From: Blautia parvula
GTDB taxonomy: Bacteria > Bacillota > Clostridia > Lachnospirales > Lachnospiraceae
NCBI RefSeq assembly: GCF_020215665.1
Contig: NZ_CP084061.1
Coordinates: forward strand, 2,450,001 to 2,514,000
Reading direction: 5' to 3'
DNA: 64,000 bases
Position 1 is the first letter of the stretch, and each line of letters opens with the position of its first letter. The notes under the pieces are model-generated. The model worked only from the letters and a program-made list of their open reading frames with translations, made no database searches and had not been told where the DNA came from. Shown here piece after piece: positions 1-64,000 of this stretch. A program made the position numbers and the translations under genes.

Positions 1-84
1 TATCGTTTGTGGGTATCTTATCACAAATTCATATGAGTAACAAGTAAACTTTTCATTAACTGCCTGTAAAGCCGGCGAAGAAAA

Positions 85-125
85 AGGCATCTGCCTGCAC
101 ACTTCCATGTACAGGCAGACACCTC
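85..125 (-). terminator. Intrinsic terminator after htrA
   Basis: On the minus strand a stem of about 16 bp (AGGTGTCTGCCTGTACA pairing with TGTGCAGGCAGATGCCT, a few mismatches) is followed by a short T tract. It starts about 20 bp past the htrA stop. Positions 1-84 hold no gene that I can support. Confidence 0.75.
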
Positions 126-144
126 TGTCTGCTGTTTTTTAACT

Positions 145-1929
145 TTAACGGCTCTTTTCCTCTTCCTGGGTTGTTGTCTTGGCGTCTTTCTTGGCCCCCA
201 GTGTTACGGTTATGGTCTGTTCTTTGTACTCACCGTTCTGGGCACGTGAGATAACAAAATCCACGCTCTCCCCTGCTTCGTAATACTGCAGTCTCTCGAT
301 CAGCTCATCTCTGGTATTCAGGCTTGTTCCGTCAATTTTCAGGATGACATCGCCCTTCTGGATACCGGCCTGTGCTGCCGGACCGTTTTCTTCCAGGCTG
401 TATACAAAGACACCTACAGGCATACCGTACACCTGAACTGCCTCGGATGTCACATCCGTACATGTGATGCCGAGATATGATGCTTTATTTTCATCTTCCA
501 CTTTATATCTGGTCTCTTTGCTCATCAGGTCATCCAGGATCGGTTCTGCTTTGGAGATTGGAATCGCGAAGCCCACACCCTCCACTTCATTGGAGGCGAT
601 TTTCGCTGAATTGATGCCCACCAGCTCCCCATTCATATTCAGAAGGGCGCCGCCGCTGTTGCCCGGATTGATGGCTGCGTCTGTCTGGATAAATGTGCTG
701 TCTGCATTCTCAGAGCTCACCTGACGGTTCAGGGCACTTACATAACCGCTGGTCACAGACTGCCCGTATCCCAGGGCATTGCCGATAGCCACTACTTGGT
801 CACCCATAGTCAAAGAGTCGGAATCACCGATGGTGGCTACTTTGATCTCCTCCAGAATATCCTGAGGGATATCGGAAAGCTTTACAGAGATAACTGCAAG
901 GTCATTATCAGCATCCGTACCTTTTACCTGAGCTGCCACTGCACTGCCCGGACTTTCCGTTTCTTCCCCGTCGACACCCTGTTCGCTGCTGGTTTTCTCC
1001 ACCTGGGAACTGGTAACCGCGCTGCCGTCCTGATTGGTGAAGAATACCGTCAGGGAATCCGCACCGCTTACCACGTGATTGTTGGTGGCGATCAGAAGCT
1101 CTGTGTCATTCTGGCTCACAATGATTCCCGAACCGTTGCTTGTGGCCTCCTGTGCCTGCTGTCCATAGAAATATTTGTAGATGTCAGGAAGCTCCTGAAC
1201 ACTCACCCCTACAATAGAGACAATGGAGGGCATGGCGTTCTTTGCCACCTGCGCTACAGTCGCACCGGATGTGTTGGAGCTGCCGGTGCTGATTGCATCC
1301 TTTCCCTTTGCGGGAGTATCTCCTGTTGTCTGAGTGTTTTCTATTTTTACATTCTCTTTCGGGTTTACTTTATCGCCCACATAATTGGTGGCCTGGAAGA
1401 CAATGCCTGCCACCAGACCGAACACTGCCGCACAGGCTGCCGCTGTTCCCAGTTTCTTGCCGATTCCGCCCTGGGATTTTCCGGGCTTTTCTTTTTTATT
1501 GTTTTCCGGAGGAATGGGGGAGGTAAATTTATAGGAATCATAGTTTTTCTTCCGTTCCTTCTCATACCATTCTTCTTTTCCGGACTCGCTTTTGTAGGAC
1601 CTGGCATATACAGGATTTTCCGGCGTAGGGGCCGGCGCAGGTTCTTCTGCTCTCTGCTGTCCACCTGCCGGCTGCTGAGGAGCACCGGCTTCAGCCGCTC
1701 CTGACGCTGTATCTGTATTTCCATATACCGGTGTTTCTGAAGCCGCTTCTGCGTTTCCATAACCCGGTGCTGTCTGCTCCTGCTCTGTTGTTTTTTCTTC
1801 TGCGGCTTCTTTCATGGTAAAGTTTACGCTGCCCGGAGTTTCCGTAATGGAAGGATTTTCTTCCGGTCCCTTATGTTCTTCCGCCATGCCGCGGTTCTCA
1901 TTCATGCCCTCATTGAATTCTTCACTCAT
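145..1929 (-). CDS. htrA: HtrA/DegP-family membrane-anchored serine protease with PDZ domain
   Basis: Trypsin-like protease that degrades or checks misfolded envelope proteins. The order is an acidic, Pro/Gln/Glu-rich cytoplasmic N-terminus of about 155 residues, one membrane segment (about 165-185), the protease domain, and one C-terminal PDZ domain (about 490-575). The catalytic triad is visible: His in NNHVVSGAD, Asp in DNDLAVISV and Ser in GNSGGALLN. The length near 594 residues is longer than usual because of the N-terminal extension. The ATG at 1929 is chosen because AAGGGAG lies 8 bp upstream; a GTG 18 bp further out overlaps that ribosome binding site. It is monocistronic, with its own promoter at 1988-2016 and a terminator at 85-125. 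The family call is secure. The role of the long charged extension is unknown. Confidence 0.95.
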   Translation of the reverse strand: MSEEFNEGMNENRGMAEEHKGPEENPSITETPGSVNFTMKEAAEEKTTEQEQTAPGYGNAEAASETPVYGNTDTASGAAEAGAPQQPAGGQQRAEEPAPAPTPENPVYARSYKSESGKEEWYEKERKKNYDSYKFTSPIPPENNKKEKPGKSQGGIGKKLGTAAACAAVFGLVAGIVFQATNYVGDKVNPKENVKIENTQTTGDTPAKGKDAISTGSSNTSGATVAQVAKNAMPSIVSIVGVSVQELPDIYKYFYGQQAQEATSNGSGIIVSQNDTELLIATNNHVVSGADSLTVFFTNQDGSAVTSSQVEKTSSEQGVDGEETESPGSAVAAQVKGTDADNDLAVISVKLSDIPQDILEEIKVATIGDSDSLTMGDQVVAIGNALGYGQSVTSGYVSALNRQVSSENADSTFIQTDAAINPGNSGGALLNMNGELVGINSAKIASNEVEGVGFAIPISKAEPILDDLMSKETRYKVEDENKASYLGITCTDVTSEAVQVYGMPVGVFVYSLEENGPAAQAGIQKGDVILKIDGTSLNTRDELIERLQYYEAGESVDFVISRAQNGEYKEQTITVTLGAKKDAKTTTQEEEKSR

Positions 1930-1987
1930 GATACATTCTCCCTTCACTGCTATCTATCCTGAAATATCTTACTATTTATCTTTCTGA

Positions 1988-2016
1988 AACATAGTCTACC
2001 AGCCATTTGTGTTCAA
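1988..2016 (-). promoter_or_regulatory. Candidate promoter of htrA
   Basis: On the minus strand TTGAAC and TATGTT are separated by 17 bp, about 60 bp upstream of the htrA start codon. It matches a sigma-A promoter moderately well. No stress-type operator was recognised. Confidence 0.5.
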
Positions 2017-2049
2017 ATTGTGATAAAACAGCAAAGAAAAAATGAAATT

Positions 2050-3876
2050 CTATTCTACAGTTACAGATTTTGCCAGGTTTCTCGGTTTATCCACATCCAG
2101 CCCTTTTCCGAGAGATACATAGTACGCAAAAAGCTGAAGAGGTACCACTGCCAGAGAATTGGTGAAATATTTATTTGTCTTTGGCAGATAGATCACATAA
2201 TCCGCTGTTTTTTCAATTTCTGTATTGCCTACATTGGTCACAGCCAGCACGAAGGCGCCTCTTGTCTTGACCTCCTGGATATTGCTGAGGGTTTTCTTGT
2301 AAAGCTCCTCCTGGGTGGCAACCGCTGTCACAAGCGTATCCTCCTCGATCAGGGAAATGGTGCCGTGCTTTAATTCCCCTGCAGCATACGCCTCGGAATG
2401 GATATAGGAGATCTCTTTTAATTTCAGGGAGCCCTCCAGGGAAATGGCGTAATCCAGGCCCCTGCCGATGAAAAATACATGCTCTGTAGCCAGATAACGG
2501 TTGGCGAATTTCTGGATTCTCTTCTTATTCTCCAGAAGCATCTCAATCTGTCCCGGAAGCTTCTTCAAATCCTCCACCATCTCTGCCATCTGCGCGTCGT
2601 CAATCTCACCTCTGGCCTTTGCAAATTTCAGAGCCAGCAGATAATGGGCGATGAGCTGTGTGCTGTATGCCTTGGTGGTGGCAACCGCAATCTCCGGGCC
2701 GGCCCAGGTATACATCACATTGTCCGCTTCCCTGGCGATGGAGCTTCCCACCACATTGACGATCCCCAGTACCCGGATTCCATGCTCTTTTGCCTCCCGG
2801 AGAGCTGCCAGGGAGTCCGCAGTTTCTCCTGACTGACTCACAATGATCGCCAGGGTATCCGGCTCATAGATGGGATGGCGGTAGCGGAACTCACTTGCCA
2901 GATCCACCTCAACCGGAATTCTCGCCAGCCCTTCAAACACATATTTTGCGGACACACAGGTATGGTAAGCGGAACCGCAGGCGATCATGTAGATCTTGCG
3001 GATGCTGCGGATCTCGTCGTCAGACATTCCCAGCTCCTCAATGACCACATTTCCATCCTTAATGCGGGGATTAAGAGTGTCGCCGACAGCCTGGGGCTGT
3101 TCATACATCTCCTTGAGCATAAAGAACTCATAGCCGCCTTTTTCCGCAGCGTCAATATCCCATTCAATTGTGGTGGGCGTTTTCTCCAGCTCCTCCTCAT
3201 CAATATTGTAGAAGGTAATGTCATCCTTTGTCATGCAGACAATCTCTTCATTTTCAATAAAATATACATCTCTGGTGTATTTCAGCACTGCCGGAACATC
3301 GGAGGCGATCAGATTGCCCACGCTGCTTCTTCCCACGATGAGAGGACTGTCTTTCCGCACTGCATAGAGTTTATCCGGCTGATCACTGAACATGATGCCC
3401 AGTGCATAGGAACCTTCCATGCGGTGCATAATTTTTGCGATCGTCTCTAACGGGTCCCCTTTATAGTAATAATCCAAAAGGTGAGCAATGATCTCTGTGT
3501 CAGTCTCTGACACAAATTCATAGCCTTTGGATTCCAGTTTCTTCTTCAGTTTCATATAGTTCTCGATAATTCCATTATGTACCACTACGATGGATTTATC
3601 TTTATTGAAATGGGGATGGGCATTGACATCGGACGGAGAACCGTGGGTAGCCCATCTGGTATGTCCGATCCCTACCGTTCCCGGCAGGGTTGCTCCGCCG
3701 TGGGTGAGCTCATCCAGAATTTTCAGCCTTCCCATGGATTTCATCATCTCAATGGTCGTTCCGTTATAGACAGCAATTCCCGCGGAATCGTATCCTCTGT
3801 ACTCCAGTTTCTCCAGGCCTTCCAGCAAAATAGGTGCTGCCTGTTCTTCTCCGATATAACCAACTATTCCACACAT
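2050..3876 (-). CDS. glmS: Glutamine--fructose-6-phosphate aminotransferase (isomerizing)
   Basis: Makes glucosamine-6-phosphate from fructose-6-phosphate and glutamine, the first committed step to UDP-GlcNAc and peptidoglycan. The protein begins MCGIVGYIG, so removal of Met exposes the catalytic Cys of the class II glutamine amidotransferase domain (about 1-235). Two SIS sugar-isomerase domains follow (about 280-600, with CGSAYH and SQSGETADS signatures), and the C-terminus ends KSVTVE as in the family. The start at 3876 is fixed by the need for Cys2 and by GGAGGAAATGATT just upstream; a longer reading frame would bury the Cys. The upstream region carries a promoter (3967-3995) but no glmS ribozyme core, which many Firmicutes have here. 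Confidence 0.97.
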   Translation of the reverse strand: MCGIVGYIGEEQAAPILLEGLEKLEYRGYDSAGIAVYNGTTIEMMKSMGRLKILDELTHGGATLPGTVGIGHTRWATHGSPSDVNAHPHFNKDKSIVVVHNGIIENYMKLKKKLESKGYEFVSETDTEIIAHLLDYYYKGDPLETIAKIMHRMEGSYALGIMFSDQPDKLYAVRKDSPLIVGRSSVGNLIASDVPAVLKYTRDVYFIENEEIVCMTKDDITFYNIDEEELEKTPTTIEWDIDAAEKGGYEFFMLKEMYEQPQAVGDTLNPRIKDGNVVIEELGMSDDEIRSIRKIYMIACGSAYHTCVSAKYVFEGLARIPVEVDLASEFRYRHPIYEPDTLAIIVSQSGETADSLAALREAKEHGIRVLGIVNVVGSSIAREADNVMYTWAGPEIAVATTKAYSTQLIAHYLLALKFAKARGEIDDAQMAEMVEDLKKLPGQIEMLLENKKRIQKFANRYLATEHVFFIGRGLDYAISLEGSLKLKEISYIHSEAYAAGELKHGTISLIEEDTLVTAVATQEELYKKTLSNIQEVKTRGAFVLAVTNVGNTEIEKTADYVIYLPKTNKYFTNSLAVVPLQLFAYYVSLGKGLDVDKPRNLAKSVTVE

Positions 3877-3966
3877 AATCATTTCCTCCATGTAACCGGA
3901 TGCAAAACATGTATTCTTTGTCTTATTATCCGGCATATTTGTCCTTCTATCCATGAAACATGGCCT

Positions 3967-3995
3967 ATTTTAGCAGATTATTGTGTTGATGTCCA
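3967..3995 (-). promoter_or_regulatory. Candidate promoter of glmS
   Basis: On the minus strand TGGACA and TAAAAT are 17 bp apart, overlapping the last codons of the upstream glycosyltransferase gene. It would give glmS its own transcript with a leader of about 85 nt. Confidence 0.5.
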
Positions 3996-4904
3996 GTAAG
4001 AAGCATTCATCGTGCAAAATTTTATTACGGATTTTGGGAGGCGGCGGTAGGATTTTCCCATCCGGTATCCCAGAAATTTAAATCCGCTTTTCACCACCAG
4101 CTCCCCTATAAGCCAGGGCTTGTGTATCTTACATAGGTATCCTGCCGTCTGTTTTACCAAACGGATTCCCTCGCTCTCAGAGCGGATGCCGGCAAAGACT
4201 TCCGGGTGGTCAGCCTGAGAGACTGCCAGGTCAAAATTGCGTCTGAACTGCTGCATACATCCATAGTTGTGGGAATGGACTACCCTGGCATCTGCCCGGT
4301 AAGCCACACTGCCTCCGTCCAGGATCAGCCGTCCGGCAAAGATCATGTCCTCATTGAAAATGGTATGCGTTATAAATCCGCCCAGCTTCTCATATGCACT
4401 TCTTCTGTAGGCCGCACATACATTGGAACAGAAAAAGGTTTTGATTCCCAGCTCCGGCAGGTCTTCCCTGCTCTTTATCCTGCTTTTTGCCGGGTAATTG
4501 AAGGAACGTGTGTACTTTTCTATGATCCTGCAGTCCCTGTCCGCAAGCTGTCTGCCATAGGCTGCCCCCACCTGCGGATCCTGAAAGGGCTTTACCAATT
4601 CTTCCACCACATGTTCATCATATGGCACCGCGTCCTGTGTAAAGAAGACCAGAATATTGCCTGTGGTCATGGCTGCTGCCCTGGCTCTTGTTCCGCCGTG
4701 GTCAAAGTCCTCTTTTTTCAAATGCTCCACCCGGACATTCTCCATCCCCAAAACCCAGGTATCTTTCCAGTATTCTTTTTCCGTGTTCATGATCAGGATC
4801 TCTTTTATGGGATAGGTCTGCCTTTTCAGGCCTTCCACCAGTTTTCTGAATTTTTCATCCGGTTTGTATACCGGTATTATCACTGACACTGTATAGGAAT
4901 CCAT
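3978..4904 (-). CDS. Family 2 glycosyltransferase, rhamnosyltransferase-like
   Basis: Cytoplasmic GT-A enzyme predicted to transfer a sugar from a nucleotide donor onto a lipid-linked glycan. The N-terminus VSVIIPVYKPD and the segment FDHGGTRARAAAMTTGN are typical of RfbF/RfbN-like rhamnosyltransferases. FFTQDAVPYD would supply the metal-binding acidic residues, and FNEDMIFAGR fits the catalytic ED region. Length is 308 residues, normal for the type. ATG at 4904 follows GAGGAGAAATTCT. It lies 74 bp downstream of the LCP gene, after a weak hairpin, in a group with a priming transferase, which points to cell-wall or capsular polysaccharide. The sugar and acceptor cannot be told from sequence. 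Confidence 0.85.
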   Translation of the reverse strand: MDSYTVSVIIPVYKPDEKFRKLVEGLKRQTYPIKEILIMNTEKEYWKDTWVLGMENVRVEHLKKEDFDHGGTRARAAAMTTGNILVFFTQDAVPYDEHVVEELVKPFQDPQVGAAYGRQLADRDCRIIEKYTRSFNYPAKSRIKSREDLPELGIKTFFCSNVCAAYRRSAYEKLGGFITHTIFNEDMIFAGRLILDGGSVAYRADARVVHSHNYGCMQQFRRNFDLAVSQADHPEVFAGIRSESEGIRLVKQTAGYLCKIHKPWLIGELVVKSGFKFLGYRMGKSYRRLPKSVIKFCTMNASYWTSTQ

Positions 4905-4929
4905 AGAATTTCTCCTCTATATGGCACAA

Positions 4930-4960
4930 GGGGATGCTGCGTTATCCACACAACATCCCC
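4930..4960 (-). terminator. Weak hairpin between LCP gene and glycosyltransferase gene
   Basis: GGGGATG pairs with CATCCCC across a 17-nt loop, with only a poor T run after it on the minus strand. It may attenuate rather than stop transcription from the LCP gene into the glycosyltransferase gene. Confidence 0.35.
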
Positions 4961-4978
4961 TGCCGCTTTTCTCATTTT

Positions 4979-6508
4979 TTATTCGCTGTAATCATCATCC
5001 TCGTTGTTATAGCCCCCGCCGTCACCGGATTCTCCGGAACTGCTGCCGCCGGAGCCGTCATCACCGCTGCCTTCATATCCGTTGTCATAGTTATTGCCGG
5101 ATTCTCCTGAATCACCGGAATCATTATAATCATCACCGCTGTTGTAATCAGAGGATCCGCTGTCACCATAATCGGAAGACCCGCTGTCATTGTAATCAGA
5201 GGATCCGCTGTCGCTGTAATCAGAAGATCCGCCGCTGCTGTAATCAGAGGATCCGCTGTCACTGTAGTCGGAATAATCGCTGTAATCACTGTCATCCGTA
5301 TCACTGTAAGTGCTTGTTCCGCTGCTTGACTGCGTATCGGCAGAGCCGTCATAGGTAGAAGCCCTGTCACTGATAAGCGCCTTCTGTTCATCACTCACAT
5401 AGGAGTTTCCGAATCCTGTATGTCCTGCTATATAATCGCTTCTCTGTTTTACTATGTCAGAGGGTTCATAAGCCTGATCACCGAACAGGAACTGATGGAG
5501 TGCCTTAACATTGGTCTCCAGTGTTGTCGGTACCACACAGTCAAGGCCAATGGCATTCTTAACCTCATCGCCCATTAAACTGCTGTTGGGGAATCCGCTG
5601 GTTTCACCCAGTTTATAGGACAGGATACCCATTCCCAATTTAATCAGTTCGCTCTTGCTGAAGTCTGTTGCGATCATCGGAAATACCTGATCCATAATAT
5701 CATTCAATGTAGACAGGCTGGCTTTTTTCGCTTTTTCCACAATAAGAGAAATGATATATCTCTGACGCTCTGTACGCCTCATATCCCAGCCGCTGGTATA
5801 TCGAATACGGCAATATGAGGTAGCCTGTACACCGTTTAGATGAAAAGAACCTAAAATCTCTGATTCCTGTTTATCATCACCCGGGTATTCCGGCATTTCA
5901 ATCGGCTCATAATCCATACCTGTCACTTCTGAAGTCTCTACACAGTAGTCATTCATATTCTTGAGCTCAACATATGTCATTTCCACATCCAGACCGCCCA
6001 GACAATCAATTGCCGTAGCCAGAGCCTTGAAATTAACAGCCACATAATTGGTAATATTCAAATCCAGGTTTGTGTTGATCATGGACATTGCCTGTGTCGG
6101 CCCGCCGTTGTTATATGCTGCATTACATTTGGTATACTTGTCATTGCCAATATTTAAATAGGTATCCCTGTAAAGAGAAACCAGTTTTACTTCCTTCGTG
6201 TCATTGTTAATGCTGGCAATGATCGTGGTATCACTCTGTCCTGATTTTACGTCTTCTTTCCTGTTATCCACACCAAACAAGGCAATATTGGTAAATCCCT
6301 TCAGCGTCTTACTGCCAACCACTGCCTCATTGACTTCGACCTTGCTGGCCTCATCTGAGCTGGTGTCAATATCCAGTTTATTCATCTTTTCATTGACTTT
6401 TGCGTATATGAAGAGTCCGCCCACCAAGATCAGCAGTACAAACAGTTCAATACCAAAAAGCACTCTTCTTTTTCTGCGCCTTCTGACGCTTTTGTTCTTT
6501 TTTGCCAT
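4979..6508 (-). CDS. LytR-CpsA-Psr (LCP) family phosphotransferase with repetitive acidic C-terminal tail
   Basis: LCP enzymes attach undecaprenyl-phosphate-linked glycopolymers to peptidoglycan outside the membrane. A basic N-terminus (KKNKSVRRRRKRR) precedes one membrane segment (about 16-36). The LCP domain (about 75-300) shows FGVDNR, the SDTTIIASIN region, SLYRDTY and the Arg-rich RRTERQR. After about residue 370 the protein changes to a tail of some 140 residues made of Ser, Asp, Tyr, Gly and Asn with repeats of the SDYxDSGS type, coded by 24-bp tandem repeats (5145-5264). The start follows GGGGAAGTGAA. It is 18 bp downstream of the polyprenyl glycosylphosphotransferase gene, so the two are surely one operon. 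The tail is not part of the family and is probably an extracellular spacer or wall-interacting segment. Confidence 0.92.
   Translation of the reverse strand: MAKKNKSVRRRRKRRVLFGIELFVLLILVGGLFIYAKVNEKMNKLDIDTSSDEASKVEVNEAVVGSKTLKGFTNIALFGVDNRKEDVKSGQSDTTIIASINNDTKEVKLVSLYRDTYLNIGNDKYTKCNAAYNNGGPTQAMSMINTNLDLNITNYVAVNFKALATAIDCLGGLDVEMTYVELKNMNDYCVETSEVTGMDYEPIEMPEYPGDDKQESEILGSFHLNGVQATSYCRIRYTSGWDMRRTERQRYIISLIVEKAKKASLSTLNDIMDQVFPMIATDFSKSELIKLGMGILSYKLGETSGFPNSSLMGDEVKNAIGLDCVVPTTLETNVKALHQFLFGDQAYEPSDIVKQRSDYIAGHTGFGNSYVSDEQKALISDRASTYDGSADTQSSSGTSTYSDTDDSDYSDYSDYSDSGSSDYSSGGSSDYSDSGSSDYNDSGSSDYGDSGSSDYNSGDDYNDSGDSGESGNNYDNGYEGSGDDGSGGSSSGESGDGGGYNNEDDDYSE
5145..5264 (-). repeat. Five 24-bp tandem repeats coding the SDYxDSGS tail of the LCP protein
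   Basis: Five consecutive 24-bp units start at 5145, 5169, 5193, 5217 and 5241, each beginning TAATC(A/G)GA on the plus strand, with a few substitutions between units. More degenerate copies flank the block. The unit is a multiple of three, so copy-number change keeps the frame. Confidence 0.9.
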
Positions 6509-6526
6509 TTCACTTCCCCTTATTTA

Positions 6527-7930
6527 CTAATAAGCGTTTTTGTTTACAAAGCCTTTAAAAACTGTGAGAAACAGTATCTTAATGTCAAGTCCAATGGTCC
6601 AGTTTTCAATGTAGTACAGGTCATACTCAATTCGTTTACGGATGGAGGTGTTTCCCCTGTATCCATTCACCTGCGCCCATCCTGTAAGTCCTGGGCGTAC
6701 CTGATGCTTGATCATGTATCTGGGAATCTCTTCCCGGAACTTCTCCACAAAGAAGGGGCGCTCCGGTCTGGGACCAACCAGACTCATTTCTCCGCGCAGT
6801 ACATTGAAAAGCTGAGGCAGTTCGTCGATACTTGTCTTTCTCATAAATTTGCCGAAATTAGTGACCCGTGGGTCATCCTTAACGGTCCAGGCTTTTTTCT
6901 CCTCTTCGGGCGGCTGCACATCCATGGAGCGGAATTTGTACATCATGAAATTCCTGTTGTGCAGACCCACCCTCTCCTGCTTATAAATAAGCGGCCCGGG
7001 AGATGTGAGTTTTATCATGATCACCGAGAAAAGCATAACCGGTGAAAACAATACAATTGCGGCCAGCGCGCCTCCCAGATCCATAATGCGCTTGATCAGG
7101 GCATTGAACGTATTGGAAAGCGGCACATATCGGATATTGATGACCGGCAGTCCCAGAATGTCCTCCGTATAAGGCTTTGTGGGGATAATGCGGTTATAAT
7201 CCGGTATAAACTTCGTGTGTACTCCTGATTTTTCACAGAGAGCCACAATCTGTTCCAGACGGTAATATTCATTCAGTCCCAGAGTGATGGCAATCTCATC
7301 CAGATGATTCTGCGGCAGAATCACCATAAGGTTGGCGATCCGTCCCAGCACCTTGATTCCCTTATACTCTGTACCGGCTTCAATATGATCATCCAGAATC
7401 CCCCGCACCTTATATCCCCACTGGGGATTGGCGAGAATGCGGTCAATGTATTCCTCTGCTGCACGGCTGTATCCAACTAAAAGTACATGCTTCTGATTAT
7501 ATCCCTTGGAGCGCATCTGGCGAAGCCCCAGTCGTATGAGGTTCCTGGACAGCGTCTCCAGAAAAATATTGACCACATAAAAAATAAAAATCACATGACG
7601 GGAGAAATCTATCTGCTTGACCAGATATAAAACTCCCACAAACAGGAACATCCCAATGGTATTGGCCTTGATGATATTGGACAGTTCCAGTCTCCGCCCC
7701 TGCATACGCTTAGGCGTATACATGTTAAACGCATAATTTAATATCAAATATCCGGGCACAATGAACAGCAGTGCTGACATATAGACCCGGAAAGGTAATC
7801 TTCCTACATTGTCGTTCAGGAAAGGTACATAAAACTTAATGACCCAAGCCAGAAAATAAGAGAGTGCAATCACAAAAGCATCGATCACCACCTGCAGACG
7901 GTTAAAATGCTTCTGGTTCTCTTTTATCAA
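6527..7930 (-). CDS. Polyprenyl glycosylphosphotransferase (priming sugar-phosphate transferase, WcaJ/CpsE-like)
   Basis: Transfers a hexose-1-phosphate from a UDP-sugar to undecaprenyl phosphate, the first step in building an exopolysaccharide or wall-glycan repeat unit. Four N-terminal membrane segments (about 10-125) are followed by a nucleotide-binding-like central region (about 140-250), a re-entrant membrane helix (about 275-300) and the catalytic PGT domain with KRIMDLGGA, MYKFRSM, TSIDELPQL and VGPRPERP. The start is a TTG at 7930 with AAGGTG 7 bp upstream; the next in-frame ATG would remove the first membrane segment. It is the first gene of the operon with the LCP gene. The length of 467 is typical. 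Confidence 0.94.
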   Translation of the reverse strand: MIKENQKHFNRLQVVIDAFVIALSYFLAWVIKFYVPFLNDNVGRLPFRVYMSALLFIVPGYLILNYAFNMYTPKRMQGRRLELSNIIKANTIGMFLFVGVLYLVKQIDFSRHVIFIFYVVNIFLETLSRNLIRLGLRQMRSKGYNQKHVLLVGYSRAAEEYIDRILANPQWGYKVRGILDDHIEAGTEYKGIKVLGRIANLMVILPQNHLDEIAITLGLNEYYRLEQIVALCEKSGVHTKFIPDYNRIIPTKPYTEDILGLPVINIRYVPLSNTFNALIKRIMDLGGALAAIVLFSPVMLFSVIMIKLTSPGPLIYKQERVGLHNRNFMMYKFRSMDVQPPEEEKKAWTVKDDPRVTNFGKFMRKTSIDELPQLFNVLRGEMSLVGPRPERPFFVEKFREEIPRYMIKHQVRPGLTGWAQVNGYRGNTSIRKRIEYDLYYIENWTIGLDIKILFLTVFKGFVNKNAY

Positions 7931-8008
7931 GGTTTATCACCTTCTCTTCTTAATAATTCGCAGCCGCTTATCCTTTACTGTATCAGCCGGCTACGATAAT
8001 TCTAACTA

Positions 8009-8037
8009 ATAATACTATAATTTTAACAAAAAGGCAA
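8009..8037 (-). promoter_or_regulatory. Candidate promoter of the polysaccharide operon
   Basis: On the minus strand TTGCCT and TATTAT are 17 bp apart in an AT-rich stretch just after the aroK terminator, 78 bp before the TTG start of the glycosylphosphotransferase. Confidence 0.5.
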
Positions 8038-8070
8038 CAAAACATTTTCTGAAGACTCCTTAAGGAGGCG

Positions 8071-8117
8071 AAAAAACGGCGTTTTGCAGGATTTTTTACT
8101 GCAAAACGCCGTTTTTT
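8071..8117 (-). terminator. Strong bidirectional intrinsic terminator after aroK
   Basis: A perfect 19-bp stem (AAAAAACGGCGTTTTGCAG against its complement) with a 9-nt loop is flanked by A and T runs on both sides. It begins 10 bp after the aroK stop codon. Confidence 0.93.
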
Positions 8118-8126
8118 CTTGTAACA

Positions 8127-8672
8127 TTATTTAATATTTTTGTTACATTCTTCCAATTTTTCCACCAGTTCCCTGCAGATTTCTTCTGCGCTTTTTTTGT
8201 CCGTATTGACAATAAAATCGGCTGCTGCCATATATTTTTCTCTGCGTTTTTCCATAAGCGAACGGATGTACTCCACAGTCTTTCTGCCCTCAATGACCGG
8301 ACGGTCGTGGCTGTCCTTCACCCGCTCCAAAATCACCTCCGGAGAAGCTGACAACAAGGCCACCCTGCCGTTTTTTTTCATCTCCGCAACATTACGCTCC
8401 CGCATGGGTACGCCGCCGCCGCAGGATATGACCACATTTTTCCGGTCCTGCAGCTCTATCAAAAGCTCTGTCTCCAGACTGCGGAAGTATTCCTCTCCGC
8501 GCGTCTCAAAAATCATCGGTATGCTCATGTTCTCCCTCTCGGAGATAAGCTGGTCCATCTCCACCACTTCCAGGCCGTACCTTTCACTCAGTGTGCGGGC
8601 AATGGTGGATTTCCCTGCTCCCATAAATCCGATCAGGACAATATTACAGCCAAAATCTTTCTTATCTCTCAT
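8127..8672 (-). CDS. aroK: Shikimate kinase
   Basis: Phosphorylates shikimate to shikimate-3-phosphate in the chorismate pathway. The Walker A motif GFMGAGKST is near residue 16, the shikimate-binding DxxI/R region is EMDQLISERE, and CGGGVPMR is the family glycine-rich motif. The lid Arg lies in SHDRPVIEGR. Length of 181 is typical. It stands alone with its own promoter (8717-8744) and terminator (8071-8117), away from other aromatic pathway genes. Confidence 0.95.
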   Translation of the reverse strand: MRDKKDFGCNIVLIGFMGAGKSTIARTLSERYGLEVVEMDQLISERENMSIPMIFETRGEEYFRSLETELLIELQDRKNVVISCGGGVPMRERNVAEMKKNGRVALLSASPEVILERVKDSHDRPVIEGRKTVEYIRSLMEKRREKYMAAADFIVNTDKKSAEEICRELVEKLEECNKNIK

Positions 8673-8716
8673 GTTGCTTCCCCTGTTTCTCTTTATGAAT
8701 GTAAAGTAATGAATTT

Positions 8717-8744
8717 ATTATAGCAGAAACAGGAAAAATAGCAA
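8717..8744 (-). promoter_or_regulatory. Candidate promoter of aroK
   Basis: On the minus strand TTGCTA and TATAAT are 16 bp apart, about 45 bp upstream of the aroK start. Confidence 0.55.
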
Positions 8745-8755
8745 TTCTTTTTTCA

Positions 8756-10126
8756 TCACATATTAAACAGATCGTTGAACGCCTCACTCATGGTGGGATG
8801 TGTATAGATCTGGTCGCGCAGTACCTGATACGGAGCGCCGAGATCCATTGCCAGTTTTATGGTGTTAATCATCTCATAGGACTCCTCGCACAGAAGCATG
8901 GCTCCCAATATCTGGCCTGTCTCCTCATGGATCACTGCCTTTAACATACCCTGAGGCTCCTTCAGAACCTGGGCTTTTGGAATGGCAGCCGCGGGAAGTT
9001 TGGCTATTTTCACCGGAATATCCGCTTTTCTGGCTTCTGTTTCACTCATGCCCACCCGGGAATAGGACGGAGAGATAAACACACTGTAGGGAACCGCTTT
9101 TCTTTTGGAAAGCCCGTAGCTGCCGCCGATCATGCGGGACCAGATGATCCTGAAATCATCCAGGGATGTATAGGTAAACTGCAGGCCTCCGTGCACGTCA
9201 CCCATGGCCCAGATATTATCCGCTGTGGTCTTCAGTTCATCATCCACCACCACTGCGCCCCGCTGATTCAGCTCTACTCCCGCTCGTTCCGGGTGCAGCC
9301 CCTCCGTATTGGGTTTTCTTCCTGTTGCGATCAGCACCGCATCTGCTTCCAGGATTTCCTCTTCACCTTTATAGGTGAGCTTCACCAGCGCATGGCCGTC
9401 TGCCTGGGCGATCTCCCAAATCCTGGATCCCAGCTTGAAGGTTACGCCGCGGCTTTCCAGCACGCCCTGTATGGCTTCCGCCACGTCCCTGTCCTCTCTC
9501 GGGATCAGCACTTCCCCATCCTGCAGAACCGTCACTTCTGTGCCGAAGCCGGAATACATGGAGGAGAATTCCAGACCGATATAACCGCCGCCCACGATCA
9601 CAAGACGTTTCGGATATTCTCTCAGATCCATCAGTGTGGCACTGGTATGTACATAGGGATTCCCCTCCAGACCCTTGATCGGCGGAATCACAGGGGTTCC
9701 TCCTGTGTTGATAAAGATTTTCTCCCCTTCGATTTCAAAGGTCTCAAGAGCTGTCTTCACCTCCACAACCGTATTGGAGACAAAGGATGCGGTCCCGTTA
9801 AATACATCCACATTGTCCAGGTCATCCAGTTTCCTGAAATTCTTTTCCCTGAGCATAGCGGTGAGCCGTCTCTTTTCATCAATGGCTGCCTCATAATCCG
9901 CAGCCCTCTCCTCCGGGGAAGCCTCTTTTTTATTAAATGCCAGTCCGGAGCTTCTGACCAGGGATTTTGACGGGATACATCCCACATTGATACAGGTTCC
10001 GCCGTACATGCCTGCATCCTTCTCGATCATCGCCACCTTTTTCCCCTGCCCTGCCAGCTTGCCTGCCAGTGTCTTGCCGCCCTTGCCAAATCCGATGATT
10101 ACCGCATCATATTTTTTCATATTCAT
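8756..10126 (-). CDS. FAD-dependent pyridine nucleotide-disulfide oxidoreductase, RclA/mercuric-reductase-like
   Basis: Flavoprotein of the glutathione-reductase class, expected to pass electrons from NAD(P)H through FAD to a redox-active cysteine pair and then to an unknown acceptor. The first Rossmann motif (IIGFGKGGKTLA) is followed by GGTCINVGCIPSK with redox Cys45 and Cys50. The second dinucleotide motif is VIVGGGYIGLEFSS, and the C-terminal HPTMSEAFNDL supplies the His-Glu pair of the active site. No extra metal-binding domain is present, so it is not a classical MerA. It is the last gene of the redox operon; its start abuts the Rrf2 stop codon (TGAATG). The ATG at 10120 has better spacing from AAAGG than the one at 10126. 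The substrate is unknown; RclA-like copper or hypochlorite functions are possibilities only. Confidence 0.9.
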   Translation of the reverse strand: MNMKKYDAVIIGFGKGGKTLAGKLAGQGKKVAMIEKDAGMYGGTCINVGCIPSKSLVRSSGLAFNKKEASPEERAADYEAAIDEKRRLTAMLREKNFRKLDDLDNVDVFNGTASFVSNTVVEVKTALETFEIEGEKIFINTGGTPVIPPIKGLEGNPYVHTSATLMDLREYPKRLVIVGGGYIGLEFSSMYSGFGTEVTVLQDGEVLIPREDRDVAEAIQGVLESRGVTFKLGSRIWEIAQADGHALVKLTYKGEEEILEADAVLIATGRKPNTEGLHPERAGVELNQRGAVVVDDELKTTADNIWAMGDVHGGLQFTYTSLDDFRIIWSRMIGGSYGLSKRKAVPYSVFISPSYSRVGMSETEARKADIPVKIAKLPAAAIPKAQVLKEPQGMLKAVIHEETGQILGAMLLCEESYEMINTIKLAMDLGAPYQVLRDQIYTHPTMSEAFNDLFNM

Positions 10127-10549
10127 TCACCTTTCTTCTCTGTGAAATATTTTATTGTCAATATCGGCTATTGTGATCCTGCACAGCTTCTCTCTGCACA
10201 CTTCATTGAGCTGTCCGTAAATGTCATCCATAATATCTGCCATACCCGAAGCTACCATACAGTTCATATCCGGATTGCCGGATTTCCAGGACGCACACAC
10301 CGCCTCAATCTCCAGCGCGTCGTAAATCATGGCAAGATTCACATCCGCTGCCTTCATGGAAGTATGGTATCCTCCGTTCTGTCCCTCTTTTGTGGCAATA
10401 AGCTCCTTCTTTTTCAGTTTTGCCATGACCTTCCGGATGCGTGCCGGATTGGTACAGACATTCTTCGCCAGCTCTTCACTGGCCAGAGTCTCCTGTTTGT
10501 GGTTCAGATAAACCAATGCATGTACCGCGATCGCAAATTCACTTGTCAT
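10127..10549 (-). CDS. Rrf2 family transcriptional regulator
   Basis: Winged-helix DNA-binding regulator. The N-terminal helix region (EFAIAVHALVYLNHK) and the HTH (LASEELAKNVCTNPARIRKVMAKLKKKELI) followed by GQNGGY are diagnostic. Cysteines occur further on (VCASW, MNCMV, VCREKLC) and could hold an iron-sulphur cluster or form a thiol switch, but the spacing is not the standard IscR pattern. ATG at 10549 is preferred because GAGGG lies 8 bp upstream; a GTG at 10564 overlaps the stop of the polyferredoxin gene. Sitting inside the redox operon, it is the obvious candidate to control the promoter at 12401-12429. Confidence 0.9.
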   Translation of the reverse strand: MTSEFAIAVHALVYLNHKQETLASEELAKNVCTNPARIRKVMAKLKKKELIATKEGQNGGYHTSMKAADVNLAMIYDALEIEAVCASWKSGNPDMNCMVASGMADIMDDIYGQLNEVCREKLCRITIADIDNKIFHREER

Positions 10550-10560
10550 TTCACTCACCC

Positions 10561-11445
10561 TCACTCTTGTTCTTTTTCCTTATTCTTTTTCATAGTTGTG
10601 CATATAGCACCGCGTTTACAGCTCTTGATACAGTCACCGCAGCGGATACACTCCCTGCTGTTTGGGGTTTCCCATACCCGGATATCCATCTTGCAGGCTC
10701 TCTGACAGCTCCCGCACCGGTTGCATTTTGTCTCGTCCACCTGATACCGGTACAGGGCAATGGGATTAAACAGCCCGTAAATGGCACCCAGAGGACACAG
10801 ATATTTGCAGAACGGCCTGTATACCATAATGGACAGAAGCACCACTGCAGCCAGAATCGCTGCCTTCCAGGCAAACAGAAAACCGATGGCCCCTCTCAGG
10901 TCTTCATTTAAAAGTACCAGGGGAATACCGGCTGTCAGGGTTCCGCTTGGACAGATAAACTGACAGAACCATGGGCTTCCCTGCCCGATGATATCCACAT
11001 AGAACATGGGCATCAGAATGACAAACACCACTAATATCACATATTTCAGCCATACCAGCCACTTATGTCCGGGCAGGTTCTTCCTCTTTCTGTTTCTGAA
11101 AAAAGGGATCTTATAAAGCAGATCCTGGATCAGTCCAAAAGGACACAGCCACCCGCATACAAATCTTCCGATCAGAGAACCGATAAAGATCAGAAAACCG
11201 ATAATATAAAAGGAAAACCGGTAATTCCGGCTTCCCAGCACTGCCTGCAGGGAACCGATGGGACAGGCCCCCAGCGCTCCCGGACAGGAGTAGCAGTTAA
11301 GCCCCGGCACACACAGCGCCTTGGTGGGACCTTTATATATTTTTCCTTTGATAAATCCCAAAACATAGCCATTGGTCAGTGCCGTAAATCCCACCTGCAC
11401 GATCAGCCGCATTCTGTTTCGGATCTTCTGCAAAAATTCAGCCAA
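10561..11445 (-). CDS. Membrane 4Fe-4S polyferredoxin (NapH/CcoG-like)
   Basis: Integral membrane electron carrier. An N-terminal cysteine motif (CYSCPGALGACPIG, about 50-63) is followed by membrane helices carrying CGWLCPFG and CKYLCPLG loops, and a C-terminal cytoplasmic part has two classical ferredoxin motifs (CNRCGSCQRAC and CIRCGDCIKSC). About five membrane segments are visible. The start is a TTG at 11445 overlapping the stop of the small CXXC gene, with GGAG 10 bp upstream; an ATG at 11412 is the alternative. It probably links cytoplasmic reductant to the extracytoplasmic thioredoxin-like lipoprotein encoded upstream. Confidence 0.88.
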   Translation of the reverse strand: MAEFLQKIRNRMRLIVQVGFTALTNGYVLGFIKGKIYKGPTKALCVPGLNCYSCPGALGACPIGSLQAVLGSRNYRFSFYIIGFLIFIGSLIGRFVCGWLCPFGLIQDLLYKIPFFRNRKRKNLPGHKWLVWLKYVILVVFVILMPMFYVDIIGQGSPWFCQFICPSGTLTAGIPLVLLNEDLRGAIGFLFAWKAAILAAVVLLSIMVYRPFCKYLCPLGAIYGLFNPIALYRYQVDETKCNRCGSCQRACKMDIRVWETPNSRECIRCGDCIKSCKRGAICTTMKKNKEKEQE

Positions 11446-11584
11446 TTCCTATACACTCCAGACATATATTCACTGCTTTTGTAAACACGGTATCCACTTC
11501 CCCCCGGCTTGCGCCAAATATAATAAATGCCGCTGCCGCCACAAGAAGCAGACTCCTTAAAACTGCTGCCTTTCTCCTACTCAT
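11438..11584 (-). CDS. Small membrane CXXC protein, CD1871A-like (48 residues)
   Basis: A 48-residue protein, easily missed, that overlaps both neighbours: its ATG lies inside the end of the TlpA-like gene (ATGAGTAG) and its TGA overlaps the start of the polyferredoxin gene. A basic start (MSRRKAAVLR) leads into one membrane segment (about 10-25), then SRGEV, and a C-terminal NICLECIGIG with a CxxC pair. The layout agrees with the CD1871A family of CXXC proteins that occur beside TlpA-like and polyferredoxin genes in Clostridia. It may be a small redox or metal-relay subunit; no biochemical function is known to me. Confidence 0.85.
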   Translation of the reverse strand: MSRRKAAVLRSLLLVAAAAFIIFGASRGEVDTVFTKAVNICLECIGIG

Positions 11585-12353
11585 TCTGCACCTTCTCAAG
11601 CATTTTGTCTATCACTGCAATCCACTGTTTCTTACTTTTCGCCCCGGGATACGTCTCCCCTACCTGGTTTCCGTTCTTATCCAGGAAAATAGTTGTGGGC
11701 ACAACCTGGGCATTTCTCAAGATTCTGTACTGCATATTGGCATCATCCGGTATGACAAGATGTGTATAATCCGCCTCTGTTTTATCCACAATTTCAAGTG
11801 CTGTCTCATCCTCCGGCTGGCTCACATCACTGATGATCCCAACCATCCGGAAGCCCTTATCCGCATATTCCCGGCTCAGTTCCCCAAGATCCGGCATCTC
11901 TCTGATACACGGTCCGCAGAACGTTCCCCAGATATTCACCATAGTCAGGTCCGCCTCAGCAAATATGTCCTGATTCACATCCTTTCCGTCCAGCGTCTTG
12001 GTCTTAAACTCGCCGAAGATCTCATTTTTATCGGTCTCATTCTCCGCATCTGCCTGCTGATCCTGACTTTTTTCCTGACTCTCAGTCTGCTGATCCTGGT
12101 AATCAGCTTTCTGTCCATCTTCTTTGGCACTGTCCTTATTCTCCTGCTGTCCGTCAGTCTGCGCCTTATCAGCTGCATCCTCGCCGGCGCTTTTTGAGGT
12201 CACACTTCCGTCCTTCTGGCTTCCCGCGTTCTCTTCTGTCTGTGTCTCGGTCTTAGTTGTACTGTCTTCTTTATTTCCACACCCGGCGAGCACCCCGGCT
12301 GTTACCAGAGCTGTCACCGCCATTGCCATTAAATATTGTCTCCGTCTTCTCAT
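11577..12353 (-). CDS. TlpA/ResA-like thioredoxin-fold lipoprotein
   Basis: Extracytoplasmic thiol-disulphide protein. A lipoprotein signal peptide ends in the lipobox LAGCG (Cys near residue 25). An acidic and Gln-rich linker of about 90 residues follows, and then an AhpC/TSA-Redoxin domain with the active site WGTFCGPC and the cis-proline region VVPTTIFLDKNG. It is the first gene of the five-gene operon, with GGAGG 7 bp before the ATG. Context suggests it receives electrons from the membrane polyferredoxin to keep surface thiols or methionine residues reduced; the direction of electron flow is inference. Confidence 0.92.
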   Translation of the reverse strand: MRRRRQYLMAMAVTALVTAGVLAGCGNKEDSTTKTETQTEENAGSQKDGSVTSKSAGEDAADKAQTDGQQENKDSAKEDGQKADYQDQQTESQEKSQDQQADAENETDKNEIFGEFKTKTLDGKDVNQDIFAEADLTMVNIWGTFCGPCIREMPDLGELSREYADKGFRMVGIISDVSQPEDETALEIVDKTEADYTHLVIPDDANMQYRILRNAQVVPTTIFLDKNGNQVGETYPGAKSKKQWIAVIDKMLEKVQNE

Positions 12354-12382
12354 GGTCCAACCTCCATATTGTTATTCTCTTT

Positions 12383-12464
12383 GTTACAGTTCATACTGAA
12401 ATTATATTAGTTACAGTTCCAAATGTCAAGTCTTTTTCCCATATATTTTTCTAATGTAACAAAG
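12383..12464 (-). promoter_or_regulatory. Consensus promoter of the redox operon with repeated operator
   Basis: On the minus strand TTGACA (12424-12429) and TATAAT (12401-12406) are both perfect and 17 bp apart. The 10-mer GAACTGTAAC occurs twice in direct orientation, once in the spacer (12410-12419) and once just downstream of the -10 (12383-12392). In addition CTTTGTTACA (12379-12388) has an exact inverted copy at 12455-12464 upstream of the -35. These positions fit a repressor that blocks an otherwise very strong promoter. Confidence 0.85.
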
Positions 12465-12508
12465 TCACAGTTGCTGTTTCACGGATAAGTAGTCGGTTCA
12501 ATTTAAAA

Positions 12509-12550
12509 CTGCCGGAAGGAAACAGCCCTATAGCCATTCCCGCCCGGCAG
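12509..12550 (-). terminator. Intrinsic terminator after the alcohol dehydrogenase gene
   Basis: CTGCCGG pairs with CCGGCAG around a loop that contains a second short stem, followed on the minus strand by TTTTAAA. It starts about 30 bp after the dehydrogenase stop. Confidence 0.65.
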
Positions 12551-12579
12551 CCTTTCAGCTCTGCACTCTTTTAAATTTT

Positions 12580-13605
12580 TCACATCTTAGGTGAGATCAC
12601 ATACTTCCCTTTTGCCCTCACCTCCGGCCTGCTCAAAATTTCTTCCAATTTATCCAGACTGCACACCTCATACACCATACTGCTCACATCCAGCCTTCCT
12701 GAATTGATCAGGTCCAGCGCCCTCTTCTGTGTATAGGGATTGATATAAGAAGCCTTCAGCACCAGCTCCTTCTGGAAGACCTGAAACGGCTTCACAGCAA
12801 TCTCCTCATCCGGCTTCGTCAGCCCGAACATCATGACAACCGCCTTATTCCCCGCGATCTCAATCGCCTGCTCAATGGTGGATGGGCGGCCTACACACTC
12901 GATCACCACATTCACCCAGTCCATTCCGTTCTCTGCAAGGCGCTCCTTCACATCTTCCTTTACAGGGTCAATACACACATCAGCCCCCAGCTTTCTTCCC
13001 ACTTCCCTCTTATTCTCCACCGGCTCTAAAAGCGCCACCTTGGCAGCCCCGGCCAGCTTTGCAAGCTGAAGCATAAGAAGACCGATCATCCCTCCGCCGA
13101 TGATGACCACCTGTTGTCCCGGCTGGATCTCACACATGTCAATTCCGTGGAGGCAGCAGGCCACCGGTTCTGCCATGGCTCCCTGCTCAAAGGTAGTATT
13201 CTCTCCCAGAAGATACACCTGTCTCTCATCCACTGCACAGTATTCCGCAAAACCGCCGTTTACCGTTGTACCGTATCCCATCATATTTTCACAGAAATGG
13301 GCAACTCCGTTTCTGCAGGGATCACAGGCTCCGCAGTAACAGTTCGGGTCAATGCAGACTCTGTCCCCGGCCTTATACTTCTTCACTTCACTTCCCACTT
13401 CCCTGATCACGCCGGAAAATTCGTGTCCTAAAATAGTGGGAGGCGTTACCTCCGCAGCTCCTTTATCCCCTTCATAAATATGTACATCTGTTCCGCACAC
13501 ACCGCATGCCTCCACCTGGATCAGCACATCATGAGGCCCAACCTCAGGCATCGGATGCTCCTCCACTCTCAGATCATGTTTTCCGTAAAATACTGCACTC
13601 TTCAT
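12580..13605 (-). CDS. Zinc-dependent medium-chain alcohol/polyol dehydrogenase
   Basis: NAD(P)-dependent oxidation of a secondary alcohol or polyol. The N-terminal GroES-like domain has the catalytic zinc Cys in ACGVCGTDVH and the GHEFSG motif. The structural zinc site is the four-cysteine stretch CYCGACDPCRNG to CEN. The Rossmann domain has VIIGGGMIGLLMLQLAK. Length of 341 is typical for sorbitol or threonine dehydrogenase relatives, but residues do not let me choose a substrate. ATG at 13605 has GGAGG 8 bp upstream; a GTG 15 bp further out lies in the ribosome binding site. A ROK regulator is transcribed away from it. Confidence 0.9.
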   Translation of the reverse strand: MKSAVFYGKHDLRVEEHPMPEVGPHDVLIQVEACGVCGTDVHIYEGDKGAAEVTPPTILGHEFSGVIREVGSEVKKYKAGDRVCIDPNCYCGACDPCRNGVAHFCENMMGYGTTVNGGFAEYCAVDERQVYLLGENTTFEQGAMAEPVACCLHGIDMCEIQPGQQVVIIGGGMIGLLMLQLAKLAGAAKVALLEPVENKREVGRKLGADVCIDPVKEDVKERLAENGMDWVNVVIECVGRPSTIEQAIEIAGNKAVVMMFGLTKPDEEIAVKPFQVFQKELVLKASYINPYTQKRALDLINSGRLDVSSMVYEVCSLDKLEEILSRPEVRAKGKYVISPKM

Positions 13606-13648
13606 CCCTATTTCCTCCACTTTCTCAGTTTTCTATACTTTCGCTCTA

Positions 13649-13707
13649 AACTTATAGTTATGTCTTACGCATAAGTTCACTATATAGCAAGGTACAAAAA
13701 AATACAA
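13649..13707 (-). promoter_or_regulatory. Promoter and inverted-repeat operator of the dehydrogenase gene
   Basis: On the minus strand TTGTAT and TATAGT are 17 bp apart (13702-13707 and 13679-13684). Just downstream lies the inverted repeat AACTTAT / ATAAGTT (13649-13655 and 13671-13677). The position is that of a repressor site, and the divergent ROK protein is the natural candidate to bind it. Confidence 0.6.
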
Positions 13708-13874
13708 TAGACATTTATACCAATATTCTTTTGCGATTTTTATCCAAAATGCTGCAGCCGCCCGTTACCGGATACCGTTTCCCCCTTCTCCGCCCCTTTC
13801 GTTTTGAATCCCCACTTGTCATTTTCCCCTGTCCATACTAAAATAGAGACAGATATTCCCCGGGAGGAACTTTT

Positions 13875-15005
13875 ATGAACACAACAGGCATGACCACAAT
13901 GGAAATCAAAAAAATAAATAAGAGCAAAGTCTACCACCTTATCTATGAAAGCCGCACCATATCCAAGCAGGGGATCGCCGCTGCCCTGCAGATGGGCATG
14001 AACACAGTGACCCAGAACCTGAAGCTTCTGGAAGAGGAAGGGCTCATCGAACGGAAAGGATACTTTGAATCCACAGGCGGAAGAAAGGCCCATGCGATCC
14101 GTATCCTTCCGGACGCCAAAATCGCACTGGGCATTGAAGTGCTCAGAAAGACCCTGCACATGGCTGCCATAGACCTTTACGGCAATATTCTGTATCAGGA
14201 ATCCTGCGCCCTTCCCTTTGAAGCCTCAGACGCCTACTGTGAACAGGTCGGCAGAAGGCTCACCGCCTTTGTGGATAAATACGGCATAGAAAAAGAACAT
14301 ATCTTAGGGGCCTCCATTGCCATTCAGGGACTTATCTCCCCGGACGGAAGCACTGTAAGCTACGGAAGGATACTGGAGCATACGGGCATGAAGCTCTCTG
14401 ACTTCTCCCGCTATATCCCATACCCCTGCCGTCTGGAACACGACTCCAAGGCTGCCGCCTATCTGGAGACCTGGCATCAGGAAAAATTCCGGGATTCCAT
14501 TGTAGTTCTTCTGAACCAAAACCTGGGCGGCGCGGTCATTATAAACGGAAAGGTCCACACAGGCCTTGGCATGCACAGCGGGTCCATTGAACACATGTGC
14601 ATTCAGGCTGACGGCCCGCTCTGTTACTGCGGGGAACACGGCTGTCTGGAAACCTACTGTTCCGCGGACAGTCTGGAACGGGCGGCGCAGACGGATATCC
14701 CCTCCTTTTTCCGGGAGCTGCGCCGTGGAAATTCCGCGTTTGCAGACATATGGGAGGACTATCTGGACCACCTGGCCTTTGCCCTCTGCAACCTGAACGT
14801 TATACTTGACTGCCGCATCATCATCAGCGGCTACCTGGCTCCTTATATTACAGGGGAAGATGTGGTGCAACTTACCAAACGCATACAGGACAGCTCCCCG
14901 TACAGTCTCCCGGATGATTTTATCTTTTTGAGCACCCACGGACAGCTTGCTCCGCCGGTCGGCGCAGCACTTTCTTATATCGATCAGTTTCTGCAGACAA
15001 TTTAA
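13875..15005 (+). CDS. ROK family transcriptional regulator
   Basis: Sugar-responsive regulator with an N-terminal winged helix (SKQGIAAALQMGMNTVTQNL, about 37-56) and a ROK sugar-kinase-like domain. The zinc motif of the family is intact (CYCGEHGCLE near 255). The start follows GGAGGAACTTTT. A paralogue with the same layout lies at 27157-28278. It is divergent from the alcohol dehydrogenase gene, whose promoter carries an inverted repeat, so control of that gene is likely. The effector sugar is unknown. Confidence 0.92.
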   Translation: MNTTGMTTMEIKKINKSKVYHLIYESRTISKQGIAAALQMGMNTVTQNLKLLEEEGLIERKGYFESTGGRKAHAIRILPDAKIALGIEVLRKTLHMAAIDLYGNILYQESCALPFEASDAYCEQVGRRLTAFVDKYGIEKEHILGASIAIQGLISPDGSTVSYGRILEHTGMKLSDFSRYIPYPCRLEHDSKAAAYLETWHQEKFRDSIVVLLNQNLGGAVIINGKVHTGLGMHSGSIEHMCIQADGPLCYCGEHGCLETYCSADSLERAAQTDIPSFFRELRRGNSAFADIWEDYLDHLAFALCNLNVILDCRIIISGYLAPYITGEDVVQLTKRIQDSSPYSLPDDFIFLSTHGQLAPPVGAALSYIDQFLQTI

Positions 15006-15043
15006 GGGTATGGGAACCGCATTCCTGCGCGGTTTCCATACCC
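15006..15043. terminator. Bidirectional hairpin between ROK gene and diguanylate cyclase gene
   Basis: GGGTATGGGAACCGC pairs with GCGGTTTCCATACCC (one G-T pair) around an 8-nt loop, immediately after the ROK stop and before the convergent gene's stop. The T run is short on the plus strand. Confidence 0.75.
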
Positions 15044-15049
15044 TTTCCA

Positions 15050-16858
15050 CTATTCCTCATAAAAACAGACCTGGTTCTTGCCTCTTTTCTTCGCCTCGTA
15101 TAAAGCCTTATCTGACTTCCGGTACAGAACCGGCTGTGTGATACCGTCCTTCGGAACAGAGGCCACGCCTATACTGACAGACAGCTTACATCCGCTGAAT
15201 TCTTTTGGCAGGCTGCTTTGGAAATTATCCATGAGCTGTTCTGCTTTTCTGCTTATCTTCTGGCGTTCATTAACATTTTTCATAAACACCACAAACTCAT
15301 CGCCGCCCAGACGCCCGATAAAGTCATCGCCCCGGAAGGTATTTTTCAGACAGGCTGCGAAAAGCTGCAGCACTTTATCTCCGTTTGGATGACCGAAGGT
15401 ATCATTCACATTCTTAAAATTATCCAGATCCATGATCATGAACGCTCCTGCGCTGCCGCTCTCCGCTATGACACTCTCCACTTCCTGTTCCAGAGCTCTT
15501 TTATTCTTCAGCCCTGTCAGCGGGTCCCTGCTGGCACTCTGCACAGCCTCCGAGAGCTGCTGCATCTGACGGCTGATATCAATAAAGGCGCACTGCACCA
15601 CCAGAGCCCCCTCCTGCATCTGCACATCAAAATTTCCATAGGCCCATTTGCGCTGTCCGTCCCTGCACAGAATCAAAAATTCTCTGGAGATAAGTCCCTC
15701 TTTCAGCTTCAAAAACCATTCCCTGTCCTCCTCCTCTAAAACGGGCTGCAGGAATCTGCCGTATCTCTCCTCATAATCCTCCATAGTGTATTCCATAAAC
15801 TGATAAAACCCGTCATTGGAATCCAGTATAGACAACTTATCGTCCAGACGGAAACGCACGATTGCACTGGGCACTGTCCGGTAAATGGAGCGGATATTCT
15901 CATATGCCCGTCTGATCTGTCTGTGGTTCTTGCGCCGGCCGTTCAGCATTCCGAATGCCATAAGCCCCAGCACCAGAAGAATGAACACGCAGTAAAAGGC
16001 TGTGCCGTCAATGACGTTCCGCGTCTTGACATCCACCACATTACACGGAACCACCAGCAGCAGATACCAGTCATTGATCCCTGTGGCAGTGTATTCCAGT
16101 ATAAAATCCTCACCGCTTTTCTGATAGCGTATGTATCCGTTCTCTCCCTTCTGCATGTTGTCCGCAAATTTTTCCAGGTCCGGGGCGGTAAAATCCCTGC
16201 TGATCACATGCTTCAGATCCTCCAGCACATTCTGCCTGGCGTCCCCTTTGGCTGAGTGCACCAGGACCTCGCCTTTGGAGTCCGTGATATAATTGTACCC
16301 TTCCCCGTTGAAATAGCGAATGGACATGAGATGCTCCAGCTCATCCATGGTATACTGCCCGAGCACAAGCCCCTGTATCTCCCCGTCCCGGTAAATGGGC
16401 ACACTGATGACCATGGTACGGCTGCTTCCGTCCTCAGCCACATAGCTCTCCACCGAGCTTTGGCCCTGAAGGGCCTTTTGAAAATACGCACGGTCCTTTA
16501 CCAGGATCTGCTGTTCCATGCCGTTATAATACATGATGCCGTCCAAATCCACCACGGCAAGCCTTGTAAAGCGTGTAATGCCTGACTTCTGTTCCAGAAT
16601 ATCCAGGACCCTCTGAGAATGGATTGATGTTTTCTGGCCGCCTATGGAGTCTGAGATTCCTTCCAGATACAGATAGTCGTTGTCGACCCTCTCATTGATC
16701 AGCTTGATGCTCTGCTGGGCAAGCTCCTGCGCATAGGCGTTCGTCTCTTTTTCCAGAATGTCATGAATGTAAGTACCGTAATAAAAAGAGGCGCCGATAA
16801 TGACCCCCACCGTCAGGATAAGGAGGCCGGCTGTTATCCATCTTTTTTTCTTCTGCAT
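15050..16858 (-). CDS. Cache-sensor diguanylate cyclase
   Basis: Membrane receptor that makes cyclic di-GMP. A first membrane segment (about 8-28) precedes an extracellular double-Cache-type sensor (about 30-275), a second membrane segment (about 286-305), a PAS-like region (about 320-430) and a GGDEF domain (about 440-600). The catalytic GGDEF (518-522) is intact, and the RxxD inhibitory site (RGDD, 509-512) is at the right distance, so product inhibition is expected. The promoter TTGACG-17-TATAAT lies at 16888-16916. The ligand of the sensor is unknown. Confidence 0.94.
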   Translation of the reverse strand: MQKKKRWITAGLLILTVGVIIGASFYYGTYIHDILEKETNAYAQELAQQSIKLINERVDNDYLYLEGISDSIGGQKTSIHSQRVLDILEQKSGITRFTRLAVVDLDGIMYYNGMEQQILVKDRAYFQKALQGQSSVESYVAEDGSSRTMVISVPIYRDGEIQGLVLGQYTMDELEHLMSIRYFNGEGYNYITDSKGEVLVHSAKGDARQNVLEDLKHVISRDFTAPDLEKFADNMQKGENGYIRYQKSGEDFILEYTATGINDWYLLLVVPCNVVDVKTRNVIDGTAFYCVFILLVLGLMAFGMLNGRRKNHRQIRRAYENIRSIYRTVPSAIVRFRLDDKLSILDSNDGFYQFMEYTMEDYEERYGRFLQPVLEEEDREWFLKLKEGLISREFLILCRDGQRKWAYGNFDVQMQEGALVVQCAFIDISRQMQQLSEAVQSASRDPLTGLKNKRALEQEVESVIAESGSAGAFMIMDLDNFKNVNDTFGHPNGDKVLQLFAACLKNTFRGDDFIGRLGGDEFVVFMKNVNERQKISRKAEQLMDNFQSSLPKEFSGCKLSVSIGVASVPKDGITQPVLYRKSDKALYEAKKRGKNQVCFYEE

Positions 16859-16887
16859 AACATTCCTTCTTCCCGATTATTACTTAT

Positions 16888-16916
16888 ATTATATATGACT
16901 CCGGTGTGCTCGTCAA
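16888..16916 (-). promoter_or_regulatory. Promoter of the diguanylate cyclase gene
   Basis: On the minus strand TTGACG and TATAAT are 17 bp apart, about 30 bp upstream of the start codon. Confidence 0.7.
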
Positions 16917-16933
16917 TTGAACAAAGAAACTCC

Positions 16934-16963
16934 TTTACAGTCTCCCGCACTGTCGATTATAAT
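16934..16963 (+). promoter_or_regulatory. Promoter of the EEP-family gene
   Basis: TTTACA and TATAAT are 18 bp apart, about 30 bp upstream of the ATG at 16994. It is back to back with the promoter of the cyclase gene. Confidence 0.65.
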
Positions 16964-16993
16964 GGGAATATAGCTAAAAAGAGGAGGGATTTT

Positions 16994-18055
16994 ATGAGTA
17001 AGGCAAAAACTGTTTTAAAAGGCTTCGGTATCCTGCTGCTTATACTTGCCGGTATTTTACTGCTTCTGCTGGTTTATCTGACTGTGCGGGAATATCGTCC
17101 GAAGGCGGAGGAATCCCTGGAGGGAAATTATAAGGACGGTGCGTTCATTTCTCTGCGCAGCCCCTTCTCAGTCATGAGCTACAATACGGGATATGCCGGC
17201 CTCAGCAAAGACGAGGACTTCTTCATGGACGGCGGTACGAAAGTAAAACCCGCTTCCAAAGCCCTGGTGGAAGAAAATATGGAAGGCATCACAAAGGTAC
17301 TGCAGGATAATCCGGCTGACGCATACTTTTTACAGGAAGTGGATATAGACTCCACCCGCTCATACCATATAGATGAGCGCAGCGCTTACAGCAAAGCCCT
17401 TGAAAAAAACAGCTTCTTCGCGTATAACTTCAAATGCGATTATGTTCCTTATCCCCTCCCTCCCATTGGACATGTGGAGAGCGGGCTTGTAACGCTGACT
17501 GACAACTATGTGGCCGGTGCCAGCAGGATTTCCCTTCCGGAATCCTTCTCCTGGCCTATCAAGACCTGCAATCTGAAGCGCTGTCTTCTTGTCACCCGGT
17601 TTCCGCTTCAGGATTCGGAAAAAGAACTGGTGCTCATCAACTTCCACCTGGAAGCTTACGACAGCGGCGAGGGCAAAATCGCTCAGAGCAAAATGCTGGC
17701 GGACATTCTGGAAGCAGAATACGAAAAAGGGAACTATGTGATCGCCGGCGGTGATTTTAACCAGACCTTTGAGGGTGTGGACAAATATCCTGTCACCAAT
17801 AAGGAAGACTGGGCGCCGGGCGTGATCGGAACCGATGACCTGCCGGATCACTTTTCCTTTGCCATTGATGACACCTATCCCACCTGCCGTCTTCTGAACG
17901 CCCCGTACACCGGTTCCTATGACACCTCACAGGTCTATGTCATCGACGGATTTATCGTGTCAGACAATCTGGCCGTCAGAAATGTGAACGTCATTGATGT
18001 GGGATTTGAACATACAGACCACCAGCCGGTGCGCCTGGAGGTGGCGTTTAAGTAG
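16994..18055 (+). CDS. Membrane-anchored endonuclease/exonuclease/phosphatase family protein
   Basis: Metal-dependent phosphohydrolase of the EEP fold, which includes nucleases, phosphodiesterases and sphingomyelinases. One N-terminal membrane segment (about 10-32) exposes the catalytic domain outside the cell. Family motifs are MSYNTGY, FLQEVD (metal-binding Glu), NFHLEAYD, GGDFNQTF and the terminal HTDHQPV with the catalytic Asp-His. ATG at 16994 follows GAGGAGGGATTTT; an open frame extends further upstream but crosses the promoter. The extracellular location argues for a lipid or nutrient phosphodiesterase rather than DNA repair; the substrate is unknown. Confidence 0.85.
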   Translation: MSKAKTVLKGFGILLLILAGILLLLLVYLTVREYRPKAEESLEGNYKDGAFISLRSPFSVMSYNTGYAGLSKDEDFFMDGGTKVKPASKALVEENMEGITKVLQDNPADAYFLQEVDIDSTRSYHIDERSAYSKALEKNSFFAYNFKCDYVPYPLPPIGHVESGLVTLTDNYVAGASRISLPESFSWPIKTCNLKRCLLVTRFPLQDSEKELVLINFHLEAYDSGEGKIAQSKMLADILEAEYEKGNYVIAGGDFNQTFEGVDKYPVTNKEDWAPGVIGTDDLPDHFSFAIDDTYPTCRLLNAPYTGSYDTSQVYVIDGFIVSDNLAVRNVNVIDVGFEHTDHQPVRLEVAFK

Positions 18056-18123
18056 GAATACTGTTTTCCCGGCCTTTTGCATAGAGTATCTATAGAGGAT
18101 ATTCTGTGAAAAGGAGTATTTAC

Positions 18124-18447
18124 ATGAGGGAAATCAGCCATATCACACTGAAAAACCAGGGAGATTTCATTGTCCGTCCGGGCTTTGTCTACGTGGACGG
18201 CAAAGGCAGCCGTATCTGTGAGAAGGGACATATGATGGTAGCAGCGGGCAGTTCTGCCACCATCAGCCTGAAGGATCACGGGATACCGGAGGGCTCCTGT
18301 ATCACCTTCTACGCGGAAGTTCCCCAGGGACCGGACCGGGAGGCTCATCAGATTTTTGTGTACGCGGAGGATTGCGGGAACACAGCCCATTACGTCATAA
18401 GCGGTACGGCAGCAAACAGTACACTGGGATTTCTGAAAGAAGTCTGA
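18124..18447 (+). CDS. Small protein of unknown function (107 residues)
   Basis: I do not recognise the family. The start ATG at 18124 has AAGGAG 7 bp upstream. The protein is soluble, with no signal peptide or membrane segment. Its pattern of alternating hydrophobic residues suggests a small all-beta fold. Only two cysteines are present, and there are no clustered catalytic residues. It follows the EEP gene by 68 bp on the same strand and ends before a strong terminator, so cotranscription is likely. Codon use resembles its neighbours. Confidence 0.7.
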   Translation: MREISHITLKNQGDFIVRPGFVYVDGKGSRICEKGHMMVAAGSSATISLKDHGIPEGSCITFYAEVPQGPDREAHQIFVYAEDCGNTAHYVISGTAANSTLGFLKEV

Positions 18448-18470
18448 GGTATGTATCCTTAAAACATAAA

Positions 18471-18517
18471 AACAACGCCGGATACTCATGTATTTCCTAC
18501 TGGTATCCGGCGTTGTT
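18471..18517. terminator. Bidirectional intrinsic terminator between convergent genes
   Basis: A perfect 15-bp stem (AACAACGCCGGATAC and its complement) with a 17-nt loop and T runs on both strands. It ends both the EEP/small-protein transcript and the nitrate reductase transcript. Confidence 0.93.
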
Positions 18518-18530
18518 TTTCACTTATTTT

Positions 18531-19460
18531 CTATTTTGCCTCTGTCTTTATCAGCATCATAAAGAAACGGAGCAGTACATAACCGATGATCATGGTTGTG
18601 AGAAATGTCTGAAAGCCTGCAAGCTGGTTCACGGCACTGCCCAGTCCCTCCTGTCCCTGCGCGGTGAGAAACGCCCCCATTTTTGCGGAAGCCACGATTC
18701 CGATAGCCATGGGGAAGGTCATGCCCGCATAGCCCGGTGCAAAGGGAAAGGAAAAGAATTTCGGCAGCTTTATGACAATGAAAACCAGGGACGCAAGCAC
18801 GCAGAGGTACAGAAGTGTTACCAGAATCCTGTTGGGGTCATCCAGCACATTCAGCACACTCACGACGCAGAGGCTGCAGGGCGCAAGCAGAACCGCCATG
18901 GTGTGATAGACTGCCGGTTTTACTTCCACCTTCATAAGCCTCCAGATCATGAAGGGCACCAGGATCACATAGATGGCGATTCCGTAATATGTGACCACGG
19001 TCAGTATCCCTTTGGCATTCATGGCTCCCCCTGTCACACAGCTCACCATAATACCATTGTATGTAACAAACCAGCTTGGCACAAAGGTGTTGATGTCGCG
19101 TTTCATGACCATATTTCGGACTGTAAACACGATCAAATGTACCGTATGGATGGCAAGGCCTGCGGCCCAGATGAACTTTCCGCCTGCAAATCCCAGTTCA
19201 TAGAAATAACTTCCCAGTATCATGGTGACCATGGAAAATCCTGCGTAGAGGCTTGCCGGCACTACGTTCTTGTACTCCTCCAGGCATGTTTTGGGAAACC
19301 GTATGATCTTGACAATATAACAGACCATGACGATCAGGGCTGTCCACATCATAAAATGCCGCAGCCAGCTATAGCCGAATCCCGCATATACGTTGCTGAG
19401 AGTCAGTGCGCCTACAAATGTGGGCAGTATGGGCACAGGTAATTTTTCCAGTCTATTCAT
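18531..19460 (-). CDS. TDT (TehA/SLAC1-like) family membrane transporter
   Basis: Ten-helix anion channel or carrier family that includes TehA, sulphite exporters and the plant SLAC1 anion channel. At 309 residues it has the usual length, and hydrophobic segments alternate along the whole protein, with the FPMAIGIVASAK region conserved near the end. It overlaps the end of narC by 8 bp and is the last gene before a strong terminator. SLAC1-type channels conduct nitrate, so passage of nitrate or nitrite is an attractive function here, but that is inference; other TDT members move dicarboxylates or sulphite. Confidence 0.85.
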   Translation of the reverse strand: MNRLEKLPVPILPTFVGALTLSNVYAGFGYSWLRHFMMWTALIVMVCYIVKIIRFPKTCLEEYKNVVPASLYAGFSMVTMILGSYFYELGFAGGKFIWAAGLAIHTVHLIVFTVRNMVMKRDINTFVPSWFVTYNGIMVSCVTGGAMNAKGILTVVTYYGIAIYVILVPFMIWRLMKVEVKPAVYHTMAVLLAPCSLCVVSVLNVLDDPNRILVTLLYLCVLASLVFIVIKLPKFFSFPFAPGYAGMTFPMAIGIVASAKMGAFLTAQGQEGLGSAVNQLAGFQTFLTTMIIGYVLLRFFMMLIKTEAK

Positions 19461-20697
19461 CTTTTATGTCCTCCTGATAATAGTATTCAAAGTTGTCACC
19501 CACATGGAAAAAGTCAGAGTAATCAATTTCAAAAATAGGTTTTTTCACCCTGGACACATCAATTCTCCTGGCTATGAGCTGCTGGAGTACTCCGCTGTAG
19601 GATAAATCCCCCTGGATGATAGCTCCCAATATCCGCCCGTTCTTGTGGATGATCTTCTTATATCCGTCTTTTCCCTCCTGTGTCTCCACCAGCTCCGTCT
19701 CATCCTGCGGTTCTGCCTGTCCCAGAGACATGGTGGGTATCCCGAAAAAATTCATGGTGGACTTGCTGGCAAAGAAGTCTGTCATCTTCCGCTTCCCACC
19801 TGCCATATTGCTGCCGGCAATAATGCCCTCCTTGACAGCTACAGGCCAGATAGGTGCCCTGCCGGATACATCCCCGGCCCCGTAGATCCCCGGCACGTTC
19901 GTCTCACCGGATTCGTCAAAGAGAAGGCCGAACCGGTCTGTCTCCACCTGACATTCCTCCAGAAACTCCACATTAGCCCGCACACCGGCTGTCACAATGA
20001 GGAGATCACAGGGGATTCTGCTGCCGTCTGACAAAAGCAGCTCCTTAACATTTCCCTCCCTGTCACAGAACAGCTCCTGCACACCGGTGCCGTAATACTG
20101 CCTGACTCCCTTTTCGCTCATGGCAGCCTCGTAGACGGCAGCGGCTTTTTTGTCAAGCTGTCTGCACAGCAGATGGTCTGCCAGTTCCACGACCACGGGC
20201 TTTACGTCATTTTCCAGCAGGCCCGAAACCGTATCCAGGCCTACAAGCCCGGCACCCATGACTACCACATGCTCTGTCCTTGGCAGGGCCTCTTTGATCC
20301 TGTCAATATCACACAGGTTCCTGAAGCCGATGACATTTCCCGCTTCCCTCATACCCTTTACAGGGGGGATAAAGGTGTGGGAGCCTGTGGCAATGAGAAG
20401 CCTGTCAAATCCTACACGCTCTCCGTCTGCCAGCAAAACGGTGCGCTCTTCACAGTTAACGGAAACCGCCTCCCTGCCTTTCATAAACCGGACCCTGTAT
20501 TTTTCCGTAAAATCAGGCTCTGTGAAATCAAGCTGCTGTACTGTCCTTATATTTCCCAGATAATGGTGGAGGATACACCTGGAATAAATGATCTCATCCC
20601 TGGAGATCATGAGGATCTCCCCGTCCTCGTCCACTCTGCGGATCTCTTTTGCCGCATTGACACCGGCTGCGGAGGAACCCAGAATCACATATTTCAT
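19453..20697 (-). CDS. narC: NAD(P)H-dependent FAD oxidoreductase, NarC-like
   Basis: Flavoprotein of the NADH oxidase / rubredoxin reductase class that would feed electrons from NAD(P)H to the ferredoxin subunit NarB. FAD motif VILGSSAAGVNAAKEI is at the N-terminus, the NAD motif VVVMGAGLVGLDTVSG is near 150, and the second FAD motif GIYGAGDVS is near 265. A C-terminal domain of about 100 residues follows. It begins 3 bp after narB and is laid out as in the Clostridium perfringens narABC cluster, from which the symbol is borrowed. Length of 414 is normal. Confidence 0.85.
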   Translation of the reverse strand: MKYVILGSSAAGVNAAKEIRRVDEDGEILMISRDEIIYSRCILHHYLGNIRTVQQLDFTEPDFTEKYRVRFMKGREAVSVNCEERTVLLADGERVGFDRLLIATGSHTFIPPVKGMREAGNVIGFRNLCDIDRIKEALPRTEHVVVMGAGLVGLDTVSGLLENDVKPVVVELADHLLCRQLDKKAAAVYEAAMSEKGVRQYYGTGVQELFCDREGNVKELLLSDGSRIPCDLLIVTAGVRANVEFLEECQVETDRFGLLFDESGETNVPGIYGAGDVSGRAPIWPVAVKEGIIAGSNMAGGKRKMTDFFASKSTMNFFGIPTMSLGQAEPQDETELVETQEGKDGYKKIIHKNGRILGAIIQGDLSYSGVLQQLIARRIDVSRVKKPIFEIDYSDFFHVGDNFEYYYQEDIKDE

Positions 20698-20700
20698 AGC

Positions 20701-21123
20701 CTACACCTCCTCAAATGTAATCGCCTGCATGGGACATTTCTCCACACACATAGGGGCGCCTTTTTTATCACTGCTTCTGTGCACACACATGTTGCACTTC
20801 ATGATCTCCTTGTGCTTGTGGCTGTCACTTTTCAAAATGCCGAAGGGACATGACATGATGCACATATAGCAGCTTGCACAGCGGTCCTTGTCGTATTCCA
20901 CATATCCTGTCTCGGGATTCTTGCTCATGGCTCCTGTCATGCAGGTATAAACACACTCCGGCCGTTCGCAGTGCCGGCAGAATATGGGAGCCGGTTTTGT
21001 CTCACTGTCAATCACCACGCGGTTTCTGGAATCCCCGCTGTCCGTCTCATGGCTGACCACGCAGGCGGTGACACAGGTCAGGCAGCCGATACATTTGCTG
21101 CGGTCTATTTTAATCCGATACAT
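20701..21123 (-). CDS. narB: Ferredoxin-like 4Fe-4S electron-transfer subunit, NarB-like
   Basis: Small iron-sulphur protein of the DMSO-reductase beta-subunit type. Four cysteine groups can be read: CIGCLTCVTAC, CRHCERPECVYTC, CASCYMCIMSC and CNMC with CVEKC at the end, enough for four [4Fe-4S] clusters. At 140 residues it is shorter than NarH- or DmsB-type subunits and agrees with clostridial NarB. It lies 12 bp downstream of narA and would carry electrons from NarC to NarA in the cytoplasm. No twin-arginine or other export signal is present. Confidence 0.88.
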   Translation of the reverse strand: MYRIKIDRSKCIGCLTCVTACVVSHETDSGDSRNRVVIDSETKPAPIFCRHCERPECVYTCMTGAMSKNPETGYVEYDKDRCASCYMCIMSCPFGILKSDSHKHKEIMKCNMCVHRSSDKKGAPMCVEKCPMQAITFEEV

Positions 21124-21135
21124 CTTCGTTCCCCC

Positions 21136-23208
21136 TTATCTTTTTTCAAAGCGGACAGCCGCTGATTTGTAGGATGGTTCTTTGGAATAGGAATCATATA
21201 TGGATGGCGTGAGCTTATTGCACTCAATATAATGAATGGGCGCGTACAGCTCGTCTTCCCTGACATGGTCCGTGATCTTCACAGCGAACTCAGCGTTCTG
21301 TCCATTGGCGGAATACACACAGATTCTGTCATTTTCTTTTACACCGTGATGCTTTGCAGTGGCGGGATGCATGTAGAGATATGCCTTTTTCAGAGAGACA
21401 TCTTCCACAAACTTCACTTCCTTTGTCCTGCTCTGAGTATGCCACTGGCCCACAGAGCCACGCCCGGTGTTGAACACATATGGGAATTCCTCTGTTGTGG
21501 GCATAGGGTTTTCTATGGGTGTTTCAAATATAAACTGCGCTTTTTTGGACGGTGTAAAGAATCTGCCGTCTTCATAAAGCCTTCTCTGGTCCTCTTTCAG
21601 GGTTTCCCCTTCCCGGAACGGCCACTGGATTCCATGGGAATTCTCAAGTCCCTCCCATGTCACCCCTGTAATGTCGCAGGGCATTCCCCTGGAACATTCC
21701 CGCATAAGTGCAAAGCAGTCCTTTGGCGTCTCCCATCCCTTCAAAAGTTCTCCCATGCCCAGGGCTTTTCCCACTCCGAGGATGGCTTCGTAGTCGGATA
21801 TTTCATTTTCCTCCCTTGGAAGCACCTGCCGCATAGCGGAGAGCCTGCGTTCCAGATTGATATAGGTTCCCTCTTTCTTCATGCCGGATACCACAGGGAA
21901 GAATACCGTGGCGCCCTCAGCGCTTTCAATGGTGTCATAGATATCCTGCACCACATAGAGCTCCAGCTTCTTCACAGCTTCGGCAAAAGTTTCATTGTTG
22001 GTCCAGCTATGTCTTGGGTTGGTGCAGAGGATCCACAGTCCCTTGATCTCTCCTGCATTGATCCCCTCGATGATCTGGTTATAGGTCTTCGTGGGCTTTT
22101 CCGCCAACACGCTCTCCTCCACACCCAGCGCCTCCGCCACCCTTGCTCTTCTGGCAGGATTGGTGAAGTCACCGCCTGCATAGAGTACAGCGGTGTTGCT
22201 GTAGGAACGGGAACCCATGGCATTGCACTGGCCTGTAATGGAGTTGGCACCTGTTCCGGGACGCCCGATATTTCCTGTCATCAAAGCCAGGTTGATGACA
22301 GCCTGGGCTGTACGGACAGCCTCATACCCCTGATTCACGCCCATGGTCCACCAGAATGAAACACGCTTTCCTGTGTGGATCAGCTCCACAAGCTCCAGGA
22401 TCTGCCCCTCGGAAAGGCCCGTCTTCTCCGCAGCCCCGCTCAAAGTATAGTCTTTTACAAATGCCTTGAATTCCCGGAACTTTTCCGTGTGCGCTTCTAT
22501 GTATTTCTTATCAATATAATCTTTCTCGATCAGAAGATTGGCAATGGCATAATACAGGTACAGATCGCTCTTGTGCTTCAGGCCGTACCAGTAATCCGCG
22601 TTTCTCGCACTCTCTGATTTTCTCGGGTCAATGACGATCAGCTTCTTGTTGTGGTTGTCCTTGATCTTCCCCCACACGATGGGATGTGTCACCACCGGGT
22701 TGGCTCCTATGAGGATGATGGTGTCGGACAGCTCCAGGTCCTTCAGCGTATATCCGGGAGCGTCAAAACCGTAGCTCTGTTTATGTGCAACCACTGCTGT
22801 GGCCATACAGAGACGGGTATTGCCGTCCACGTTTGTCTTCAGATAGTTGCGCATCACATGGCCGAACAGTGCGAATTCCTCCATGGTAAGCTGTCCGGTG
22901 CTGATGCCTGCCACGCTCTCCGTTCCGTATTTTGCCTGGAGCTCTTTGAGCTTGTCAGCTACATACTGAAAGCCCTCCTCCCAGGGCACTTCCTTCATGG
23001 TCCCGTCCGCCTGTCTGATCTTCGGCAGAGGAGACGGCTTTTTCACTGTGAGCTGCTTGTCCAGAGACAGCCCTTTGATACAGCAGAATCCGTCATTGAC
23101 CGGATAGCCTTTTGTGGGGACAACCTTCATAATCCTGTTGTCCTCCACATAAAAATCCAGATTACAGTCTATGGCACAGTAATTGCAGGTGGATTGTATT
23201 TTCTTCAT
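21136..23208 (-). CDS. narA: Molybdopterin oxidoreductase, cytoplasmic nitrate reductase catalytic subunit
   Basis: Predicted to reduce nitrate to nitrite at a bis-molybdopterin centre. The N-terminal cluster ligands are Cys8, Cys11, Cys15 and Cys43. The molybdenum ligand is Cys134 in the context NTRLCMATAV, as in Nap/Nas enzymes and unlike the Ser or Asp of DMSO reductase or NarG. Length of 690 matches the compact clostridial enzyme. There is no signal peptide. It is first in the narA-narB-narC-TDT operon with GGAGGAAGTC before the ATG. Molybdenum cofactor genes are not in the window. Formate dehydrogenase is unlikely because no SeCys or equivalent is present; the nitrate assignment rests on Cys134 context and neighbours. 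Confidence 0.85.
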   Translation of the reverse strand: MKKIQSTCNYCAIDCNLDFYVEDNRIMKVVPTKGYPVNDGFCCIKGLSLDKQLTVKKPSPLPKIRQADGTMKEVPWEEGFQYVADKLKELQAKYGTESVAGISTGQLTMEEFALFGHVMRNYLKTNVDGNTRLCMATAVVAHKQSYGFDAPGYTLKDLELSDTIILIGANPVVTHPIVWGKIKDNHNKKLIVIDPRKSESARNADYWYGLKHKSDLYLYYAIANLLIEKDYIDKKYIEAHTEKFREFKAFVKDYTLSGAAEKTGLSEGQILELVELIHTGKRVSFWWTMGVNQGYEAVRTAQAVINLALMTGNIGRPGTGANSITGQCNAMGSRSYSNTAVLYAGGDFTNPARRARVAEALGVEESVLAEKPTKTYNQIIEGINAGEIKGLWILCTNPRHSWTNNETFAEAVKKLELYVVQDIYDTIESAEGATVFFPVVSGMKKEGTYINLERRLSAMRQVLPREENEISDYEAILGVGKALGMGELLKGWETPKDCFALMRECSRGMPCDITGVTWEGLENSHGIQWPFREGETLKEDQRRLYEDGRFFTPSKKAQFIFETPIENPMPTTEEFPYVFNTGRGSVGQWHTQSRTKEVKFVEDVSLKKAYLYMHPATAKHHGVKENDRICVYSANGQNAEFAVKITDHVREDELYAPIHYIECNKLTPSIYDSYSKEPSYKSAAVRFEKR

Positions 23209-23288
23209 GACTTCCTCCTATTTTCCTGAAATATCACGATTTCTTCCGTGTTTTCTTCTATTTAAAAGGATAACTCCACACATACAAA

Positions 23289-23314
23289 AAAACCGTGACA
23301 AAAATCACGGTTTT
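23289..23314 (-). terminator. Intrinsic terminator after the Crp/Fnr-family gene
   Basis: AAAACCGTGA pairs with TCACGGTTTT across a 6-nt loop, and a run of seven T follows on the minus strand. It separates the regulator transcript from the nar operon, so narA needs a promoter between 23209 and 23288, where I see no convincing match. Confidence 0.85.
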
Positions 23315-23318
23315 CTGC

Positions 23319-24011
23319 TTATTCTTTGAAGTAACTGTTTAATGCATCCGGTTCCGGTATCACAAAGGTATTCTTATCATAACGGACAAGGTCCTGTTCC
23401 ACCAGAACTTTGAGCTGGCGGGAGGCTGTCTCCCTTTTCGTCCCCAGCATATCCGCAAGCTGGGTCACCGTCAGTTTCAGACAGATGCGGACACCGTCCT
23501 TCTCCCTCTTCCCATAGTCGCGGGCCAGTTTCCACAGCTTGGCTGCCATCTTCTTTTCCCCTCTGGTGGCATTGGTGGTGTTCTTTAACTGGCGGTACAG
23601 TCTGCGGACCTTATGGGACTGGGAGGAAAACAGAAAGCGCATGAGCCTTGCGTCTGTCTCCATCAGTGCCAGAAGCTGCTTTCTGGGGACTGCCAGTATC
23701 AGGGCCTCCTCCATGATCTCGCAGCTCACAGGCTCCGGCAGGTCCTGAAGGATCTCCTCATTTAACAGGCTTCCCCTTCCCAGAACGAAAATCACCTTTT
23801 TTTCGCCCATGGCATTCATCTTATATAACGCGGCAGTGCCGCTCACTACGGCATATACTGTGACAATCTCTTCTCTCTCCCGATACAGGTGCTGCCCCTT
23901 TTTCATCCGCAGCAGCACACTGTAGCGTGCCAGATGTTCCAGGCTGGACTGCCGTATGTCATCTGCTCCGAAAATGATTCCCAGTGATTCTTCTGTATCC
24001 GTCACCCTCAC
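23319..24011 (-). CDS. Crp/Fnr family transcriptional regulator
   Basis: An N-terminal cyclic-nucleotide-binding-like beta barrel (about 20-130), a dimer helix, and a C-terminal winged helix (LTVTQLADMLGTKRETASRQL, about 180-200). The N-terminal cysteine cluster that senses oxygen in true FNR is missing, as are other paired cysteines, so an iron-sulphur sensor is unlikely. The start is a GTG; 24011 and 24005 are both possible relative to GGGAG. It lies immediately upstream of the nar operon but has its own terminator. Control of nitrate reduction is the best guess. Confidence 0.87.
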   Translation of the reverse strand: MRVTDTEESLGIIFGADDIRQSSLEHLARYSVLLRMKKGQHLYREREEIVTVYAVVSGTAALYKMNAMGEKKVIFVLGRGSLLNEEILQDLPEPVSCEIMEEALILAVPRKQLLALMETDARLMRFLFSSQSHKVRRLYRQLKNTTNATRGEKKMAAKLWKLARDYGKREKDGVRICLKLTVTQLADMLGTKRETASRQLKVLVEQDLVRYDKNTFVIPEPDALNSYFKE

Positions 24012-24088
24012 GCTCCCATCTTCATATATTCCCGGTCTTTCCCAGCCGCTGCTGACATTATACCGTAATAAGTGACGAATATCTACAT

Positions 24089-24403
24089 TTAATTGCAGGA
24101 TGTATGTAAAGACGTCAATTCTATATATAGGTTATAAAAATATCCGATTCCCACAAACAGCATCAGTAAAACTCCCAGAAACAGCATGAGATAATACTGG
24201 TTTTCACTCCGCATAACGCTCAGCTTGTAATTCATGCACCAGGTCTTCACAAACTCTGTGCTTCCCAGCAGGAGAAGGGCTGCCTGTATAGCAGGAAACA
24301 CAAAGATCTGGGTATCTCCCTTCAGCATAAAAAACGCAGGAACACTGAGGACCAGTGTCACGGCAAAAATCACCCATGCCTTTTTATTATTCAGAAATAT
24401 CAT
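24089..24403 (-). CDS. Hypothetical membrane protein (104 residues)
   Basis: Not assigned to a family. ATG at 24403 is preceded by AAAGGAG at good spacing; the open frame continues upstream without another good start. Three hydrophobic segments (about 10-27, 32-48 and 73-93) are separated by short polar loops, with an ENQYYLM junction before the last. It lies 77 bp upstream of the Crp/Fnr-family gene on the same strand. Nothing shows a function. Confidence 0.6.
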   Translation of the reverse strand: MIFLNNKKAWVIFAVTLVLSVPAFFMLKGDTQIFVFPAIQAALLLLGSTEFVKTWCMNYKLSVMRSENQYYLMLFLGVLLMLFVGIGYFYNLYIELTSLHTSCN

Positions 24404-24549
24404 ATCACATTCTCCTTTTGCTTTTCTTTCCCGCATCTTATGACTCTTTTGGAAGAATGTCAATATCATACTCACAATATCAGGCTTTTCCTGCACGAAA
24501 TACATTTCCCCCACAGGCTCTAGCCGGCGTTCAGGGAACGTCTTCTTCT

Positions 24550-26052
24550 CTATTCTGCCAGTTTTGTCAGCTTCTTCATGTCTGTTTTCAAATTCCGGTA
24601 GACAGAGTGGTACAGCTCAAAATACTCATTATATTTTTCATGGTTCTTCTCATCCGGCATGATCTTTTCATCCAGCACCTGCCACTCTTTCACCTTTTCA
24701 TAGGAAAGAATGCCGGTGCCGATGCCTGCCAGGATCACATCCCCCATGTTCGCCTCCACATCCTGCTTGGGGCAGACCACAGGATAACCGGTCACATCCG
24801 CGAAAATGTGTCTCCAAACCCGGGACTTTGTGACCCCTCCGGCCAGGAGAATATACTCGCCCAAATCCTCCCCGGTGGCTTCCATGGCGTCCCTCAGAGA
24901 ATAGGCAACCGCCTCTAAAAATGCCCGGTACAGATGCCCTTTCGTATGTGCCAGGGAAAGTCCCACAATGGTGCCCTTGGCGTCAGAATCCCAGACCGGA
25001 CTTCTCTCTCCCATGAAATAAGGAAGGACCACAAGTCCCTCACTGCCCGCCGGGATTTTCTCCGCCATGGCATTCAGCACATCATAGGAATTATTCTCTT
25101 CCCCGCCAAACGTATTCCGGAACCATTTTACAATGGCCCCCGCTGTGGCTCCCCCGGCAAAATAATAGGAGAGCTTTTTGGCATCGTACAGATACGGCCA
25201 CACGATAAGCCCGTTCCCTTTTACGGGTTTATCAGAAATCAAAGCCGCGCACATGGATGTCCCGATGGCCGCTGCGTAGATGCCGGATTCCAGCACACCC
25301 AGGCCGATATTGGCAGCGCCGCAGTCAATGCCCCCTGCAATGACCGGCATTCCCTCCATAAGTCCCAGGCTCTCTGCCGCCTCCTTTGTCAGGCCGCCTG
25401 CAATATCCGTGGATTCCACCAGCTTTGCAGGCATTTTCTCCATGGGGATTCCCATGGCCTCCATCATTTCCTCTGACCAGGTTCTGGTGCGCATATCGAA
25501 TATGCCGCCGATATTGCCCGCAGAAGAATAGTCAATGACGATTTCTCCTGTCAGATGGTAGATCACATAATCATTGGGCGGAAGAAAAAGCTTTGTCCTC
25601 TCCCAGTTTTCATGCTCATGGTTCTTGATCCAGAGCATCTTCGTGTAGCCGTAGTATGGGTCAGCGCCGTTCTGGGTGATCTCCAGAAGCTTTTCTTCCC
25701 CAATATGGGAAAGTACCCAGTCGCTTTCCTCCTGTGCCCTCCTGTCCATCCAAATCAGACAGGGGCGCACCGGCCGCATTTCCTCATCCAGAGGGATTCC
25801 GGAACCGCCGTAGAGCCCGCTGACAGCCAGGCCCCTTATGTCCTCTTTCGCGATGCCTGATTTCAGCACGGTTTCCCTGATAGAACTGCGGGCCGCTTCA
25901 AGCCACACATCCGGCCACTGCTCTGCCCATAAAGGGCGCGGTGTCAGCACATCGTACTCCACCAGATGCTTTGCGATTAAATTCCCCTCTGTGTCCATTA
26001 AAATGGTCTTTGTACCGGATGTGCCGATATCTGTACCTAATAAATATTCCAT
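24550..26052 (-). CDS. FGGY family carbohydrate kinase, xylulokinase-like
   Basis: ATP-dependent kinase for a pentulose or related sugar or polyol. The N-terminal phosphate motif is GTDIGTSGTKTILMD, the substrate-contact region contains IWMDRRAQ, and the second ATP motif is LLAGGVTKSRVWRHIFADV near 405-423. Length of 500 is typical of xylulokinase relatives. It lies 38 bp downstream of an SDR dehydrogenase gene in a two-gene operon under a ROK regulator, which suggests a polyol that is first oxidised to a ketose and then phosphorylated. Confidence 0.9.
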   Translation of the reverse strand: MEYLLGTDIGTSGTKTILMDTEGNLIAKHLVEYDVLTPRPLWAEQWPDVWLEAARSSIRETVLKSGIAKEDIRGLAVSGLYGGSGIPLDEEMRPVRPCLIWMDRRAQEESDWVLSHIGEEKLLEITQNGADPYYGYTKMLWIKNHEHENWERTKLFLPPNDYVIYHLTGEIVIDYSSAGNIGGIFDMRTRTWSEEMMEAMGIPMEKMPAKLVESTDIAGGLTKEAAESLGLMEGMPVIAGGIDCGAANIGLGVLESGIYAAAIGTSMCAALISDKPVKGNGLIVWPYLYDAKKLSYYFAGGATAGAIVKWFRNTFGGEENNSYDVLNAMAEKIPAGSEGLVVLPYFMGERSPVWDSDAKGTIVGLSLAHTKGHLYRAFLEAVAYSLRDAMEATGEDLGEYILLAGGVTKSRVWRHIFADVTGYPVVCPKQDVEANMGDVILAGIGTGILSYEKVKEWQVLDEKIMPDEKNHEKYNEYFELYHSVYRNLKTDMKKLTKLAE

Positions 26053-26090
26053 TCCTGTTCTCCTTCAGCAGACATTTTTTCAGGTGTTTT

Positions 26091-26867
26091 TTAGAAACAG
26101 GTGAACGCTCCGTCCACAATAAAATCAGAACCTGTGGTAAAGCTGCTGGTATCTCCTGCCAGATAGACGGCGATGGACTGCAGCTCTTCCGGACGGCCCA
26201 TACGGCCCATAGGAGCCATGGCATTCCACTGTTCAATCAGGGGTTTCAGGCTGGGGGAGTTGAGGGTCAGCTCTGTTCCCATGTATCCCGGGCTGATGCA
26301 GTTTACTCTCACGCCGCGTTTTGCGAACTCAATGGCCATGGATTTTGTAAGCTGGATCACACCGGCCTTGGAGGCATTGTAGGAGCACTGGGGCTGCGGT
26401 ACATTTACAATGTGGGCTGACATGGAGGCTGTGTTGATGATGGAGCCGTATCCCTGTTTCAGCATCTGCTTTGCCGCTGCCTGGGCGGTTAAGAATACGC
26501 CGCTCAGATTGATATCAATCACTTTCTTCCACTGCTCGTAGGTCATCTCCTCACAGGGGATATTCATGCAGATGCCTGCGTTGCAGAACGCTGCGTCCAG
26601 CTTGCCGAATGTGTTCACGATCTCTTCCATCATGGCATTTACTTCCTCCGGCTTTGTGACATCCGTCTTGATGGCAATGGTCTTCACGCCGTTTTCCTCA
26701 GCAATGCTACCTGCTGTCTTCTCTGCCTCCTCAATATCCACGTCCACGATTGCCACATCACTGCCGGCCTCTGCAAGGGCGATTGCGATCTGTTTCCCGA
26801 TACCTCTGGCGCCTCCTGTTACGAAAGATACTTTCCCGTCCAGTCTCATTTTCTCGATAATTCCCAT
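26091..26867 (-). CDS. Short-chain dehydrogenase/reductase (SDR)
   Basis: Classical SDR of 258 residues. The cofactor motif TGGARGIGKQIA is near 17-28, NAG occurs as CNAGICM, the catalytic Ser is in NTASMSAH and the YxxxK pair is YNASK. Asp at the end of the second strand (VDVDI) favours NAD over NADP. The start has AAAAGGAG before it. First gene of the operon with the FGGY kinase; likely oxidises a polyol to a keto sugar. Confidence 0.92.
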   Translation of the reverse strand: MGIIEKMRLDGKVSFVTGGARGIGKQIAIALAEAGSDVAIVDVDIEEAEKTAGSIAEENGVKTIAIKTDVTKPEEVNAMMEEIVNTFGKLDAAFCNAGICMNIPCEEMTYEQWKKVIDINLSGVFLTAQAAAKQMLKQGYGSIINTASMSAHIVNVPQPQCSYNASKAGVIQLTKSMAIEFAKRGVRVNCISPGYMGTELTLNSPSLKPLIEQWNAMAPMGRMGRPEELQSIAVYLAGDTSSFTTGSDFIVDGAFTCF

Positions 26868-26909
26868 GTTTTTTTCTCCTTTTCAAAGTGGATTTGTTTT
26901 TGTGATTCT

Positions 26910-26971
26910 ATTTTGTAAAATCATTTTGTAAAATCTATTTATATAATAATCCCCGGATATCAATTCGTCAA
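26910..26971 (-). promoter_or_regulatory. Promoter and twin palindromic operators of the SDR-kinase operon
   Basis: On the minus strand TTGACG (26966-26971) and TATTAT (26943-26948) are 17 bp apart. Downstream of the -10 are two copies of the near-palindrome ATTTTGTAAAAT at 26910-26921 and 26923-26934, 13 bp apart. The site arrangement fits tandem binding of a repressor over the start of transcription; the divergent ROK protein is the likely binder. The rest of the gap 26868-27156 is AT-rich with no gene seen. Confidence 0.7.
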
Positions 26972-27156
26972 TATGTATAACTATCCAAATATGGATGGGG
27001 ATTTTTATGAATTTCTACCAAAGGTGTTTGCCGGCTGTTTGTGCTATACTCTATTGTATAAAGTTTTTTTATAAATATCCTTTACAAATCTCCGGGCCAA
27101 TGTGTCTGCCGGGTCGGAATCATGGTATAGATTTTCACAGAGAAAGGAAAAGAAAC

Positions 27157-28278
27157 ATGGGAAATATTACATTGACGGATATAAAGAAAAACAATTATTC
27201 TTTAATTTACAACCTGCTGTATGAGCAGGAAAAGCTCTCCAAGCAGGAGATTGCCAACCAGCTTCATCTCAGCCTGCCCACGGTCACACAGAATCTGGTT
27301 GCTCTGGAGGATGCCGGCCTGATTGAAAAGGGAGGACAGTTTGCATCCCAGGTGGGGAGAAAAGCCGTTGCCTACACACTCTGCCTGCAGGCAGGGATCG
27401 GAATCGGTGTGGAGATTTTAAAGAAGCAGATTCGGATTCTGGCCGTTGACTTGAAGGGGCAGATCTGCGGATGTATGGAATATGAGTTATTGTACAGAAA
27501 TGATGATGCCTACTATAAAGAGATCGCCGGATATGTCAGCACCTTTATTGAGGACAGCGGATTTACGAAGAAACAGATTCTGGGTATCGGCTTTGCTGTA
27601 CAGGGTCTGACAACAGCCGACGGACAGGAGATCATCTTTGGCAAGACCCTGGGTTATACAGGGCTTAAGATCACTGCCCTTTCCGGATACCTTCCATATC
27701 CCTGTATGTTCCTGCACGATGCCAAATGTGCCGCTGCCACAGAGCTGTGGAACCGCAGGGATCTGACCGACGCCATTTATCTCTCCATCGGCAAGCATCT
27801 GGGCGGTGCGGTGATCATCGGCGGACAGACCGTGATGGGAAAACAGGACCACGGCGGCGCGGTGGAGCATATGACCCTGATTCCCGGCGGCAGGCAGTGC
27901 TACTGCGGCAAATCCGGCTGCATGGAGACATACTGTTCTGTCAATGCTCTGCTTTTGGAGGATGAGAGCCTGGAAGAATTCTTTGACGGACTCAGGAATG
28001 GAAAGGAAGAGAACAAGGTACGTTTTGAGGAGTATCTGGAGAATCTTTCCACGGCGGTAAATAACCTGCATATGGTGATGGACTGCGATGTGATCCTCGG
28101 CGGGCATATGGCGCCTTATCTGACAGAGGAGGATCTGGCTGCGCTCCATAAAAAAGTGAAGGAAAAATCCGCGTTTCCGGATGAGGCGGATTTTATCTTT
28201 TTGTCCGAGGCCGCAAGGGATTCGGTGCCGGTGGGGGCAGCGCTTGCATATGTGAAAGGGTTTTTAGAAGAGATTTAG
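27157..28278 (+). CDS. ROK family transcriptional regulator (paralogue of 13875-15005)
   Basis: Same layout as the other ROK protein in the window: winged helix (SKQEIANQLHLSLPTVTQNL) and a ROK domain with the zinc motif CYCGKSGCMETYCS. ATG at 27157 follows AGGAAAAGAAAC. The two ROK proteins share strings such as TVTQNL, LPYPC and METYCS/LETYCS, so they are close paralogues that have split targets. It is divergent from the SDR-kinase operon, whose promoter has twin palindromes. Confidence 0.92.
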   Translation: MGNITLTDIKKNNYSLIYNLLYEQEKLSKQEIANQLHLSLPTVTQNLVALEDAGLIEKGGQFASQVGRKAVAYTLCLQAGIGIGVEILKKQIRILAVDLKGQICGCMEYELLYRNDDAYYKEIAGYVSTFIEDSGFTKKQILGIGFAVQGLTTADGQEIIFGKTLGYTGLKITALSGYLPYPCMFLHDAKCAAATELWNRRDLTDAIYLSIGKHLGGAVIIGGQTVMGKQDHGGAVEHMTLIPGGRQCYCGKSGCMETYCSVNALLLEDESLEEFFDGLRNGKEENKVRFEEYLENLSTAVNNLHMVMDCDVILGGHMAPYLTEEDLAALHKKVKEKSAFPDEADFIFLSEAARDSVPVGAALAYVKGFLEEI

Positions 28279-28327
28279 ATAGATAAAACACCAGTTTTTC
28301 GCTGCCGATCTGTGGCACGGCCGCAGC

Positions 28328-29269
28328 CTAAATAAGAATCCAGCTCTCCTGCATCCTCTTCAGGGACTTGACCTTCCGCTCTGTCACTTTATCCTCCGGC
28401 AGTATCTCACTGCACAGGATAGGGGATTCTGCCGTGTATCTCCTTCGCCCGGCTGCGGCGGCCCGGCTGCTTTGGTTGGCATAGCAGTACAGGCATCCGT
28501 GGGGACAGGTATCATAGGCACCGATATCTATACTCTCCACACAGCCGCATTCGCTTCTCTGGTTTTTGTCTTTTTTCACATCCAGGCTGCAGCCGCACAG
28601 ACGCCGGATCAGTTCCCCGTCCACACAGCTTCCGTGGGCGATCCCGTATTTCTGCAGGTCTGCTTTTTCCGCGCAGGTCACGATCTCCATACCGTGAACA
28701 TGGGCAGTGCGGGCCAGCTCCCCGGCGAATCTGCCCAGGCTTTCCTCCTCCAAATTCTCACATTCCAGCATTTCCAGGTTCTTTTTTATCTTCGGATAGT
28801 AGTCAAGAAAACTGATCACCACCCGCTCTGTATAACCCTCCAGCGCCTCTGCGATTCCGGAAAATGCCCGCAGATGATATTGCGGTGTATAGCGGGCATT
28901 AAAGAAAACCGGGTCATAGCGCCACACCACCCGTTCTGCCCCTATAGTCTCTGCCAGTGTTTGGAACGCGGGAATCAAAACCTGTTTCTTATCCGGCAGC
29001 CCGGGCTCCACATCCCTTCCGTACCCGGTCAGAGTAAACTGAAAATAATACATATACGGATCAAGAAGCGGCAGCTTCTCAAACATAGGGACCGGATTCT
29101 TGGTCCAGAACACAATACAGTCCACCACCTCCGGCTTAAGGGATATCCTGCTCACCTGATGAAAGTTAAAAGGATTGCGGACACAGGCATATCCCTCCTC
29201 AATCCTTTTAAAAAACCAGTCCCGGTAATAGGCCGGTATATCTGTCCTTCGGCTCACACTCAATATCAT
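28328..29269 (-). CDS. DUF1848 domain protein
   Basis: Family member recognised by the start ILSVSRRTDIPAYY, the IVFWTKNP motif and the C-terminal GCVESIDIGAYDTCPHGCLYCYAN. The last segment has a CxxxCxxC arrangement (CPHGCLYCYAN) that looks like a radical-SAM or iron-sulphur binding loop, and several further cysteines surround it. Length of 313 is usual. The reaction is unknown to me. It is divergent from the beta-helix gene and shares no operon. Confidence 0.85.
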   Translation of the reverse strand: MILSVSRRTDIPAYYRDWFFKRIEEGYACVRNPFNFHQVSRISLKPEVVDCIVFWTKNPVPMFEKLPLLDPYMYYFQFTLTGYGRDVEPGLPDKKQVLIPAFQTLAETIGAERVVWRYDPVFFNARYTPQYHLRAFSGIAEALEGYTERVVISFLDYYPKIKKNLEMLECENLEEESLGRFAGELARTAHVHGMEIVTCAEKADLQKYGIAHGSCVDGELIRRLCGCSLDVKKDKNQRSECGCVESIDIGAYDTCPHGCLYCYANQSSRAAAAGRRRYTAESPILCSEILPEDKVTERKVKSLKRMQESWILI

Positions 29270-29377
29270 TCACGCCACCTCTTTTTCGAAAATATGTTCG
29301 TTTTTCTGATTATACACCTTTTTTTCACCGGACACAACTGTGACACAAATTTCAAGGAAAATCCCCCAAAATTCGTC

Positions 29378-29406
29378 TTGTCCCTTCCCTCCCCATTGTC
29401 TATACT
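29378..29406 (+). promoter_or_regulatory. Promoter of the beta-helix gene
   Basis: TTGTCC and TATACT are 17 bp apart, 37 bp upstream of the ATG, which has AGGAGGAAAAATC before it. Confidence 0.6.
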
Positions 29407-29443
29407 TATAGACATGAAAAGGTTTATGACAGGAGGAAAAATC

Positions 29444-31387
29444 ATGAACAGAGAATACCATGTAGCCGTCACCGGCTCTGACTATGCAAAGGGGACGAAA
29501 GAGGATCCCTTCCGAACCATACAAAGGGCAGCCAAAGCCGCCGAGACAGGAGACAAAGTCATTGTACATGAGGGCGAGTACCGGGAATGGGTCAAGCCGG
29601 AACACAGCGGCTACAGCGACATCAGCCGTATTGTATACGAGGCAGCCGAGGGAGAAAAGGTCGTGATAAAAGGCTCCGAACGGATCCAAAACTGGGAGAA
29701 TACAGAGGGGACCGTTTGGAAAGCAGTGATTCCAAACACTGTTTTCGGTGACTACAATCCCTACAAAGAGCCGCTCTGGGGTGACTGGTTCATCTATCCG
29801 GATGACAATTCCGTCCATGCAGGAGATGTCTACTTAAACGGCAAATCTTTCTACGAAGCAAAATCCCTGGATGAGGTGAGAAATCCCCAGATCCGCACAG
29901 AGGGATACAACCCGCCGTGGACCAAACACCCGGAACCCATCAAAGATAAAGAGTGGACCATTTATCAGTGGTATGCTGAGACAGACCATGAAAATACATA
30001 TATTTACGCCAATTTCCAGGGAGCTGATCCCAACAAAGAGCTGACCGAGATCAATGTGCGTAAGTGCTGCTTCTACCCTGAAAAAACTGGCATGAATTAT
30101 ATCACCGTGCGCGGCTTTGAGATGGCACAGGCTGCCTGCCCCTGGACACCGCCTACTGCTGACCAGCCGGGCCTTCTGGGTGCTAACTGGAGCAAGGGCT
30201 GGATCATTGAAAACAATATGATACATGATGCGAAATGCAGCGGCATCAGCATTGGCAAGGAGGCCTCCACAGGCCATAACCTCTGCACCAGAAGACACAG
30301 AAAACCGGGATACCAGTATCAGATGGAGGCAGTGTTCCGCGCCCTGAAGATTGGCTGGAGCAAGGAAAAGATCGGTTCCCACATTATCCGCAACAACGTC
30401 ATCTATGACTGCGGACAGAATGGTATCGTAGGCCATATGGGCTGTGTGTTCAGCCAGATCTACAACAACCATATCTATAATATTGCCGTAAAACACGAGT
30501 ATTTCGGCTATGAGATCGCAGGCATCAAGCTGCACGCAGCCATTGACGTACAGATCCACGACAACAATATCCATGACTGTACTCTGGGCACCTGGCTTGA
30601 CTGGCAGGCACAGGGCACGCGCGTCAGCAAAAACCTGTACTATAACAACGACCGTGACCTGATGGTGGAAGTGACTCACGGGCCTTATATGGTAGACAAC
30701 AACATCTTTGCCTCTGCCTACAACTTCGACAATATCGCCCAGGGCGGTGCATATATCCACAACCTGTGCTGCGGAACCATGAGAAGAGAGGATGTCCTGA
30801 ACCGATCCACTCCCTATCACTTCCCGCACAGCACGGAAGTTGCCGGCACCACACCTGTATACGGCGGAGATGACCGTCTGTACAACAACATTTTCGTGGG
30901 CAGCGTGGATGCCTATACGGAGCAGTCCTTATGCGGAACCATAGGCTACAACGGCTCCACCAAAACCCTGGAGGAATATATGGAAACCGTTGCTTCCATG
31001 GGAAATGAGGACCTGGAAATGTTTGAACAGGTAAAACAGCCTGCCTACATCAATCACAACGCTTATCTGAAAAATGCCCCGGCATTTGACGCGGAGAAAG
31101 AGAACTACACAAGTGCTGCTGATCCCCAGGTAAAAATCTCCGTGGAGGGAGAGGAAACCTATCTGGAAATCCATGCAGAAAAAGAGATGCTTCATATGCC
31201 CGCCGGAATCATCTCCACAGAAACACTGGGTATGGTCCGCATTCCGGAAGCCCCCTTTGATGGCCCTGACGGTGAATCCATTGTTCTGGATACTGACTAT
31301 AACGGTGCCGTACGCTGTGAAACACCGGCTGTTGGACCTTTAGAAGGACTGAAAGAAGGATATAATAAAATAAAAGTCTGGGGATAA
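29444..31387 (+). CDS. Right-handed parallel beta-helix protein, putative carbohydrate-active enzyme
   Basis: A 647-residue protein with a DUF1565-like N-terminus (YHVAVTGSDYAKGTKEDPFR, near residues 4-23) and successive beta-helix coils such as WIIENNMIHDAKCSGISIG, HIIRNNVIYDCGQNGIVG and VQIHDNNIHDCTLGTWLD. There is no signal peptide or anchor, so it should be cytoplasmic, unusual for polysaccharide-degrading beta-helix enzymes. Such proteins include pectate lyases, epimerases and glycosidases (GH141-like members have similar starts). The preferred start is 29444 because of its ribosome binding site and promoter; a longer open frame upstream runs antisense through the DUF1848 gene and is spurious. 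The substrate cannot be named. Confidence 0.85.
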   Translation: MNREYHVAVTGSDYAKGTKEDPFRTIQRAAKAAETGDKVIVHEGEYREWVKPEHSGYSDISRIVYEAAEGEKVVIKGSERIQNWENTEGTVWKAVIPNTVFGDYNPYKEPLWGDWFIYPDDNSVHAGDVYLNGKSFYEAKSLDEVRNPQIRTEGYNPPWTKHPEPIKDKEWTIYQWYAETDHENTYIYANFQGADPNKELTEINVRKCCFYPEKTGMNYITVRGFEMAQAACPWTPPTADQPGLLGANWSKGWIIENNMIHDAKCSGISIGKEASTGHNLCTRRHRKPGYQYQMEAVFRALKIGWSKEKIGSHIIRNNVIYDCGQNGIVGHMGCVFSQIYNNHIYNIAVKHEYFGYEIAGIKLHAAIDVQIHDNNIHDCTLGTWLDWQAQGTRVSKNLYYNNDRDLMVEVTHGPYMVDNNIFASAYNFDNIAQGGAYIHNLCCGTMRREDVLNRSTPYHFPHSTEVAGTTPVYGGDDRLYNNIFVGSVDAYTEQSLCGTIGYNGSTKTLEEYMETVASMGNEDLEMFEQVKQPAYINHNAYLKNAPAFDAEKENYTSAADPQVKISVEGEETYLEIHAEKEMLHMPAGIISTETLGMVRIPEAPFDGPDGESIVLDTDYNGAVRCETPAVGPLEGLKEGYNKIKVWG

Positions 31388-31400
31388 CCCAGAACCTCAG

Positions 31401-31429
31401 AACGGGACACCCCATAACAGGGTGTCCCG
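31401..31429 (+). terminator. Intrinsic terminator after the beta-helix gene
   Basis: ACGGGACACCC pairs exactly with GGGTGTCCCGT across a 7-nt loop, followed by CTTTCTTT. It lies 14 bp after the stop and could also serve the convergent GGDEF-EAL gene. Confidence 0.9.
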
Positions 31430-31453
31430 TCTTTCTTTGCAGCAGAGCTATTT

Positions 31454-34156
31454 TTATTTATCTAAATACCGTTTCTCGTATTCATCCACAGAAATGGGTT
31501 TGCTGAACAGAAATCCCTGGGCCAGCTCCACACCACAGGTCCGGAGAACCTCAAGCTGTTCCTCCGTCTCAATTCCCTCCGCCACGATCTGAATGCCCAT
31601 CTTTTGCCCCATATCCACAATGGAGCTGACAATAGCCTGGGCCTTGGGATTACTCACCACATCGTCTACCATGCTTTTATCCAGCTTCAAAACGTCGAAC
31701 TCCACCGCGGATAAAAGGGCCAGATTGGCATATTCCGTGCCGAAATCATCAATCGTCACAATGAATCCCGCCTCTCTGAGGCTTTCTATCAGGACACAGA
31801 TATCTATGTCATTGCCACTTCTCACAGTCTCCGTAATCTCAATTTCCAGACATGTCGGTGATATCCGGTATTTATCGCAGATGGAAAGAAGATGCTCAAT
31901 AAAATGCGGCTGTGTCAGGGAATACCTTGAAAAATTCACAGATACAGGGAAGCCCTTTTTCCCTTCCCAGCTCCATGCCTTAATCTTGGAACAGATAAAT
32001 TCAAACACAAAGAAATCAATCTGGCTGACTGTCCGTGACTCCTCCAGCAGAGGCAGAAAATTTCCCGGAAGGACCAGGGAGCCATCCCTTGACTGGTACC
32101 GGATCAGTGCCTCCGCTCCCACTGCCGTCCGGTCCGCTGAGGAAATCTTCGGCTGCAGATAGACCACAAACTGGTTTCTGCTGATTTCCTGCCTGAGGAT
32201 TTCCGGATCAGTCAGATAGAGCAGCTCATCGCTGTGATGGCGGTACCTCTTGGAAGCCGGGTTATTTCTGTAGAATTCCTTTTTGTCCTCGTACATCTGC
32301 GCATCCGCGTTTGCCACGACCTGTCCCACATCCACTAATTTCTCTGTCCACTGGGAGCCGATAGCAGCTTTGCACAGTGCATCCCGCTTAAATGCAGCCC
32401 TCAGCTCATTGACCCTTTGGCAGAATCGTTCCTTTGGCACATCATGGCAGATGATCACAAACTCATCGCCTCCCACACGATAAAAACTACCCTCCTGAAA
32501 GACCTGTTTCATGCGTTCCGCGCATACTGTGAGTATTTTATCCCCAAAGGCATGGCCGTACCGGTCATTGATGTCCTTAAGTCCATTGACATCCAGATAA
32601 ACGATGCCCACGCTTCCCTCTTTGCCGGTCATCCTCTGCATGTCCTCAATATAACGGTTTCTGTTATAAAAGGAGGTCAGAGTATCGTAGTAACTGAGAT
32701 GGGCTAACTGCTGCTCATCCTCTGCCCTCCGGTAGGCAAGCAGGATAAAGTAGCAGATAGTCTGAAGGATAGAACCAATGTTCATCAGACGGTCCTCCGG
32801 AAGATTGTCCACCCCCAGACAGCCCATCAGCACATCATCTATCTCCAGAGTGGAGATTGCCACATTGCGGATATTCCGTTCTCTGGCAATCGCTTCACTT
32901 CCCTGAAATATTGTCATGAATTCTTCCGCGTCTTTCATGACAATACAGCCTTTTTGATTCAGAACCCTGCGCCACTCCTCCAGTTGTGCAGCGGATATAT
33001 CCTTCAGAGCCTCATGCCGGGAACCCGCGTTCTCGGCACACCATTCATAGTCATTGTGCAGAAATCCCTCACGCAGATTAAACATATAGGTTCTCTCTGC
33101 CTTTAAAAACGTTCCGATTTCCCGCAGTACATCTCCCACTGCCTCTTTCATATCTTTTTTACAGTACAGTGTCCTGACACACTCCATCACCATCTGCTCT
33201 GAGCTCAGAGCGTATTTCAGTTTTTCTTTCTCCTGCTCCGCGTCAGTGGTGTCAAAGGCCAGCTCCAGCCGTGCCCGTCTTCCTTCCCACTCGATCAGGC
33301 GGTCTTTCAGAAGATAATGGCGGCCTGTAATGGGATTGGTAATCTCCCAGGTATAGTTCTCCCCGCTCTTTAAAAATCTGTTGGTACAGAATGGACAGGG
33401 ACTATCTCTTCCCTGAAGGACACGGTAACAGATCTTCCCCTCAATATCGTCCAAATGAAAGCTTCGTTTTCCTGCGTCGTTGATAAATAACAGCTCATAT
33501 GTATCCATATCTGAGACGTATAGGAGCTCCGATATTTCGTTCATGGGAGCCTGCAGGTCCTGCGTCATTCTGGAGAGCTTACGGCTCTTTTCCAGATTGG
33601 CGTTTTCCATCATTTCCACTTCTCTGCGCCGCTGTTCCTGCTTTCTCATATAGACAGCCAGCAGAATCGCCGCAGCCGTACATATCAAAGTCAGCGCAGC
33701 AAAGCAAATCTGTGCCATACGGACATAGCGCTCCGCGTACTGCTCCGCAGTACCCACACTCTCATCTGCCAGTTCAAAAAAATCTTCGCTCAGATTATAA
33801 AGCCTTTGGCTGTCCGCGCCCTCCCGCACCTTCCGGATTTCCTGCTTCATCTCTTCCCAGCGTTCCTGCATGAGCGCCACCATTTCCTGGTACTCATCGT
33901 CCTTCAGCCTGACCAGCCTGTTCTCGCCTTCTCCTGTGCGCAGTTCTTCTATGATGCCGTCCAGTTTTGAAATCAGGGCATCATCCCGGCGTCCCTCCAA
34001 TTCTTCTTTAACAAGTCTCTGGGTTGCTCCGCGAACAACTCCGGTGTAATTGATGACCCTTGCATTTCCCTGAAGATTCCCCATAGAATACAGGGACAGG
34101 AGTCCCGACAATACAAGAACGACCAGCAGGAAAATGGTCATCATCCTCTTCTGCAT
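31454..34156 (-). CDS. Membrane GGDEF-EAL protein with PAS-like and GAF-like sensors
   Basis: Cyclic di-GMP turnover protein of 900 residues. Two membrane segments (about 6-24 and 148-169) bracket a helical extracellular domain resembling PilJ-type sensors. A PAS-like region (about 205-310), a GAF-like region (about 330-470), GGDEF (about 485-640) and EAL (about 655-897) follow. GGDEF is intact at 562-566, but the RxxD inhibitory site is absent. The EAL domain keeps its catalytic pattern: EALIRY, SVNFSR, ITETV, IDDFGTEYANL, LKLDKSMV, VAEGIE and QGFLFSKP. It is therefore probably an active phosphodiesterase, and possibly bifunctional. Confidence 0.93.
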   Translation of the reverse strand: MQKRMMTIFLLVVLVLSGLLSLYSMGNLQGNARVINYTGVVRGATQRLVKEELEGRRDDALISKLDGIIEELRTGEGENRLVRLKDDEYQEMVALMQERWEEMKQEIRKVREGADSQRLYNLSEDFFELADESVGTAEQYAERYVRMAQICFAALTLICTAAAILLAVYMRKQEQRRREVEMMENANLEKSRKLSRMTQDLQAPMNEISELLYVSDMDTYELLFINDAGKRSFHLDDIEGKICYRVLQGRDSPCPFCTNRFLKSGENYTWEITNPITGRHYLLKDRLIEWEGRRARLELAFDTTDAEQEKEKLKYALSSEQMVMECVRTLYCKKDMKEAVGDVLREIGTFLKAERTYMFNLREGFLHNDYEWCAENAGSRHEALKDISAAQLEEWRRVLNQKGCIVMKDAEEFMTIFQGSEAIARERNIRNVAISTLEIDDVLMGCLGVDNLPEDRLMNIGSILQTICYFILLAYRRAEDEQQLAHLSYYDTLTSFYNRNRYIEDMQRMTGKEGSVGIVYLDVNGLKDINDRYGHAFGDKILTVCAERMKQVFQEGSFYRVGGDEFVIICHDVPKERFCQRVNELRAAFKRDALCKAAIGSQWTEKLVDVGQVVANADAQMYEDKKEFYRNNPASKRYRHHSDELLYLTDPEILRQEISRNQFVVYLQPKISSADRTAVGAEALIRYQSRDGSLVLPGNFLPLLEESRTVSQIDFFVFEFICSKIKAWSWEGKKGFPVSVNFSRYSLTQPHFIEHLLSICDKYRISPTCLEIEITETVRSGNDIDICVLIESLREAGFIVTIDDFGTEYANLALLSAVEFDVLKLDKSMVDDVVSNPKAQAIVSSIVDMGQKMGIQIVAEGIETEEQLEVLRTCGVELAQGFLFSKPISVDEYEKRYLDK

Positions 34157-34271
34157 ATTTATTTGCCCTCAAACTTTCTCACAGACAGCCACACAGTTTC
34201 CCAACCGGACGGCAGTATTCCGTTAATCTCTAAACCACTTTTCTTAAGTATAGAATGTATTCTGCTGCAAG

Positions 34272-35066
34272 TCAATTGGCTTTGTCTTTGTCTGTTAGAA
34301 ACCTTTTTCTGTACTTTATTTTCACATAATCCAGTATTCTTCTTAAATAGATGGAGTCATAGGCTCCACCGATCACTCCGGCCACGGGGATCCCCTGCAG
34401 GAATTTCATATACAGAAGCTCTCCGGAAAGGACAGCGGATGTCTCCTTTATCTGTTCCCTGCTGTCATATCCTTTAGGGACAACAGGTTCCAGAATATAT
34501 CTGTCTGCTTTGGCGTTCATCTGTTCCAGTGCCTCTGCGTAGGACAGTGACCCCTGTATAAGCAAAAGTATGAAATACTTTTCCTCCTCCGTATCATATG
34601 GGTATCCGTAGTGAAGCGCTGTCTCATAGATACTTTTCAGTATCATCCCCGTAAAAAGCGGGATATCCGGAAGACCGATTCCCAGGACACCGAGTCCCAC
34701 CCCTTCCACACCGGCCAGAAGCAGATTTCTGTTCCCTGCAGCCTGCGCTTTTTTCGTAAATGTGCGCAGTGTCTTTTTGTTCTCCATCAGTCCCGCAGCG
34801 TAGGCGTCCACTTTATAATTGTGCTCTATCTTCTCCCTGGAATATGTCTTCTCTATAAAATCCGTACCTTTTTCAAAAATAAGGCCGAATGCCTTTTCAA
34901 ATGCTTTATCCAGCGTCTCCTGCAGCCTGGCCGGAACTTTCTCCTCCAAAGTCCGGTCCAGAAAAGATGCCTTCTTCTCCGCGTTTTTCTTCAGAAATGC
35001 CTGCTCCTTTTTCAGGACAGCCTCCATCTCCGCACGCAGCGGTGATTTTTTATTTCTCTTGATCAT
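34272..35066 (-). CDS. EcsC family protein
   Basis: Member of the EcsC family, named after the third gene of the Bacillus ecs locus but found here alone. A charged, helical N-terminal part (about 1-100) precedes the family core GVEGVGLGVLGIGLPDIPLF and YGYPYDTEEEKYFIL. It is weakly hydrophobic around the glycine-rich core and may associate with the membrane. No ABC transporter genes ecsA/ecsB are adjacent. The biochemical role is unknown. Confidence 0.82.
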   Translation of the reverse strand: MIKRNKKSPLRAEMEAVLKKEQAFLKKNAEKKASFLDRTLEEKVPARLQETLDKAFEKAFGLIFEKGTDFIEKTYSREKIEHNYKVDAYAAGLMENKKTLRTFTKKAQAAGNRNLLLAGVEGVGLGVLGIGLPDIPLFTGMILKSIYETALHYGYPYDTEEEKYFILLLIQGSLSYAEALEQMNAKADRYILEPVVPKGYDSREQIKETSAVLSGELLYMKFLQGIPVAGVIGGAYDSIYLRRILDYVKIKYRKRFLTDKDKAN

Positions 35067-35102
35067 GGTACCACCTTTCCGGAAAATTCCTGCCTCACTC
35101 TT

Positions 35103-37202
35103 CTATATATATTCCAGTTCGCTGAACGCTTTTATAAATTCTTTCGTTCCATAACCCTCGAATTCTGCCTCCAGCATGGTTTCATCCTCCCGCACAACCA
35201 CACCTGTTCCGTATCTGGGATGCCGGACACGCTTTGTTGGGGCTGGCTCCTGTTCCCGCAGACTTCGCTTCTGTTCCTGCAGACTTCGCTTCTGTTCCTG
35301 CAGACTCCGCTCCTGTTCCTGCGTTCTCTGTTCCTGCACCTGGCGTTTCAGCTCCTGCAGGCTGACAGCGGGTCCCCGCTCTTCCTCCCCTTCCAGAAGG
35401 CGCGGCGGAATCATGCGGATGTATCGGCTCTCCCCCGGCATGGCCCTCTCACCGGGATTTGTATAATAAGACAGCTCCAGTCTGTCTTTTGCCCTGGTGA
35501 TTCCAACGAAAAACAGCCTGCGTTCTTCCTCTTCTCCATCCATGTCTCTGGTTTTAAGGGGAATCAGGCCATAATTTACCCCTGTGATAAACACACAAGA
35601 AAACTCCAGCCCCTTTGATGCGTGCAGTGTCATAAGCTTCACACTGTCTTTCTCTTCGCTGATCTCCTCCCTCAGCACATCCAGCCCGTAGAGAGAGGAG
35701 GAATTGATAAACGCCCGCATTCCCGCCTCCTGGTTCTCTTGCTGCTCCTTCACATAGTCAAACATGATCTGAAACAGCCTGTGCACGGCATCCCTGTCCT
35801 CCATGTAAGAAGCAGACACAGGATTCAGATACCGCTCCAGTTCAAAATAGGAAAACAGTGCTTCCTCATCTCCGAGTTCCTCACAGATTCGGCTGAATCC
35901 GCACATCTTATCAAACAGAAGACTGGCTCCCGGCTTACTGTTGCAGACAATCTCTTTTGCCTTCTTCTCACTGATTCCCTCCCCGTACTCCCGGCTGGCG
36001 AGCACATAGATGCCGGATGGGGTATCTTTTTTATTCAGTGAAAAGCGCAGCAGGCGGATGCACCACCGAAGCACAGGCACATCCCCCACCGTTCTTTTTA
36101 ATGAGACCTCAAAGGGAATCCCCTCTCTGGAAAACACATCCTCAAACATTCCGGACTGGCTCTGCAGGCGGTAAAAAACAGCCATCTCCCCGTATGGCGT
36201 GCCCTCCCTATGCAGCTTTTTTATTCTTCCCGCAAGATAGCAGGCATCCTGAAAAGCATCATACTGCCGTTTCACGATTATTTTATTCCCCGGCTCCCGC
36301 ACGCCTGTAAGGGGGCTGCCGTTCTGCAGAAAGCACCGGGCAGCCTCCAGGATAGAGGAGCTGGAACGGTAATTGATGGGGAGGGTCAACTCTTTTGCCC
36401 GGTATTTATGTTTCAGGGTATAAAAAATTTGAAACGCACTGCCCCTCCAGCTATAGATCACCTGATTGGGATCTCCCACGGCAAAAAGATTGGCGCCTCT
36501 GCTGACCAGCCGGTCAAGGAAAACAAGCTGCTGGCTGTCACTGTCCTGGACCTCGTCTACAATGACCCATTTGGGAGACGGAGAATTTCCAATCTCCTCC
36601 CTCAAAAGAAGATTGGCATTTTCCAGCAGGTCAAAAAAGGTCATTTTGTCCTGACTGGCCTTTTCCTCCCGCAGCAGACGGACCAGATCAAAGATATCGT
36701 CCTGATATTTTGAAACTTTTTTCTCCTCCCCGCGGACAGCCATTGCCGACTCCAGTCTTTTCTTCAGGCGGTTCTTATATTTTATTTTCAGTTTGTGCTG
36801 CCGGATCAGATCAAGTGCCAGCTCCAGCTCTTCCTCAGGGTCTATGACCAGAAAATCTCTGGTATATCCCAGCTTTTCCACCGGAAGATATTCCCGCAGA
36901 TAATACAGGGCTGTGCTGTGAAAAGTACCGAATCCTCTGAGCTTTTCCACAGGCAGCTCCGGTTCTGCGGCCAGAAGCCTGGACTTTATCTCATCTGCGG
37001 CTTTATTTGTAAAAGTAAGGACCGTCATCTCCTCATAATTCACCTTTTTCACATGGTGGAGATACTGCACTTTGGATATCAGCACTGTGGTCTTGCCGCT
37101 CCCCACATTTGCATTTACTATGCAGGCAGGGCTTTCATCCAGAACTGCCTCTTTCTGATAGGGATTCAGTCTGTCCAGCTCTTTTTCATTGTATAATTCC
37201 AT
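35103..37202 (-). CDS. UvrD/PcrA-like superfamily I DNA helicase
   Basis: 3'-5' DNA helicase for repair or recombination. All SF1A motifs can be read: NANVGSGKTTVLI (I), TFTNKAADEIKSRL (Ia), VIVDEVQDSDSQQ (II), GDPNQVIYSWRGS (III), INYRSSSSILEAA (IV), LMTLHASKGLEFS (V) and FFVGITRAKDRLEL (VI). A low-complexity linker of repeated SLQEQKR units (35259-35321) leads to a C-terminal Tudor-like piece (VRHPRYGTGVVV) as in PcrA. ATG at 37202 has GAGGA upstream; a TTG further out is less likely. At 699 residues it is slightly shorter than PcrA and its motif II reads DEVQD, so it is probably a paralogue rather than the housekeeping PcrA. Confidence 0.92.
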   Translation of the reverse strand: MELYNEKELDRLNPYQKEAVLDESPACIVNANVGSGKTTVLISKVQYLHHVKKVNYEEMTVLTFTNKAADEIKSRLLAAEPELPVEKLRGFGTFHSTALYYLREYLPVEKLGYTRDFLVIDPEEELELALDLIRQHKLKIKYKNRLKKRLESAMAVRGEEKKVSKYQDDIFDLVRLLREEKASQDKMTFFDLLENANLLLREEIGNSPSPKWVIVDEVQDSDSQQLVFLDRLVSRGANLFAVGDPNQVIYSWRGSAFQIFYTLKHKYRAKELTLPINYRSSSSILEAARCFLQNGSPLTGVREPGNKIIVKRQYDAFQDACYLAGRIKKLHREGTPYGEMAVFYRLQSQSGMFEDVFSREGIPFEVSLKRTVGDVPVLRWCIRLLRFSLNKKDTPSGIYVLASREYGEGISEKKAKEIVCNSKPGASLLFDKMCGFSRICEELGDEEALFSYFELERYLNPVSASYMEDRDAVHRLFQIMFDYVKEQQENQEAGMRAFINSSSLYGLDVLREEISEEKDSVKLMTLHASKGLEFSCVFITGVNYGLIPLKTRDMDGEEEERRLFFVGITRAKDRLELSYYTNPGERAMPGESRYIRMIPPRLLEGEEERGPAVSLQELKRQVQEQRTQEQERSLQEQKRSLQEQKRSLREQEPAPTKRVRHPRYGTGVVVREDETMLEAEFEGYGTKEFIKAFSELEYI
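35259..35321 (-). repeat. Three 21-bp tandem repeats in the helicase linker
   Basis: Units at 35259, 35280 and 35301, each CAGACT(T/C)CGCT(T/C)CTGTTCCTG on the plus strand, code for LQEQKRS-type heptads that would form a short coiled coil. A degenerate partial copy follows. Unit length keeps the reading frame. Confidence 0.9.
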
Positions 37203-37309
37203 ATTTTCATCCTCGCCCGCAGCCGTACGGTTCAAATCACTGAACTGTTGTCCTGCTGTTTGTTACTGCATTTTGACTGGGGAGTATTCGCCCCATCGCA
37301 AAACAATTT

Positions 37310-39979
37310 TTATTTGGTATCATTTAGATGGGAATACCTTCGCCTGATTTTTTCTTCTGTATCTTTCCTGTTTTCTGTTCCTTCCGCCAGACGCACCTCC
37401 AGGCGCAGGGACGGGGGTGCATCCGTATAGAAGGAAATGATGTTTTTCAGGCTTAACCTGTTAGACGGTTCCAGGATCCAGGCCTGGTAAAAAGTACTGG
37501 ACGTGGGAAGAAACAGGGTGTCTCCCTCAATGCTTACCTGCTCCACGGTATTGAAAAACGCAGCCATGGTTTCCCCTTTCCGGCCTAAAAAGACGCAGAA
37601 CTCCTTCCATTTACGGGGCAGTTCCTCAAAGGAAAAGGGCTTCTGCATATAAGTGGAAGGTGTATGTTCCGGCAGTTTCATGCCCATAGGGGAATCCAGC
37701 TCTAAAAGCAGGTTTTCCAGGCCCCAATAGACAATCTTCTTATCCAGACGGTAATCTCCCACACAGGCAGCGCAGCCATCCTTACATTTGCAGCCTCCCA
37801 CCATTTCCATGGCATGTTCTATGATCTTCGGCATCAATTCATAGGCTTTCTCCGCGTAGCCCAGACCGCCCACATACTCGTCAAAAATGTACAGGCACAC
37901 TTCCTCCTGAAGCCCTGCGCCCAGATCCAGTGCATTGCCGGACATAGTGACACCTATGTCCTCCTGTTCTGTCATGGTCGCCATGCGGGCCGCGTTTCTG
38001 ATGGCATAGCAGATACCGTCAAAATGGTTATTTCTCAAAATCTGTCCGTTTCCCGATTCCCTTATAAGACTCCGGTACACCTGCACAACGTTTTTAGGAA
38101 TGGTGATCCAAGTACTCTCCGTGTCAAAATCTTTTGACAAAGGACGTGTAAGCTGCCCGTAACCCAAGTTCTGGTGGTTGTGAAACTGCAGCTTTTTATA
38201 CATGTAGACAGATTCTTTTACATTTACATCGCCGAAAAAAACTTTTGTCCTTTTGTATTCCTTTTCCGCATTTCCGTGTATGACCCGGATGGTGGTGCTG
38301 CTGCCCGGCATAGTGTAATAATTTCCACGGAAAGGAACCGCGTAGGAGGTCTTTGTCTCCTTATCCATGCGGACCACTTCATACTGGGCACCTCCGTGCA
38401 TGTACACAGCGCCCTCATGGATTTCACGGAACGCCTGCATCTCATCCATCTCTGTTATGATTCTGGCATTTTCCTGGTCCACCAGTTTATATCTGACTTT
38501 ATCGATATTCCTCAGGCTGAAATCTCCTGCCGGAAAGGTGTCTCCGCACCAGGAAAATCTGCCGTCCTGGGCGCTCAGCTCTTTGACTCTCAGCAGCACC
38601 GGGATCGTCTCACCCAAATCGGGAAAGACAGCGATATCATCAAGGGTGAGAGGCAGCTCCGCCGCCGCTGCCCGGATGTGGGCAAGCTCAATCAGCAGGT
38701 TGTCCCGGTCCACCACTGCACTTTCGCTCTCCCCGTCGAACAGCCAGTCCGGATTAATGGAAATGTACTGGTCAAAGGGCAGGTTATCCAGGATCAAATA
38801 GTTGGAACATGCCCTGCCGCTCCTTCCGGCCCTGCCGGTCTGCTGCCAGAAGGAAGCCTTGGTTCCCGGGTATCCGGCGAGTACGGTTGTGTCTATCTTG
38901 CCGATATCAATGCCCAGCTCCAGAGCGTTGGTGGAAATCAGGCCGCAAAGCTCTCCTGTGGTCATTTTGCGCTCAATCTCTTTTCGCTCCTTTGGGGTAT
39001 AGCCTCCCCGGTAGCCGGAGATCCGGTCAGCAGGCCCTGTACCGGATATATCCTCCCCGTCCAGCATGTCCCGGGCTTCTTTTAAGATGACCTCCACATT
39101 TCTGCGGGATTTTGCAAAGGTGAGAAAACTCTGTCCTTCCTCGGCAAGCTGTGCCGTCATGGCTGCTGCCACAGCGGTACTCTGTACCTGGCCGTAGTAT
39201 TGGTTGTCTTTTCCGTAAATCTTTGGCGGCTGGAGAAAGAAATACCGCTTTTCAGGTGCCGGAGAACCGTCCCTGTCAATGCGGATGAATTCTCTCTGGC
39301 ACACTGCCCGGGCAAGTTCCACGGGGTTTGCTATGGTAGCGGAACTGCAGAGGAACCTGGGTGATGCGTGATAGTATCTGCAGATTCTGGAAAGACGGCG
39401 GAACACATTGGCAAGATGGGAGCCAAAGGCGCCGCGGTAGGTGTGGAGTTCATCTATGACAATGTATTTTAAGTTGGAGAATATGAAGTCAAAGCCGGCT
39501 TTGCTGTGGTTTGGGAGAAAAGCGCTGTTGAGCATTTCCGGGTTGGTCAGGATAATGTTGGCATTCTTCCTGATACGGCTGCGCTCCGTGGGCGGCGTAT
39601 CACCGTCGTACACCCCTGCCGACAGTCTGTGTTCTCCAAATGTCTCGATCCAGGGGCGGATGGCACGGTACTGGTCGCTTGCCAGGGCTTTTGTGGGGTA
39701 GAGGAAAATGGCTCTTGACTGAGGATTAGAGAGGATTTCCTGTACGACCGGGAGGAGGAAACCCAGGGTTTTGCCGCTGGCGGTGGAGGTTGTGATGACG
39801 ATGTTTTTGCCCTGGGTGGCCTGGGTGAACATTTCGGCCTGGTGGGTGTAGAGGCTGGGGATGCCGTGGGTGGACAGGTGGGTGCGGATTTCCTCTGACA
39901 GGGTCTGGGGGTAGGGGGCGTACTGCGGGGGGATGGAAGGGGTTGTTTTTTGGTAGGTGATGAGGTTTTCTATTTGCAT
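37310..39979 (-). CDS. DEAD/DEAH-box helicase with DUF1998 domain, MrfA/YprA-like
   Basis: Superfamily II helicase of 889 residues. N-terminal motor: STASGKTLGF (I), YPTKALASDQ (Ia), VIDELHTYRG (II), SSATIANP (III). Second motor: STNALELGIDIG and QQTGRAGRSGR (VI). The C-terminal DUF1998 region ends with the four-cysteine site CKCKDGCAACVGDY. This layout matches Bacillus MrfA, a helicase of mitomycin-lesion repair. The partner MrfB exonuclease is not adjacent. The 5' part of the gene lies in a zone of extreme strand composition bias (see findings), without visible damage to the protein. Confidence 0.92.
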   Translation of the reverse strand: MQIENLITYQKTTPSIPPQYAPYPQTLSEEIRTHLSTHGIPSLYTHQAEMFTQATQGKNIVITTSTASGKTLGFLLPVVQEILSNPQSRAIFLYPTKALASDQYRAIRPWIETFGEHRLSAGVYDGDTPPTERSRIRKNANIILTNPEMLNSAFLPNHSKAGFDFIFSNLKYIVIDELHTYRGAFGSHLANVFRRLSRICRYYHASPRFLCSSATIANPVELARAVCQREFIRIDRDGSPAPEKRYFFLQPPKIYGKDNQYYGQVQSTAVAAAMTAQLAEEGQSFLTFAKSRRNVEVILKEARDMLDGEDISGTGPADRISGYRGGYTPKERKEIERKMTTGELCGLISTNALELGIDIGKIDTTVLAGYPGTKASFWQQTGRAGRSGRACSNYLILDNLPFDQYISINPDWLFDGESESAVVDRDNLLIELAHIRAAAAELPLTLDDIAVFPDLGETIPVLLRVKELSAQDGRFSWCGDTFPAGDFSLRNIDKVRYKLVDQENARIITEMDEMQAFREIHEGAVYMHGGAQYEVVRMDKETKTSYAVPFRGNYYTMPGSSTTIRVIHGNAEKEYKRTKVFFGDVNVKESVYMYKKLQFHNHQNLGYGQLTRPLSKDFDTESTWITIPKNVVQVYRSLIRESGNGQILRNNHFDGICYAIRNAARMATMTEQEDIGVTMSGNALDLGAGLQEEVCLYIFDEYVGGLGYAEKAYELMPKIIEHAMEMVGGCKCKDGCAACVGDYRLDKKIVYWGLENLLLELDSPMGMKLPEHTPSTYMQKPFSFEELPRKWKEFCVFLGRKGETMAAFFNTVEQVSIEGDTLFLPTSSTFYQAWILEPSNRLSLKNIISFYTDAPPSLRLEVRLAEGTENRKDTEEKIRRRYSHLNDTK

Positions 39980-40075
39980 GGTTTTGACTCCTGGGGTGAT
40001 TTTTTGTTTATAGGAACGTTTGTTCTTAGTTTAGCATTTTTTTTTGGGGGATGCAATGGGGTTGTGGCTTCGATT

Positions 40076-40139
40076 GTGGCTCACGGACGGGACCATCAGA
40101 GGGCCGGGGGCGGGAGGGCAGAGGCCCTCTGATGGTCCC
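40076..40139 (+). repeat. 14-mer plus GC-rich hairpin element, copy A
   Basis: GTGGCTCACGGACG (40076-40089) is directly followed by a perfect 17-bp stem, GGGACCATCAGAGGGCC (40089-40105) with its complement at 40123-40139, and a 17-nt G-rich loop. No T tract follows, so it is not a normal terminator, and it stands between divergent genes where none is needed. The same 14-mer precedes a hairpin at 62284-62359 on the other strand. In the gap 39980-40329 the only other items I see are the promoter and operators at 40204-40277. Confidence 0.8.
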
Positions 40140-40203
40140 TGACGGTGAAGTGCGGATGTAAAAGTAAACAGAGCAGTTTTTAGATTAATTGAGGATTTGC
40201 GGA

Positions 40204-40277
40204 TTGACATTTGGGGTGGATGTGGTATTATGGAAACAAGTGTTTTAAATCGTATGTTTTAAATCAGATGATTTAAA
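40204..40277 (+). promoter_or_regulatory. Promoter and operators of the TetR/ABC operon
   Basis: TTGACA (40204-40209) and TATTAT (40226-40231) are 16 bp apart. Downstream are two direct copies of TGTTTTAAATC (40241-40251 and 40255-40265). An inverted repeat TTTAAATC-AGAT-GATTTAAA (40258-40277) overlaps the second copy. This is a typical autoregulatory layout for the TetR-like gene that follows. Confidence 0.7.
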
Positions 40278-40329
40278 TTATATTTTGCTGAATATCTATG
40301 TGTATATTATGAGAATGGAGGGGTTTGGG

Positions 40330-40920
40330 ATGCCGCCTAGGGCTAAGTTTACGAGGGAAGAGATTGTGGATGCGGGGTTGAGGATTGTTCGGAGACGGGG
40401 GATGGGGGGTGTTACGGCCAGGGAATTGGGGGCGGAGCTGGGGAGTTCTGCAAGGCCGGTGTTTACGGTGTTTCAAAGTATGGAAGAGGTGCAGGCGGAG
40501 ATTGTGAAGGCTGCCAGGGAGGTTTATAACAGGAGTGTGAAGCGGGGGCTTAAGCAGGATATGGCTTTCCGGAGTGTGGGGATGGAGTATATCCGGTTTG
40601 CACAAAGGGAACCTCAGCTTTTTCGGCTTTTGTTTATGACGGAGAGGGAGGAAATGCCTGATGTGAAGGATGTGCTCTTCGCTATTGATGATAACCATGA
40701 GGAGATTCTGCAGTCGGTTCGGGAGCAGTATGGACTGAGTGATGAGGATGCGTGGACTTTGTACCGGCATTTGTGGGTCTATACTCATGGGATCGCTGCT
40801 CTCTGCGCTACCAATGTGTGCAGTTTTGAGGAGAAGGAGACTGAGGAAATGATGACTGAGGTTTTTACAGGAGTATTGAAAAATATAAAGGCAGGTGAAC
40901 GGCATGATCAGAGCTTGTGA
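40330..40920 (+). CDS. TetR/AcrR family transcriptional regulator
   Basis: An N-terminal HTH (FTREEIVDAGLRIVRRRGMG to VTARELGAELG) and a helical ligand-binding domain; 196 residues. ATG at 40330 has GGAGGGG 6 bp upstream, better than an ATG 45 bp further out. The position after the first HTH helix that is usually TYYYF reads PVFTVFQS, as in TetR members tied to ABC exporters. It overlaps the ABC ATPase gene by 17 bp, so it controls its own operon. Its coding strand is markedly C-poor and G-rich toward the 5' end. Confidence 0.87.
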   Translation: MPPRAKFTREEIVDAGLRIVRRRGMGGVTARELGAELGSSARPVFTVFQSMEEVQAEIVKAAREVYNRSVKRGLKQDMAFRSVGMEYIRFAQREPQLFRLLFMTEREEMPDVKDVLFAIDDNHEEILQSVREQYGLSDEDAWTLYRHLWVYTHGIAALCATNVCSFEEKETEEMMTEVFTGVLKNIKAGERHDQSL

Positions 40921-41596
40921 TCTTTTTAAGTCTTATGGGAGTGCCGATAATCCGTTTCCGGTGCTTCGGGGGATTTCCCTGGATATTGAGGACGGGGAGT
41001 TTGCCGTTATTTTAGGGGCTTCCGGGTCCGGGAAGTCTACGCTGCTGAATGTTTTGTCGGGATTGGAGACGCCGGATCAGGGGGATGTCTATTATGAGGA
41101 GAAAAAGATCACCGGGCTCAGTGAAAGTGAACTGACACGGTTTCGGAGGGAACAGGTGGGGTTTATTTTCCAGCAGTATTACCTGCTGCCTCATATGAAT
41201 GTGGATAAGAATGTGAAAATGGGGGCAGACCTGTCCGGTAATAAGGATTACCGGGAGGTGATCGAAGCTGTGGGGCTTGGGGATAAGCTGGAAAAGCTGC
41301 CCGGGGAGCTGAGCGGCGGGGAACAGCAGCGTGTCTCCGTGGCAAGGGCACTGGCGAAAAAGCCCAGGGTGCTGTTTCTGGATGAGCCGACAGGCGCTCT
41401 TGATGAGGCTACCGGAAGACTGGTGCTTGACTATATCTGCAGGCTGCAGAAAATGTATCATTTTACGGTTGTGATGGTTACGCATAATCAGAATATTGCG
41501 CAGATGGCCCACAAGGTCATTCTTATGAACAGCGGTAAGATCAGGGATCTGTACAGAAATGACACACAGAAAACAGCTTATGAGATAGGATGGTGA
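40904..41596 (+). CDS. ABC transporter ATP-binding protein, MacB/LolD-like
   Basis: ATPase of an FtsX-type (mechanotransmission) ABC system. Walker [11 protein letters not shown]-loop FIFQQYYLL, signature [15 protein letters not shown], Walker [11 protein letters not shown] and the H-loop VTHN are all intact in 230 residues. ATG at 40904 has AGG 9 bp upstream; a GTG at 40895 is the alternative. It is cotranscribed with the TetR-like gene and the FtsX-like permease; likely exports or senses an antimicrobial peptide or lipid. Confidence 0.93.
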
Positions 41597-41600
41597 TGGT

Positions 41601-42755
41601 ATGGTAGTGGAACTCAAGGATGCCGCTAAATTTACCGGAATTTTTATTATATCCTGCTGTGCAGTGTTTGTCTGTACCCTGTTTTTGAACTTTAATATGG
41701 ATATGGCAGGGATACGGGATGAGATTGCGCCCGGGCCTGTCACTGTGTTTTATGAGGCTCAGGTCTCCTCCGGCAAAATGATAAGCTACGTGAGCGGAGG
41801 GTGCCTTCTGCTCACCTCTGTGATCATGCTGTTCTTTTATATTAAGCATTATATTGACAGTCACAGAAAAGAACTGGGGATTTTAAAAGCTCTGGGGTAT
41901 TCTGATTTTAAGATCGCGCGCGGGTTCTGGGTGTTTGGGTTCAGTGTGCTGGTTGGAACCGGTGTTGGATTCGGGGGAGCTTTTCTCTTGATGCCCAGAT
42001 TTTACAGGGTGATGAATGAAGAGAATATCCTGCCGGATATTGCCGTACAGTTTCATTTCTCACTGCTTGTCTGCCTGGTTCTGATTCCTGCTGCATCCTT
42101 TTCCGCTCTCGCTGTCCTTTACGGATGCCGAAAGCTGGGAAGCCCTGTGCTGACACTTCTCAGCGGGAAACAGGGCGGGATCTTCAAGATAAGACGACAG
42201 AAAAAAAGCGGCAGAAAGAATCTTTCCTTTCTGCAGGATTTAAGGCAGAGCACGGCCAGAAGCCGGATCTCACTTGTGTTTTTCATTGGATTTGCTTCTT
42301 TTTGTTATTCTTCTATGATGCAGATGACTTTCGGTATGGATGAACTGGCAAGTCCTATGTTCACGGCGATCATATTTGTGATCGGGATTGTACTTTCTTT
42401 TACCACACTTCTTCTGTCTGTCACAACCGTTGTTGACTCCAATACCAAGACCATTGCCATGATGCGGGTATTTGGGTATTCGCAGAAAGACTGCAGAAAA
42501 GCCATTCTGGACGGGTACAGACCTGTGGCTTACACAGGATTTGCCATCGGCACCGCGTATCAGTACGGGCTGGTGAAAGGCATGGTTTCCATTATTTTTA
42601 AGGATGTGCCTGAAGTTCCCGATTACACCTTTAACTGGCAGGCGCTTTTTATCACTCTGCTCTCCTTTGCTGTGGTATATGAGTGTATGATGCTTTGTTA
42701 TTCTGTGCGGATCAAAAACATTTCTTTAAAGGAAATCATGCTAGAGCGTGTTTGA
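41601..42755 (+). CDS. FtsX-like ABC transporter permease
   Basis: Membrane partner of the preceding ATPase. Segments at about 12-30, 58-76, 108-130 and 148-168, then a cytoplasmic loop, then at about 222-245, 255-280, 305-325 and 345-365 indicate two FtsX-like halves with only short extracellular loops. It starts 4 bp after the ATPase stop. The last codons (CTA GAG CGT GTT TGA) lie inside the palindromic element that begins at 42741, so residues LERV and the stop codon come from that element. The natural C-terminus was probably different, but only the extreme end is affected. Confidence 0.88.
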   Translation: MVVELKDAAKFTGIFIISCCAVFVCTLFLNFNMDMAGIRDEIAPGPVTVFYEAQVSSGKMISYVSGGCLLLTSVIMLFFYIKHYIDSHRKELGILKALGYSDFKIARGFWVFGFSVLVGTGVGFGGAFLLMPRFYRVMNEENILPDIAVQFHFSLLVCLVLIPAASFSALAVLYGCRKLGSPVLTLLSGKQGGIFKIRRQKKSGRKNLSFLQDLRQSTARSRISLVFFIGFASFCYSSMMQMTFGMDELASPMFTAIIFVIGIVLSFTTLLLSVTTVVDSNTKTIAMMRVFGYSQKDCRKAILDGYRPVAYTGFAIGTAYQYGLVKGMVSIIFKDVPEVPDYTFNWQALFITLLSFAVVYECMMLCYSVRIKNISLKEIMLERV

Positions 42756-42906
42756 AAATTGCTTTCGGCAAGCTGTGCGTCACAGTTTGTGGGAGATTTG
42801 ACCCCGATGAAGGAGGCGTAGCGGGCTACGCTGACTGAATTGGGGGCAAATATCCCGCAAAGTGGGGCGTGCAGATTGTCGGAATGAATTTTCAAACAGG
42901 CTCTAG
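42741..42906. repeat. 166-bp near-perfect palindromic element (MITE-like)
   Basis: The segment from CTAGAGCGTGTTTGAAAATT (42741-42760) to AATTTTCAAACAGGCTCTAG (42887-42906) is an inverted repeat along almost its entire length, centred at GCGTAGC-GG-GCTACGC near 42823. Both arms carry matching blocks (for example GGGAGATTTGACCCC against GGGGGCAAATATCCC). It contains no transposase gene. No other copy was noticed in this window. It behaves like an inserted mobile palindrome and supplies the stop of the upstream permease gene. Confidence 0.85.
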
Positions 42907-42938
42907 ACTGACCATTCTTCTCACTGCTGCATTTTCCC

Positions 42939-42967
42939 TTGCATACTTTTCATAAAATGCGTATGAT
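42939..42967 (+). promoter_or_regulatory. Promoter of the metallo-hydrolase/MerR genes
   Basis: TTGCAT and TATGAT are 17 bp apart, 28 bp upstream of the ATG at 42995 (ribosome binding site AGGAGG). It starts directly after the palindromic element. Confidence 0.6.
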
Positions 42968-42994
42968 ATACAAAAGTAAACCAGGAGGTTTCAT

Positions 42995-43801
42995 ATGAAA
43001 TTAACCGTTCTAGTGGACAACAACACGTATATCGACCAATATTATGCAGGGGAACCGGCAGTCAGCTACTACATCGAAACCGATGATATAAAAATTCTCT
43101 TTGACACCGGGTATTCGGATATCTTTATTAAAAATGCGTGCTCCATGGGCATTGACTTAGATTCCCTCACGCATATTGTTCTCTCCCACGGCCACAATGA
43201 CCACAGCAGAGGATTAAAATATCTGCGGCATCACTATGATCTGCCGGATATCCGGCTTATCGCACATCCCCTGTGTTTCCAACCAAAATACTACGAAAAT
43301 GAATACATAGGCTCCCCCTATTCTTTGGAAGAGATCACTGAAAACTTCCGATTTGAGCCTGCCGAATCACCTGTTTTTCTCTCCGAAAACTGCCTTTTTC
43401 TCGGCCGGATCCCCGATCTGCATGACTTTGAAAAACGCAGCCCCATCGGTACAGCCACAACAAACGGTCAGAAAACAGAGGATCTCTGCCCGGATGATTC
43501 CGCCTTGGTATGCAGGACAGACAAAGGGCTTTTCATCGTCACCGGCTGCTCCCACAGCGGAATCTGCAATATCACGGACTATGCGCGCAGTGTCTGCCGG
43601 GAACAGAGGGTTGCAGGCATCATAGGCGGATTCCATCTCTTTGATACAGACACACGGCTTGCCCGTACCATTGAATATCTGAAGGCTCTGTCCCCGGATA
43701 TCCTGTATCCCTGCCACTGTGTTTCCCTTAAGGCTAAAGCCGAAATGCTGAAATATATGGACATCGAAGAGGTCGGCGTGGGCCTTACCATAGAATTGTA
43801 G
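42995..43801 (+). CDS. MBL-fold metallo-hydrolase
   Basis: Metallo-beta-lactamase fold protein of 268 residues with the metal motif SHGHNDHSRG, later His in TGCSHSGICN and GGFHLF, and the C-terminal YPCHC. The pattern agrees with the COG1237 group related to 7,8-dihydropterin-6-methyl-(ribofuranosyl)-aminobenzene phosphate synthase, whose bacterial members have no settled function. The MerR regulator gene starts 15 bp after it, so the two are one transcript. Confidence 0.87.
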   Translation: MKLTVLVDNNTYIDQYYAGEPAVSYYIETDDIKILFDTGYSDIFIKNACSMGIDLDSLTHIVLSHGHNDHSRGLKYLRHHYDLPDIRLIAHPLCFQPKYYENEYIGSPYSLEEITENFRFEPAESPVFLSENCLFLGRIPDLHDFEKRSPIGTATTNGQKTEDLCPDDSALVCRTDKGLFIVTGCSHSGICNITDYARSVCREQRVAGIIGGFHLFDTDTRLARTIEYLKALSPDILYPCHCVSLKAKAEMLKYMDIEEVGVGLTIEL

Positions 43802-43816
43802 ACAACAGGTGAAAAA

Positions 43817-44632
43817 ATGTTTAAAATAGGAGAATTTTCAAAACTGACGCAGGTATCCATCCGGATGCTGCGCTATTACGACGAAGCCGGCCTTCTGAAA
43901 CCGACCAGCACAGACCCCTGGACCGGCTACCGTATGTACTCTGCCGACCAGATTCCCACCCTGAATAAGATCATTTATCTGCGCGACAGCGGTTTCCAGG
44001 TCTCGGAGATCGCCGCTGCTCTTGCAGCAGAAAATGAGACTTCCCTCCTGGAACAACTGGATCGGAAATACAGGGAAATCCGGGAAACCATTCAGTCAGA
44101 ACAGGACAAACTTCAAAAGATCGAACTGATCAAAAAAGATATCCTGCACGGAAAAAATGAAATGCAGTATCAGGTCTTCATAAAATCCATCCCCGCCTGC
44201 CAGGTCCTCTCCCTCAGACGAGTTCTGCCGGATTACTATGCCGAGGGCCTTCTGTGGAAGGAAATGTCCCGCTTCGCACAGAAAAACCGGATACAGGTTT
44301 CCTCTGACACCTTTTCCATTTACCACGACAGGGAATACAAAGAGACCGACGTGGACGTGGAAATATGTGCACCGGTAAAAAAGCCCGGCAAAAGTACGGA
44401 AGATTTCGTTTTCCGCCTTACAGAACCAGTCCCTTCCATGGCGTGTACAATGGTTTACGGCCCGTTTTCCAACATCGCCGGCGCCTACCTCTCCTTTGCG
44501 GACTGGCTGCAGAAAAACGTCCGCTTCCAAATGGCAGGGCAAAGCAGACAGATTGTCCACCGCGGCCCATGGAACGAAGAGGATCCCAAAAACTATCTGA
44601 CAGAGATACAGATACCCTTAGAGAGTGCCTGA
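43817..44632 (+). CDS. MerR family regulator with GyrI-like effector domain
   Basis: An N-terminal MerR HTH (FKIGEFSKLTQVSIRMLRYYDEAGLL, about residues 2-27, shown only as its position and ends matter: FKIGEF to AGLL), a coiled-coil dimer helix (about 80-115), and a C-terminal GyrI-like small-molecule-binding domain (about 120-271). Proteins of this build (BmrR or Rob type) bind cationic or hydrophobic drugs. It lies immediately upstream of a promoter with the stretched 19-bp spacer that MerR proteins act on (44665-44695). Confidence 0.9.
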   Translation: MFKIGEFSKLTQVSIRMLRYYDEAGLLKPTSTDPWTGYRMYSADQIPTLNKIIYLRDSGFQVSEIAAALAAENETSLLEQLDRKYREIRETIQSEQDKLQKIELIKKDILHGKNEMQYQVFIKSIPACQVLSLRRVLPDYYAEGLLWKEMSRFAQKNRIQVSSDTFSIYHDREYKETDVDVEICAPVKKPGKSTEDFVFRLTEPVPSMACTMVYGPFSNIAGAYLSFADWLQKNVRFQMAGQSRQIVHRGPWNEEDPKNYLTEIQIPLESA

Positions 44633-44664
44633 ACAATCATTCCGGCCTCCATATAAAAAGCAGC

Positions 44665-44695
44665 TTGACTCTCACACCGTGTCAGGGTCTACATT
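44665..44695 (+). promoter_or_regulatory. MerR-type promoter with 19-bp spacer and dyad operator
   Basis: TTGACT (44665-44670) and TACATT (44690-44695) are 19 bp apart instead of 17, and the spacer holds an imperfect dyad (GACTCTCACAC against GTGTCAGGGTC). This is the hallmark of promoters activated by DNA untwisting by MerR proteins. It drives the TsaA/TrmO-like gene. Confidence 0.85.
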
Positions 44696-44729
44696 GACCT
44701 TACAAATAAATTATATGGAGGAACACATT

Positions 44730-45206
44730 ATGACAACATACCAGTTACATCCCATCGGAACCATCCACAACAACGGAGAGGACATGTTTATAACCCTCAG
44801 CCCGGAATACATCCCGGCTCTGCAGGCCTTAGACGGCTTCAGCCACCTACAGGTACTCTGGTGGTTCAGCGACTTTGACACCAAAGAGGCCCGGGCCGTA
44901 CTGGAAACAGAACAGCCCTACAAAAATGCCCCTGCCGTCATGGGCATCTTCGCCACAAGGTCCCCCATCCGTCCAAACCCCATAGCCCTCACGACAGCGC
45001 CTGTCACATACATTGACTACGAAAACGGTGTCATCCATATTGCTTACATGGATGCCAACGACAACACCCCTGTCCTGGATATCAAGCCCTACACCCCCAG
45101 CATGGACCGCATAGAATCCCCAGCCGTCCCCGCCTGGTGCAGCCACTGGCCCATAAGCCAGGAGGAATCCGCTGACTTCCCCTGGGAAGACCAGTTCAAT
45201 TTTTAA
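44730..45206 (+). CDS. TsaA/TrmO-domain protein (putative tRNA m6t6A methyltransferase)
   Basis: TrmO uses S-adenosylmethionine to methylate t6A37 of tRNA. The protein starts YQLHPIGTIHN and contains FSHLQVLWWF, MGIFATRSPIRPNPI and LDIKPYTP, the family core. At 158 residues it has only the catalytic domain, as in many Firmicutes and archaea. ATG at 44730 with TGGAGG upstream is preferred. Control by a drug-sensing type MerR is odd for a housekeeping tRNA modification and suggests another substrate or a stress role. Confidence 0.85.
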   Translation: MTTYQLHPIGTIHNNGEDMFITLSPEYIPALQALDGFSHLQVLWWFSDFDTKEARAVLETEQPYKNAPAVMGIFATRSPIRPNPIALTTAPVTYIDYENGVIHIAYMDANDNTPVLDIKPYTPSMDRIESPAVPAWCSHWPISQEESADFPWEDQFNF

Positions 45207-45238
45207 ACAAAAGTTATAATGTAGTTTGGAAAATATTC

Positions 45239-45267
45239 TTGAATAAATTGATGAAATCTGCTATGAT
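45239..45267 (+). promoter_or_regulatory. Promoter of the putative antitoxin RNA
   Basis: TTGAAT and TATGAT are 17 bp apart on the plus strand, 14 bp before the GGAACAACC motif that also begins the opposing toxin transcript. Confidence 0.6.
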
Positions 45268-45273
45268 ATAGAT

Positions 45274-45371
45274 ATGAAAAGGAACAACCGCCCACAAGTT
45301 GGGTTGGCCTGTAAAAAATGGATAGAAAAACCACCCTGTGACTGGTCAAGTTTTCGGGTGGTTTTTCTATT
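45274..45371 (+). ncRNA. Putative small antitoxin RNA of a type I toxin-antitoxin locus
   Basis: A transcript of about 98 nt is predicted from the promoter at 45239-45267 to the terminator at 45322-45370. It contains GGAACAACCG and GGGTTGGCC near its 5' end, and the same two motifs occur near the 5' end of the convergent toxin mRNA. Its 3' hairpin is shared with that mRNA, giving a fully complementary overlap there. No open reading frame with a ribosome binding site lies in it. The organisation resembles the Fst/par type I loci. Confidence 0.6.
45322..45370. terminator. Shared bidirectional terminator of the toxin-antitoxin locus
   Basis: A perfect 15-bp stem (ATAGAAAAACCACCC with its complement) and a 19-nt loop, with A and T runs on both sides, lies between the convergent small RNA and toxin gene. 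Confidence 0.88.
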
Positions 45372-45376
45372 TTAAG

Positions 45377-45463
45377 TTAGTGACAAATCAAATAAATGAA
45401 TGTCAGCAACGCTAAAATAAACATTCCAAAGGCCATTAGGTCTTTAAAGTCGAAATGTTTCAT
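45377..45463 (-). CDS. Small hydrophobic peptide, putative holin-like type I toxin (28 residues)
   Basis: The peptide begins MKHFDFKDLMAFGM and continues as a single membrane helix (FILALLTFIYLI) ending in CH. ATG at 45463 has GGAGGTG 7 bp upstream. It resembles the short 'putative holin-like toxin' peptides of Firmicutes, which share a polar start, an FGMF-type motif and one membrane span. It is convergent with a small RNA that shares its terminator. There is no clear terminator between fucU and this gene on the same strand, so fucose-operon read-through might reach it. Confidence 0.65.
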   Translation of the reverse strand: MKHFDFKDLMAFGMFILALLTFIYLICH

Positions 45464-45532
45464 AGACATCACCTCCATTCTATGTAGAATGAAGGCCAAC
45501 GCCACCCTGCAACACGGTTGTTCCATTTTCAA

Positions 45533-45561
45533 AGTATAGCATACTTTTTGCACATTCTCAA
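45533..45561 (-). promoter_or_regulatory. Promoter of the putative toxin mRNA
   Basis: On the minus strand TTGAGA and TATACT are 17 bp apart. The transcript would start near 45526, just before GGAACAACC, giving a 5' leader of about 60 nt before the peptide. Confidence 0.6.
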
Positions 45562-45593
45562 TAAGCAATCATCACATATTGTCGGCCCAAATC

Positions 45594-46028
45594 CTAGATT
45601 ACTCCCTTTTGCAGCATCACATTGGCGTAGACCGCCCCTTCCCCTGTCGCCACGATCGCATACGCCTTCCTGGCTTCCTCATAGAAAGCAAACCTTTCCA
45701 CATTCCGGATCACTTTGTCCCCCCGTTCTTCATACTTCCTCACGATTTCCCTGTAAGTATCCCAGATAGGCGTCTTGGCATCATCTCCGGGCATAACCTC
45801 CATAAGACTCATTGGATGCTCCACATACCCGTCAAGCGGGATCAGACTGAGCACTGCGTCCAGCACCTCCGGCACTCCGTGTCCGTCCATTCTTATAACG
45901 ATACAGTCCTTTCCCATACTCTCCGCAGGAAAATTCCCGTCTGCGATCACGATCCTGTCACTGTGCCCCATCTCCGCCAGCACTTTCAAAAGCTCCGGCG
46001 ATATAATTTTCGGAATTCCTTTTAACAT
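45594..46028 (-). CDS. fucU: L-fucose mutarotase (RbsD/FucU family)
   Basis: Interconverts the alpha and beta anomers of L-fucose, the form used by the isomerase. Family signature: the early GHSDRIVIADGNFP with its catalytic His and the C-terminal YANVMLQKG. At 144 residues it has the usual length. ATG at 46028 has AAAGG 8 bp upstream. It is the last gene of the fucose operon, 120 bp after fucA. Confidence 0.93.
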   Translation of the reverse strand: MLKGIPKIISPELLKVLAEMGHSDRIVIADGNFPAESMGKDCIVIRMDGHGVPEVLDAVLSLIPLDGYVEHPMSLMEVMPGDDAKTPIWDTYREIVRKYEERGDKVIRNVERFAFYEEARKAYAIVATGEGAVYANVMLQKGVI

Positions 46029-46148
46029 CTCATTCACCTTTTATCCTTCACATATATTTTTCACTGCCCAAAACAAAACACGCCCCATCTGCTCCCGGCA
46101 TAATTCCCGGCACCATATGAGGCGCGCCTCTAACCGCTGTTTACCGGC

Positions 46149-46844
46149 CTATCTGTCCTCTTCGGAATACTTCTTATATCCGGGATGCCTTCCCGTCACA
46201 CCGTATCCCTTCCGCATGGAAATCAGCCTGTCGATATTTTCCCGGGAAATTTCCTTTGCCCCGCCGAGCAGGTGGGCATTCAGACTGATCTGCGCGAAAA
46301 GCTCCAGGGTCTCCATCCGGTAATACGCGGTGATCACATTCGCTCCAACCGTCAAAGCCCCATGGTTCTGCAGAAGCACAGCGTCGTGCTCTCCCAGATA
46401 AGGAGCAATAGCCTCCGGCACCTCGTAAGTGGAGGGTGTCCCATATGGAGTCACCGGCACAGAGCCAAGAGCAATCACGGTCTCTATCATGGAATACTCA
46501 TCCAGAGGCTTATTTGCCACTGCAAATCCTGTGGCCACCGGCGGATGTGCATGGAGGACAGCCCCCACATCCTCCCGTTCCTGATAGCAGCGCAGATGCA
46601 TCTTGATCTCTGAAGAAGGGCGGCACCCTTCCTCTGCTTCCAGAATATTTCCGTCTCCGTCAATGTGCACCAGCTTTTCCGGGGTGATAAAGCTTTTGCT
46701 CATTCCCGTGGGGGTTGCCAGAAATGTCCCGTCCTCCAGTTTCACGGAAACATTTCCGTCGTTTGCTGCCACCCAGCCCTTCTGCCACATTTTATGGCAC
46801 ACATCGCAAATCTGTTCCCTGAGCTCCATATAACTTAATTCCAT
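46149..46844 (-). CDS. fucA: L-fuculose-1-phosphate aldolase (class II aldolase)
   Basis: Splits L-fuculose-1-phosphate into dihydroxyacetone phosphate and L-lactaldehyde. Zinc ligands are in LHAHPPVA and LQNHGALT, the phosphate-binding NDGNVSV and PTGMSK loops are present, and the 231-residue length fits. The start follows GGAGGAAATGAA. The assignment to fuculose rather than rhamnulose or ribulose phosphate rests on its operon partners fucI and fucU. Confidence 0.92.
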   Translation of the reverse strand: MELSYMELREQICDVCHKMWQKGWVAANDGNVSVKLEDGTFLATPTGMSKSFITPEKLVHIDGDGNILEAEEGCRPSSEIKMHLRCYQEREDVGAVLHAHPPVATGFAVANKPLDEYSMIETVIALGSVPVTPYGTPSTYEVPEAIAPYLGEHDAVLLQNHGALTVGANVITAYYRMETLELFAQISLNAHLLGGAKEISRENIDRLISMRKGYGVTGRHPGYKKYSEEDR

Positions 46845-46865
46845 TTCATTTCCTCCATATTTGTG

Positions 46866-48368
46866 TCACCGGACAAATGCTCTGTACTGTCCGTAAGCTT
46901 CCTGCCACAGCTCTGCATCCTGCGGCTCATACACTTTCATATTTTCTGAATTCCGGATGATGCTGCGAACCTCTTTCAAATCCTTTACTTCCCCTGCCGC
47001 CACAAGCTGCATGGCCAGGTTTCCGTAGACAGTTGCCTCCACAGGCCCTGCGATCACGGGAATGCCGCAGGCATTTGCGGTCATCTGGCACAGAAGGGCA
47101 CTCTGGGCCCCGCCGCCAACCAGATGGACCGCCTGATATGACCTGCCCGTACACGCGCAGATTTCATCCAGCACCATCCTGTATTTCAGAGCGAGACTTT
47201 CGTCAATGCAGCGCACCACCTCACCCACACGCTCCGGAACCTTCTGCCCTGTACGTCTGCAGAATTCCCGGATACGGCGCGGGATATTTCCCGAAGGCAC
47301 GAACTCCGGCGCGTCCGGGTCTATAAAGGAGACAAAGGGCGCCGCGTCTCGGGCCATGGATTCCAGATGCCCGAAACTGTACTCGCAGCCCTCGCGCATC
47401 CACTGTCTTCTGCTCTCCTGGATCAGCCAGAGACCGATGATGTTTTTCAAGAAAGATGTCTTGCCGCCGCATCCGCCTTCATTTGTCATATTGCAGGCAA
47501 ATGATCTCCCGTCAATCTGAGGCACGTCAAGCTCTGTTCCAAACAGCGACCAGGTACCGCAGCTTAAGAACAGAAAATCATCCGTTTCTGCCGGCACAGC
47601 TGCCATGGCACTCTGCGTATCATGTCCTGCCACTGCTATGACATCCATAGGACCAATGCCCAGCTCCCGGCATATTTCATCTCTCAGACTTCCCAGCCGT
47701 GTTCCCGGCATGAGCACGGGTTTTAATATCCGGGAAGGAAGTCCCAGACCTTCCAGCACCTCCCCGGACCAGTCCTTTTTGACAGCATCCAGCATCTGGG
47801 TGGTTGACGCAATGGTATACTCACTTCCCATTTCCCCTGACAGAAAATAGGAGAACAGATCCGGCATTAAAAGCATACTCTCTGCCTGCTCCAAAAGCTC
47901 TTCTCTGTATTCCTGCTCTGCCATAAGCTGAAATGCCGTATTGATCTCCATGAACTGGCTGCCTGTGATCTCATAGAGTCTTTCCCTGTCCATGCGTGAG
48001 AAAGCCTTTTTCAGCATTCCCTCTGTTCTGGAATCCCGGTAGTGGACCGGGCTTGATAAAAGCATACCGTCTCTGCCAAGCAGTCCGTAATCCACACCCC
48101 AGGTGTCCACGCCGATGCTGCTGATATCCGCCCCTGACCTGCCCTGCATGATCCCTGCCCTTGTGATTCCGGTCTTAAGCTCATGAAACAATCGTAGGAA
48201 ATCCCAGTACATGGTACTTCTGTCTTTTCCGTTTAAGATCACAGGCTCATTGGCAAAACGGTGCATCTCCCCAAGAGAGATTTTTTCACCGTCAAAGCTG
48301 CCCAGCATCACTCTGCCGCCGGAGGCTCCGTAATCTGCTGCCAGCATCTGTTTTCCCAGCATTTCCAT
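46866..48368 (-). CDS. fucK: FGGY kinase of the rhamnulokinase subgroup, probable L-fuculokinase
   Basis: Phosphorylates L-fuculose in this pathway. The N-terminal motif AADYGASGGRVMLG and the segment GVDTWGVDYGLLG are those of rhamnulokinases, with GHDTQSAMAAVPA and the ATP motif VHLVGGGAQSALLCQM further on. At 500 residues it is typical. It lies between fucI (8-bp gap) and fucA (21-bp gap). Many gut Firmicutes use a rhamnulokinase-like enzyme as fuculokinase; the substrate is inferred from the operon. Confidence 0.9.
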   Translation of the reverse strand: MEMLGKQMLAADYGASGGRVMLGSFDGEKISLGEMHRFANEPVILNGKDRSTMYWDFLRLFHELKTGITRAGIMQGRSGADISSIGVDTWGVDYGLLGRDGMLLSSPVHYRDSRTEGMLKKAFSRMDRERLYEITGSQFMEINTAFQLMAEQEYREELLEQAESMLLMPDLFSYFLSGEMGSEYTIASTTQMLDAVKKDWSGEVLEGLGLPSRILKPVLMPGTRLGSLRDEICRELGIGPMDVIAVAGHDTQSAMAAVPAETDDFLFLSCGTWSLFGTELDVPQIDGRSFACNMTNEGGCGGKTSFLKNIIGLWLIQESRRQWMREGCEYSFGHLESMARDAAPFVSFIDPDAPEFVPSGNIPRRIREFCRRTGQKVPERVGEVVRCIDESLALKYRMVLDEICACTGRSYQAVHLVGGGAQSALLCQMTANACGIPVIAGPVEATVYGNLAMQLVAAGEVKDLKEVRSIIRNSENMKVYEPQDAELWQEAYGQYRAFVR

Positions 48369-48376
48369 CTTCCTTC

Positions 48377-50170
48377 CTATTTATATAGCGGACCGTAAGC
48401 TGCACATGCCCTGTAGTCCTGTCCTTCTTTGTCCATACCAAACGCGTTCCATGCAGCGGGACGGAAGATTTTTTCCTCCGGTACGTTGTGCATGGCAACA
48501 GGGATTCTCAACATGGAACACAGAGTGATCAGATCTGCACCGATGTGGCCATAGCTGATGGCGCCGTGGTTGGCTCCCCAGTTGTTCATCACATCATACG
48601 CGGTCTTAAAGGCGCCCTCACCGCTCACTCTCGGAGCAAACCATGTACACGGCCAGGTGTAGTCCGTGCGTTTCCAGATCGTGTCTGACACCTCAGCCGG
48701 AAGCTTGATGGTCCAGCCCTCTGCAATCTGCAGCACCGGTCCCAGCCCCTTGACCAGATTCAGACGGATCATAGTCACAGGCATCTCCGCATCTGTCAGG
48801 AATCTGGATGAATAACCGCCTCCCCGGAAATATCCGAAATCCGCGGCATTCCAGGTAGTTGCCTTCATAATGGCATCCTGGTCCTCCTCGGTCACGTCAA
48901 ACCATGGTTTGATCACACTGTTTCCGTTTTCATCCTTTGCCTCCCCGCAGGCATCCAGACAGGCTGCGCCGGAGTTGATCAGATGAATGAAACCGCCGGC
49001 CTGTGCTGCTTTGCCCTCCAGAGTATAGCCGGTAGCTTCTTTCACAGCCTCCGGGCTCCAGTATGTACGCACATCCGCAAAAATCTGCGCCCGGTTGGTG
49101 AGCAGCTTCATGAACATCATGCCAAGGCCGTTGAGCACATCGTTCTCTGTGGCCAGGATATACGGCTCTCTGGCTCCGTTCCAGTCAAAGGATGTATTTA
49201 ACATGGCTTCTGCAAAGTCTGCATTGGGATAAAAGTCTGTCCACTGTCTCTGTCCCTGGAAACCTGCTGCCAGGGCATTGTGTCCCACTTTTTCTTCCTC
49301 GCATCCCTCCGGAAGGTTTGCATTTCCGTTCATCAGATCTTTAATGATGCACATCATCTTCACAACGAATTCCCAGTCTGCGTCCTTCTGCTCTCTTGTC
49401 TTCTGCACCGCCTCCGGATTCTTGTCAAATCCCTCTATGCAATGTTCCTTTGTCCATGAGAGCGCTTTTTTAAACTCTTCCTCATCATAGATGCCCTCTG
49501 TCATGCGGCGGATCAGCTCCACTTCATCTACCGATTCCACCCGCATTCCCAGATAGGATTCAATGAAATCCGGGTCAATGATGGAACCGCCGATTCCCAT
49601 GGTCACAGAACCGATCTGCAGATAGGATTTGCCTCTCATGGATGCTGCCGCTACTGCCGCACGTCCGAACCGCAGCAGTTTTTCCCTGACATCATTGGGG
49701 ATTTCCGTGGCATCCGCTGCCTGTACATCATGGCCGTAGATTCCAAAAGCGGGAAGTCCCTTCTGTGCATGGGTTGCCAGCACACTTGCCAGATATACGG
49801 CACCCGGGCGCTCTGTTCCGTTAAATCCCCAGACTGCTTTTATGGTCTGGGGGTCCATATCCATGGTCTCTGCCCCATAGCACCAGCACGGTGTCACAGT
49901 CAGGGTAATATCCACGCCCTCTCTTCTGAATTTGTCCGCGCAGGCCGCTGCCTCCGCCACACGTCCTATGGTGGTGTCCGCAAGGACTACCTTGACCGGC
50001 TCGCCGTTTGAGTATTTCAGGTTCTCCTCAAAAAGACGCGCTGCGGATCTTGCCATATTCATGGTCTGTTCTTCCAGGGATTCCCTTACCTTCAGGTATC
50101 CTCTTCTTCCGTCAATCGTGGGTCTGATCCCGATCACAGGATATGTTCCGATCAATCTGCTCTCTGCCAT
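48377..50170 (-). CDS. fucI: L-fucose isomerase
   Basis: Converts L-fucose to L-fuculose, a manganese enzyme. Its 597 residues start [20 protein letters not shown], and the family blocks [29 protein letters not shown] and [16 protein letters not shown] can be read. ATG at 50170 follows GGAGGTACGAAAA; a longer open frame includes the promoter and is rejected. First gene of the operon; promoter at 50208-50236. Confidence 0.96.
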
Positions 50171-50207
50171 TTTTCGTACCTCCATACATTTAAAGTTTTT
50201 AACAGTT

Positions 50208-50236
50208 TTCTTATATTCCCATCCTAATCTTGTTTC
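50208..50236 (-). promoter_or_regulatory. Promoter of the fucose operon
   Basis: On the minus strand TTGAAA and TATAAG are 17 bp apart, 38 bp upstream of fucI. The -10 is not perfect, consistent with a need for the divergent AraC activator. Confidence 0.6.
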
Positions 50237-50310
50237 AAACATATTTCCTGTGATATAATGGCAAAAAACAGGACAATATTCACCTTTTTACAAATAGTCA
50301 GGAGGCAGCT

Positions 50311-51168
50311 ATGCACTATCTGGATTACAACGAAAAACAGGCCCACGGCACGGCGGATTTTCCCCTTGCCTATTATTATGTGGATGAGCATCATCCGCGT
50401 TACCACATGCCCTTTCACTGGCACAAGGAGACAGAACTGCTCCGGGTCGTGGAGGGACAGCTCCGGCTCAGTCTGGATGACCGGGAGTATGTGGTGAGTG
50501 CAGGAGAACTGATCTATATCGGGGAAGGCGTCATCCACGGCGGAGAGCCGGAAAACTGCATCTATGAATGCGCCGTTTTTGACCCAAAGCCTCTGCTCAT
50601 GCACACACACGCCATCCGCCGCTATCTCTATCGAATTCAGCGCCGCCAGATCCAGATTCTCATGCGCTTTACCCAAAAGCAGCCGGAGATCCTAACCCGC
50701 GCGGAAACCCTGTATGGTTCCCTGCGCAAAAAAAGCCCCGGATGGGAAATGACTTCCCTCGGAGCACTTTTTGAACTATATGGTATGATTTTTGACAGGG
50801 AATATTACACGCCCTGCGCCTCCGGCGACCATACACAGGGAAAACTAAAGCAGCTAAAACCTGTGCTGGAATATATAGAGCTGAATTATCAAAGCCCCAT
50901 AACCCTGGAGGACCTGTCCAGGCTGGCCGGCATGTCCTCCAAATATTTCTGCCGCTTCTTCCGTGCAGTCATCCACAGGACACCTATTGATTATCTGAAT
51001 TATTACCGCATTGAGCGGGCCTGTTATCTCATGGCCGCAGAGGACATTTCTGTTACGGAGGCTGCCTACCGGTGCGGATTCAATGACAGCAGCTATTTTG
51101 TCAGGGCCTTTAAAAAATACAAAAATGTGACACCCAGACAGTATATGCAGCGCCTGGAAAAGTCGTAA
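50311..51168 (+). CDS. AraC family transcriptional regulator of the fucose operon
   Basis: An N-terminal cupin-like sugar-sensing domain (RYHMPFHWHKETELLRVVEG, then ELIYIGEGVIHGG) and two C-terminal HTH motifs (ITLEDLSRLAGMSSKYFCRF and VTEAAYRCGFNDSSYFVRAF). The 285-residue length is typical. ATG at 50311 has GGAGG 5 bp upstream. It is divergent from fucI with a gap of 140 bp, so activation of the fucose operon in response to L-fucose or fuculose-1-phosphate is the natural inference. Confidence 0.92.
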   Translation: MHYLDYNEKQAHGTADFPLAYYYVDEHHPRYHMPFHWHKETELLRVVEGQLRLSLDDREYVVSAGELIYIGEGVIHGGEPENCIYECAVFDPKPLLMHTHAIRRYLYRIQRRQIQILMRFTQKQPEILTRAETLYGSLRKKSPGWEMTSLGALFELYGMIFDREYYTPCASGDHTQGKLKQLKPVLEYIELNYQSPITLEDLSRLAGMSSKYFCRFFRAVIHRTPIDYLNYYRIERACYLMAAEDISVTEAAYRCGFNDSSYFVRAFKKYKNVTPRQYMQRLEKS

Positions 51169-51202
51169 CTGTTCACTGCGTGCACAGTAACAGAAAGTCC
51201 GC

Positions 51203-52717
51203 TTAATATCTCTTTATTTTCTTGGAAGGCGTCTTTTCAAATTCTTCCTCCCTGATCTTCAGGCCGTGAATCTTTTTATAGGGAGGAAGGCCTTTGTTAA
51301 AGTTGTCGATCACTTCCTGAAGCTTTTCCCTGACATCCCTGATCCTCTTTTTAGAGGCATATTCATAGTCCGGGAATATCTCAGCTTCAATGACGGATTC
51401 TGTCTCCCTGACAATGACCTCTTTTACCAGAGGAGATCTGCTGATCTCATTTTCCAATTCCTCCGGGGATACATTTTCTCCGTTTTTCAGGATGATCAGG
51501 TTCTTCTTCCGCCCTGTGATGAACACAAAATCATCCTCATCCACATAGCCCAGATCCCCTGTTTTCAGCCAGCCGTCCTCCAAAGCTTTTTCTGTCTCCT
51601 CAGGCATCTTGTAATATCCCATCATGACGCTGGAACCCCGTACCCAGATTTCCTCATCCACAACCTTGGCCTCACAGTTTGGAAGGAGTTTTCCCACAGA
51701 CCCCTCTTTGGAATCCCATTCCAGATTGGTGCTGATGACAGGGGAACATTCTGTCATGCCGTACCCCTGAAGAATGGTGATGCCGTACTCAGCAAACGCT
51801 CCCACCATTTCTGGGGGAAGATAGGCCCCGCCGCTGCAGATGGTCTTTAAACTGCCGCCGAAAGCAGCCTTTGCCACCATTTTTTTCGGCAGGATACCTG
51901 TGGATTCCTTCAGTTTCTTGTATATGGATTCAATGACCATGGGGACTAAAAGCACGATCTCCGGCTTGAACAGCTTCATATTTTTTGACACATGCATGAT
52001 AGAGTCATTGATGCAGATGACCATGCCGATGTAGATTCCTTTCAGGATATCCATGGTAAAGCAGTAGGCATGATGGATGGGAAGCAGGGTCATGGATACC
52101 GTACCTGCAGGTATCTTCATATCCAGGCAGGATGCATTGTCAGCCAGATTGCGGTGTGTGAGCATTACCCCCTTGCTTTTGCCTGTTGTGCCTGAGGTAA
52201 ATAAGATGGCACACAGTTTGTCCGGGTCCAGTTCACAGGAAAAGCTCCCTGCATGGTTTTTCAGAAGGACATCCAGGGATTTTGCCTGTTCGGTATCCTC
52301 TTTTGCCTGCATGGAAACCATGCACTTGATCTCCGGACATTTCTCCCCTGCCAGTTCCACCACATCCCTGCGCAGTTCATCATAGACGAGTACACTGATA
52401 TCAGCCCTGTTCAAAAGCTCGCACACATCCGCTGCCGGAAGCTGAGCATCCAGGGGCACAATCACGCATCCGCTGTCCGCCGCTCCGAAATAAGAAATGA
52501 TCCACTCATATGTAGTCGGCCCGATGACCGCCACGTGTTTTCCCAGCATTCCCATGCCCTCCAGGGCTCTGCTGAAGGCCTCACTGTCCCTTTTTAAGTC
52601 CAGATACGTCTTTGTTACCACTTCTTTTCTCACTTTATAACGGATGGCCGGATTTTCCCCGTAGGTCTTGGCTGCATAGCCGATAATATCCTTCATGGTG
52701 TTGATCTGACTGCTCAT
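51203..52717 (-). CDS. AMP-dependent fatty-acyl ligase
   Basis: ANL-superfamily enzyme that activates a carboxylic acid as adenylate and loads it onto CoA or, here more likely, a carrier protein. The P-loop LFTSGTTGKSKGVMLTHRN, the PIHHAYCFT gate motif of acyl-CoA synthetases, YGMTECSPV, KTGDLGYVDEDD and the C-terminal catalytic Lys in TPSKKIKRY are intact. The motifs point to a fatty acid rather than an amino acid. Length is 504. It is the last gene of a five-gene operon, 15 bp after the carrier protein gene. Confidence 0.9.
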   Translation of the reverse strand: MSSQINTMKDIIGYAAKTYGENPAIRYKVRKEVVTKTYLDLKRDSEAFSRALEGMGMLGKHVAVIGPTTYEWIISYFGAADSGCVIVPLDAQLPAADVCELLNRADISVLVYDELRRDVVELAGEKCPEIKCMVSMQAKEDTEQAKSLDVLLKNHAGSFSCELDPDKLCAILFTSGTTGKSKGVMLTHRNLADNASCLDMKIPAGTVSMTLLPIHHAYCFTMDILKGIYIGMVICINDSIMHVSKNMKLFKPEIVLLVPMVIESIYKKLKESTGILPKKMVAKAAFGGSLKTICSGGAYLPPEMVGAFAEYGITILQGYGMTECSPVISTNLEWDSKEGSVGKLLPNCEAKVVDEEIWVRGSSVMMGYYKMPEETEKALEDGWLKTGDLGYVDEDDFVFITGRKKNLIILKNGENVSPEELENEISRSPLVKEVIVRETESVIEAEIFPDYEYASKKRIRDVREKLQEVIDNFNKGLPPYKKIHGLKIREEEFEKTPSKKIKRY

Positions 52718-52732
52718 ATTTCCCCTCCTGCT

Positions 52733-52960
52733 CTAGTCCTGAAGACTCTCGATGTAGTGTACCGCTTCGCCTACGGTTCTGATCTCCGCAACCTGGCGCT
52801 CCTCCACCTCAATGTCAAATTCATCCTCCAACTCCCCTACCATACTCATAAAATCATAGGAGGTGAAACCAAGGTCCTCCACGAACCTGGAATTCTCCGT
52901 AACCGCATTTTTATCCACTTCCACATATTCACAGATCATGTCTTTTAATTTTTCTAACAT
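52733..52960 (-). CDS. Stand-alone acyl/peptidyl carrier protein
   Basis: A 75-residue four-helix carrier. The phosphopantetheine attachment Ser is in LGFTSYDFM (near residue 34), where the usual DSL is replaced by TSY. An acidic helix II (ELEDEFDIEVEE) is present as in carrier proteins. It is too different from housekeeping AcpP (DSLD motif) and sits between a ligase and a condensation protein, so it serves this pathway. No phosphopantetheinyl transferase gene is nearby. Confidence 0.9.
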   Translation of the reverse strand: MLEKLKDMICEYVEVDKNAVTENSRFVEDLGFTSYDFMSMVGELEDEFDIEVEERQVAEIRTVGEAVHYIESLQD

Positions 52961-52982
52961 TTCTCATTTCCTCCCAAAAATA

Positions 52983-54383
52983 TTATACAGATTCGATAAT
53001 CTCTCCCACTGTCATGTCCGGATTCTCCACGCCTTTGAAGATGATCCGGCACAGATAGTAATACAGATACTGCAGGTCCTCAAAATGCACCACTCCGGTC
53101 TGGTGTTCAAAATTAAAGTTCATGCCATTGTCCTCTGCTCTGTGCATAACCGTCAGATAAAGGGCATGGGCTGCCGCGCCGTTACTGTACCATGCAGATT
53201 TATATTGAATGTTCTGCAGACGCTCCAGCCCTTTTCCCTGAAGTGTCAGAGGCTGGTAGGTCAGGCTCAGAGGCTCATACGTCTGCCCTGACTTTAATTT
53301 ATAATATTTGTTCCTGTATGCATAATAGGCCGTCGGGTCATAGTTTGCATGGCGGAAAATCTGGTTCTGCCCATCCCAGATCTTTTTCAGGCCTTCCATA
53401 AACGTATCCTTTTTCTCCACCACTGTGCGGAAAGGAAAACAGTGAATCCTGGTGCCGCCGCATTTCTTTTCAGCCAAAGTGGCTCTTCTGGCAACTGTGG
53501 TGTTGATGGAGACATCATCGTTGCCGTTCACCTTCTGCAGATACGTGCGGAGCCCCATCATCAGCAGGCACACCATGGAAATATGGTGTGCCTCGCAGAA
53601 CTGCATCAGCCTCCTGGATGGATCTGCCTCTAACTGGAAGGTGATAATATTGGCATCCACATTGTCCGAGACGTTGGTGACTGCCCTTAACTCGGGATTC
53701 TTCTCTTTTTCCCGCTCAGCTTCCAGCTTGCCGGGACCGAAAATGCTGTTGAAGACAGGTTCTGAGGAGGAGATCATCTTCTCAAAGAACTCTGTGTCCC
53801 GTTTCTTTGCCTTGGAATCCGCCTCATACTCCAGGTCCTTTTCAAGCTGCGCTATGTAGGATTTCATCTCCTTTGGATATTCCATGCCCTCATATTTCAT
53901 GTTGGCATAGATCTCTATCACATCCTTGAGAAACAGGATCAGAGACTGGGCATCCATGGTCATGTGGTCCACCAGCAGGTAGATGCCCTGAAAACCATCC
54001 GGCGTAATGATCATGACTACCCGGTTTAAGGGGGAATCGAACCGTTCAAAGGGAATGGAGGTCCATTCCTTCATCTTATCCACAGCATGGCACTCCTGCC
54101 ATCCGGTAAAATCAAAGAACTCAATCTCCCTCTCCTCCCTGTCAGCAATGTACTGATACACGCTGCCGTCCTCGTCCTGTGTAAAACGAAGGCGCATGGA
54201 CTCACATCTGGCGTATGCCTTATAGACAGCCTCCTTCAGCGCGCCAAAATCCAGGCTCTGCTGAATGGTCAGGCTGGTGCCGATATTGAGCACCTGCTTT
54301 TTCGGACAGTATTTCTGATAGAAAAAGTGCAGCTTCTGTGCTGCGGTCAGCGGATACAGTGGTTTGCCAAACTTCTCTTTCAT
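52983..54383 (-). CDS. Free-standing NRPS-type condensation-domain protein with altered HHxxxDG
   Basis: Protein of 466 residues with the condensation/acyltransferase fold of non-ribosomal peptide synthetases: YPLTAAQKLHFF at the start, the active-site region as LLVDHMTMDAQS (near 137-148), and SINTTVARR later. In the motif HHxxxDG the first His is Asp and the Gly is Ala, while the second (catalytic) His and the Asp are kept. It may therefore still form amide or ester bonds. It is 20 bp downstream of the hydrolase gene. It could join an acyl group on the carrier protein to an amine or alcohol acceptor; the acceptor is unknown. Confidence 0.82.
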   Translation of the reverse strand: MKEKFGKPLYPLTAAQKLHFFYQKYCPKKQVLNIGTSLTIQQSLDFGALKEAVYKAYARCESMRLRFTQDEDGSVYQYIADREEREIEFFDFTGWQECHAVDKMKEWTSIPFERFDSPLNRVVMIITPDGFQGIYLLVDHMTMDAQSLILFLKDVIEIYANMKYEGMEYPKEMKSYIAQLEKDLEYEADSKAKKRDTEFFEKMISSSEPVFNSIFGPGKLEAEREKEKNPELRAVTNVSDNVDANIITFQLEADPSRRLMQFCEAHHISMVCLLMMGLRTYLQKVNGNDDVSINTTVARRATLAEKKCGGTRIHCFPFRTVVEKKDTFMEGLKKIWDGQNQIFRHANYDPTAYYAYRNKYYKLKSGQTYEPLSLTYQPLTLQGKGLERLQNIQYKSAWYSNGAAAHALYLTVMHRAEDNGMNFNFEHQTGVVHFEDLQYLYYYLCRIIFKGVENPDMTVGEIIESV

Positions 54384-54403
54384 ATGTTAAACTCCTCTCA
54401 TTT

Positions 54404-55423
54404 TCAAACGGGAACGGATTCCCCGCTGTTTCCCTCTCCGGTTACATCTGATACATAAATGCTCTTTCCCGCAGGCGCCCAGGCCTCCCCTGCCGTCTCC
54501 AGAAATTCCGTCAGCTTCTGTTCATACAGCACCTGCTCTTTGTAAAAAGCTTCCACATGGCCCGCTCCGTGTACTATGAGCATGTTCTTCTTAGATGCGC
54601 AGTTTTCATATATCTCAAAGCACATACTGCAGGGAACAAAGGTGTCCGCATCCCCGTGGATAAAAAGGATGGGAACCTTTGCCTTCTTCACTTCCAGAGC
54701 CGCACTGCACTGCTTCAGCCCATATCCCGCCTTTTCCCTGCACATGCGGTCCGATATCTTAAGAATGGGATAGGAGGGCAGATGGTACTGGTCCTTCAGC
54801 ACATGGGCAAACACGTCCCAGGCGGTGGTAAAGGCGCAGTCCGAGACGATTCCCTTCACCTGCGGCGAAAGTTTTAGTCCGCTTGCCATGAGAACCGTGG
54901 AGGCCCCCATGGAGGTGCCGTGAAGCCAGATCTCACAGCCGCTGCCAAAACGCTTTGCCGCATACTCGATCCAGAGAAGCGCATCCTCCCTGTCCAGGCA
55001 GCCAAATCCGATGTATGTGCCTTCGCTGTCCCCGTGTGCCCGCTCATCCACCAGAAGCATCTTAAATCCTTTCGGCAGATAATAATTGGATAGTCCAATG
55101 TAATCACTCATTCCTCTGCTGGTATAACCGTGAAAACAGATCACCAGCTTTTTGCCTCCCTGCCCCGGAAAATATGTCCCGTGGAGCTTCAGCCCATCGC
55201 CGGACGTGATGTACACATCCTCCCGTTCCTGCTCCATCATCCACGCTTTCATCTTCTTGATCTTCGGCATATACAGATCCCAGTTTGTCCCTGCCATATC
55301 CATGGTCCTTTTGGTCTCCGCCTTCTGCCGGAGCATGGTGCGCCTGAAAAAATAAGACGCAATTCCGTATTCCCCCGCAGCAGCCAGCGCCCCTGCTCCC
55401 AGTAACAAGCTCCATCCGTTCAT
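54404..55423 (-). CDS. Membrane-anchored alpha/beta hydrolase
   Basis: Serine hydrolase of 339 residues. A hydrophobic N-terminal segment (about 4-24) may anchor it. The fold is shown by LVICFHGYTSRG (oxyanion region), the nucleophile elbow HGTSMGAST, the acid in FIHGDADTFVP and the His in VHGAGHVEAF. GGGAGGAG precedes the ATG. In this operon it may release or trim an acyl product, as thioesterases do in assembly lines, or protect the host; neither is shown. Confidence 0.85.
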   Translation of the reverse strand: MNGWSLLLGAGALAAAGEYGIASYFFRRTMLRQKAETKRTMDMAGTNWDLYMPKIKKMKAWMMEQEREDVYITSGDGLKLHGTYFPGQGGKKLVICFHGYTSRGMSDYIGLSNYYLPKGFKMLLVDERAHGDSEGTYIGFGCLDREDALLWIEYAAKRFGSGCEIWLHGTSMGASTVLMASGLKLSPQVKGIVSDCAFTTAWDVFAHVLKDQYHLPSYPILKISDRMCREKAGYGLKQCSAALEVKKAKVPILFIHGDADTFVPCSMCFEIYENCASKKNMLIVHGAGHVEAFYKEQVLYEQKLTEFLETAGEAWAPAGKSIYVSDVTGEGNSGESVPV

Positions 55424-55492
55424 AGATACTCCTCCCGTCTCCGCGGCTGCCTGCGCATCCGCGGTGCATCACTCTCAGTTCCCGGAATGTGT

Positions 55493-55894
55493 TTATTTTT
55501 TCAGAATTTTTCTGACTGTCCTCTTAGGTGTCTTATCTTCTGTCTTTACCTGTTTCTTTTTTTCTTTTCCGGCCTGCTTGGAGAAACTCTGAAGCATCAG
55601 TGCTTTGTCAAAGCTGCCTTCCACCTGCAGTTTTCCCTGTGTGAATGCCGCGACAGCATCCATGGTGCCCCCTGCAATGCCCAGAAGTGTCTCGGCTGTG
55701 GTTGTAAACAGCACATCCCTGTCGAAATATTCATATGGCTCTATGTACAGCTTCCCCTCTGATACTTCCGCGTAAAAGGCTCCCTCGGCCTCTCCCCTGA
55801 TATTAAACTGATAGGCAATGTGCTCCTTGATCCCGCTTACATCCGCCTGCATAAAAAGGTCTCTGATCTCACTCACTAATTCCTGATACGTCAT
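55493..55894 (-). CDS. SCP2 sterol-carrier-like protein
   Basis: A 133-residue protein with an SCP2-like lipid-binding fold: FNIRGEAEGAFYAEV, TTTAETLLGIAGGTMDAVAAF and GKLQVEGSFDKALML. The C-terminus is a strongly basic tail (KEKKKQVKTEDKTPKRTVRK) that could touch membranes or nucleic acid. It is the first gene of the operon with the hydrolase, condensation protein, carrier and ligase. It probably binds a lipidic intermediate or product. Confidence 0.82.
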   Translation of the reverse strand: MTYQELVSEIRDLFMQADVSGIKEHIAYQFNIRGEAEGAFYAEVSEGKLYIEPYEYFDRDVLFTTTAETLLGIAGGTMDAVAAFTQGKLQVEGSFDKALMLQSFSKQAGKEKKKQVKTEDKTPKRTVRKILKK

Positions 55895-55925
55895 TTATTT
55901 TTCCTCCAAACATATTTCGCCATTT

Positions 55926-55986
55926 TTCGACCACCGGTCGAATTTAGGTTGTAAACAAGATACCACTTTTTCGACCGATAGTCAAG
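55926..55986. promoter_or_regulatory. Twin TetR-type operators in the divergent gap
   Basis: The palindrome TTCGACC-ACC-GGTCGAA (55926-55942) is perfect in both arms. A second copy, TTCGACC-GAT-AGTCAAG (55970-55986), keeps one arm fully and the other partly. They are 44 bp apart and lie between the SCP2-led operon and its divergent TetR gene. Confidence 0.8.
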
Positions 55987-56015
55987 TTTACATTTTTATG
56001 CTATCATGTTACTAT
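55987..56015 (+). promoter_or_regulatory. Promoter of the TetR gene
   Basis: TTTACA and TACTAT are 17 bp apart, 25 bp before the ATG at 56041. The weaker operator copy abuts the -35. Confidence 0.5.
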
Positions 56016-56040
56016 CAAAGAAAAACGGAGAATGGTATTT

Positions 56041-56652
56041 ATGCAAAACAATAGAAAAAAGGATATGATCCTGGATGCCATGCAGAGATTGATGAACCAA
56101 AACAGCGCCCAGTCCATATCTGTCAGCGATGTTGCCAAAGAAGCGGGCATCGGGAAGGGAAGTATCTACTATTATTTCAAATCCAAGGAAGAAATTCTGG
56201 AAGCTGTCATCGAACGCTCCTATTCCGCTGCCATAGAAAAAGCCAAAAATCTGCTGGAAGCCCCTGATATGGATGCCCTGACCAAGATGGAGATCATATT
56301 CCGCACCTGCCGGGAATCCTCCATGGAGCTTCTCCGCCAGGAGTCCAACAATTTTTTCGAGCTGCAGCAGAGCGCTCTTCTGCATCAGCAGTATATCCGC
56401 ATTATGGTGAGAAACCTGCGCCCGATCTTGTCAGACATTATCCGCCAGGGCAACCGGGAGGGGTCTATGCACTGCAAATCCCCTGAGGAGGTTTCCGAGA
56501 TTGTCCTCATTATCCTGACCATTAAGCTGGACAACCATCTCACAAGAGACAGCAGGGAGCACACCAGAAAGACCCTGGATGTATTCTCCTATATGCTGGA
56601 GACCAGCTTTCACATTGAAAAAGGAAAACTGGATTATCTGTGGGAGGATTGA
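56041..56652 (+). CDS. TetR/AcrR family transcriptional regulator
   Basis: A typical TetR HTH (MILDAMQRLM to SISVSDVAKEAGIGKGSIYY) with YYYFKSKEEIL and a helical ligand domain; 203 residues. ATG at 56041 is preferred over one 9 bp upstream because of spacing from GGAG. Divergent from the SCP2-hydrolase-condensation-carrier-ligase operon with two palindromes between them, so it is the likely repressor, perhaps responding to a fatty acyl molecule. Confidence 0.9.
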   Translation: MQNNRKKDMILDAMQRLMNQNSAQSISVSDVAKEAGIGKGSIYYYFKSKEEILEAVIERSYSAAIEKAKNLLEAPDMDALTKMEIIFRTCRESSMELLRQESNNFFELQQSALLHQQYIRIMVRNLRPILSDIIRQGNREGSMHCKSPEEVSEIVLIILTIKLDNHLTRDSREHTRKTLDVFSYMLETSFHIEKGKLDYLWED

Positions 56653-56698
56653 ACCTGCCGGACCTGCGCGCCGGAATACGGTTTTTCGGCACAAAAAA

Positions 56699-56725
56699 TG
56701 CAGCCGGATTTTGTTCCCGGCTGCA
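56699..56725 (-). terminator. Intrinsic terminator after the methyltransferase gene
   Basis: TGCAGCCGG pairs exactly with CCGGCTGCA across a 9-nt loop and is followed by six T on the minus strand. Confidence 0.92.
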
Positions 56726-56730
56726 CGCGC

Positions 56731-57444
56731 TTATTTTACTGCTTCTATAAATGTTGCCCCGTCAATACATTCCAACCCCGCTGCATTTGCAAATCCCACG
56801 CTCTTTAAAAGCTCAGTCTCATGCTCCAGGGTCAGAGGAATGTCAAAGTGTACAAACTGATCCTCTGAGATCCCTCCTGCCTTTCGTTTTCTCCGGCATT
56901 CCAGCCGCAGGAGATTTTCCTCCTCCTCACAGCAGGCAATGTAATCCCCTTCCAGGAATCGTCCTCCCGGCTTCAGAGCTTTTTCGATCTTTGCAAAGAG
57001 TTTCCTCTTTTTCTCAGGCAGAAAATGATGCAGGGATTCAAAGGAGATCACCATGTCATAACAGGACTCCCCAAAAGGCTCCTGAAAATAATCCCCGCAT
57101 ATCAGTGTGATATCCTTTCCCCGGTATTTCCGTCTCAGCTTCTCCAGCATAGTACCGCACAGATCGATCCCTGTCACATGGATATGGGGATATTTCCGGA
57201 AAATGGATTCCAGTTCCAGCCCCGTCCCGCAGCCCAGATCCAGCATCCTTTTCGTATCCCCGCCGATCCAGCCGGCGATTTTTTCATAGGCTGCCTTCCA
57301 GGTCTGCATCTTCTCCTCATATGTATCAATACGCCTGTGAAAAAAATCAGCCATCTCCTCAAGCGGCACATCTCTTTCCTGTTCCAGCCAGTCCCGCAGC
57401 TCCTGCATGTACTGCTCCCTGTCTTCTCTTATAACAACCGGCAT
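56731..57444 (-). CDS. Class I SAM-dependent methyltransferase
   Basis: Rossmann-fold methyltransferase of 237 residues. Motif I is RMLDLGCGTGLELESIF, followed by VTGIDLCGTMLEKL, the acidic ICGDYFQEPF and VISFESLHHFLP. The C-terminal part resembles small-molecule methyltransferases of the UbiE/COQ5 type. GGGGGAATGAAAA precedes the ATG. It lies 116 bp downstream of the GPH transporter gene on the same strand, and I see no strong terminator between. The substrate is unknown. Confidence 0.87.
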   Translation of the reverse strand: MPVVIREDREQYMQELRDWLEQERDVPLEEMADFFHRRIDTYEEKMQTWKAAYEKIAGWIGGDTKRMLDLGCGTGLELESIFRKYPHIHVTGIDLCGTMLEKLRRKYRGKDITLICGDYFQEPFGESCYDMVISFESLHHFLPEKKRKLFAKIEKALKPGGRFLEGDYIACCEEEENLLRLECRRKRKAGGISEDQFVHFDIPLTLEHETELLKSVGFANAAGLECIDGATFIEAVK

Positions 57445-57560
57445 TTTTCATTCCCCCTGTACATTTCTTCTGTTTTCTTCTATTGTACAGGTCAGCATGT
57501 GGAAAATCCACCTCATAAATGATTCTACTTAAAATTGCTCCTCTCTCCAGATCCTCTTTT

Positions 57561-58919
57561 TCACTCTGCCTTCATTTCCCGCTCCAGCAAATCCCGTTCA
57601 ATCTGCGGATACATCTTATCCAGCTTGTACACCAGCAAAATCAACACCGCCGCACCCCAGACAATGACCGGGCCGAACTTATAGATATTTCCAATGGTTC
57701 TGACAGCGGATTCCGGCTGTACCACCTGCGCTCCGGTTGAGCTGATATAGCCGCTTACGGTCATGAGTCCTGTCATGACAGCACTTGTGATACCCGTTCC
57801 CACCTTGAATCCCAGGCTTGCGCCGCCGAATACGAGGCTTTCCTGGCGGAACCCGTTTTTCCAGCAGCCGTATTCCACCACATCCCCCAGCATGCCGAAG
57901 ATGGTGGCTGACAACTGGGATGCACCTATAGAACGGATAAGTGTCACAAAAAACAGCCATTGGAAGTTATAAGGGTTGACCAGCACCAGAAGCTGGGAGC
58001 CCACCGCAATGAGGCAGCCCGCCAGCGTAACATTCCTCTTTCCCCATCTTTTGATCAGAAACGGGCAGGCCACTGCGCCGCCGATCATGCACACAGTTTC
58101 CAGAAAATACAGGGTGCTGTACATCCACGTATCATTTCCGAAAATATATTTACAGTAATAGGGCAGATCCGTTCCCACAATTGTCATATGGATGACCTGG
58201 ATCGACCACAGCCCGAGCACGCACCAGAAATACTTGTTCGTTACAAGAGCCTTGATGTTCACGCCCACAGAACGCTTCTCTTCTTTTTTTGTCTCTGTTA
58301 CCACAGTCTCCTCACACCGGAAGAAGCAGAACAGCAGCAGAACCACAGCGATCACCACCCAGATGCACATGGTCTTGATCCATGCAGACTGGTCATTTCC
58401 GAATATTTTCACAAGAGGCATGGTAAAGGTCACGGAAATAATGCGTCCCACCGGGGACAGGATCATCCGGAAAATGGACAGCAGATCCTGCTGGTAAGAA
58501 TCCCTGGTCATCATGGTGGACAGTGAACCGTAAGGTACATTGATAGCTGTGTAGATAACCGTTGTGGTCAGATTATAGGTGACGAATATGTATATCCCTT
58601 TCAGAAAATCTGTGGTGTGCGGCACTGTGAACATAAGAATCGCCGCTATGGCATAAGGAATCGTCATCCACAAAATCCAAGGTCTTGATTTTCCCCATTT
58701 AGACCTGGTTCTGTCTACCAAAAATCCCATGATCAGATCTGAACTGCCGTCAAATACTCTGGACACCAGCATGACAATACCGATGGTCACCGGTGAAATC
58801 CCCACATAATCCGTGTAAAACAGCGTCAGCAGTGTGGATATCATCCCGTACACGATATTACAGGCTGTATCCCCGCATCCATATGCTACCCTTGTCCCAA
58901 AGGTTATTTTCTTCTTCAT
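57561..58919 (-). CDS. GPH-family sugar:cation symporter (MelB-like)
   Basis: Twelve-helix transporter of 452 residues. Family marks are the N-terminal GTRVAYGCGDTACN, the DGSSDLIMGFLVDRTRSKWG loop with cation and sugar residues, and RPWILWM. It is the third gene of the LacI-controlled operon, after the dehydrogenase and the isomerase, and would import the sugar, glycoside or polyol that they degrade. Confidence 0.92.
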   Translation of the reverse strand: MKKKITFGTRVAYGCGDTACNIVYGMISTLLTLFYTDYVGISPVTIGIVMLVSRVFDGSSDLIMGFLVDRTRSKWGKSRPWILWMTIPYAIAAILMFTVPHTTDFLKGIYIFVTYNLTTTVIYTAINVPYGSLSTMMTRDSYQQDLLSIFRMILSPVGRIISVTFTMPLVKIFGNDQSAWIKTMCIWVVIAVVLLLFCFFRCEETVVTETKKEEKRSVGVNIKALVTNKYFWCVLGLWSIQVIHMTIVGTDLPYYCKYIFGNDTWMYSTLYFLETVCMIGGAVACPFLIKRWGKRNVTLAGCLIAVGSQLLVLVNPYNFQWLFFVTLIRSIGASQLSATIFGMLGDVVEYGCWKNGFRQESLVFGGASLGFKVGTGITSAVMTGLMTVSGYISSTGAQVVQPESAVRTIGNIYKFGPVIVWGAAVLILLVYKLDKMYPQIERDLLEREMKAE

Positions 58920-58956
58920 AATGACCTCCCCGCCACATAATTTCTCAATTCGTTTT

Positions 58957-59745
58957 TCAGCACGCTTCCATAATCGCCTTCACAGCACTCTCTGTATCTG
59001 CAAGCGGAAACAGCTCATAACCCACATATCCTGTATACCCGCATGCCTCCAGATGACGCAGCACCTTTTTATAATTGATTTCCCCCGTCCCCGGCTCATG
59101 ACGCCCCGGAGCATCCGCCACATGGATGTGTCCAAACTGGTCTGCGTAATGGGAAATGGTATCACAGATACAGCCTTCATTGATCTGCATATGATACACA
59201 TCGTAGAGAAGCTTCAGCCTGGGTGACCCGATCAGGCGGCATATCTCCGCTCCCATCTGTGTATTCTCAAGAAAATTTCCCACATGGTCTGTGGTAATAT
59301 TCAGGGCCTCCAGGTTCAGGTTGATCCCTTCTCTCTCCGCTGTCTCCACACAGTCCAAAAGTGTACGGTACATGGAGCAGAGCTTCACCGTATGGGAAAG
59401 GTTATCATAGTGGTCCACCACAACTCCTCCCTCACCCAGGGCATTGGAGTGAATGGTCACACTGCCTGCGCCCACGGCTTTTGCTGCCCGGATGGATTCC
59501 TCCAGATATTTCACGTACTTTTCTCTGTGCTCCGGGTCAACCAGGGAATAATCCGCGTCCCCGTTAAATCCGCTGATCGCAATGCCGGCCTCGCAAGCCG
59601 CCCTCTTTGTGGCTTCCAGATCCCGGATTCTCCAGTCCCAGAATTCCACCGCGTCAAATCCGTCCTTCTTTGCCGCCAGGAATCTTTCCTCCCAGGGCAG
59701 CTCTGTGTACAGGGTGTCAATACATGCGCATTTTCTCAGACTCAT
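58957..59745 (-). CDS. TIM-barrel sugar isomerase/epimerase, hydroxypyruvate-isomerase-like
   Basis: Xylose-isomerase-like TIM barrel of 262 residues with the divalent-metal residues in LNLEALN, LLYDVYHMQINEG, HIHVADAPGRHEPGTG and YVGYELFP. The GRHEPGTGEINY block is typical of hydroxypyruvate isomerase (Hyi) and relatives. It overlaps the end of the dehydrogenase gene by 4 bp (ATGA), so translation is coupled. The product is probably an isomerised 3-keto or 2-keto sugar. Confidence 0.87.
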   Translation of the reverse strand: MSLRKCACIDTLYTELPWEERFLAAKKDGFDAVEFWDWRIRDLEATKRAACEAGIAISGFNGDADYSLVDPEHREKYVKYLEESIRAAKAVGAGSVTIHSNALGEGGVVVDHYDNLSHTVKLCSMYRTLLDCVETAEREGINLNLEALNITTDHVGNFLENTQMGAEICRLIGSPRLKLLYDVYHMQINEGCICDTISHYADQFGHIHVADAPGRHEPGTGEINYKKVLRHLEACGYTGYVGYELFPLADTESAVKAIMEAC

Positions 59746-60758
59746 CTTCCTTCTACCTCCTCAATTTTTACAGGCCTTCCCTCTTTCAGAGATTTTGTGG
59801 CAGCGGCTGCCATCAGTACCGGATACAGCCCGTCCATTCCGGTTACAGGTGTCTCCCTGTCGTTCTCCACGGCATCTGCAAATGCCTGGATTTCTGAGAC
59901 AAAGGCACCGGTATAACGATCCCACATTACCTTATATGTATTTTCACAGCTGGTCCTCTCGGCATCTGAGAGCACAACCGTATTCGGCACATCATTTTCA
60001 TTGCGCACACAGCCCTCGGAGCCAAATACCTCCACTCTCTGGTCATATCCATAGACGGCCTTCCTGCTGTTGTCAATGGTGGCAATTATGCCATTGTCAA
60101 ACTTCAGCATCACAACAGCGGTATCCACATCCCCCGCCTCCCCGATAGCCGGGTCGATCAGCACAGAGCCGGCAGCCACAACCTCAGTCACCTCAGCCCC
60201 TCCTGCCAGAAAGCGTGCCATGTCAAAATCATGGATCATCATATCATAGAAAATACCACCGGAAACCTTCACATATTCAATAGCCGGCGGCTCCGGATCC
60301 CTGGAACTGATTTTGATCATCTGCACCTTCCCGATCCTTCCTGACTGCACCATATCATAGACGCCTCTGTGATTGTGGTCAAATCTGCGGCAGAATCCGA
60401 TCTGCAGCTTCACACCGGCGTCCTCTGCCGTCTGAATGGCTTCCCTCACCTTGCCCAGATCATAATCTATCGGTTTTTCACAAAAAATATGCTTTCCTGC
60501 CCTGGCAGCCTCAATAATATACTTGGAATGCGTGTCCGTGGAGGAACAGATCAGAACCGCGTCTATCTCCTCATCCTGCAGAATATCCTCCGCGTCCTTT
60601 GTCACATTATGCACACCGCATTTTCTCAGAAATTTCTCTGTCTCTTCATTCATAAAAGGGTCTGCAACCGTCTTGATCTCCACCTCCGGCACAAACATAG
60701 AAATATTCTTTGCATGCACCTTTCCGATTCTACCTGCTCCAATAATTCCTGCTTTCAT
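59742..60758 (-). CDS. Gfo/Idh/MocA family oxidoreductase, inositol 2-dehydrogenase-like
   Basis: NAD(P)-dependent dehydrogenase of 338 residues with the Rossmann motif GIIGAGRIGKVHAKN, the catalytic FCEKPID Lys, and a C-terminal alpha/beta substrate domain. The MIHDFDMARF segment (with conserved Asp and His) matches IolG-type members acting on inositols or glucosides. It is the first gene of the operon behind the promoter at 60926-60954. No other inositol genes are seen, so a 3-keto-glycoside route or another polyol is also possible. Confidence 0.9.
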   Translation of the reverse strand: MKAGIIGAGRIGKVHAKNISMFVPEVEIKTVADPFMNEETEKFLRKCGVHNVTKDAEDILQDEEIDAVLICSSTDTHSKYIIEAARAGKHIFCEKPIDYDLGKVREAIQTAEDAGVKLQIGFCRRFDHNHRGVYDMVQSGRIGKVQMIKISSRDPEPPAIEYVKVSGGIFYDMMIHDFDMARFLAGGAEVTEVVAAGSVLIDPAIGEAGDVDTAVVMLKFDNGIIATIDNSRKAVYGYDQRVEVFGSEGCVRNENDVPNTVVLSDAERTSCENTYKVMWDRYTGAFVSEIQAFADAVENDRETPVTGMDGLYPVLMAAAATKSLKEGRPVKIEEVEGR

Positions 60759-60891
60759 CTCAATACGCTCCTTTACTCTCCGCTATTTTGTTTTTGCCCA
60801 CCCGCTCCAGTCCCCCCGGCATTGCACCCCGCATTGCGAAGCCCGGCCTTTTTGACCCCCTCCGGCGTCTGGCTGTGAACTGTTTTTCTTT

Positions 60892-60954
60892 GTGCTTTTA
60901 CACTTTATGTGCTTTTGCACTTATAATTATAGAAAAGCCTTCCGGTTTTGTCAA
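60892..60954 (-). promoter_or_regulatory. Perfect-consensus promoter with twin LacI-type operators
   Basis: On the minus strand TTGACA (60949-60954) and TATAAT (60926-60931) are perfect and 17 bp apart. Immediately downstream lie GTGCAAAAGCAC (60909-60920, a palindrome) and GTGTAAAAGCAC (60892-60903), 17 bp apart. A third related site (GTGCTTTTGAAC, plus strand) is at 61001-61012. The rest of the 413-bp gap 60759-61171 holds the LacI promoter and otherwise C- and T-rich sequence without a gene. Confidence 0.85.
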
Positions 60955-61070
60955 CATCTCTGCCCTTTCTTTTTCATTTTTAGCTACATTTCACAATATT
61001 GTGCTTTTGAACATACCATTTTATCAGCCCTCACTTCTTCTCCTTTTGTTAAACTTAACCAATCCCCCTA

Positions 61071-61100
61071 TTTACAACCCCCTTCTCCATATGATAGAAT
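61071..61100 (+). promoter_or_regulatory. Candidate promoter of the LacI-family gene
   Basis: TTTACA and TAGAAT are 18 bp apart, about 70 bp upstream of the ATG at 61172. Confidence 0.45.
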
Positions 61101-61171
61101 TTAATCATAAGATGCCCAGAGCAAAAATACCATCCCCGTGCAATAGCACGTGCACATAAACAGGAGGAATC

Positions 61172-62215
61172 ATGATAAACAAAAAACCAACCATACAGAT
61201 GGTCGCTGACAAAGCGGGCGTGTCCCGTGGAACGGTAGACCGTGTTCTCAACAACCGTTCCCATGTAAGCCCGGACGTTTACGAAAGGGTCATGGCAGCC
61301 ATTCAGGAGACCGGCTACCTTACCCCCCGCAGCACCTACCAGAAAACCTTGTTTGGTCAGGGCTTTCCGCCGATCAAGCTTGGTGTGCTTCTGCCCAACT
61401 GGACCGGCCATTTCCGCTGGGAGATCATGCGCGGCATTGAAGCTGCCCAGGCCGAGCTCACTGATTTCCATGTAAAGATCCTGGTAGAAGAATGCGAAAC
61501 CGACATCCCGGAGGAAAGCATCGAAAAACTGGACGCGCTTTTAGAGGCGGGCATTCAGGGCGCTGCTGTCTGCACCATGAACGACCCATCCATTGAGGAG
61601 AAGATCCGTTCCCTCACCCAAAAAGACATCCCGGTCATCACCTTCAACAGTGATCTGCCCGGCACCGACAGACTCTGCTTCATCGGTCAGGACTACAATA
61701 AAAGCGGCCGCATTGCCGCCGAACTCATCAGCAAATGCATCCCCTCCACCGGCAGAATCCTTGCCGCGGCGGGCAACCTGGAATTCGACGGCCACCGTGC
61801 CCGTCTGGACGGCTTCTGCACCCGCATGTCTGAGATTGGCTTCCCCCGGGACCAGATCCAGGTCATAGAGACCTACAACAACTACCAGCTCACCTACAAA
61901 AAAGTCCTCAGCGCCCTTCAGGAAGACCCGGCCATAAAAGCCATTTACATGGCCAACCGCAGCGTAGCCGGCTGTACCAAAGCCGTGGAGACGGCACAAA
62001 AAAAAGGAGAGATCCGCATCATCTGCCATGACATGTCAGAACACACGAAATCTCTCCTTCTGGATGGAACCATAGACTTTTCCATCTCCCAGGACCTCCA
62101 CCGCCAGGGCTACCTCCCCCTGATCTACCTAAGAGACTACCTTCACAAACAAAAACTCCCCCCAACCCAGGACACCGCCGCCAACATCTCCATCCTCTGC
62201 TCCCAAAACCTGTAA
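61172..62215 (+). CDS. LacI family transcriptional regulator
   Basis: An N-terminal LacI HTH (TIQMVADKAGVSRGTVDRVL) with the hinge region and a periplasmic-binding-protein-like sugar domain (IKLGVLLPNW, ITFNSDLPGTDRLCFIGQD); 347 residues. GGAGG precedes the ATG by 4 bp. The recognition helix reads RGTVDRVLNN instead of the more usual TTVSRVLN, as in a subset that binds non-classical operators. Divergent from the dehydrogenase-isomerase-transporter operon, where twin palindromes overlap the start of transcription. Its last 150 bp are very poor in G and T on the coding strand. Confidence 0.92.
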   Translation: MINKKPTIQMVADKAGVSRGTVDRVLNNRSHVSPDVYERVMAAIQETGYLTPRSTYQKTLFGQGFPPIKLGVLLPNWTGHFRWEIMRGIEAAQAELTDFHVKILVEECETDIPEESIEKLDALLEAGIQGAAVCTMNDPSIEEKIRSLTQKDIPVITFNSDLPGTDRLCFIGQDYNKSGRIAAELISKCIPSTGRILAAAGNLEFDGHRARLDGFCTRMSEIGFPRDQIQVIETYNNYQLTYKKVLSALQEDPAIKAIYMANRSVAGCTKAVETAQKKGEIRIICHDMSEHTKSLLLDGTIDFSISQDLHRQGYLPLIYLRDYLHKQKLPPTQDTAANISILCSQNL

Positions 62216-62283
62216 AAAGCTCCGGTCCTGGATTCACCACCACAGCCCCCCATACACCTCCGCTCCTCCCGCTTCCACAACCA

Positions 62284-62359
62284 GTCGGCATGGAGAGGAG
62301 ACCGTATGGGCCGGCGGGCCATTACCGGTCTCCTATCCATACCGACGTCCGTGAGCCAC
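62284..62359 (-). repeat. 14-mer plus long imperfect hairpin element, copy B
   Basis: Read on the minus strand, GTGGCTCACGGACG (62359-62346) is followed by a hairpin spanning 62346-62284. The arms GTCGGTATGGATAGGAGACC and GTCGGCATGGAGAGGAGACC differ at only two positions, and the loop is GC-rich. The 14-mer starts 2 bp after the stop codon of the MATE gene. The hairpin sequence differs from that of copy A, while the 14-mer and the layout are the same. No T tract follows. Confidence 0.8.
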
Positions 62360-62361
62360 CA

Positions 62362-63708
62362 TCACACGACCGCCCTACTCCCCTTCCGATTCACCCAAAA
62401 GAAATACCCCACACACAAAACAATCTGCACCCCCGAAGAACAAGGCGTCGCCAGCCCCACCCCAAACAAGGAAACCGGCACCATCCGGCTCATCAGAAAC
62501 GATACTGGAATCCTCACTCCGAAAGCACCGACGATTCCCTGCACCATCACAAACAAAGTCTTCCCACACCCATTAAAATACCCGATCATACAAAACATCA
62601 CCGAAACCAGCAGACAGTCAATGGCATACGCCTTCAAATACTCCGCCGAAGCCGCAATAACCTCCCCATCCCTGGCAAAGATCCCCGACAGGATATCCCC
62701 GTGGAAAAATGCCCCATAAGCCATCAAAACACCCACAGCCAGCGACATCCCAATTCCGCACAGCAGCGCCTTCTTCGCCCTTCCGGCCTCCCCGGCCCCC
62801 ATATTCTGTGAGACAAACGCTGCCATGGACTGATTAAAAGCAGACGGCACAAGCATAATAAACCCACACAGCTTTTCCGCAACCCCTACTCCCGCGGAGG
62901 GAATCACTCCCAGAGAGTTGACGATGGCAGTGATCGCCAGAAACGAAATACCTACCAGCACATCCTGAAACGCGATTGGAAATCCCAGCCGGAACACTTC
63001 CCCCATCCGTTTTCTGTCAAATGCAATATCCTTTCTGTGAAAAACAAATGGAAACTTCCTCTTCCGGATGATCTGCAGCGAGATCACCACACTCAGCACC
63101 TGAGCAAGCACTGTGGCAATGGCCGCCCCCGCAGTGGCAAGCCCGAAAACACCCACCAGCAGTAAATCCCCGACAATATTAAACACACAGGCGATCGCCA
63201 CCGTAAGAAGCGGCATCCTGGAATCTCCAAGTCCCCTGAAAATACTTCCGATCACATTATACGCCACAATAAACACAGCCCCTGCGGAACAGATCCTCAC
63301 ATAAGAGACCGTGGCATCAAATGCTTCCGGCGGTGTCTGCATGATCCTGGCAATGGGCACCGCAAACGCTTCCATGATAACGGTTATCACGACACCTATG
63401 ATGATGAACAGCATGATACTGGCTCCGATGATCCTGCCGCCTTCCTCTGCTCTCCCCTCACCGATTTTTCTTCCCAGAAGAATCGTAGTACCCATGGCGA
63501 TTCCCACCACAAAAGCCGTCACAAGCTGCATCAGCCAGCTCCCCGTGGATACTGCCGACACGTCTGCCGCCTGGGCAAACTGTCCCACAACCAGCATGTC
63601 CACTGCTCCATACATGGTCTGCAGAAAAATAGCCGCCAGCACCGGCAGGGCAAATTTAACAAGCGGCATCAAGATTTTTCCTTTTGTAAAATTCTGTCCT
63701 TGACTCAT
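62362..63708 (-). CDS. MATE family efflux transporter
   Basis: Twelve-helix Na+- or H+-driven multidrug/metabolite exporter of 448 residues. The start MSQGQNFTKGKILMPLVKFA is typical of the DinF/NorM-like MATE group in Clostridia. MGTTILLGRKIGEG, GIVPSAGVGVAEK-like and VSQNMGAGEAGRAKK repeats mark the two halves. It is expressed from a consensus promoter with a structured leader. The 3' half of the gene on its coding strand is rich in G and T and poor in C and A compared with the 5' half. Confidence 0.92.
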   Translation of the reverse strand: MSQGQNFTKGKILMPLVKFALPVLAAIFLQTMYGAVDMLVVGQFAQAADVSAVSTGSWLMQLVTAFVVGIAMGTTILLGRKIGEGRAEEGGRIIGASIMLFIIIGVVITVIMEAFAVPIARIMQTPPEAFDATVSYVRICSAGAVFIVAYNVIGSIFRGLGDSRMPLLTVAIACVFNIVGDLLLVGVFGLATAGAAIATVLAQVLSVVISLQIIRKRKFPFVFHRKDIAFDRKRMGEVFRLGFPIAFQDVLVGISFLAITAIVNSLGVIPSAGVGVAEKLCGFIMLVPSAFNQSMAAFVSQNMGAGEAGRAKKALLCGIGMSLAVGVLMAYGAFFHGDILSGIFARDGEVIAASAEYLKAYAIDCLLVSVMFCMIGYFNGCGKTLFVMVQGIVGAFGVRIPVSFLMSRMVPVSLFGVGLATPCSSGVQIVLCVGYFFWVNRKGSRAVV

Positions 63709-63868
63709 ACTCTCATTTTTCTCCTTTTGCTCGTAATGTACATTTCACGGAGGTTTCATACTATAAAAGGCTCTAAACCCACACAAAAAACCGGATAAGA
63801 AGCAGGCATCTCAGCCAGCATCTTATCCGGTTACCATTTCTGTCAGAATGGTTCACCCTCCGATGAAC
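63709..63868 (-). promoter_or_regulatory. Structured 5' leader of the MATE gene, possible riboswitch or attenuator
   Basis: From a start near 63868 the leader is about 160 nt. It first holds a small stem region (CCATTCTGACAGAAATGG, 63832-63849 vicinity), then a strong intrinsic terminator (63789-63832), and then about 75 nt up to the start codon. A terminator between promoter and gene is the layout of a riboswitch or other transcription attenuator. I could not match it to a known class. Confidence 0.6.
63789..63832 (-). terminator. Intrinsic terminator inside the MATE leader
   Basis: AACCGGATAAGA pairs with TCTTATCCGGTT (12 bp) around a 20-nt loop, followed on the minus strand by six T. It precedes, not follows, the coding sequence. 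Confidence 0.85.
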
Positions 63869-63874
63869 GCTGTC

Positions 63875-63903
63875 ATTATATAACATGACTTTTTATTTGT
63901 CAA
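63875..63903 (-). promoter_or_regulatory. Perfect-consensus promoter of the MATE gene
   Basis: On the minus strand TTGACA and TATAAT are perfect and 17 bp apart. The remaining 97 bases to the window end hold no gene that I can support. Confidence 0.85.
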
Positions 63904-64000
63904 GATTCTTCCGAAGCTGTCAGAGAAAAAATGCGGTGTATATTACCCTGAATCTATTCTTCGCTCTTTTCTCCTAACACTTCGCGCAGCTGCACTTTGC

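Follow-up and report, generated by a model that had tools for sequence, protein, structure and literature searches.

The window analysed here, a stretch of 64,000 nucleotides from Blautia parvula, carries two short hairpin elements, copies A and B, which lie 22 kb apart in inverted orientation, each within a zone of strand asymmetry. Copy A stands between two divergent genes, for which we keep the names given in the initial annotation. The features are as follows.

37310-39979, minus strand: putative MrfA-like helicase gene, its 5' part within the skew zone
39100-42000 (bounds approximate), plus strand: skew zone of copy A by composition, G+T rich, mainly G over C
40076-40088, plus strand: 5' flank of copy A, ending in the foot GGAC (40085-40088)
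40089-40139, plus strand: hairpin of copy A, coreless, with 17-bp perfect arms (40089-40105 and 40123-40139) and a G-rich 17-nt loop
40140-40141, plus strand: 3' foot TG of copy A (C/TG)
40330-40920, plus strand: putative TetR-like regulator gene, within the skew zone; the ORF list places its start further upstream, at 40285
61400-63500 (bounds approximate), minus strand: mirrored skew zone of copy B by composition, G+T on the minus strand
62282-62283, minus strand: 3' foot TG of copy B
62284-62346, minus strand: hairpin of copy B, coreless, with imperfect arms of about 21 bp
62347-62359, minus strand: 5' flank of copy B, ending in the foot GGAC

A 14-mer followed by a hairpin had been taken as the motif of these elements. 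It is exact at 40076-40089 (plus) and 62346-62359 (minus), and a hairpin of differing sequence follows it in each case, but it represents just one form of the 5' flank; what stays constant at the element ends is GGAC/G at one foot and C/TG at the other, the slash marking the hairpin boundary. Another occurrence, at 4736074, was considered as an autonomous copy with distant arms, but it has no hairpin and a loose pattern search gave no convincing partner arm. One with a single mismatch (L006) was set aside by eye as a chance match.

Strand asymmetry around copies A and B

On the plus strand, GC skew is positive from about 39.1 kb, reaches about +0.4 to +0.6 at 39.8-40.7 kb and is about zero by about 42.0 kb, while the excess of T over A is largest at 39.8-40.1 kb. 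Expressed as G+T minus A+C in a 1-kb window on the motif strand, the skew reaches 0.32 around copy A and 0.35 around copy B. Across 15 control stretches, each 20 kb long, the absolute skew has a 99th percentile of 0.15 and a maximum of 0.30, and the highest control peak (L031) is a further hairpin element. Thus the kilobase-wide bias that the initial annotation had noticed by eye at copy A is confirmed, exceeding every control stretch, and its centring on the hairpin is supported at both copies. The low point of C described beside the hairpin exists as a dip near it, but the minimum is a plateau almost 1 kb wide and not a single point. The bias also crosses genes of both strands, as had been claimed. 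Third codon positions of the helicase gene, written on the plus strand, give +0.44 in codons 5-255 versus -0.10 in codons 505-855, so the skew persists once gene strand is removed, and the TetR side, with the opposite gene strand, shows the identical sign. Copies A and B, being inverted, have skews of opposite sign. The skew follows neither gene strand nor replication. The control stretches, the third codon positions and the fourfold sites on both gene strands (below) rule out an artefact or the codon bias of one gene. Replication strand as the cause is unsupported, since each half of the G000 contig carries elements of either strand (10 plus and 13 minus, 8 plus and 14 minus), with the origin not located.

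A dispersed family of oriented hairpins

Copies A and B are members of a dispersed, oriented and apparently non-autonomous hairpin family. The set studied comprises 106 elements from three related genomes (G000, G008 and G009), 45 of them in G000; one of the 41 matches to core c1 in G008, at 1855334, lay outside the stretches examined and was left out. Five places are present twice among the 58 rows of A5. The arrangement GGAC/G, stem, C/TG is found in 90 of the 106 elements and in 11 of 2120 random position pairs. With a looser stem the foot is present in 97 of 106; in all 97 the closing pair is G-C, although any pair would have been accepted, and the last arm base is C followed by T, where TG was demanded and C was not. 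Stems vary in sequence and keep their complementarity, and a strong outer stem is present in 101 of 106. Many stems surround one of two structured cores, c1 and c2, and the elements measure about 50-410 nt; copies A and B are short members of coreless form. The hairpins of subtype c1b at unrelated sites (two closely alike) resemble each other between the feet and diverge beyond, which suggests copying, and the elements may be mobile. In G159, six aligned c1 hairpins sit within a longer repeat (11 stretches examined). No Rfam family reached its gathering score over the elements in the window or at 10 and 6 element loci; the matches below threshold are to miRNA-precursor models, which are long hairpins. 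Carriage by plasmid or phage was rejected, as one c1 element was unmatched in plasmids and phages and one c2 element in plasmids. Among the matches listed in a literature search, neither this element nor a skew halo around hairpins is described.

The G+T skew tracks the element strand on both flanks, at copies A and B and across the family. Over all 106 elements the oriented skew averages 0.066, and none of 100000 sign-flips gave a value as large, although orthologues within the set are not independent. It is positive at 27 of 31 isolated elements in G000 (mean 0.117), 22 of 26 in G008 and 13 of 17 in G009, whereas elements that have an opposed neighbour no more than 2.5 kb away have means of 0.005 (14 elements), -0.005 (14) and -0.017 (4), respectively (p 3e-4, 1e-3 and 0.065 for the contrast). 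The skew rises with hairpin stability, taken as RNA-parameter energy per nucleotide, in G000 (rho -0.62) and G009 (rho -0.63) but not in G008 (rho -0.17, not significant), a correlation that may be confounded by the G+C content of the arms. Two stable G000 hairpins, at 2295170 and 5866819, have no skew. Five of the seven c1b hairpins apparently related by copying lie in unskewed DNA, three of the five with an opposed neighbour. In other genera the cores are present and the skew is not significant (c1 loci positive at 14 of 23, p 0.13; c2 mean 0.002 over 14 loci).

Loci without the element

Among 53 helicase loci scanned, the foot GGAC..TG is present at two, exactly the two that are skewed. Skew in the 600 bp upstream of the helicase gene is 0.30 and 0.20 at these two, versus a mean of -0.035 and a maximum of 0.08 at 44 without the element. 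Codon positions 1 and 2 are also shifted (codons 5-255), at +0.17 and +0.15 in the two element-bearing genes versus 0.03-0.08 in six orthologues. The proposal that skew depends on the element therefore holds at the helicase loci, but two G008 orthologues, at copy B and at site 433161, have lost the element and remain skewed (about 0.07-0.33 in the windows adjoining the site), which looks like a decaying remnant. We compared changes that raise the skew (A>G and C>T) with those that lower it (G>A and T>C). Near copy B, where G000 and G009 carry the element, the ratios of raising to lowering changes are 16/23 in G000, 40/28 in G009 and 16/75 in G008, versus 16/16, 29/15 and 13/23 far from it. At 433161 they are 41/35 in G000 (element intact), 33/53 in G009 (a fragment) and 20/89 in G008 (lost). 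Pooled over six loci, G008 gives 102/326 near and 124/151 far (p 6e-9), while G000 and G009 give 162/160 and 183/197 near. Since the skew appears to be falling near elements generally in G008, these results suggest that a trans-acting factor has been lost there. Their polarity is ambiguous: part of the signal could be skew gained on the common stem of G000 and G009, should these two be sisters. Copy A offered too few sites for a rooted substitution test, in which the far control tended in the same direction as the near sites.

Fourfold sites and substitution types

Fourfold sites no further than 500 bp from 20 skewed elements have G at 0.51-0.67 and C at 0.08-0.14, versus 0.24-0.36 and 0.20-0.32 beyond 2 kb; these elements were picked by skew, so the comparison describes the shape of the shift and its independence of gene strand, not its existence. 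The shift has the same sign for genes of both strands, with G about doubling and C and A dropping, while T goes from about 0.21 to 0.25 in same-strand genes and from about 0.23 to 0.13 in opposite-strand genes. For the remaining 25 G000 elements, clear skew is confined to same-strand genes and to the nearest 500 bp. Intergenic bases near elements lose C and barely gain G. Because purines rise at fourfold sites, C>T plus A>G alone are insufficient. At loci with the element in every one of the three species, C>T and G>A each run at 1.22 times the far rate, so that the expected excess of C>T over G>A was not found. The G000 branch has an excess of pyrimidine-to-purine changes (p 0.006); the G009 and G008 branches have none, and the pooled value is 1.43 versus 1.25 for the reverse class. 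Per-branch means for A>G and C>T are 90 and 82 in G000/G009 versus 49 and 53 in G008; both being lower in G008, they fit synthesis errors and deamination alike.

Discussion

The reading that we favour, at a probability of roughly 0.3, is that the hairpin is processed as one strand and that its flanks are excised and re-copied, with errors that skew the element strand. An enzyme would act on the folded element strand, recognising it by its foot and cutting or excising it at that point, and the gap in the element strand would be widened by about 1 to 1.5 kb per side. Refilling with the other strand as template would leave the element in place, and the errors of repeated re-synthesis would build up on the element strand, on both sides and regardless of gene direction. 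A>G and C>T would stem from wobble misincorporation, purines inserted opposite damaged template bases may account for the purine rise, and the zone would decay once the element or the activity is gone. Several observations count against such re-synthesis. Wobble errors are transitions and cannot raise purines, and the G000 branch is the only one with a pyrimidine-to-purine excess. The element-free G008 orthologues keep their skew, and neither the cores of other genera nor some stable G000 hairpins are accompanied by it.

It is possible, if doubtful, that the element strand is instead repeatedly single-stranded, through an R-loop, a D-loop or exonuclease widening of a nick in its partner strand, and is deaminated from C to T and from A to G. 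The sign and two-sided shape of the skew and its dependence on element and hairpin stability fit this, as do A>G at about 1.8 times and C>T at about 1.6 times per branch in G000/G009 over G008, figures unscaled for branch length. However, cytosine deamination is much faster than adenine deamination, and T should rise most, whereas fourfold G doubles, T is little changed or lower and purines are up. At the loci that keep the element in all three species, C>T is moreover no more raised than G>A. Exposed-strand deamination as the whole cause, as the initial annotation had speculated, is therefore not supported. That fourfold T is not flat and that G008 shows a joint drop in A>G and C>T lower our confidence in re-synthesis, and in the halo proposed below.

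Selection, by which a G/T-rich strand would aid hairpin function (strand opening, recombinase loading or silencing), would explain why codon positions 1 and 2 are shifted too, but we regard it as unlikely, as it must override codon and protein constraints across 2-3 kb at many unrelated sites. A selected short flank word was also rejected, no six-letter word being notably enriched past local composition and GGGGGG falling under expectation. Somewhat more improbable is that elements insert preferentially into DNA already G/T-skewed, or came with it. Site 697286, skewed in different species with different cores (c1, c1 and c2), and the skewed G008 sites fit such prior skew, but helicase orthologues without the foot are unskewed and the copied c1b hairpins mostly lie in unskewed DNA. 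It is improbable that the skew comes from strong transcription running along the element strand across both flanks, by way of R-loops or mutation linked to transcription. Although a same-strand ORF lies upstream of 27 of the 45 G000 elements, the sign is unchanged where flanking ORFs, by crude calls, oppose or diverge (as at copy A, 3185738 and 3275121), and fourfold sites in genes of the opposite strand keep it too.

The family resembles REP sequences and REPINs in its many intergenic copies, a hairpin with a fixed 5'-foot tetranucleotide, CT at the 3' foot and recognition of one strand. REP hairpins have GTAG/GTGG 0-2 nt 5' of the foot (PMC6006769), and as far as the available text of PMC8266576 and PMC6006769 goes, they are 21-65 nt long with a CT dinucleotide at the 3' foot and are served by TnpA_REP, a Y1 HUH endonuclease. 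A C/T dinucleotide adjoins the hairpin in 97 of our elements, as at the REP cleavage site, and would mark a putative cleavage site here. In contrast, the tetranucleotide here is GGAC, our elements are longer and often have structured cores, and a kilobase-wide skew zone is unmentioned for REP in the available text of those two sources. A cognate Y1 transposase would also be expected, but PF01797, matched in 10 of 18 genomes searched, is missing from G008 and G009 and present in G000 as a single stop-containing fragment (positions 55-121 of 121), and it is not supported as the trans factor.

Like MITEs, the elements are short and dispersed, with terminal inverted repeats (the strong outer stem) and no gene recognised inside, and are perhaps mobilised in trans; unlike MITEs, their arms differ among subfamilies, their ends are directional (GGAC at the 5' foot, TG at the 3' foot) and the centre folds into conserved branched cores. 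No target duplication was found in the c1b copies, nor a clean empty site. Integron attC sites also act as one folded strand, in which unpaired positions are conserved while the stem varies, and they end in R-box pairs; the elements here share the folded strand with a variable stem but end in GGAC/G and C/TG, the feet being the part compared. The TwoAYGGAY RNA (Rfam RF01731; PMC2864571) matches inside a giant hairpin beside a c1 element at L189 (78 bits, gathering score 43), whose opposite strand has the feet GGAC/G and C/TG, but it has no match in the window at the gathering threshold and is not among the matches listed for the 10 and 6 element loci. The replication bias of Firmicutes likewise favours G over C on one strand, whereas the skew here is local, spans 2-3 kb and is set by the element strand; low-G+C Firmicutes have A over T in the accessible part of PMC3174206, and T exceeds A around copies A and B.

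Tentatively, we propose an undescribed class of mobile single-strand hairpins (GGAC, hairpin, CTG, with interchangeable cores) that imposes on the surrounding 2-3 kb a heritable, strand-specific mutational halo, in which excision and re-copying would bias neighbouring genes towards G, in codon and perhaps amino-acid choice, through an active trans factor lost in G008. Local composition asymmetry in bacteria is usually put down to foreign DNA or to the effects of transcription or replication; the asymmetry described here is linked to a specific directional DNA element. A gut-type bacterium holds dozens of large directional hairpins, many of which centre kilobase-wide G-rich, C-poor strand zones, and relatives without the hairpin have little skew, none or a remnant. 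The skew scales with hairpin stability in two genomes, cancels between facing elements and is missing or apparently decaying without the element or the putative trans factor. If our reading is correct, these zones would be a sequence-readable record of a strand repeatedly broken and re-made, would offer a handle on a candidate hairpin-processing enzyme of gut-type Lachnospiraceae and would place the neighbouring genes under a private mutation regime.

Results

The kilobase-wide loss of plus-strand C described around copy A in the initial annotation is confirmed by our skew profiles. The features concerned are:

37310-39979, minus strand, MrfA-like helicase gene
40076-40089, plus strand, 14-mer of copy A
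40089-40139, hairpin of copy A
40330-40920, plus strand, TetR-like gene
62346-62359, minus strand, 14-mer of copy B

At copy A, GC skew is about zero or negative up to 39.1 kb, runs at roughly +0.4 to +0.6 between 39.8 and 40.7 kb and is zero again near 42.0 kb, while the excess of T over A is greatest at 39.8-40.1 kb. Copy B displays the mirror-image skew, on the minus strand. The G+T skew (G+T minus A+C, signed by element strand) in the 1 kb centred on the motif is 0.32 for copy A and 0.35 for copy B. Both values exceed the controls, 15 stretches of 20 kb each taken from the same contig (6.25 Mb), whose 99th percentile is 0.15 and whose maximum is 0.30. The top control peak (stretch L031) is itself a further hairpin element with like skew but without the 14-mer, which uncovered a wider family. 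An extra minus-strand G+T peak lies at 44500-45100 of the window (-0.22 over 600 bp, plus-strand sign), where no GGAC..TG foot was detected.

The exact 14-mer has five copies in the host genome (G000) and two and three, respectively, in the related genomes G008 and G009; a search of 58 other relatives found none. A very stable hairpin follows nearly every copy on the 3' side; among the G000 copies, 4736074 is without a hairpin and 3739610 has a damaged one. The arms vary in sequence from site to site with complementarity kept, and orthologous arms are altered on both sides (L001/L008/L009; copy B, G000 versus G009). Many hairpins enclose one of two conserved branched cores: c1 (covariance model, E <= 0.1; 36, 41 and 17 copies in G000, G008 and G009) or c2 (E <= 0.001; 5, 0 and 4), and for 11 of the 12 base pairs predicted in c1, some sequences are changed on both sides. 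The core at a given intergenic position can differ between species: site 697286 holds c1, c1 and c2 by species, and the copy A site is coreless in G000 and carries c1 in G008. With filters that drop weak matches, c1 was found in 14 and c2 in 7 of 298 genomes of the wider family (G000 counted in each), and in a class sample of 393 c1 was limited to G000 and one genome of the same family. No scanned element reaches the gathering score of any Rfam family. At L189 1161-1325 (minus strand), a TwoAYGGAY match of 78 bits lies within a second giant hairpin adjoining a c1 element; as the feet GGAC|G and C|TG can be read on the opposite strand of that hairpin, TwoAYGGAY may represent another type of core. 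Near G008 position 4557042, a c1 core is interrupted by a long hairpin of another kind, whose stem resembles a terminator, so that the hairpins are nested.

The foot was defined on 106 elements (45 from G000, 40 from G008, 21 from G009), part of which are mutual orthologues. A strong outer stem is present in 101, and 90 of these have GGAC directly before and TG directly after it, compared with 11 of 2120 random position pairs; with weaker stems allowed, 97 of 106 fit, the closing pair being G-C in 97/97. A core-free scan of 364 kb (the control stretches and the window) returned copy A, copy B and one more case without skew. Among 23 combinations with permuted foot letters, 21 had no match, one had 1 and GGCA..TG had 4 strong stems, outnumbering the 3 of GGAC..TG in L017-L031 plus the window; because this permutation also matched, the scan is a check on copies A and B, not proof of foot specificity. 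In other genera the exact foot is kept at 9 of 23 c1 loci and 3 of 14 c2 loci, with some single-letter variants.

Our comparisons show that the skew belongs to the element. Oriented skew averages 0.066 over all 106 elements, and 0 of 100000 sign-flips were as large (orthologues are not independent here). It is positive at 27/31, 22/26 and 13/17 isolated elements in G000, G008 and G009. Where an opposed neighbour lies no more than 2.5 kb away, the mean is near zero (contrast p 3e-4, 1e-3 and 0.065, respectively), as expected if both elements cancel. Skew rises with hairpin stability in G000 (rho -0.62) and G009 (-0.63), a relation absent in G008 (-0.17). Fourfold sites near 20 skewed G000 elements show skew in genes of both directions, reaching background by about 2 kb. 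No significant skew was seen at c1/c2 loci of other genera, so the halo is so far known from one clade of three genomes.

A direct test comes from the helicase gene: within the genus, the element-free orthologues of five genomes are unskewed, and that of a sixth is truncated. Among 53 helicase loci scanned, only those of G000 and G008 have the GGAC..TG foot, and skew in the 600 bp upstream is 0.30 and 0.20 there versus <= 0.08 in the other 44 measured. The foot-free orthologue L287 has an in-gene codon gradient (0.43) above that of G008 (0.27) with an unskewed upstream side, so within-gene contrast alone is not unique to element-bearing loci.

Related c1b hairpins at unrelated sites are alike between the feet and divergent outside, a pattern suggesting that these elements are copied into new places. 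In the three genomes, c1 elements separated by less than 1.5 kb form 15 pairs, whose members face each other in every case (in G000, 447243/447563, 5829011/5829238 and 6029090/6029730; G008 and G009 have similar pairs), and some have a second member absent from related species. Next to several elements the 5' flank, sometimes with the arm start, is tandemly repeated, as five 14-bp units (L010, upstream of the 14-mer), two longer units (L007) or about five 38-bp units (L016 12143-12325), which look as if the foot had been re-copied repeatedly. About five tandem 74-bp repeats with TTACGGACG lie at L016 10026-10386, just downstream of the hairpin-less copy 4736074. In G159, six near-identical c1 hairpins, aligned from 11 fetched stretches (L253-L263), sit inside a longer repeat with flanks common on each side, and several assembly contigs terminate in this hairpin.

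Discussion

Skew of one sign to either side of the element speaks against simple resection of a two-ended break. The initial annotation speculated that the skew arose through C>T and A>G change; as the whole cause this is not supported, because purines rise at fourfold sites near skewed elements. There G doubles, C and A drop, and T goes up a little where gene and element share a strand but down where they are opposed. Deamination or wobble errors alone are thus insufficient, and some pyrimidine-to-purine change or selection is needed; such change is in excess along the G000 branch (p 0.006) but along neither the G009 nor the G008 branch. This leaves two models, exposure of the element strand or its excision followed by re-copying. 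The per-branch counts of A>G and C>T, both higher in G000/G009 (average 90 and 82) than in G008 (49 and 53), do not separate them. We prefer, by analogy, a first step in which the element strand would be excised at the foot, because foot anatomy resembles that of REP sequences, although the tetranucleotide differs. A REP transposase is described as cutting at the CT adjoining the hairpin (PMC8266576); a search for Y1 transposases in G008 and G009 gave no match. Every step after recognition is inferred.

Three-species changes, skew-raising/skew-lowering
Site	G000	G009	G008
Copy B, near	16/23	40/28	16/75
Copy B, far	16/16	29/15	13/23
433161	41/35	33/53	20/89
Four shared sites, near	100/95	101/117	64/153

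The copy B hairpin is kept in G000 and G009 and lost in G008, while site 433161 has an intact element in G000, a fragment in G009 and an empty site in G008. At four sites with the element in all three species, G008 has 109/121 far from the site. Over six loci pooled, G008 shows 102/326 near versus 124/151 far (p 6e-9), part of which may be gains on the G000+G009 stem, the three species being unrooted. Residual skew in G008 at both lost-element sites argues for earlier generation followed by decay, and shows that a site without the element is not always free of skew. The simplest reading is that G008 has lost a trans-acting activity and that its skew zones are relaxing.
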